Origin: Spirochaetales bacterium
GTDB taxonomy: Bacteria > Spirochaetota > Spirochaetia > SZUA-6 > DRHE01
DNA length: 23,310 nucleotides
Assembly (NCBI GenBank): GCA_023136785.1
Contig: JAGLQP010000001.1
Coordinates: forward strand, 1 to 23,310
Reading direction: 5' to 3'
The translations under genes were made by a program, and so were the position numbers. The notes under the pieces are model-generated. The model was given only the letters and a program-made list of their open reading frames with translations, searched no databases and had not been told where the DNA came from. Below are positions 1-23,310 of the stretch, in pieces; the first letter of the stretch is position 1, and each line of letters opens with the position of its first letter.

Positions 1-1281
1 CTACCCAGACCGTCTGTTCCTGAGGCGGCGCCGCTGGTGTTGAACCGTCAACTCCCGGAGCCGCGTATGGTTGATGTCCAGACCAGCTACTCTATTCCCG
101 AGCCGAGCCTAGACCAGGGGACCCCTGTCAGCGAATCCGGTTTTCATCTCCCCGAGCCTGAGGTGGTCGAGGTCATTCCATTTGAAACACCCTATTTCCG
201 GAAGATAGATAGGGGTTTTCCGATCAGGACCGCGGCTGCCAAAACCGCTGTCCCGCCGCCTCCAGCGCGGCAGAGCCCCCCGCCGGAGGCAAAGCCTGAA
301 AGGACCGCCACCTCGGTGGCTGCCAGACCCACCCCGACTGTCGAGAAAGTCGAAGAGACGCATCGAGAGCTATTCGCCCGGCGGGGCGACCAAATTGGTA
401 TCGACCTGAAGGGCCGTGGCTGGATCTACCTCGGCTTGGATCCAGGGAGCGGGGAGGGGATCGACTATCTTTCCAGCCGGTATTCTCAGAACAAGTCTTC
501 CTTCAGCTTCAAAGCTGTGGAGTATGGTGCATACAAGCTGTCCTTCCAATTTCAGGACAATCAAAACGCGGTTCTTCGCAGCCAGGCCGTTCATATCGAG
601 GTGCTTCCCGACGATGATTTCGCAGCAGCCCTGGAACTGCAGCAGCAGGGGTTGGCCCCCCAACAAACCACGGTGACAGAGCCCGAGCCGGGCCCGCGGA
701 TCGATAAGGCGGAAGCCCTATTCAGCCTTGGTGAATATGAACTGGCCTTGATCGAGTTTACACGGAACATGCGCAGCGGCGATCCGTATCTGAATGACAG
801 ACTGGCTGCCTGCTATGAAGCGACCGGGGAGCATTTGGCGGCTGTCAAGTACTACAGGGAAAATTTCTCCCTGTCCGGCGAATACGGGGACCGTGCCGCC
901 TTGGGGATGATCCGCGCAGGGGTCGCCCTGAAGGACCCGCAGCTGCTGACCGAGGTCCTGCCTTCGCTCTTTACTCTGGAATCGGGGGAAATCGGCAGCG
1001 CGCTGCTCGAAGTCGCCCGCTTTCAAATCGAAGGAGGGCGGTACGCAACGGCTATAGAGGCGTTGAGACAGTATACGAACCGTTATCCTGAGGGAAGGCA
1101 GCTCGACGAGGTGTACTACAGGCTCGCCCGCATCTATGAGGTGGCTTCGCCGTATCGAGATCTTGAGTTGTCCAGGGACTACTACGAGCTGCTCTATGAC
1201 AACTTTCCCGAGAGCGCGTACGCCGAGCGGGCGGAGAAGCGCCTCAACTATCTGGATCGACACTTCTTCCTGGTTCAATGA
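1..1281 (+). CDS. TPR-repeat protein with Pro-Glu-Pro-rich N-terminal region (5' truncated)
   Basis: The frame is open to the left edge, so the true start is outside the window; a GTG at 37 is in frame but has no convincing ribosome site. The first ~115 visible residues are low-complexity and proline-rich, with recurring PEP units (LPEP, IPEP, LPEP), typical of an extracytoplasmic linker behind a signal peptide or lipobox that is not visible. A compact domain follows (about residues 125-215, beginning RRGDQIGIDLKGRGWIYLG), apparently beta-rich. From about residue 235 to the end are helical repeats of TPR/YbgF/BamD type, for example KAEALFSLGEYELALIEF and GGRYATAIEALRQYTNRYPEG, suggesting a cell-envelope scaffold. 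The PEP-rich region and TPRs are seen directly; envelope location is inferred. The gene ends 77 bases before ffh, which has its own promoter. Function is not recognised. Confidence 0.75.
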   Translation, partial: LPRPSVPEAAPLVLNRQLPEPRMVDVQTSYSIPEPSLDQGTPVSESGFHLPEPEVVEVIPFETPYFRKIDRGFPIRTAAAKTAVPPPPARQSPPPEAKPERTATSVAARPTPTVEKVEETHRELFARRGDQIGIDLKGRGWIYLGLDPGSGEGIDYLSSRYSQNKSSFSFKAVEYGAYKLSFQFQDNQNAVLRSQAVHIEVLPDDDFAAALELQQQGLAPQQTTVTEPEPGPRIDKAEALFSLGEYELALIEFTRNMRSGDPYLNDRLAACYEATGEHLAAVKYYRENFSLSGEYGDRAALGMIRAGVALKDPQLLTEVLPSLFTLESGEIGSALLEVARFQIEGGRYATAIEALRQYTNRYPEGRQLDEVYYRLARIYEVASPYRDLELSRDYYELLYDNFPESAYAERAEKRLNYLDRHFFLVQ

Positions 1282-1316
1282 CAGCGGCTCAAGCTCAAGC
1301 GGAGGATCTGTAGTCG

Positions 1317-1345
1317 TTGACAAGGTATCGGAATAACAGTATATA
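1317..1345 (+). promoter_or_regulatory. Sigma70-type promoter of the ffh operon
   Basis: TTGACA at 1317-1322, a 17-base spacer and TATATA at 1340-1345; an overlapping TATATT at 1342-1347 is an alternative -10. The predicted transcription start is about 1352-1355, only 4-7 bases before the ffh ATG at 1359, and no Shine-Dalgarno is present, so the mRNA should have an ultra-short leader. Confidence 0.75.
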
Positions 1346-1358
1346 TTCATGAACGTTT

Positions 1359-2696
1359 ATGCTGGACCGGATTTCGGACAAGCTTACAGATATAGTACGG
1401 CAGGTTTCCGGCAAGGCTCACATCTCGGAGAAGAACATCCAGGATGCCATCAGCGAGATAAAGCTGGCCTTGTTGGAAGCGGATGTCTCCCTGCGGGTGG
1501 TCCGCAGATTCGTCAACCGGACGACCGAGGAGGCTCTGGGGGGAAAGGTTCTCCGATCCGTAGCCCCCGGTCAGCAGTTTGTAAAGATCATTCATGGCAA
1601 GCTTGTCCAGCTTCTCGGGGACAACCGGCAGGATCTGAAGCTCAAGGGTCCGGACACCCTGTCGGTGATCCTTTTGCTGGGGTTGCAGGGATCGGGAAAG
1701 ACAACGACTGCGGCCAAGCTGGCGGTCTACCTGAAGAAAGCGGGAAGAAAACCACTGCTGGTGGCCGCCGACCTGGTGCGACCGGCCGCTGTGGAGCAGC
1801 TTTCGATTCTGGCCGACCAGGGCGGCGTGGAGATATACAAAGGTTCTGAGAAAAATCCGGTCAAGGTGGTGACCCGGGGCTTGCAGTTCGCCGCCAAGCA
1901 GCAGTACGACACCGTGATCATCGATACATCGGGACGGCTTCAGATCGACGCCGTGATGATGAAAGAGATCCAGGCGCTCAAGAGGGCAGCCGGTCCGGAT
2001 GAGCTTCTCCTGGTAGCGGATGCGATGACCGGGCAGTCCGCCGTGGATATCGCCAAAGCCTTTGACGAGCAGCTCGAGCTTACCGGGGTCATCCTGAGTA
2101 AGTTCGATTCGGATACACGGGGAGGAGCTGCTCTTTCGGTGAAGAGCATCACCGGCAAACCGATTAAATTTATCGGTACCGGTGAAAAGCTCGACGAGTT
2201 GGAGCCGTTCTATCCGGAGCGTATCGCCACTCGGATTCTCGGCATGGGGGATGTGGTCACCCTGGTTGAGAAGGCTCAGGAGACCTTCGATGTCCGGGAA
2301 GCGGAGGAGCTGCAGGAGAAGATCGCCAAGGCCAGTTTTACACTGGAGGATTACCTGGATCAGTTCAGGCGGGTGCGAAAGATGGGAAGCCTGCAGTCGC
2401 TGATCGAGATGATCCCGGGGGCCCGAGGCGCTATCGATGAAAGCCAGCTCGACGGGCAGGAGATGAAGCGCGAGGAGGCGATCATTCTTTCCATGACCCG
2501 GGTGGAGCGGCGGAACCATCGTATTATCGGCTCGAGCAGAAGGAAGCGTATTGCCAGAGGAAGCGGTACGGCTGTTTATGACGTGAACAAGTTGTTGAAA
2601 AAATTCGAGAAGGCTCGGTTAATGATGAAAAAAATGGTAAAGAACAAGAAGGCGCAATCCGCTTTCCTGTCTCAATTTGGTCAAGGTACACCATAA
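1359..2696 (+). CDS. ffh: Signal recognition particle GTPase Ffh (SRP54)
   Basis: Ffh binds 4.5S RNA and signal sequences of nascent membrane proteins and delivers ribosomes to FtsY in a GTP-dependent cycle. The 445-residue length is normal. The N domain begins MLDRISDKL; the G domain has the P-loop GLQGSGKTTTAAKLA at about residues 108-122, AADLVRPAAVEQL, IIDTSGRL, DAMTGQSAVD and SKFDSDTRGGAALS (G4/insertion region). The C-terminal methionine-rich M domain has RKMGSLQSLIEMIPG, the RNA-binding stretch RIIGSSRRKRIARGSG and LMMKKM. The start is the ATG that gives the conserved N-terminus. It is the first gene of a long operon and lies immediately downstream of a consensus promoter. Identification is by family motifs and is secure. 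Confidence 0.98.
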   Translation: MLDRISDKLTDIVRQVSGKAHISEKNIQDAISEIKLALLEADVSLRVVRRFVNRTTEEALGGKVLRSVAPGQQFVKIIHGKLVQLLGDNRQDLKLKGPDTLSVILLLGLQGSGKTTTAAKLAVYLKKAGRKPLLVAADLVRPAAVEQLSILADQGGVEIYKGSEKNPVKVVTRGLQFAAKQQYDTVIIDTSGRLQIDAVMMKEIQALKRAAGPDELLLVADAMTGQSAVDIAKAFDEQLELTGVILSKFDSDTRGGAALSVKSITGKPIKFIGTGEKLDELEPFYPERIATRILGMGDVVTLVEKAQETFDVREAEELQEKIAKASFTLEDYLDQFRRVRKMGSLQSLIEMIPGARGAIDESQLDGQEMKREEAIILSMTRVERRNHRIIGSSRRKRIARGSGTAVYDVNKLLKKFEKARLMMKKMVKNKKAQSAFLSQFGQGTP

Positions 2697-2725
2697 GAAA
2701 CTCTCATTAGAGAAGGAGGCATACG

Positions 2726-2977
2726 TTGAGCGTGCGGATTAGATTGAAGCGGTTTGGAAGCAAACGCAGACCCTACTACCGAATTGTGGTCATGGACTCA
2801 CGAAGTCCGAGAGACGGCAGAACGATCGAAGAGGTAGGATTCTACCACCCGATCGAGATAGAGGGAAAACAAATCCAGGTTAAGGAGGAGCGTGTTCGCG
2901 ACTGGTTGAACAAGGGGGCTCAGCCCAGCGATACGGTCAGGAAACTGCTGAACAACATCAATTTCCGAATCAAGTAG
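2726..2977 (+). CDS. rpsP: 30S ribosomal protein bS16
   Basis: bS16 is a small-subunit protein needed for 30S assembly. The 83-residue protein has the classic pattern [30 protein letters not shown] followed by IEEVGFYHP. The start is TTG at 2726, supported by a strong Shine-Dalgarno (AGAAGGAGG, 2711-2719) and by homology beginning exactly there. It lies 29 bases after ffh and 35 before khpA, in the ffh-rpsP-ylqC-rimM-trmD-rplS order known from many bacteria. Confidence 0.98.
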
Positions 2978-3012
2978 CTTAAGGGGGCTACTACTAGAAA
3001 GAGGAGGCGCCC

Positions 3013-3246
3013 GTGGAAAAGGAACTTGTGGAATACATCGCAAAGTCTTTGGTGGATGATCCGAGTGGAGTCGTAGTGAATATGGTCGAGGGTGAAAAGT
3101 CGACGATACTCGAGCTGAAGGTTTCTGAAGGTGATATTGGCAAAGTTATTGGAAAGCATGGCCGGATCGCCAAGGCGATTCGAACCATTCTGAGTGCTTC
3201 TTCGACCAAATCAGGAAAGAGGGTTGTGCTGGAAATACTTGATTGA
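3013..3246 (+). CDS. khpA: KH-domain RNA-binding protein KhpA (YlqC family)
   Basis: A 77-residue single KH-domain protein. The GXXG RNA-binding loop is GKHG at residues 47-50 within [20 protein letters not shown], typical of the KhpA/YlqC/UPF0109 family, which binds structured RNAs, often with KhpB/Jag. The start is GTG at 3013 behind the Shine-Dalgarno GAGGAGG (3001-3007). Its place between rpsP and rimM is the conserved one. The specific RNA targets here are unknown. Confidence 0.95.
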
Positions 3247-3276
3247 AGCACTGCTGTCGACCACAGATGAGTCCGA

Positions 3277-3795
3277 ATGTGTGCTGAACCACTTTCTGAA
3301 CTGCTCGCAGTTGGGCAGATCAGGACCAGTCATGGGCTCAAAGGATACCTAAAGGTCAAGAGCCTGTCGGGCGAGTTTGAGCATCTGCTTAAACTGAAAA
3401 AAGTCTACATCGGTGTTGTCGGTAAACTGGCGGTCTTTGAGGTGGAAGATGTACGAGCAGTGACCGGGGCTGTCCTCTTGAAGCTCGTGGGCATCGATCA
3501 TCGGGAAGCCGGTGAGGCCTACCGTGGACAGATCGTGTTTGCCGATCGCAGGGATGCAAGCGCCCTCGGCGACGAGGAATATTACGTCTCGGACCTGCAG
3601 GGCTGCCGGGTATTTCAAAGGGATAGTCTGATCGGCCGTGTGGTGACTGTGCCTGAAGTAAGCGGTGGGGAATTCCTGGAGGTGGAGCCGCTGACCGGAA
3701 AGAGGCTGATCATTCCTTTCTCCAAGCATTTTGTGGGAAAGGTTGATATTGGAGACCGGCGTATCGAGCTTACCGAGGAGTACGAGCTTCCGTGA
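3277..3795 (+). CDS. rimM: Ribosome maturation factor RimM
   Basis: RimM binds uS19 and assists maturation of the 30S head. The 172-residue protein has the N-terminal RimM domain signature VGQIRTSHGLKGYLKVKS, the middle motif REAGEAYRGQIVF, and a C-terminal PRC-barrel region (EEYYVSDLQGCRVFQ through GGEFLEVEPLTGKRLIIPFSKHFV). The ATG at 3277 has only a poor ribosome site, but no better in-frame start precedes the conserved block. The stop overlaps the trmD start by four bases (GTGA), implying translational coupling. Confidence 0.96.
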   Translation: MCAEPLSELLAVGQIRTSHGLKGYLKVKSLSGEFEHLLKLKKVYIGVVGKLAVFEVEDVRAVTGAVLLKLVGIDHREAGEAYRGQIVFADRRDASALGDEEYYVSDLQGCRVFQRDSLIGRVVTVPEVSGGEFLEVEPLTGKRLIIPFSKHFVGKVDIGDRRIELTEEYELP

Positions 3796-4577
3796 TCTTT
3801 CATATATTGACCTTGTTCCCGGAGATCTTTGAAGGCTACAGTCGTTCCTCCATCCTGGCCAGAGCGGTTGAACAGAAGCGGGTTCGGCTCGATCTGATCA
3901 ATATCAGGGATTTCGCCCGGGATAAGCATAAAACCTGCGACGACGCCACCTACGGCGGTGGAGCGGGAATGGTGCTCAAACCGGAACCGCTGGCAGAGGC
4001 CCTGGAATCGGTACCCGGGGTTCAAGAGAAATCACGGGAGGATCTCCGGGAAGACGCATACGGTCTGAACCGGATCGAGGGCTGTACACGGGTAATTTAC
4101 CTTACACCTTCGGGCAGATTGTGGTCTCAAGGCATAGCTCAGCAGCTCGCAGAAGAACAGAGGGTGGCGATCATCTGCGGCCGCTACGAAGGCATCGATC
4201 AGAGGATCATCGATCTGTTTGTAACCGATGAGATTTCCGTTGGCGATTATATCCTCAATGGCGGAGAAGTCGCCGCGATGGTTGTTGTGGATACGGTTGT
4301 GCGGCTTATTAAAGGGGTTATCAAGGATCAATCCTTGGTGGAGGAGAGTTTCACAGATTGGTTGCTCGAATATCCTCAGTATACGCGACCGGCGGTGTTT
4401 CGCGGCTGCAGCGTTCCTGAGGTATTGCTGTCCGGTCACCACGCCGAAATCGAGCGCTGGAGATTGGAGAGAAGCGTTGAAAAGACACGGCGCTTTCGGC
4501 CGGACCTGACGCGGGATGAGGCGGATAACAATATGAATGAAAATACGGGCAAGAGGAGAAGAAGATGGACAAGATAA
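3792..4577 (+). CDS. trmD: tRNA (guanine-N1-)-methyltransferase TrmD
   Basis: TrmD transfers methyl from SAM to N1 of G37 in tRNAs, preventing +1 frameshifting. It is a trefoil-knot (SPOUT) enzyme. Visible motifs are [43 protein letters not shown], the knot sequences [13 protein letters not shown] and [11 protein letters not shown], and [16 protein letters not shown], in which the aspartate near residue 189 corresponds to the E. coli catalytic Asp169. The C-terminal domain has [16 protein letters not shown] start at 3792, overlapping rimM; the 3' end overlaps rplS by 13 bases. Length (261 aa) is normal. Confidence 0.97.
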
Positions 4578-4945
4578 GAGCAATCGAAGCCGAACAGATT
4601 CGCAGTGATTTGCCTGAGTTCTCAATCGGGGATACGTTGAAAATACACTACAAGATCATCGAAGGAAAGAATGAACGAGTTCAGGTGTATGAAGGCCTTT
4701 GTATCGCGATCAAACGTTCCGGGATCCGCAGGACATTCAAGGTACGGAAGATCTCCTACGGTGTCGGAGTGGAGAGAACCTTTCCAATCAACTCACCGAG
4801 AATCCAAAATATCGAGATCAGCCGAAGAGGAAGGGTGCGAAGAGCCAAACTGTACTATATACGCGATCGGGTCGGGAAATCCGCGAAAGTTGCCGAGCTG
4901 ATTCAGAAGAAGACAAAAAAAGAGAGCACAGAGGAAAAGGCCTGA
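4565..4945 (+). CDS. rplS: 50S ribosomal protein bL19
   Basis: bL19 sits at the 30S-50S interface. The 126-residue sequence has the family signature [52 protein letters not shown] and [26 protein letters not shown] start at 4565 inside the 3' end of trmD, with the purine-rich Shine-Dalgarno AAGAGGAGAAG just upstream. A lysine/glutamate-rich tail ends the protein. Conserved downstream partner of trmD. Confidence 0.98.
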
Positions 4946-4959
4946 TATTGTAGGGAGAG

Positions 4960-5973
4960 ATGCTGCCAACCCCTATTGACCTTAAGCTCAACCTTAACGC
5001 CAGATCGGAGCTTCGCTTGCGATCTGGCGATTTTGTTTCTATAAAGGTTATCAAACGCCTTACCGGGAATAAGTGGGCCGTGGGGATCCGCGGGCAGGTG
5101 ATCCCTGCATTCTCGAAGGTAAACCTGGCTCCGGGACAGTTGTTGCGGGCTCTGGTTACGATCCAACAAGGTCGGATTACCTTGAAAATGACCACGGAAC
5201 AGACCACCCCGGTTCAAGATCTGCTTGTCCGTCAAGGAATACAACCGGACAAGGTTATGGAGCAGATCTTGACCAGTTTCCTGCGCAGCGGACTGGCGGT
5301 GGAACCTGAGCGTCTGTATCAGGTGCGCCGGCTGTTGGAAAAGATGAAGCTCGACCCCAAGAAGTTCTCCCGCATCATCGCTCTCATCCTTGAAAAGGGC
5401 ATCGGTCTGCGATCCCGAGCTTTGGTACCGCTGTTACCCCTGCTCGGTTACGGGGAACAGGAGTCGGGGAAAAAAGAGGGCAGGAAGCGGCGGAGGCTCC
5501 CGGATTCGCAGGCGCTGATGCAGCAGCTGCGCTCGGCGGTTGAAGAGCCGGAAAGTGCGGAGGGCAGCAGCCTTCAGGTCTTCAACCATCTACAGGGTTC
5601 CGAGGCAAGCTGGGTCATCATTCCCTTTGACTACACCTACGGATCCTCCGGCCGCATCTACGGCAGCATCCGCCTGCGCTACGACCCCTGGCGAAAACAG
5701 ACCGATCGCCTGATTGTAGTGGCTCGAACCGAAGCGGGGAGAAAATGGTCTTTCGTGCTGCAAAAGAGCCCGGAGGACGGCCTTGAACTGTCTATCTTCG
5801 CTGATCCCGTTGACGCGCGACGCAAAGTAAAGGCGGAACTGGAAGGTTTACGGCTAAAATTACAAAACCTCGGCCTAAAAATTGACGATAATATACGTGA
5901 AGACGAAAACTTCGATGGCTTTAGTTTGCCCTGGGAGGAGCTTTCCTATCGTAACGTAGATACGGTACACTGA
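4960..5973 (+). CDS. FliK-like (YlqG-type) hypothetical protein
   Basis: A 337-residue protein with no catalytic motif. Its C-terminal half (SWVIIPFDYTYGSSGRIYGS, then RKWSFVLQ and a helical end around VKAELEGLRLKLQNLGLKI) resembles the C-terminal domain of the flagellar hook-length protein FliK. The N-terminal ~75 residues look like a small beta-barrel (GDFVSIKVIKRLTGNKWAVGIRGQVIPAFS), followed by a helical segment and a basic linker (KKEGRKRRRLPD). The assignment rests partly on position: in B. subtilis the FliK-like ylqG and FlhB-like ylqH lie downstream of rplS in this order, and the next gene here is FlhB-like. ATG at 4960 with AGGGAGA nearby, 14 bases after rplS. Function is inferred, not shown; it could be a type III export accessory or unrelated to flagella. 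Confidence 0.7.
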   Translation: MLPTPIDLKLNLNARSELRLRSGDFVSIKVIKRLTGNKWAVGIRGQVIPAFSKVNLAPGQLLRALVTIQQGRITLKMTTEQTTPVQDLLVRQGIQPDKVMEQILTSFLRSGLAVEPERLYQVRRLLEKMKLDPKKFSRIIALILEKGIGLRSRALVPLLPLLGYGEQESGKKEGRKRRRLPDSQALMQQLRSAVEEPESAEGSSLQVFNHLQGSEASWVIIPFDYTYGSSGRIYGSIRLRYDPWRKQTDRLIVVARTEAGRKWSFVLQKSPEDGLELSIFADPVDARRKVKAELEGLRLKLQNLGLKIDDNIREDENFDGFSLPWEELSYRNVDTVH

Positions 5974-5985
5974 CTCAAAGATCCA

Positions 5986-6225
5986 ATGGAAAAAGCTGCA
6001 GCGATACAATACACAGGAGATCTTCCTGCTCCGATCGTTCTTGCCACGGGCAAGGGTTTGCTGGCGAAGCGGATCAAAGAGATCGCCCTGGAACAGGGCA
6101 TTCAGATCGTAGACCAGCCGGAGTTGGCAGACGCTCTGGTCGAACTTCCCCTCGGAAGCCTGATTCCCGAGGAGTTTTACAGAATCGTCGCCGAGATCCT
6201 GGTATTCGTACGAAGGGTAGGATAA
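5986..6225 (+). CDS. Stand-alone FlhB cytoplasmic-domain homologue (YlqH-type)
   Basis: This 79-residue protein matches the C-terminal half of the cytoplasmic domain of the flagellar export switch FlhB: APIVLATGKGLLAKRIKEIALEQGIQIVDQPELADAL followed by LGSLIPEEFYRIVAEILVFV. In full-length FlhB this follows the self-cleaving NPTH motif. Here the NPTH motif and the membrane domain are absent, so it is an orphan domain and cannot autocleave. It lies 12 bases after the FliK-like gene and 7 before the HD-GYP gene, so all three are probably made together. A role in modulating export substrate specificity is inference. Confidence 0.85.
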   Translation: MEKAAAIQYTGDLPAPIVLATGKGLLAKRIKEIALEQGIQIVDQPELADALVELPLGSLIPEEFYRIVAEILVFVRRVG

Positions 6226-6232
6226 TGGACGC

Positions 6233-7369
6233 ATGAAAACGATAAAGGTGAGCAATTTACATCCAGGAATGAAGTTCGACCAGCCGGTCTTTATTGAAGG
6301 TGATAATGTCCTCGTTCCTGCGGGGGTAGTGATCAAAGACAAGGACATAGAGCGTTTGAGTCGTTGGGATATCGAAGAAGTATTCACCGAAGGAAGCGAG
6401 ATCGTCGAGGCGGCGGCAGAGGCGGCGGCGAAGTTCAAGGATTCGCCCGCCTGGCTGCCTCCGAGGGAAGAGAAATACCTTAAAATCTACCGGAGTGCTG
6501 TCGAGAAGGTGGATGCCATCTTCCAGGACATTGCCGATGAGACCTATTTACACCACGAACCCATAGATTCTGTGGTGAAAGAGATGCTGGATGTCCTGCG
6601 GCAGAGCAAGAATGAGATGATTCAGTTGATTCTGCTCGGCGAGTGGGTGGAGAGGAGACTTTCCGTCAGTGCGGTCAACTGTATGATTATTTCCGCCGTG
6701 ATCGGCAACACCATGAAGCTTGCATCGCATAGACTGCTCCAGCTGGCAACAGGAGCGCTGATGCACGACGTGGGAATGTTGAAGGTCGAAAAGGGAATCC
6801 TGGAGAAACAGGGCAAGCTATCCGGCGAGGAGCTGACGAAGATTCGGACACACCCCGTAATAGGCTACCAGAGCATCTCCAGAGACATGAAGTACCCGGA
6901 AGATATCGCCCTGGTGGCATTGCAGCACCACGAACACTGGGACGGCCGGGGTTATCCCCGAAGCCTGAAGGGGGAGGACATCACCCTATTCGCCAGAGTC
7001 GTAACGGTGGCCGATGCCTACGAGGCCATGGTGAGCGAGCGTCCATACAGAAACTCGATGATCGGGTATTCCGCCATGAAGAATGTTCTCAGCGATAATG
7101 GGCGGCATTTTGATCCCCGGGTTCTCAAGGCGTTTCTTGAAAGCATGGGAGTCTTTCCGATTGGCAGTATAGTACAGCTCAACAACTCGAGTATCGGCCG
7201 GGTAAGTGAAAACCACACCGAAGCTCCCCTGCGTCCCAAGGTCGAACTTCTTATCGATGAGTTCGGAACCCAGATCGAAGGAGTAGAGATTCTTGATCTT
7301 CTGAGCAAGAAAAATCTCTTTATCGTCAGGGCGATCGACCCCAAGATGATTGGGGAAGGGGAGGAATGA
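6233..7369 (+). CDS. HD-GYP domain protein, probable cyclic-di-GMP phosphodiesterase
   Basis: 378 residues. An N-terminal region (MKTIKVSNLHPGMKFDQPVF, VLVPAGVVIKDKDIERL) resembles the DUF3391-like module that often precedes HD-GYP domains. The metal-binding HD pair is H178-D179 in ALMHDVGML; the motif then continues with KLSGEELTKIRTHPVIGY and the diagnostic QHHEHWDGRGYP (residues 231-242) and VVTVADAYEAMVSERPYR. These residues define HD-GYP enzymes, which hydrolyse c-di-GMP. The usual lysine of HDIGK is methionine, a variation I recall in other members. No signal peptide or TM segment is seen, so it is cytosolic. The stop overlaps yraN (ATGA). Context with FliK- and FlhB-like genes suggests a motility link. 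Confidence 0.93.
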   Translation: MKTIKVSNLHPGMKFDQPVFIEGDNVLVPAGVVIKDKDIERLSRWDIEEVFTEGSEIVEAAAEAAAKFKDSPAWLPPREEKYLKIYRSAVEKVDAIFQDIADETYLHHEPIDSVVKEMLDVLRQSKNEMIQLILLGEWVERRLSVSAVNCMIISAVIGNTMKLASHRLLQLATGALMHDVGMLKVEKGILEKQGKLSGEELTKIRTHPVIGYQSISRDMKYPEDIALVALQHHEHWDGRGYPRSLKGEDITLFARVVTVADAYEAMVSERPYRNSMIGYSAMKNVLSDNGRHFDPRVLKAFLESMGVFPIGSIVQLNNSSIGRVSENHTEAPLRPKVELLIDEFGTQIEGVEILDLLSKKNLFIVRAIDPKMIGEGEE

Positions 7370-7725
7370 GTACTTGGCAGAAGGGTCGGGAGGGAGAGAA
7401 GAGAGCGGAGCGGTTCCTCTGCGAGCGCGGATACAAGGTTGTAGCCCGAAATTTCCGCAGCAGGAGAGGTGAGATCGATATAGTTGTAGAAAAAGGCGAT
7501 AGGATTGTGTTTGTAGAAGTAAAGAACTGGGACTATCTGGATACCGCAGATTTGGAGTACTCCATCGATCGGCGCAAGCAGCAGAGGATATGCGAAACCT
7601 CTCGGTATTTCATGCATTCACATCCGGAGTTTGGGCAGCGGCGGATCTGTTTTGATGTGATTCTGGTTTCCCGGAAGACTCCAAGGGTCATTCATTATGA
7701 GAACGCGTTCAGCGCTGTGGGCTAA
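7366..7725 (+). CDS. yraN: YraN family (UPF0102) endonuclease-like protein
   Basis: 119 residues with the complete UPF0102 pattern: GREGEKRAERFLCERGYKVV, NFRSRRGEIDIV (the E-x-D pair of the PD-(D/E)XK-like fold) and VFVEVKNW (the E-x-K pair). The fold is that of Holliday-junction resolvase-like nucleases, but the cellular function is not established. The ATG overlaps the HD-GYP stop by four bases. yraN commonly lies close to rplS/rnhB in bacterial genomes, which agrees with the context. Confidence 0.93.
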   Translation: MSTWQKGREGEKRAERFLCERGYKVVARNFRSRRGEIDIVVEKGDRIVFVEVKNWDYLDTADLEYSIDRRKQQRICETSRYFMHSHPEFGQRRICFDVILVSRKTPRVIHYENAFSAVG

Positions 7726-7740
7726 GAAGCGGGTAACGTT

Positions 7741-7878
7741 GTGGTTAGAATAGCGAAGAAAACAGATCCGAGGCGGCTCGCCGAGCTGAAGAAGAAAATC
7801 AATGACGAGAAGTACCTCGCCCTAGCCATTAGCAAGATCGCCCAGGATCTGACCCTGAACATCCACAGAGAGGACTGA
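7741..7878 (+). CDS. Small 45-residue basic hypothetical protein
   Basis: A short GTG-started frame: VVRIAKKTDPRRLAELKKKI, then NDEKYLALAIS, KIAQDLTLNIHRED. It is highly charged and predicted helical throughout. It starts 15 bases after yraN and ends five bases before the next gene, filling the gap in the operon exactly. The last codons (AGAGAGGA, 7867-7874) form the Shine-Dalgarno of the following gene, which supports genuine translation and coupling. There is no TM or metal motif. I do not recognise a function; it may be spirochaete-specific. Confidence 0.6.
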   Translation: MVRIAKKTDPRRLAELKKKINDEKYLALAISKIAQDLTLNIHRED

Positions 7879-7883
7879 GCACT

Positions 7884-8255
7884 GTGAGCCAACACAACAA
7901 ACCCAGGTCCAAACGCAGGCGAAGAGGCAATCGGCCACCGAACAGGCCGGAGATCGACTTTCCTCTGTGTCCGCTCTGTCACAAAGCCGTGCGGGATCTT
8001 GCATCTGCGATTACCCATAAGGAGAGCGGCGTTCCGGCTCATTTTGACTGTATCCTCAAAACGCTGCGCAGCGTTCACGACGTTCAGCAGAACGAGAAGA
8101 TATGCTACCTAGGAAAAGGCAGCTTCGGAATCGTGCAGTTCAGACAAAACTCAGGCCCCATGCGTTTTTTAATACGTAAACGCATTGAGTACGAAGACAC
8201 CGAACCGGTACCGGAGTGGCGGCAGAAGCCGGCGGTCAATCTTTCCCTCCGTTAA
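7884..8255 (+). CDS. Zn-finger-like hypothetical protein
   Basis: 123 residues. A strongly basic N-terminus (KPRSKRRRRGNRPPNR) precedes a probable zinc site: C29-x2-C32 (CPLC) and H53-x2-C56 (HFDC), spaced as in a treble-clef or zinc-ribbon-like finger. A motif GKGSFGIVQF follows, superficially like a glycine loop but without any kinase sequence. The basic tail plus metal site suggest nucleic-acid or ribosome binding (inference). GTG at 7884 with AGAGAGGA about 10 bases upstream. It is the last gene of the ffh operon. Family not recognised with certainty. Confidence 0.75.
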   Translation: MSQHNKPRSKRRRRGNRPPNRPEIDFPLCPLCHKAVRDLASAITHKESGVPAHFDCILKTLRSVHDVQQNEKICYLGKGSFGIVQFRQNSGPMRFLIRKRIEYEDTEPVPEWRQKPAVNLSLR

Positions 8256-8274
8256 CCGGCGTTCTATTTTTTTT
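8228..8274 (+). terminator. Weak candidate intrinsic terminator after the ffh operon
   Basis: GCCGG (8228-8232) can pair with CCGGC (8256-8260) across a 23-base loop, and a run of eight T residues follows at 8267-8274. The T-run is convincing but the stem is short and the loop large, so termination efficiency is doubtful. Confidence 0.3.
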
Positions 8275-8301
8275 CATTAGTTCACGACGGTATACCTCGA
8301 T

Positions 8302-8310
8302 ATGTAACAT
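8302..8310. promoter_or_regulatory. Possible PadR operator half-sites (ATGT-A-ACAT)
   Basis: The inverted repeat ATGT-A-ACAT touches the -35 box of the padR-type gene. Some PadR repressors recognise ATGT...ACAT arms, but with a longer spacer (about 8 bases), so this could be coincidence. Autoregulation is inference only. Confidence 0.25.
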
Positions 8311-8338
8311 TGCCAGTACTGTAGCTATGGGATATAAT
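8310..8338 (+). promoter_or_regulatory. Promoter of the padR-family gene
   Basis: TTGCCA (8310-8315), a 17-base spacer and a perfect TATAAT (8333-8338). The predicted start near 8345 gives a ~32-base leader containing the Shine-Dalgarno AGGGAG before the ATG at 8377. Confidence 0.7.
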
Positions 8339-8376
8339 TTCTCCCGTAATCGCTTTAGAATCAGGGAGCCGCTATT

Positions 8377-8904
8377 ATGTCTCTAAAATACGCCCTTCTA
8401 GGACTGGTTGCCGAAAGCCCGAAATACGGATACGAGATCAAACAACAGTTCGAAGGCGCTCTTGGTAATGTCTGGTCCGTCTCCTATGGACAGCTGTACC
8501 CTACCTTGCGCCGCCTTTCGGAGGTCGGCTGGGTTACGAAAGAAACCGCTCCGGGGAAAAAAGCTGCGGAGAAGAACATCTACTCCATTACAGCGAATGG
8601 GAAGAAGAGGCTCGACGAGTGGCTGTTGAAACCACTGCGCACCAATTACCGTGTCAAGGATGAGTTCACCCTGAAGTTCTTGTTTTTCGATAAGATCCCC
8701 AAAGAGAAAGTGCTCGACTACCTCAAGTCGCAGCAGAAAAAAACGATCATGCAAAAGGAAAACTTCCAGCGCACACTTGTTTCCATCCGGGAGGAGATCA
8801 ATTTTTTTCTGCAGGCAATAATAAGGAAAGGGATTATCCACCTCGAGGCGGAGAACCAATGGCTTGAAGAGGTGATTAACGACCTACAGGCTGAGGGGCA
8901 GTAG
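8377..8904 (+). CDS. PadR family transcriptional regulator
   Basis: 175 residues. The N-terminal winged helix is typical: MSLKYALLGLVAESPKYGYE, then SYGQLYPTLRRLSEVGWVTKE and KNIYSITANGKKRLDEWL. The C-terminal ~85 residues form the helical dimerisation region (Vir/PadR-C type: VKDEFTLKFLFFDKIPKEKVLDYL, long helix, ending EVINDLQAEGQ). PadR proteins are usually ligand-responsive repressors of detoxification or efflux genes. No transporter or decarboxylase gene is adjacent, so the target is unknown. It has its own promoter and converges on the HEAT-repeat gene. Confidence 0.93.
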   Translation: MSLKYALLGLVAESPKYGYEIKQQFEGALGNVWSVSYGQLYPTLRRLSEVGWVTKETAPGKKAAEKNIYSITANGKKRLDEWLLKPLRTNYRVKDEFTLKFLFFDKIPKEKVLDYLKSQQKKTIMQKENFQRTLVSIREEINFFLQAIIRKGIIHLEAENQWLEEVINDLQAEGQ

Positions 8905-8924
8905 CCGCCGAAAGCTTTTTTAGA

Positions 8925-9638
8925 TTACTGGTATTCTTTCAAGACCTCGAGAGTTTGCAGCGCCTTGCGTCTGACCGTCTTGATGTAGTTGCCCTGGGCA
9001 ATCCGGACCAGCGTTCGGGCCAAATCGGCATAGGCCGAGCCTTCCAAATCGCCGTTGTTTGCCTCGACGATTTTTTCCACAGCCAGACAGACGGCATAGG
9101 CCAGATTGTTGTCCGGCATCAGGGGATCTTCGTTCTCCAGTGTATACAGGAGGGCCCGGACCACCTCATTACCGTCATTCATGCCAATGATTCCGAGGGC
9201 ATAGGCCGCTTCAGCCTTGACCATCGGCTCATCGTCAATCAGCAGTATCGACACCAGCGCGTCCTTCGCTCTTTCACCCCCGAGGCGCCCGAGCAGGTTC
9301 GCCGCACGGCGTCGCACTTCGGGATAGTAGTTGATCAACCGGGCGGATTCCCGAACACGCCGGGCTGTTCCTTCCATGCCCAGGTATTCGAGAACGAACT
9401 CTACTTTGTCGGGGTCGTCGATATCCCCCTCTTCGATCATGGTTTCGATCTCGTCCAGAACATCGAGCTTGATCTCCCGGCTGTCCGAGAAGGCTTTCTC
9501 ACTTAAGATCTGGAATTCAATATCTCGAAGGTACAGCTCTTCCACCGTCAGTTCTCGTTCCGTACCCTGAGCGCCAAGCATGGATCCTACTGCAAGGCTG
9601 CCGACTACAACAAATGCTAAGATTGCTTTTCCCTTCAT
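8925..9638 (-). CDS. Exported HEAT-repeat protein
   Basis: The protein starts with a signal peptide (MKGKAILAFVVVGSLAVGSM, likely cut after LGAQG). Helical HEAT/PBS-lyase-type repeats follow: VRRRAANLLGRLGGERAKDAL, VKAEAAYALGIIGMNDGNEV and VRRKALQTLEVL. These proteins act as interaction scaffolds; the partner is unknown. I chose the ATG at 9638 (237 aa) because GGAG lies six bases upstream and the signal peptide begins there; an in-frame GTG at 9650 would add four residues. It follows the lipoprotein gene by about 28 bases and is probably co-transcribed with it. Periplasmic location is inferred. Confidence 0.8.
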   Translation of the reverse strand: MKGKAILAFVVVGSLAVGSMLGAQGTERELTVEELYLRDIEFQILSEKAFSDSREIKLDVLDEIETMIEEGDIDDPDKVEFVLEYLGMEGTARRVRESARLINYYPEVRRRAANLLGRLGGERAKDALVSILLIDDEPMVKAEAAYALGIIGMNDGNEVVRALLYTLENEDPLMPDNNLAYAVCLAVEKIVEANNGDLEGSAYADLARTLVRIAQGNYIKTVRRKALQTLEVLKEYQ

Positions 9639-9666
9639 CCTCGTCTCCACTCCCTATTAGTATACA

Positions 9667-10224
9667 CTACCACACCTCTATTTTCCAGTTGTCGTTTTCA
9701 CGGACAAGTAGATAGAGAAGCGCCTTGGTGTTTCTTATCATGGCGAAGGCCCGAACCTGACTTTCATCGATAAACTCGATTTCGCCCAATTGTGCCTGGG
9801 TCCTGCTTGGGACTACAACATAGGTGAAATAATCCCGCAAACTGCTCAAATGGACATTGTTCTTTTTCAGCAGAGGCTGTTCAGACTGTTGTTTCAAATA
9901 CTCCGGGTCGCCGGTACTTTCTATGTAGTTTTTCGACAGATACGTCAGCCAGGTATCGTAGTCCTCGTTTCGAATGATTTCGTTCAAATTGCGTATAAAC
10001 GCCTCGATTTCATCGAAGGTCTTTGAATAGACCTCTTCGGTGACCACAAACTCCTCGGCCTCGGGTTGTGGCTCCGGCTCGATCTGCTCGCTTTCAGCTT
10101 CCTCGATCACCTCCACGGGCTGCTCCGGCGGCTCCTCTGGCGGCTGCTCCGGCGCTGGAGGTGTAAAAATCATGCAGGAGCAAAGGATGATGCTCGAGGC
10201 GGCAATCGGAAACAGAATTTTCAT
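9667..10224 (-). CDS. Lipoprotein with Pro/Glu-rich linker and a nuclear-transport-factor-like C-terminal domain
   Basis: MKILFPIAASSIILCSC contains a lipobox (LCSC) with the acylated cysteine at residue 17, so this is probably a membrane-anchored lipoprotein. A Pro/Glu-rich linker (residues ~20-55) leads into a compact ~125-residue domain (FDEIEAFIRNLNEIIRNEDYDTWLTYLS through RENDNWKIEVW). Its layout (helix, conserved Trp, terminal W-KI strand) resembles SnoaL/NTF2-like domains; this is a weak inference. The start at 10224 gives 185 aa. An upstream in-frame ATG (10275) would put the promoter inside the gene and bury the signal peptide, so I rejected it. It is divergent from coaD. Confidence 0.8.
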   Translation of the reverse strand: MKILFPIAASSIILCSCMIFTPPAPEQPPEEPPEQPVEVIEEAESEQIEPEPQPEAEEFVVTEEVYSKTFDEIEAFIRNLNEIIRNEDYDTWLTYLSKNYIESTGDPEYLKQQSEQPLLKKNNVHLSSLRDYFTYVVVPSRTQAQLGEIEFIDESQVRAFAMIRNTKALLYLLVRENDNWKIEVW

Positions 10225-10234
10225 CTGTGCCACC

Positions 10235-10263
10235 ATTCTATAATTTTCGTCCTCTACTGTCAA
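10235..10263 (-). promoter_or_regulatory. Promoter of the lipoprotein gene
   Basis: Reading the minus strand: TTGACA (10263-10258), a 17-base spacer and TAGAAT (10240-10235). The predicted start near 10228 leaves about four bases before the ATG at 10224. A GGTGG stretch just before the ATG could instead act as a weak ribosome site if transcription begins further upstream. Confidence 0.6.
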
Positions 10264-10278
10264 AATCTTTCGCATTTA

Positions 10279-10308
10279 TTGACCCGGATACACGATTATG
10301 ACTACACT
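10279..10308 (+). promoter_or_regulatory. Promoter of coaD
   Basis: TTGACC (10279-10284), an 18-base spacer and TACACT (10303-10308). The start predicted seven bases after the -10 falls at 10315-10316, the first base of the conserved CoaD ATG, implying a leaderless transcript. It is divergent from the lipoprotein promoter, with 15 bases between the two -35 boxes. Confidence 0.55.
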
Positions 10309-10315
10309 ATCGGTT

Positions 10316-10810
10316 ATGAAAGTGATATATCCGGGCTCCTTTGATCCGCCAACGAACGGCCATTTCGATATCATAAATCGGGCTGCGGCGATATTCGAGC
10401 AGCTTGAAGTAGTGATTGCGGACAACCCGCGGAAGAAGTATCTATTCAGCGCCGATGAGCGTTTTGAAATGATCACCACAATGGTGCGTGAGTTTCCCAA
10501 CGTGCACAACGTGCAGGTGACGATCTGCCGTGGGCTCATCGTGGATTTCGCCGAGAAGATTGGTGCCAAAGTGATACTTCGAGGGGTGCGGGCGCTCTCT
10601 GATTTCGACTATGAATTCGAGCTTTCCATGATGAACCGAGCTCTAGATCCTAAAATCGAGACTCTATTCATGCCGACGGACCAAAAGTATTTTGTCCTTC
10701 GGTCCTCCGGGATAAAGGAAGTGGCCACCTTCGGCGGAGATATCTCGGAGATGGTGCCGCCGGGGGTGGAGAAGAAGCTGTTGGCTCGGGTCAAACAGCC
10801 GGATAAGTAG
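10316..10810 (+). CDS. coaD: Phosphopantetheine adenylyltransferase
   Basis: CoaD adenylates 4'-phosphopantetheine to dephospho-CoA, the penultimate step of CoA synthesis. The nucleotidyltransferase motif is VIYPGSFDPPTNGHFDII (the T/HxGH-equivalent is NGHF). Other family blocks are DNPRKKYLFSADERFEMI, IGAKVILRGVRALSDFDYEFELSMMNR and FVLRSSGIKEVATFGGDISEMVPPGVEKKL. The start at 10316 gives 164 residues, the normal length, and begins at the family's usual MKVIYPGSFDP. An in-frame ATG six codons upstream (10298) overlaps the promoter and has no ribosome site. Its CoA product feeds the ACP made two genes downstream. Confidence 0.97.
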   Translation: MKVIYPGSFDPPTNGHFDIINRAAAIFEQLEVVIADNPRKKYLFSADERFEMITTMVREFPNVHNVQVTICRGLIVDFAEKIGAKVILRGVRALSDFDYEFELSMMNRALDPKIETLFMPTDQKYFVLRSSGIKEVATFGGDISEMVPPGVEKKLLARVKQPDK

Positions 10811-10824
10811 GTCGGACATTAGGG

Positions 10825-10853
10825 TTGACAGAGCGTTTCCAATGCGTTATTTT
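10825..10853 (+). promoter_or_regulatory. Promoter of the rpmF-acpP-rnc operon
   Basis: TTGACA (10825-10830), a 17-base spacer and TATTTT (10848-10853), 15 bases after the coaD stop. The predicted start near 10860 gives a leader of about 30 bases before the rpmF ATG. Confidence 0.7.
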
Positions 10854-10890
10854 TCACTCACTTCACCCTTGAAAGCATAGGTATATATAC

Positions 10891-11079
10891 ATGGCAGTAC
10901 CAAAACGTAAAATTTCGAAGACTCGTTCCCGAAAACGCAAGGCGCAGACGATGCGCTTGAGCGTCCCGACGATGATTGAATGCAGCAACTGCGGAAACAG
11001 AGTGCTACTCCATAGAGTCTGTCCGAAGTGTGGATTCTACCGGGGGAAACAAATACTTGAGCTGGAAGAACTGGCTTAA
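10891..11079 (+). CDS. rpmF: 50S ribosomal protein bL32 (zinc-binding form)
   Basis: 62 residues: MAVPKRKISKTRSRKRKAQ is the family N-terminus, and the zinc ribbon has cysteines 31, 34, 44 and 47 (ECSNCG, VCPKCG). All four cysteines are present, so this is the C+ form. rpmF next to fatty-acid genes is a very common arrangement, and acpP follows here after 27 bases. The DUF177/YceD gene often found before rpmF is absent. Confidence 0.98.
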   Translation: MAVPKRKISKTRSRKRKAQTMRLSVPTMIECSNCGNRVLLHRVCPKCGFYRGKQILELEELA

Positions 11080-11106
11080 GCCAACACTACCTGAGGAGGG
11101 AGAAAA

Positions 11107-11352
11107 ATGGCTGACGATCTATTCGAAAAACTGAAGAAGCTGATCGCCGATCGTTTGGAAATTGAGGAATCAAAAATCACGCCCGATTCTTCATTCCGCC
11201 AAGATCTGGGTGCGGATAGTCTGGATACCTACGAGCTCGTGTATGCGATCGAGGAGGAGCTTGGCATTACCATTCCTGATGAGAAAGCGAACGAGTTCAA
11301 CACGGTACGGGATGCACTCGATTTCATAAAATCTGAGTTGGATAAAAAATAA
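11107..11352 (+). CDS. acpP: Acyl carrier protein
   Basis: 81 residues, acidic, with the phosphopantetheine attachment site GADSLD (Ser38) and the usual flanks FRQDLGADSLDTYELVYAIE and IPDEKANEFNTVRDALDFI. It carries growing acyl chains in type II fatty acid synthesis. The Shine-Dalgarno GAGGAGGGAG precedes the ATG closely. The rpmF-acpP-rnc order is seen in many bacteria. DTYELVYAIEEE replaces the more usual D-[ST]-VELVMALEEE, a minor variation. Confidence 0.98.
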   Translation: MADDLFEKLKKLIADRLEIEESKITPDSSFRQDLGADSLDTYELVYAIEEELGITIPDEKANEFNTVRDALDFIKSELDKK

Positions 11353-11362
11353 CCTGGCAAAG

Positions 11363-12127
11363 GTGACATTATCCCTGAAGGATCTACCCTTCACAGCTCC
11401 TGTTCCCAGCGGGGAACGAAAAAAGGAACTGCAGCTTTTTCAAAAACATGCACAGATAAGGTTCAAGAGCCTCGCGCTCTTGAACCTTGCTTTTTCTCAT
11501 CGTTCCTTCGCAAATGAACAGGCTGATGGAGTCGACAACAATGAAAAACTGGAGTTTTTCGGCGACTCCGTTCTCGGGCTGGTGGTGAGTGAATACCTGG
11601 TGACCGCCCTTCCGGGCAAGACCGAAGGGGACATGGCAAAGATCAAGTCCCATGTGGTGAGCGAGGAAATTCTGGCGGAGATCGGCAGAATCCTGCGCCT
11701 GGATAATTTTATCCTGATCGGCAAGGGAGAGGAGTACTCCGGAGGACGATCAAAAAAGGCCTTGATTGCCGATGCCATGGAAGCGATTATCGGTGCCTAT
11801 TATCTGGATTCGGGATTCAAGGCGGTCAGGACCTTCATACGCAATCTTCTCATACCCCAAATCAATATGGTTCTCGAGGATCGTCACAAGAAGGACTACA
11901 AGACCCTGCTTCAGGAATACGTGCAGAAGCGTTTTAGGAGCTATCCACGCTACCGGATCGTCCATCGAAAGGGTCCGGACCACAATCGCACCTTCTGGAT
12001 CGAAGTCGCTATCGGGAAACGGACCTATGGCCCCGGTACGGGAAAGAACAAGAAGGAAGCGGAACAGCAGGCCGCCGGAATCGCCTATAAGGCACTGGTG
12101 GAGAGACAGAAGAGTCGCCGGCACTAG
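11363..12127 (+). CDS. rnc: Ribonuclease III
   Basis: RNase III cleaves double-stranded RNA in rRNA processing and mRNA decay. The signature NEKLEFFGDSVLGLVVSEYL (residues ~60-79) holds catalytic acidic residues (E64, D68), and IADAMEAIIGAYYLDSG holds the second acidic pair. A C-terminal dsRNA-binding domain runs from DYKTLLQEYVQKRF to KKEAEQQAAGIAYKAL. Length is 254 aa. GTG start at 11363, 10 bases after acpP with a weak ribosome site; the ~30 residues before the RNase III core suggest a family-variable N-terminal extension, so the exact start is less certain. Confidence 0.96.
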   Translation: MTLSLKDLPFTAPVPSGERKKELQLFQKHAQIRFKSLALLNLAFSHRSFANEQADGVDNNEKLEFFGDSVLGLVVSEYLVTALPGKTEGDMAKIKSHVVSEEILAEIGRILRLDNFILIGKGEEYSGGRSKKALIADAMEAIIGAYYLDSGFKAVRTFIRNLLIPQINMVLEDRHKKDYKTLLQEYVQKRFRSYPRYRIVHRKGPDHNRTFWIEVAIGKRTYGPGTGKNKKEAEQQAAGIAYKALVERQKSRRH

Positions 12128-12173
12128 ACCTACAGGTGCTGCTCAAGGCGGCCGAAGGCATGAGCGTCAACTG

Positions 12174-13532
12174 TCAGTGCGCATCGGCGAATCGGCTTTC
12201 GTAGAATTTTCTGGCAATCCTCAACAAAGTTTTACGGTCGTTTTGACTCGGGTCATCGAGCACGCCCTCCAGCAAGGCGTTTAGAATGATCCCTACTTTG
12301 GGGCCGCGGGGTATCTGCAGCTCTCGGATTATGTCATCTCCGTTAATTGCCAGATCCTTGAGTGTCAGCGCCTTATCCTCCGCAAGCACCTCTTCGATAC
12401 GCTTCTCCAGAGCGAGCAGCGAACCGGAGACGAATCGTTTGCCAACGATCGCAAGCTGATCCGCCCGGCGTAAGGAAAGGATATCCGGGATATTCTTTTC
12501 GCCGACCCTGGCTACGAAGCGGCGTACCGCAGCATCCGTCCATTGCGGTTCATAGTGGAACATGTGCTGAGTTACCAGATGGCCGACCTGTTTCAGGATT
12601 TGGTTGGAAAAGCGCAGCCGGCGCAGTATCCTTCCGGCCAGCCGAGCCGACAGTGCTTCGTGCCGGTGAAAGCTGATTTCCCCGTCCGGGGAGAGGTTCA
12701 GGGTTTCCGGCTTGCCCAGGTCATGAAACAGGGCCGCCAGGCGCACCGGCAGGTTGTCCCGGGGCGCCGCATCGCAGGCGTACAGCAGGTGATGATACAC
12801 GTCATACTGGTGAAGATCTCCCTGCTCTACGTTTTTACAGGCGGTGAGTTCAGGGATGATGAGCCGAAGCAGTCCACAACCATCGAGCAGGGAGAATCCC
12901 ACCGAGGGGGTTTGCGCCTCCAGCAGCCGGATCAGCTCGTCCCGTATCCGTTCAGCCGATACCATTTTCACGGTATCGATGCTGCGGGAGATGCCGGTGA
13001 AAGTATCTTCTTCAATTTCGAAGCGAAACTGGGCCGCAAATCGACAGGCTCGGATCGGTCGCAGACCGTCCTCCCGGAAACGCTGCAGAGGATCGCCGAT
13101 TGCCCTGATGATGCCCGCTTTCAAATCTTTTCGACCGCCGTGGGGGTCAAGAAGGTGATGGTTATGCAAATCGTAGGCTATGGCGTTGATCGTGAAATCT
13201 CGCCGTTTGAGGTCCTCCTCGATCGACGGGGTGAATATCACAGAATCGGGTCGGCGGCCGTTCTGGTAGTCCTGGTCGATGCGAAAAGTGGTAACTTCAA
13301 AACGCGTTTCTTTGAACAGAACCGTCACCGTGCCGTGCTTGATTCCCGTAGGGATGACCCGACGAAACACTCGGATCACATCCTCAGGCAGGGCATCCGT
13401 TGCGATATCGAAATCCTGGACTTTGCGCCCGAAAAGCATATCCCGCACAGCGCCCCCAACCAGGTAGCACTGAAACCCGGCTTCAGAGAAAAAGGAGGAG
13501 AAATCTTTGACAATCCGAGGGACTCGAAACAT
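12174..13532 (-). CDS. tRNA nucleotidyltransferase / poly(A) polymerase family protein (CCA-adding type, HD domain)
   Basis: A class II nucleotidyltransferase. The catalytic head has YLVGGAVRDMLFGRKVQDFDIAT (GG at residues 26-27, DxD-type DFD at 40-42), then RRDFTINAIAYD, the ribose/base-selection region RFREDGLRPIRACRFAAQF, and a metal-dependent HD domain with LFHDLGKPET. Either CCA addition or polyadenylation is possible; the tRNA-Thr gene in this window lacks encoded CCA, so a CCA-adding enzyme is needed by the cell. The HD domain hints at 2',3'-phosphatase activity. The ATG at 13532 gives 452 aa and follows the family N-terminus; longer versions start at a TTG (13580) that is part of a TTGACA sequence. 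A weak promoter (TTGACA with CACCAT) may precede it. Confidence 0.92.
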   Translation of the reverse strand: MFRVPRIVKDFSSFFSEAGFQCYLVGGAVRDMLFGRKVQDFDIATDALPEDVIRVFRRVIPTGIKHGTVTVLFKETRFEVTTFRIDQDYQNGRRPDSVIFTPSIEEDLKRRDFTINAIAYDLHNHHLLDPHGGRKDLKAGIIRAIGDPLQRFREDGLRPIRACRFAAQFRFEIEEDTFTGISRSIDTVKMVSAERIRDELIRLLEAQTPSVGFSLLDGCGLLRLIIPELTACKNVEQGDLHQYDVYHHLLYACDAAPRDNLPVRLAALFHDLGKPETLNLSPDGEISFHRHEALSARLAGRILRRLRFSNQILKQVGHLVTQHMFHYEPQWTDAAVRRFVARVGEKNIPDILSLRRADQLAIVGKRFVSGSLLALEKRIEEVLAEDKALTLKDLAINGDDIIRELQIPRGPKVGIILNALLEGVLDDPSQNDRKTLLRIARKFYESRFADAH

Positions 13533-13584
13533 CGTGCGATATTCGTGCAAATGGTGACCCGAACCTTGATACGCTGTCAAGGAG

Positions 13585-13625
13585 CAGAAAAAAAGGGCCG
13601 TCCCACAATGGAGAACGGCCCTTTT
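13585..13625 (-). terminator. Strong intrinsic terminator of flaB
   Basis: On the minus strand an 11-bp perfect stem (AAAAGGGCCGT with ACGGCCCTTTT; plus positions 13615-13625 and 13591-13601) encloses a 13-base loop and runs into seven T residues. It starts about 39 bases after the flaB stop and insulates the downstream nucleotidyltransferase gene. Its opposite strand also has T residues, so it could work weakly in both directions. Confidence 0.9.
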
Positions 13626-13663
13626 GGTACCTGCGCCGGAGAAGGGCGCTTTTTTTCACTGCC

Positions 13664-14536
13664 CTATCGCAGCAGTTCGAGTACCGTTTGCGGCTTGATG
13701 TTGGCTTGGGCAAGCATGGCCATCGAGGACTGGACCAGGATCTGGTTCTTTACGAAGCTGACCATCTGCTCGGCCATATCCGTGTCCCGGATGCGGGACT
13801 CGGCAGCCTGCAGGTTTTCGGCGCCCACGGCCAATCCCTTCATCGCGTACCCCAGACGGTTCTGGTACGCTCCCATATCGGCCCGTTGCTTGTTTATCAG
13901 CTTCAGGGCCTCGTCCACCATCCCGATCGCCATGTTGGCGCGGTCGGGAGAGGAGATCGATATGAAGGTAGCCGTGTGCGGGGGTCCGTTGGGATTCTGC
14001 AATCCCAACCCTTGAGCGGTCATCGTACCGATGTACATCCGCTCGCGCTGGTCCATGTTTGCCCCGATGTGCAGCCACATGCTGGCTGTAACAACGTTCT
14101 CGCCGGTGAACCGGGCGAAGCGTCCGGTCAGAAGATTCATTCCGTTGAATTGGGCGTGAGAGGCGATGCGGTTCACCTCGTCGATCATGGAGGAGACCTC
14201 TACCTGGATCTGCATCCGATCTTCATCGGAATAGATACCGTTGGCAGCCTGGACAGCCAGCTCGCGGATTCGCTGCAGGATGTCCGATGTCGACTGGAGA
14301 TAGCCCTCAGCGGTCTGGATGAAGGAAATGCCGTCTAAAGCATTCTTCTCAGCCCGCTGGAGTCCCCGGATCTGGGCGCGCATCTTTTCGGATACGGCCA
14401 GACCGGAGGCGTCGTCCCCGGCGCGGTTGATCCGCATTCCGGAGGACAGCTTCTCCATGTCCTTGTCGATTGCCCAAGAATTGAACTTCTCCTGACGGTG
14501 GGCAAAGAGGGCACTCATGTTGTGATTGATAATCAT
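13664..14536 (-). CDS. flaB: Periplasmic flagellar filament core protein FlaB (flagellin)
   Basis: 290 residues with both conserved flagellin domains. The N-terminal part has [15 protein letters not shown], then [20 protein letters not shown] and [21 protein letters not shown]. The C-terminal part has [19 protein letters not shown] and [16 protein letters not shown]. The [10 protein letters not shown]-terminus and the short central region (no large D2/D3 insertion) are typical of spirochaetal FlaB, which forms the periplasmic filament core. There is no signal peptide, since it is exported by the flagellar type III apparatus. The ATG at 14536 has a strong ribosome site AAGGAGG. The leader carries likely CsrA sites and the gene ends in a strong terminator. 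It appears monocistronic. Confidence 0.97.
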
Positions 14537-14540
14537 TCAA

Positions 14541-14550
14541 TCCTCCTTGA
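14541..14550 (-). promoter_or_regulatory. flaB ribosome binding site, second putative CsrA contact
   Basis: Minus-strand TCAAGGAGGA places AAGGAGG five bases before the ATG. It also reads CAAGGA, matching the ARGGA core of CsrA sites, so a CsrA dimer bridging this and the hairpin about 16 bases upstream could block initiation. Confidence 0.6.
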
Positions 14551-14564
14551 TTGAAATATTTACC

Positions 14565-14580
14565 CGGACGTCCCTGTCCG
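14565..14580 (-). promoter_or_regulatory. Putative CsrA-binding hairpin in the flaB leader
   Basis: Minus-strand CGGAC-AGGGAC-GTCCG forms a 5-bp stem with a six-base loop exposing GGA; the stem extends three more pairs (two of them G-U) below. The segment GGACAGGGACGT matches 10 of 12 positions of the E. coli CsrA SELEX consensus RUACARGGAUGU. Its place 16 bases upstream of the Shine-Dalgarno parallels the B. subtilis hag leader. Confidence 0.6.
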
Positions 14581-14668
14581 AGCCCCAGGCGTGCCGGCCC
14601 GGGTTGAAGATTAAGCCTGTCTGAGTGCGAAATCTTAGTTTCCCACTTCAAAGCTCGAACTTCTCCTT

Positions 14669-14698
14669 TTACTAGTCGGAAGATTCAAAAAATTTCAA
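14669..14698 (-). promoter_or_regulatory. Candidate flaB promoter (weak)
   Basis: Minus-strand TTGAAA (14698-14693), an 18-base spacer and TAGTAA (14674-14669). A start near 14662 would give a leader of about 125 bases. No convincing sigma28 site (TAAA-N15-GCCGATAA) was found, so assignment is tentative. Confidence 0.35.
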
Positions 14699-14713
14699 AG
14701 CAGTTTCTTAAGC

Positions 14714-14739
14714 GACAAATAATTTTGACAAATAATTTT
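14714..14739. repeat. Perfect 13-bp tandem repeat between flaB and the thiamine pyrophosphokinase gene
   Basis: GACAAATAATTTT occurs twice back to back (14714-14726 and 14727-14739). The junction makes a TTGACA (14725-14730), but no -10 stands at the right distance. It is AT-rich and lies upstream of both divergent genes, so it could be an UP element or protein-binding site. Confidence 0.9.
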
Positions 14740-14742
14740 CTG

Positions 14743-14771
14743 TTGATCATGCGGCTCAAAGGAGATAAGAT
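14743..14771 (+). promoter_or_regulatory. Candidate promoter of the thiamine pyrophosphokinase gene
   Basis: TTGATC (14743-14748), 17-base spacer, TAAGAT (14766-14771). The start would be near 14778, about four bases before the ATG at 14782. Both hexamers match four of six consensus positions. Confidence 0.4.
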
Positions 14772-14781
14772 TTGCCCCACC

Positions 14782-15441
14782 ATGACAGAGGGTGTCGGCT
14801 TGCTGCTGATTGGAGGGGAAGGTCCGGAACGCGGGCTGTTGGAGCCGATCCTTGGCGCGATCACCTACACCATTGCCGCCGATTCTGGTTTTGATCTGGC
14901 CAGAAAATTGGCCCTGACGCCGGATCTCCTGGTGGGGGATCTGGATTCCCTACAGCATTCGAAAGAACTTAGGGCTTTTCCGCAAAAGCGGATCCGGCGC
15001 TATCCTCGGGAAAAAGACGAAACCGACGCCGAGATCGGCCTGCGGATTCTCTGGGAAATGGGGTACCAGCGCACAGTTGTGGCCGGCGGTGGTGGCGGCA
15101 GGCTCGATCATCTGCTAGGGATAGTTGCCCTGTTCCAAAGGGAAAAACGCCCGACCACGTGGTACACTTCGAGAGAGCAGATCCAGGTTGTGGAGGGGAC
15201 ACAGATCATTACGGATTGCCTAGGTCAAACCGTCTCGTTCTTCCCCTTGGGGGGATCCGTTACAGGCATATCTTCTCAAGGTTTGAAATGGTCCCTTGAT
15301 GGCTTGGAGTGGGATTGCGGGGATGTGGCCTTAAGCAATGTCTTCAGCGAGGATCCCTGTACAGTTTCGGTGAAGCAGGGCAGGCTGTTGATGGTACGAA
15401 CTCTGGTAGGGGAGGAAGATGCTCGAAAAAACCAAGCTTGA
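14782..15441 (+). CDS. Thiamine pyrophosphokinase
   Basis: The enzyme transfers pyrophosphate from ATP to thiamine to make thiamine diphosphate. Family blocks are all present: IAADSGFDLARKL (residues 31-43), PDLLVGDLDSL (47-57, the Asp-rich metal site), EKDETDAEIGLRIL (77-90), VVAGGGGGRLDHLLG (99-113), and the C-terminal thiamine-binding beta sandwich GSVTGISSQGLKWSLDG and ALSNVFSE. The ATG at 14782 gives 219 aa, a typical length. Longer frames from ATG 14749 or TTG 14725 run through the promoter region. The 3' end overlaps the next gene by 23 bases. No TPP riboswitch is visible upstream, in keeping with a salvage rather than biosynthetic role. Confidence 0.93.
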   Translation: MTEGVGLLLIGGEGPERGLLEPILGAITYTIAADSGFDLARKLALTPDLLVGDLDSLQHSKELRAFPQKRIRRYPREKDETDAEIGLRILWEMGYQRTVVAGGGGGRLDHLLGIVALFQREKRPTTWYTSREQIQVVEGTQIITDCLGQTVSFFPLGGSVTGISSQGLKWSLDGLEWDCGDVALSNVFSEDPCTVSVKQGRLLMVRTLVGEEDARKNQA

Positions 15442-17203
15442 AGAGATCTCTTCCGAGCTTCCTGAAAGAGAGCGTCGTGAGCTTCTTGCTCGGATCACCC
15501 GTTCTCTGGGAAGCGAGGGTCAGGGCGAGTACAGTCGAATCGAGCTCAAGCAGGAGGAACGGGACAGACTGCTGGCCGAGGAGATGCAGAATCTGTCCCC
15601 CTGGACCCGCTTCGTGCTTTGGCTGAGAGGTCTTCTCAGCGGCAAATCAAAACGAGATCTGTTTGTCGATCTGAAGATCAAACAGCTGAAACGGGGCATT
15701 CGCCACAAGAGCGCCGGGCTGACGGGTTTCGAGACCAGAGATCTCTCCCCCAAGTTTGCCCGACAGCTCTTCGATCTGTACTACGCCTCCTTTCCGCTTA
15801 GGGAGATGTTCCAGGCTTTCCACACGGATCAGCACTTCCGCAACCAGGCCGTTACCCGTCTGTTCGATACAAAGCTGCCCAAGGCAAAAAAGAAGCTGGA
15901 AGACTTTCTTCCTGTAGAGGACATGGAGCAGATCTTTCACGACACGGGCAGCGAAGCGGAAGTGCGCAAGCGGCTGCTGCGCAAGTTCAACGACTATATC
16001 AAGCGCATTCCCGACAAGCTTGTTCGACAGTTGGAGGAGGGTATCAAGCCTCTGACTCATCTAAAGAACCTCGTACTGTTTCCCTACGCAGCTACCTTTC
16101 GCCATTTCAACTATCAACCCACGTGGGGGGCGCTGGAGGAGAAGTATCCCTTCTTCACCAATGCGTCGGTCATGCTCATGCTGGATCAGTTGGATCGCCT
16201 CTGGCACGCCTTGAACCTTGCCACCGGCCTTGGCGGCGAATGGTTCTGCCACGAGGAGTTGTTCTCCTACTTCCTCGAGGAGAACCTGGACGGTGAGGAG
16301 GAAGGGGAGGTTGTCGATCTGGACAGGGAAGAGGTGGAGATCTTCGAGCTGACAAACGCTCTTGTTCAGCTGGTGGATTCTGCAAACGCGTTCATTAAAA
16401 AAATTCCCATAATGGATCTGCTCCGCTACTTCCGCAAAGATCCCTACTACAAACTTGTCTTTGCCACACCCCGGTTATATGCCAAGCCTCTGTACGTCAA
16501 TGGACTTAAGGGTCGTATACTCGGTCAGCTGGAAGAGAGAATCATTGCGGTAAAGAAAAGCGTCATCGAAGCAAAGATCAAGGAGATCTTTAAATCCGAT
16601 CAGCTGTACGAGATGTTCTACTACGTTGAGACACCGAGCTTCGACTATTCAGCCCTCGAACTGCCCTATTTCAGCTATACGAAATCGGTGAAGATCCTGT
16701 ACAACTATCTGTCCAGGATCTATAAGGGATACATTCAGGAAACTCTGCAGATCGTCAACTCCTATATCGTCGCGGGAAACCGGATGATCCAAGCCAGGCT
16801 AAACCAGTACGCCGCCGGACTGGAGGAACTGGAAGCCAAACTGGTACTCCTTGACCGTTCCCTGGCCCCGGACGAAGATGACGGCAAAACCCTCTTACGA
16901 CTTCGCCATCGCCTGGCCACCGACCTCGGCCAACAGAAGCTCTATCGCGGTTTTGTACTTCAGAAGAATCGAGAAGCCCGAGAGCTTGTCGATCAGGGTA
17001 TGGAGTATTTGCTCGGCATCAAGCGTGTATACGATGATCTGCTGTCAAGCCCGATGGAGAGCGTCAAGTCGGTGCTGAAAACGCTGCATTTCTACAAGGG
17101 GAAAAGTCAAACCCTATCGACTCTGCTGCGTTTGACTTCGGATCTGGTTGCTGATTTTCAGGATCTTCTCAATCAGCTGGTTGCTCTGGAAAAGGATTCC
17201 TGA
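15419..17203 (+). CDS. Large cytoplasmic protein of unknown function (spirochaete-type, possibly DUF5312)
   Basis: 594 residues without signal peptide or clear TM helix; one hydrophobic amphipathic stretch lies near residues 60-75 (SPWTRFVLWLRGLL). It is mostly helical and rich in Leu, Lys, Tyr and Phe, with an acidic patch near residues 283-305 (EENLDGEEEGEVVDLDREEV) and several regions that could form coiled coils in the C-terminal third. No catalytic motif is evident. It resembles, from memory, a spirochaete-only Pfam family (DUF5312); this needs a profile search. The ATG at 15419 has a strong Shine-Dalgarno GGGGAGGA and sits inside the end of the thiamine pyrophosphokinase gene, so translation is coupled. 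Its 3' end overlaps the convergent HIT gene by 35 bases. Confidence 0.8.
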   Translation: MLEKTKLEEISSELPERERRELLARITRSLGSEGQGEYSRIELKQEERDRLLAEEMQNLSPWTRFVLWLRGLLSGKSKRDLFVDLKIKQLKRGIRHKSAGLTGFETRDLSPKFARQLFDLYYASFPLREMFQAFHTDQHFRNQAVTRLFDTKLPKAKKKLEDFLPVEDMEQIFHDTGSEAEVRKRLLRKFNDYIKRIPDKLVRQLEEGIKPLTHLKNLVLFPYAATFRHFNYQPTWGALEEKYPFFTNASVMLMLDQLDRLWHALNLATGLGGEWFCHEELFSYFLEENLDGEEEGEVVDLDREEVEIFELTNALVQLVDSANAFIKKIPIMDLLRYFRKDPYYKLVFATPRLYAKPLYVNGLKGRILGQLEERIIAVKKSVIEAKIKEIFKSDQLYEMFYYVETPSFDYSALELPYFSYTKSVKILYNYLSRIYKGYIQETLQIVNSYIVAGNRMIQARLNQYAAGLEELEAKLVLLDRSLAPDEDDGKTLLRLRHRLATDLGQQKLYRGFVLQKNREARELVDQGMEYLLGIKRVYDDLLSSPMESVKSVLKTLHFYKGKSQTLSTLLRLTSDLVADFQDLLNQLVALEKDS

Positions 17204-17690
17204 AAGGGTTCTGTTCTACCGTTTCCCGGATGCGGCGGGCCGTTTCCCGGGGTTCTTCCACCAGGACCCGTTTCCCGGCTATGAGGTCAGCGATCCCCGT
17301 CTCGTGGGGATAGCGTGGAATCAGGTGCAGGTGAAGGTGATCGATGGAAGCACCGGCGGAGTGGCCCATGTTGTAGCCGATGTTGTAACCCACCGGCTGG
17401 TGGACCATATCGGCAATATCGAGAAAATAGCGGGTCAGCTCGTTCAATCGCTGCTCTTCTTCGGGAGTGTAGTTCCTGATATCCTCGGTGTGGCGTGTGG
17501 GGAAGATCAGCAGGTGCCCGGGATTGTACGGATAGAGATTCACCGTCACGATAAACAGGTTATCTCTGTGCACAGACAGATCGGTAACCGAGGGATGCCG
17601 GTCACGAATCAAACAGAAGATACACCCGTCGGGTTTCGGTTCTTTTATGTAGGCGTACTTCTGGAAGTTGAAAAAGTAATCTTTCCTCAA
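17169..17690 (-). CDS. HIT family nucleotide hydrolase/phosphorylase
   Basis: 173 residues. The histidine triad is H118-x-H120-x-H122 in SIDHLHLHLIPR, preceded by the fold motifs NLYPYNPGHLLIFPTRH and the cysteine pair CIFC (C23, C26), a possible zinc site. The subtype with an N-terminal KYAYIKE...GCIFC resembles Ap4A phosphorylase/HIT hydrolases that cleave dinucleoside polyphosphates; substrate is not certain. The start is TTG at 17690, three bases after the SPFH gene stop; no other start precedes the conserved region. Its 3' end overlaps the convergent 594-aa gene. Confidence 0.92.
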   Translation of the reverse strand: MRKDYFFNFQKYAYIKEPKPDGCIFCLIRDRHPSVTDLSVHRDNLFIVTVNLYPYNPGHLLIFPTRHTEDIRNYTPEEEQRLNELTRYFLDIADMVHQPVGYNIGYNMGHSAGASIDHLHLHLIPRYPHETGIADLIAGKRVLVEEPRETARRIRETVEQNPFRNPFPEQPAD

Positions 17691-17693
17691 AGG

Positions 17694-18560
17694 TTATTCG
17701 GCTTCCGAAAACTCAAGGATCGTATTCAAATCGAATTCGGGAATTGTGATCACCTTTTCCCCGGAAAGCTTCTGGACATACATCGCCTTCAATAAAATCG
17801 GGTACTCGTTTAAAAGCTTCCCGTACTCTCTCAGGGCTTCCAGGGTTTTCCGTTCTTGATCCCTGGCGTTCTCCGCCCGAACCTGCTCTTCCGCCAACCT
17901 GGCTACGGCTACATCCCGCGAGCGATCCCTGATTTCTACCAGCTCTCTGTACGACTGTCGTGCCAACTCGTACAACTCGAGATCCGGTACGCTCACAGTC
18001 TCGGTGCGGAGACTCAAGATTTTCAAGTCGGGAAACTCACGGGCAAGCTTCCGTTCCATCTGCAGATTCAGCGTTGCACTCGAGGCAAGATCGCTTTGAA
18101 CCTCCTTCAAGCTGTTCATGACTCGGTTGGAGATCTGTTCGGCCCTTGCCTCGTAGAAATCATCCAGCGTTTCAGGGGAAAGCTTCTCTTCGGCAACGAG
18201 AGCGGGCAGGCTCTCCGGGACGATCCCGAACTGAATCGTAACGTTGCCGCTGAGAGAGAAATCGGGATTTTCCGGGAGAATCGAGGAGTACAGCTGTCCG
18301 GATGGCAGGCTTCCCTCGAAAGAAACATCCAGAGTACGGGGATGGAGATCAAAGGTATACAGAGTCATGTTTGTGGGAATCAGACGCTCCCATCGCCAGC
18401 TGAACTCTCCGGGACGAATCACCTGGTCGTCGTATCCGCCGATTTTCGTAAATACCACGGCGTAATTCTCCGGAGGCAGAAGGATCTGAACCCAGCCGAA
18501 GTAGAAGGCGGTCCCCGCCAGTACCACAAGAATCACCAGGATGATTAGGAATGCTTTCAT
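17694..18560 (-). CDS. SPFH/Band 7-like membrane protein
   Basis: 288 residues. An N-terminal TM helix (MKAFLIILVILVVLAGTAFYFG) is followed by VQILLPPENYAVVFTKIGGYDDQVIRPGEF, typical of the prohibitin/stomatin (SPFH) N-terminus, then a domain with LDVSF and NVTIQFGIVPESLPAL and a charged helical region (residues ~215-265, VAVARLAEEQVRAENARDQE) that may form a coiled coil. Such proteins oligomerise at membranes. ATG at 18560 follows a good ribosome site (AAGGAAAG); upstream in-frame starts precede the promoter and hide the TM helix. The topology suggests a single anchor with the main domain on one side; side not determined. Confidence 0.82.
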   Translation of the reverse strand: MKAFLIILVILVVLAGTAFYFGWVQILLPPENYAVVFTKIGGYDDQVIRPGEFSWRWERLIPTNMTLYTFDLHPRTLDVSFEGSLPSGQLYSSILPENPDFSLSGNVTIQFGIVPESLPALVAEEKLSPETLDDFYEARAEQISNRVMNSLKEVQSDLASSATLNLQMERKLAREFPDLKILSLRTETVSVPDLELYELARQSYRELVEIRDRSRDVAVARLAEEQVRAENARDQERKTLEALREYGKLLNEYPILLKAMYVQKLSGEKVITIPEFDLNTILEFSEAE

Positions 18561-18579
18561 CGTCTTTCCTTCCTTACAC

Positions 18580-18607
18580 ATATTACGTAAAATGTTCGAA
18601 ATTGCAA
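18580..18607 (-). promoter_or_regulatory. Promoter of the SPFH-HIT operon
   Basis: Minus-strand TTGCAA (18607-18602; self-complementary), 16-base spacer, TAATAT (18585-18580). Start near 18573 gives a short leader that still contains the purine-rich ribosome site. Confidence 0.55.
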
Positions 18608-18625
18608 GCCGATCCATCTTATACT
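18595..18625 (+). promoter_or_regulatory. Candidate promoter of the small membrane protein gene
   Basis: A good -10, TATACT (18620-18625), with a poor -35 (TTCGAA, 18595-18600, 19-base spacer). It overlaps the divergent SPFH promoter's -35 region, so the two may compete. Confidence 0.35.
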
Positions 18626-18661
18626 GAAGGGTAGTGCAAATATCGGCAGGAGGTCGCAACC

Positions 18662-19003
18662 TTGAGACGAAGCCGGGGACAAATTTTTATTCTCTCCTCT
18701 CTGTACTGGCTGGTTGCCAGAGGGGTGGTGTTCTTTTTTATCTTCTCCCTTCTCCTCTTCCTTCTCTACCTGCTCGGGAATTTTCAGGAGTTTCTCGATT
18801 CGACGCAGATTTTCCTGATCAAGCTGCTCAAGATCAGTCTCCTGGCCGAGGTTTTCCTCGGCATCCTGTACATTCTGCTGGTATTTATCCTGCGACGGCA
18901 GCGTAGGTACTATCTGAAGTTGATCTTCTGTTCGCTGTCTGTTGTGATTTCCTACCTGCTGTTACTGGCCTTTTCCTTTCTCTCCGCCTGGTTCCAGTTG
19001 TAA
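18662..19003 (+). CDS. Small integral membrane protein, unknown function
   Basis: 113 residues with three predicted TM helices at about 15-39, 57-77 and 86-110, and short basic loops (MRRSRGQ at the N-terminus, RRQRRYYLK between helices 2 and 3), consistent with a positive-inside N-terminus. The start is TTG at 18662, supported by a strong AGGAGG eight bases upstream. I recognise no family. It is followed by the independent promoter of the alcohol dehydrogenase gene. Confidence 0.75.
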   Translation: MRRSRGQIFILSSLYWLVARGVVFFFIFSLLLFLLYLLGNFQEFLDSTQIFLIKLLKISLLAEVFLGILYILLVFILRRQRRYYLKLIFCSLSVVISYLLLLAFSFLSAWFQL

Positions 19004-19034
19004 GGTCGGATCACAACGGTGATGACGGGCTTCG

Positions 19035-19064
19035 TTGACAGGATTTCTTCTGCGTTGCTATACT
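19035..19064 (+). promoter_or_regulatory. Promoter of the alcohol dehydrogenase-aroH-GT5-map operon
   Basis: TTGACA (19035-19040), 18-base spacer, TATACT (19059-19064). Start near 19071, about 24 bases before the GTG at 19095, whose ribosome site is AGGACGAAGA. Confidence 0.75.
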
Positions 19065-19094
19065 CGGATCATTCTCAAGGTGGTAGGACGAAGA

Positions 19095-20264
19095 GTGAAC
19101 AATTTTGTATTGCAGATGCCCCAGGGTATTTTCTTCGGACCCGGAGAGTGGAAAAAACTTCCGGAACTGTTGCCCCGTTTTGGAAGGCGGGTCCTTGTGT
19201 TCAGTGGACAGCACTGGTTCTCCGAGTCCGGATGGCAGCACAGATTCCGCGAAGTACTTTCATCCTTCGAGGTGCTTTCCCTCCAGTGCCCGGGGAGGGA
19301 GCCGGAGGTTGAGGGGCTGAATGGGCTGCTGGAGCAGGCACGGGATTTCAAGCCCGAGGTGATCGTCGCGGTGGGGGGCGGCTCGGTACTGGACACGGGC
19401 AAGGCTGTTTCCGGATTGCTGCCGGTCAGGGACAAGGTAGAGGATTTCCTTGAAGGCATCGGCAAAGGCCTGAAGCTCGACGTTCCGGGAGTTCCCTGGC
19501 TCGCTCTGCCCACGACCTCTGGGACCGGGGCGGAAGTCACGAAAAACGCTGTCCTGAAATCCAAGGCCCATGGCGCAAAGAAGAGCCTGCGTTCTCCTTT
19601 CATGCTGGCAACCTATGCCCTGGTCGATCCGGAGCTAACCGTGGGAGCTCCGCTTACCTTGAGCGGAATCGTCGGCATGGATGCTTTGACCCAATTGGTC
19701 GAGGCTAACCTGTCAAAAAAATCCGCTCCTATTCCGCGAGCCCTATCCCGGCAGGCCTTCCCGGGCATGCTGCGGGCCCTCAAGATGATTCCGAAGGATC
19801 CCGACGATCTGCAGGCCCGCGCCGCTGCAGCCTACGGCGCCATGTGCAGCGGGATCGCCCTGGCCAACTCCGGCCTTGGCGCCGCCCACGGATTTGCCTC
19901 CGGCCTGGGAGGGTTGTACGACATCCCTCATGGATTGATCTGCGCCCTGTTCATCAGACCGGTTCTCCGGGCCAATGCTGAGGTGATCCGGGAGGATTGC
20001 CGTTTGCTCTACCAGACAGCACTGGAGCAGGGGGTGGCGGACAAGCAGGGAGCAGCCGCCCAGGATGATCCGGTGCAGTGGCTGATCGGGGAGATCGACT
20101 CCCTGTTTTCCGTCTACGATCTTCCGGTAAACCTCAAAGGATTCGCCGTAGATCCGGGGCAGATCCCGGAAATCGCTCACCGTTCCTCCGGATCGAGTAT
20201 GTCCGGCAATCCCAGGGAGCTGCCGCAAGAGGAACGGGAAGCGATCATCGCCGGGCTGCTGTAG
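19095..20264 (+). CDS. Iron-containing (group III) alcohol dehydrogenase family protein
   Basis: 389 residues from the GTG at 19095, which gives the usual N-terminus VNNFVLQMPQGIFFGPGEW. The NAD(P)-binding motif is VAVGGGSVLDTGKAV, then LALPTTSGTGAEVTKNAVL. Compared with E. coli FucO metal ligands, the first Asp is kept (GMDALTQ), the next His is Gln, and the later His residues are in LGAAHGFASGLGG and DIPHG, with the catalytic/nucleotide His of AHPLG replaced by Ser. This pattern is known to me from a subgroup of the family, so metal type and substrate are uncertain. An in-frame TTG at 19035 is the -35 box of the promoter, so not a start. It is the first gene of an operon, 11 bases before aroH. 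Confidence 0.88.
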   Translation: MNNFVLQMPQGIFFGPGEWKKLPELLPRFGRRVLVFSGQHWFSESGWQHRFREVLSSFEVLSLQCPGREPEVEGLNGLLEQARDFKPEVIVAVGGGSVLDTGKAVSGLLPVRDKVEDFLEGIGKGLKLDVPGVPWLALPTTSGTGAEVTKNAVLKSKAHGAKKSLRSPFMLATYALVDPELTVGAPLTLSGIVGMDALTQLVEANLSKKSAPIPRALSRQAFPGMLRALKMIPKDPDDLQARAAAAYGAMCSGIALANSGLGAAHGFASGLGGLYDIPHGLICALFIRPVLRANAEVIREDCRLLYQTALEQGVADKQGAAAQDDPVQWLIGEIDSLFSVYDLPVNLKGFAVDPGQIPEIAHRSSGSSMSGNPRELPQEEREAIIAGLL

Positions 20265-20275
20265 AAGAGGATGAT

Positions 20276-20656
20276 GTGATTCGTTCAGTACGAGGGGCTG
20301 CCGGGGTCGGCAGGAACAGTGCGGAGCAGATCCACTCGCTGGCGTTGCAGCTCGTTCAGGAGATCCTGACCCGCAATCATATCGGGGAAAGTGAAATCAT
20401 CAGCGTTCTTTTTTCTCTGACCAAGGACCTGACCAAGAGCAACCCGGCCACGGGAATACGCTCCTCCGGCTTCGCCGACACTCCGTTGTTCTGCGTCCAG
20501 GAGGCGGATATCGAAGGGGCCCTGCCGAGAATCATTCGGGTACTGGTGACATATTCGACGGAGGAGGATCGCCTGCCCATACCGGTCTACCTGGGCCGGG
20601 CAGCGGTCCTGCGTCCGGATCTGACAGATGCAGCGGGTGGAGAGGACCAGAGGTGA
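20276..20656 (+). CDS. aroH: Chorismate mutase, AroH type
   Basis: AroH rearranges chorismate to prephenate for Phe/Tyr synthesis. The 126-residue protein aligns end to end with B. subtilis AroH (127 aa): IRSVRGAAGVGRNSAEQI, VLFSLTKDLTKSNPATGIR, FCVQEADIEGALPRIIRVLVTY and VYLGRAAVLRPDL. Active-site equivalents are visible: Arg6 (B. subtilis Arg7), the Cys and Glu of CVQE, Arg of IIRV, and Tyr of VYL. The start is GTG at 20276 with GAGG upstream; the frame is open further upstream inside the dehydrogenase gene but without homology. The 3' end overlaps the GT5 gene as GTGA. No other aromatic-pathway gene is nearby. Confidence 0.93.
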   Translation: MIRSVRGAAGVGRNSAEQIHSLALQLVQEILTRNHIGESEIISVLFSLTKDLTKSNPATGIRSSGFADTPLFCVQEADIEGALPRIIRVLVTYSTEEDRLPIPVYLGRAAVLRPDLTDAAGGEDQR

Positions 20657-22263
20657 GTCTAAAGCGCGGGGTTTGGCATATCAGTCGGGAGTGTGACGGT
20701 ATTGCCGAAGCGGGGGGCTTGAAAGATGTCGTGGCCGGACTCTCCGAAGCTCTGGCCAAGGAAGGCGTGCCCACCGCCGTGGTGTTGCCTCGATACGGGT
20801 TCATCGATCTTCAACGGCTGGATGCGGAGAGTACAGGCGTCCACTTCGATCTGCAGCTGCCCTCCGGTTCCGCAAGCTTGCCCTCGCGTAAGGAGCGGGT
20901 GGAGGTTTTTCGCTGCCGGCACCAAGGCGCTGCAGTGTATCTGCTCGACTGCCCGCGTACCCGCAGCAAGCGGGCGATCTATACCTACACGGGGGAGGAG
21001 GAAAAGGAGGACCCGCGGAAACGAAAGGGATCGGGGCATTGGGACGCCCACCATATCAACCTGATCCTCCAGCGGGGCGCTCTGGAGCTGGCCCTGGCTC
21101 TGGGACCCCCGGATGTGTTTCATTGCCACGACGGCCACTCGGCCTTCCTTCCCGCCATCATGAGGAATTGCTCTGCCTACCGGGAGGAACTTAAGGACAG
21201 CCGGGCTCTGATCACGATACACAATGCGGGACGAGGATACCACCAGGAGATCTACGACATGGATTTCGCCGCCCAGCTGACTCGATTGCCGTCGGACATT
21301 CTCTCCAAAGGCATCCTCAAAGGCGCGGTGGATCCCTTCCTGGTGGGCGCGGTTTATGCTCCAATCAACACGGTATCCGAGGGGTATGCCCAAGAGATAA
21401 ACTCGGGCCGGTTGGACGAACTGACCGGTGGATTGGGGGCGGCCCTCGAGCGCTCGGGGGTGAAGCTGTTGGGGATCACCAATGGCATCGCGCCGCAATC
21501 CTTCGATCCCCGCTATCCCGGGCAGAGCGGGCTTCCCTTTACCTTCGATCCTTCCCGGAACGACCTCTCCGGAAAGCGGAGCTGCCGGGATCGCTTCGTC
21601 GAGCTGCTTTCCGGCGTCGAGGATTCAAACGGAGGCGGGCGGATCTCTTCCACCCCCGAGCTGACCGGACTGGAGATCTTCGGGTCCTTGAAAAAGGCCT
21701 CCGATCGGCCTCTGTACACCTTTGTCGGCAGATTGACAGGCCAGAAGGGCGTCGACATTCTGGCCGGCGCCGTGACCCGCTGTTTCTCCAAAAACAGGGA
21801 TGTTCAGTTTCTCATCCTCGGCCAGGGGGAGAAAAAAATCGAGGGCCGGCTGATCGAAATCACTCGCCGTCAGGAGGCGGAGGGCAAACTATGCCTCTTG
21901 ATCGGGTACAACAGCCAGGCCGCCAAGTACATCTACGCTTCCGGAGATTTTTTTCTCGTCCCCTCTCGGTACGAACCCTGCGGTCTGACCGATCTATTCG
22001 CCCAGATGATGGGAAATCTTCCGATCGTTCATGGGGTGGGCGGACTGATCAAGGTGCGACCGGGTTATACCGGCTACAGCTACAAATCCCATTCGGTTCA
22101 GGCTCTGGTTGAGGCGATCGGAGAATCGATCTCGGACTATCGGGAGGATCAGGACCGTTTGAAGCGTCTCCAACGCCAGGCCTTTTCCGAGGTGTTCGAG
22201 CACTACACCTGGGAGAAGGTGCTCCGGGAAGGGTACCTTCCTCTCTATCAAGCAGGGAGCTAG
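20653..22263 (+). CDS. GT5 glycogen/starch synthase-like glycosyltransferase
   Basis: 536 residues with GT-B fold motifs of GT5: AEAGGLKDVVAGLSEAL (residues 18-34), FHCHDGHSAFLPAI, ITIHNAGRGYH, LLGITNGI, FVGRLTGQKGVDIL (Arg and Lys that bind the donor phosphates), and PSRYEPCGLTDLFAQMMGN with the catalytic glutamate. In E. coli GlgA the N-terminal motif is KTGGL with Lys15 contacting ADP-glucose; here it is EAGGL (Glu19), and HDWH is HDGH. The sugar-nucleotide donor may therefore differ (ADP- versus UDP-glucose). GTG start at 20653 overlaps the aroH stop. A ~20-residue polar insertion (SNGGGRISSTPEL) lies mid-protein. Likely glycogen-type glucan synthesis, but no other glg gene is in view. 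Confidence 0.85.
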   Translation: MSLKRGVWHISRECDGIAEAGGLKDVVAGLSEALAKEGVPTAVVLPRYGFIDLQRLDAESTGVHFDLQLPSGSASLPSRKERVEVFRCRHQGAAVYLLDCPRTRSKRAIYTYTGEEEKEDPRKRKGSGHWDAHHINLILQRGALELALALGPPDVFHCHDGHSAFLPAIMRNCSAYREELKDSRALITIHNAGRGYHQEIYDMDFAAQLTRLPSDILSKGILKGAVDPFLVGAVYAPINTVSEGYAQEINSGRLDELTGGLGAALERSGVKLLGITNGIAPQSFDPRYPGQSGLPFTFDPSRNDLSGKRSCRDRFVELLSGVEDSNGGGRISSTPELTGLEIFGSLKKASDRPLYTFVGRLTGQKGVDILAGAVTRCFSKNRDVQFLILGQGEKKIEGRLIEITRRQEAEGKLCLLIGYNSQAAKYIYASGDFFLVPSRYEPCGLTDLFAQMMGNLPIVHGVGGLIKVRPGYTGYSYKSHSVQALVEAIGESISDYREDQDRLKRLQRQAFSEVFEHYTWEKVLREGYLPLYQAGS

Positions 22264-23012
22264 TGGAACTGGATATTCCTCTGAAAACCTCCGACGAGGT
22301 CGACGGCATCCGGAAGAGCTGCCGAATCGCTGCCCGTATCCTTCAAGCAGTGGCGGCTCATGTGGAAAAGGGCATTTCAACGCTGGAGTTGGACAGAATC
22401 GCCGCAGCCCTGATGCGCCAGTACGACGCTCTACCGGGAGTGACGGCGGGGTTTCCCGGTTCCACCTGCATCTCCGTAAACGAGGTGGCCGCCCATGGCG
22501 TCCCCTCGCGTCAAAAACTGCAGGAGGGAGATATCATCACCATCGACGTAGCCGTGCTCTGGGGCGGGTGGTTCGGAGATTCCGCCGCCAGTTTCGGTGT
22601 CGGGGTTCTCTCCGTGGAGAAGCAGCGGTTGATCGAGACGGCAAAAAAAGCCCTGGCTGCAGCGGTGCAGGCGGCCCGGAGGGGCTCCCGGATGGGGGAT
22701 GTAGGGGCCGCGGTGCTGACGGTTGCCGAGGAGCAGCAATGCGTTGTTTTACCGGAGTTTGTCGGACACGGCATCGGCAGGAAGCTGCACGAGGAGCCGG
22801 TGGTGCCCCACACCGGTAAGAGGGGGCAAGGCCTGCCGATCGTAGCGGGAATGGTCTTTACTCTCGAGCCTGCCCTAGGGCTGGGGGGAGTGAAGGTCCA
22901 GAAGGAGTCCGACGGCTGGAGCCTGCGCAGCCTGGATCGATCCCCTGTTGCCCAATTCGAGCACACCGTTGCCGTGTTCGCCAGTCACACCGAGGTGCTG
23001 ACACTGCCGTAG
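22263..23012 (+). CDS. map: Methionine aminopeptidase, type I
   Basis: MetAP removes the initiator methionine from nascent proteins. All metal and catalytic residues are in place: H78 (AAHGVP), D95 (TIDVAV), D106 (FGDSA), H169 (GHGIGRKLHEEP), H176, E202 (FTLEPAL) and E233 (QFEHTVAV), within one or two positions of the E. coli residues H79, D97, D108, H171, E204, E235. The length (249 aa) is normal. The GTG at 22263 shares the G of the preceding TAG, so it is translationally coupled to the GT5 gene. No terminator is evident before the tRNA genes. Confidence 0.97.
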   Translation: MELDIPLKTSDEVDGIRKSCRIAARILQAVAAHVEKGISTLELDRIAAALMRQYDALPGVTAGFPGSTCISVNEVAAHGVPSRQKLQEGDIITIDVAVLWGGWFGDSAASFGVGVLSVEKQRLIETAKKALAAAVQAARRGSRMGDVGAAVLTVAEEQQCVVLPEFVGHGIGRKLHEEPVVPHTGKRGQGLPIVAGMVFTLEPALGLGGVKVQKESDGWSLRSLDRSPVAQFEHTVAVFASHTEVLTLP

Positions 23013-23047
23013 GTTCTGAGCGATGGCGGCAATACTGTGTGCTGCTG

Positions 23048-23076
23048 TAGACAAAACAATACGGAATTACTAAATT
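23048..23076 (+). promoter_or_regulatory. Candidate promoter of the tRNA cluster (weak)
   Basis: TAGACA (23048-23053), 17-base spacer, TAAATT (23071-23076). It lies in the 130-base AT-rich gap between map and tRNA-Thr, which contains no coding frame. Other -10-like sequences (TATATG, TATTAA) are present nearer the tRNA, so the position is uncertain. Confidence 0.3.
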
Positions 23077-23142
23077 AAATGGGACATATAGACAGACCGG
23101 GATAGTATGTATCTGCAAGTCTATATGGGGTATTAAATTAAC

Positions 23143-23215
23143 GCCACCTTAGCTCAGCTGGCAGAGCACGTGACTTGTAATCTCGGGGTCGCCGGTTCGA
23201 ATCCGGCAGATGGCT
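23143..23215 (+). tRNA. tRNA-Thr (UGU anticodon)
   Basis: A 73-base cloverleaf: acceptor GCCACCT/AGATGGC, D-stem GCTC/GAGC, anticodon loop CTTGTAA with TGT (23176-23178), T-arm GCCGG-TTCGAAT-CCGGC. CCA is not encoded. Two stem positions do not pair: C47/A210 in the acceptor and T71/T83 in the anticodon stem (last digits of the 23,000 coordinates). The loop and T-arm are fully standard. It may be a real tRNA with tolerated mismatches, a degenerate copy, or contain sequence error. Confidence 0.88.
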
Positions 23216-23229
23216 TGACGACGGTTAGG

Positions 23230-23249
23230 CGGCTATGGTAGCTTAGCCG
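23230..23249 (+). other. Hairpin in the tRNA-Thr/tRNA-Tyr spacer
   Basis: CGGCTA (23230-23235) pairs with TAGCCG (23244-23249) around an eight-base loop. It may help tRNA 3' processing by RNases; no T-run follows, so it is not a terminator. Confidence 0.5.
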
Positions 23250-23252
23250 ACT

Positions 23253-23270
23253 ACATAGCGCACATAGCGT
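23253..23270 (+). repeat. Imperfect 9-bp tandem repeat in the tRNA spacer
   Basis: ACATAGCGC (23253-23261) is followed directly by ACATAGCGT (23262-23270). It sits two bases before tRNA-Tyr; function unknown. Confidence 0.75.
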
Positions 23271-23272
23271 CT

Positions 23273-23310
23273 GGGGAGATTCCCGAGCGGTCAAAGGGGG
23301 CAGACTGTAA
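23273..23310 (+). tRNA. tRNA-Tyr (GUA anticodon), 3' truncated by window end
   Basis: GGGGAGA (acceptor), TT, CCCGAGCGGTCAAAGGG (long D-arm typical of tRNA-Tyr), GGCAGA and the anticodon loop start CTGTAA with GTA. It matches the 5' half of bacterial tRNA-Tyr closely. The rest lies outside the window. Thr-Tyr clusters often precede tRNA-Gly/tRNA-Thr and tuf in bacteria, but nothing of that is visible here. Confidence 0.88.

Follow-up and report, generated by a model that had tools for sequence, protein, structure and literature searches.

The leader of the flaB flagellin gene in the window (the whole stretch of DNA that was analysed, 23,310 nucleotides long) is very probably a two-hairpin CsrA operator through both loops of which flaB would be repressed. 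This reading draws on the hairpins, on their covariation among relatives and association with flagellin genes, and on a genome that contains both csrA and fliW. In the proposed mechanism, each hairpin would display a GGA in a six-base loop, the second loop being the Shine-Dalgarno sequence itself; a CsrA dimer would occupy both loops and keep the ribosome off as long as unexported flagellin is abundant; and FliW, encoded beside csrA, would take CsrA away during FlaB export. The last two steps follow B. subtilis, C. jejuni and Borrelia, by analogy with which we infer CsrA binding and repression at the flaB leader in this organism. An earlier note on this DNA had proposed a CsrA switch here, and covarying hairpins tied to flagellin genes appear to bear that idea out. 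Switches of this kind are already known; here the organism is new, the comparative support is strong, a second hairpin joins the one noted earlier, and a copy before flgN is a new lead.

The flaB gene is an open reading frame on the minus strand (13664..14536) encoding a flagellin of 290 aa (Flagellin_N 146.6 bits, Flagellin_C 87 bits). Directly 3' of it (13591-13625, minus strand) comes a strong hairpin and then T residues, as in a terminator. Hairpin 1 (14562..14583, minus strand), a putative upstream CsrA-type site identified by folding, leader comparison and covariation, is GCUCGGAC-AGGGAC-GUCCGGGU, with the GGA at 14573-14571 within the 6-nt loop; its eight pairs (14583-14562) confirm the earlier description of a 5-bp hairpin extended by three more pairs around a GGA in a six-base loop. 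Hairpin 2 (14536..14555, minus strand), identified by folding and stem covariation, has seven pairs and the hexaloop AAGGAG, which is the Shine-Dalgarno core recognised by sequence (14543..14548, minus strand); its outermost pair takes the A of the flaB start codon. The GGA site overlapping the Shine-Dalgarno sequence, CAAGGAGG (14549-14542), takes in the loop of hairpin 2 and its closing pairs, and CAAGGA begins 16 nt past the end of the inner 5-bp hairpin, as had been claimed. What had been overlooked is that a second hexaloop hairpin, likewise with a covarying stem, encloses the Shine-Dalgarno site. The distance from the GGA of hairpin 1 to the Shine-Dalgarno GGA (14546) is 27 nt, start to start. 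Immediately upstream of hairpin 1, a GC-rich extra hairpin with the loop CGGCAC (14584-14603, minus strand) is common to the window and to its closest relatives among the matches listed, L006 and L007, and is absent in L008.

Folding of a 141-nt leader piece gave a z of -2.55 relative to dinucleotide shuffles, 2 of 200 of which folded equally well, and pair probabilities over three folding windows lay between 0.79 and 1.0 in hairpin 1 and between 0.87 and 0.97 in hairpin 2. Both strands of the window together contain 1081 GGA triplets, 17 of them in hexaloops closed by 5 bp or more; in stem length, hairpin 1 (8 bp) ranks second among the 1081 and hairpin 2 is one of three with 7 bp. Rfam covariance models run at gathering level over the whole window returned one tRNA only and no family at the flaB leader; at 14450-14760 there was a single chance-level match (E 3.2). 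The earlier note had also reported that GGACAGGGACGT (14579-14568) matches the CsrA SELEX consensus at 10 of 12 positions. That count is correct, but as evidence on its own the match stands at chance level: seven window sites, both strands included, score at least 10/12, which leaves it without significance by itself, and it was rejected as evidence for a CsrA site.

Leaders for comparison came from a FlaB search of genome contigs, from which the best 80 of 578 confirmed relatives were combined with the window to give 81 leaders, or 83 with two flagellin paralogues of its own genome; the leaders are kin, so that counts among them cannot serve as probabilities. In the region from 70 to 18 nt before the start codon, 68 of 81 leaders carry a GGA hexaloop closed by 5 bp or more, where shuffles average 0.5 (sd 0.6), and 77 carry one closed by 4 bp or more, where shuffles average 1.7. 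The loop GGA is retained in close relatives; its loss there had been named beforehand as evidence against a CsrA switch. Where the longest stem is taken as the rule, 79 of 83 leaders have their two GGA triplets 21-35 nt apart. At site 1, which was placed by longest stem and is thereby favoured for pairing, 57 of 68 distinct pairs form stems of 5 bp or more, and at site 2, which was placed by GGAGG alone, 38 of 67 do so; after swapping 3' halves among leaders these numbers fall to 14.2 and 7.3. Four more pairs beyond the two innermost are found in 25 of 67 cases at site 2, compared to 3.2 when 3' halves are swapped. The same loci also offer 57 control genes with GGAGG sites: a hairpin like that of site 1, with 4 bp or more, is absent from all of them, and a Shine-Dalgarno hexaloop stem of this length occurs in four.

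An alignment of 74 of the 83 leaders (A1) omits five repeats of other rows and four others (L082, L084, L085 and the third flagellin of the window's own genome) that have no hexaloop stem of at least 3 bp at a GGA. Loops in A1 retain A-N-GGA-N while stems vary; the alignment was anchored on GGA, which is therefore invariant by choice, leaving the neighbouring A and C as the independent positions. Paired cells make up 82.0% of A1 compared to 62.1% after shuffling, and the covariation score is 0.496 compared to 0.165. Two-sided changes occur in all eight pairs of hairpin 1 and in four of six at hairpin 2. Of five measures compared with shuffles, two are only slightly higher, namely the number of pairs with two-sided change (12 against 10.6; 6 of 500 shuffles reach 12) and further pair types (43 against 40.1; 26 of 500 reach 43). 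RNAalifold on the alignment predicts hairpin 1 and not hairpin 2, so that support for the latter comes from the 3'-half swapping and the covariation in A1. One flagellin leader (L084/L189) has a perfect hairpin with no GGA in its loop and retains site 2.

Some 95 nt ahead of hairpin 1 stands a CCGA box (14676..14679, minus strand), a possible sigma-28-type -10 core that is conserved in the window and in L006, L007 and L008, the three closest among the matches listed; no TAAA-like -35 four-mer occurs 14-17 nt upstream of it in the window. From this box we infer that the flaB transcript starts near 14666, and a start downstream of 14580 is unlikely given the box at 14679-14676. Within 140 nt upstream, a TAAA, TAAG, CAAG or CAAA four-mer followed after 14-17 nt by CCGA is present in 50 of the 81 leaders compared to 3.5 in shuffles, a scan too short to reach the window's own CCGA box. 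This leader-wide pattern is in line with sigma-28 control.

The genome to which the window belongs (2.86 Mb in 745 contigs, 82% complete) contains one csrA (90.8 bits) and one fliW (133.9 bits) side by side on contig C195, so that the absence of csrA, which would have told against the earlier idea, did not occur. They are preceded by a frame resembling the end of flgL, within which the contig begins. The encoded CsrA has L4, R6, R44 and N55, residues that we take to have roles in RNA and FliW binding, and its nearest solved sequence is 5dmb_D, presumably from a FliW-CsrA complex. A FlgN search of this 82% complete assembly gave no match. Two of its three flagellin leaders are found by a covariance model of the hairpin pair (54.6 and 51.1 bits), and the third flagellin is without a canonical paired element. 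The two further flagellin genes lie in tandem on contig C9 (L004 and L005); one has the paired element and the other only GGCC-AAGGA-GGCC (a 5-nt loop, identified by eye) ahead of its Shine-Dalgarno site. Five more model matches in this genome (E at least 0.22), inspected by pattern rather than at exact match coordinates, yielded nothing convincing.

Applied to 296 Spirochaetota genomes, the model has matches in 124 (E up to 0.01, strict filters). Among 111 opened matches outside the window's own genome (29 loci, 80 regions and two more), the gene behind the match is a flagellin in 107, judged by the N-terminal motif, and flgN in four, FlgN being identified by Pfam for L185, L252 and L253 and by a family match at the same place for L198. 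Two matches (G126 and G165) were passed over because they nearly duplicate G019, and of those weaker than about E 1e-3 just G045:C28 and G104:C66 were opened. The model was trained on leaders of Spirochaetota, so flagellin matches are partly expected; the informative part of the survey is the near-absence of other genes together with the flgN matches. In 20 unmatched genomes one leader each was read, taken from the best flagellins listed: 15 have a GGA hexaloop hairpin with 5 bp or more, including all five leaders of inferred Borrelia-like identity, and no such hexaloop was found in the other five.

The distribution of csrA parallels that of flagellin. csrA is present in 267 and flagellin in 281 of the 296 genomes, and csrA is missing from all 15 genomes without flagellin compared to 14 of 281 with it (Fisher p 1.2e-17). 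The 15 flagellin-less genomes belong to two families, and the joint absence may represent just two losses. The shared absence fits the Campylobacter-based view that flagellin control is an old task of CsrA and FliW. Five of the 14 flagellin-bearing genomes without csrA are listed: four are MAGs 60-93% complete and the fifth is G215, which is 99% complete and has neither csrA nor fliW by these models, fliW being present in five compared genomes. Contrary to the expected absence, G215 has GGA hairpins at two of its three flagellins (L255-L257). One assembly gap could remove both neighbouring genes there, and their loss may also be recent.

These results can be set against explanations that dispense with CsrA. 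The hairpins could stabilize flagellin mRNA or keep the ribosome-binding site open, with the GGA of loop 2 being merely the Shine-Dalgarno sequence. G215, which retains hairpins without detectable csrA or fliW, and L084, in which the hairpin persists without GGA, both point that way; such a role is nevertheless unlikely because the loops keep A-N-GGA-N while stems change (with only the neighbouring A and C independent) and because all 15 flagellin-less genomes are without csrA. Still less probable is a DNA operator, in which a transcription factor would recognise the palindrome GGAC-N6-GTCC. In 38 of 82 leaders the inner stem does read GGAC/GTCC, but the loop is asymmetric, stem sequence varies with pairing retained and G-U pairs included, and the Shine-Dalgarno site stays 21-35 nt away in 79 of the 83 leaders (longest-stem rule), whereas the distance to the promoter box varies. 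With 17 GGA hexaloop hairpins of at least 5 bp and seven consensus matches of at least 10/12 in the window, a chance hairpin without function might also be imagined; conservation and covariation above those of shuffles and control genes make this hardly credible. A CsrA operator is the preferred reading of the flaB leader.

The element also occurs away from flagellin genes. It precedes flgN in five genomes, G014, G026, G037, G045 and G104 (L185, L198, L227, L252, L253), in each of which a CCGATA box lies upstream and csrA follows about 4.2-4.3 kb further on, on the same strand. More widely, at least 25 genomes have flgN and csrA on one strand with their starts 4.0-4.4 kb apart. The stem at site 1 before flgN is 3 bp in G014, G026 and G045, 4 bp with two G-U pairs in G104 and 6 bp in G037, and these short stems make the flgN reading weaker than the flagellin reading. 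Four of 30 opened flgN loci have the element (L227, L240, L241 and L239, at the last of which another start had been chosen and the element is visible on the overlapping L252), and the fifth case, in G104, comes from the covariance-model search. At the other 26 loci, where the choice of start was rough and one locus was cut by a contig end, the element was not seen; one of them (L233) shows just the Shine-Dalgarno hairpin. An element before flgN with csrA further on suggests possible autoregulation of the csrA operon. We put forward tentatively, at somewhat below even confidence, the broader view that CsrA in Spirochaetota is chiefly a flagellin regulator acting through an old paired-hairpin element and that in Brevinematales-like lineages it represses its own flgN-to-csrA operon likewise. 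Among the papers listed in literature searches, titles and abstract openings mention neither a phylum-wide paired element nor a copy before flgN, which is a weak indication because subscription journals are thinly covered. What is gained is a searchable covariance model and a pointer to a possible self-regulating form.

Several known systems resemble the window. In B. subtilis hag, CsrA is reported to cover the Shine-Dalgarno site and to be antagonized by FliW (PMC6529632); fliW and csrA are adjacent there, as in the window's own genome. The two-site layout of hag is listed in PMC4066749, and its likeness to the window is one of description rather than base by base. Among spirochaetes, CsrA of Leptospira is reported to shift the flaB3 and flaB4 leaders in gels, which present GGA in a hexaloop 6-7 nt ahead of the start codon (PMC8668096); each of those leaders has one hairpin site compared to two in the window. 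Overexpression of csrA in L. interrogans raised flaB1, flaB2 and flaB4 transcripts (PMC8668096), so that the sign of the CsrA effect may differ there. Sites near the Shine-Dalgarno sequence are described for flaB1 and flaB2 of T. denticola, as is a flgN-flgK-flgL-fliW-csrA cluster (PMC9481697) that the flgN-to-csrA arrangement of the at least 25 genomes resembles. CsrA of B. burgdorferi inhibits flaB translation (Sze 2011, as cited in PMC3757020, PMC8668096 and PMC4066749), and according to the citing papers its target is likewise a spirochaete flaB with sites around the Shine-Dalgarno sequence. The five Borrelia-like leaders (by their inferred identity) have a GGA hexaloop hairpin upstream, as in the window; it lies 48-54 nt from the start codon, further than that of the window, which has two hairpins 27 nt apart.

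C. jejuni flaA is a better architectural parallel than B. subtilis hag. Its leader is reported to present ANGGA in two hexaloops, of which the second lies on the ribosome-binding site, and both footprints and repression are described for it (PMC4894983). Paired ANGGA hexaloop stem-loops so placed, compensatory stem changes among relatives, a sigma-28 promoter (in the window a possible one) and non-flagellated relatives without csrA and fliW are all points of likeness to the present case (PMC4894983). The two GGA are 21 nt apart in flaA (PMC4894983) compared to 27 nt in the window, and C. jejuni belongs to another phylum; binding and repression have been demonstrated for its flaA, whereas for the window they are predicted. 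Within Spirochaetota, comparison of leaders, with covariation across many spirochaete lineages behind it, joins the single-species reports from Borrelia, Leptospira and Treponema into what is, by its sequence, one element.
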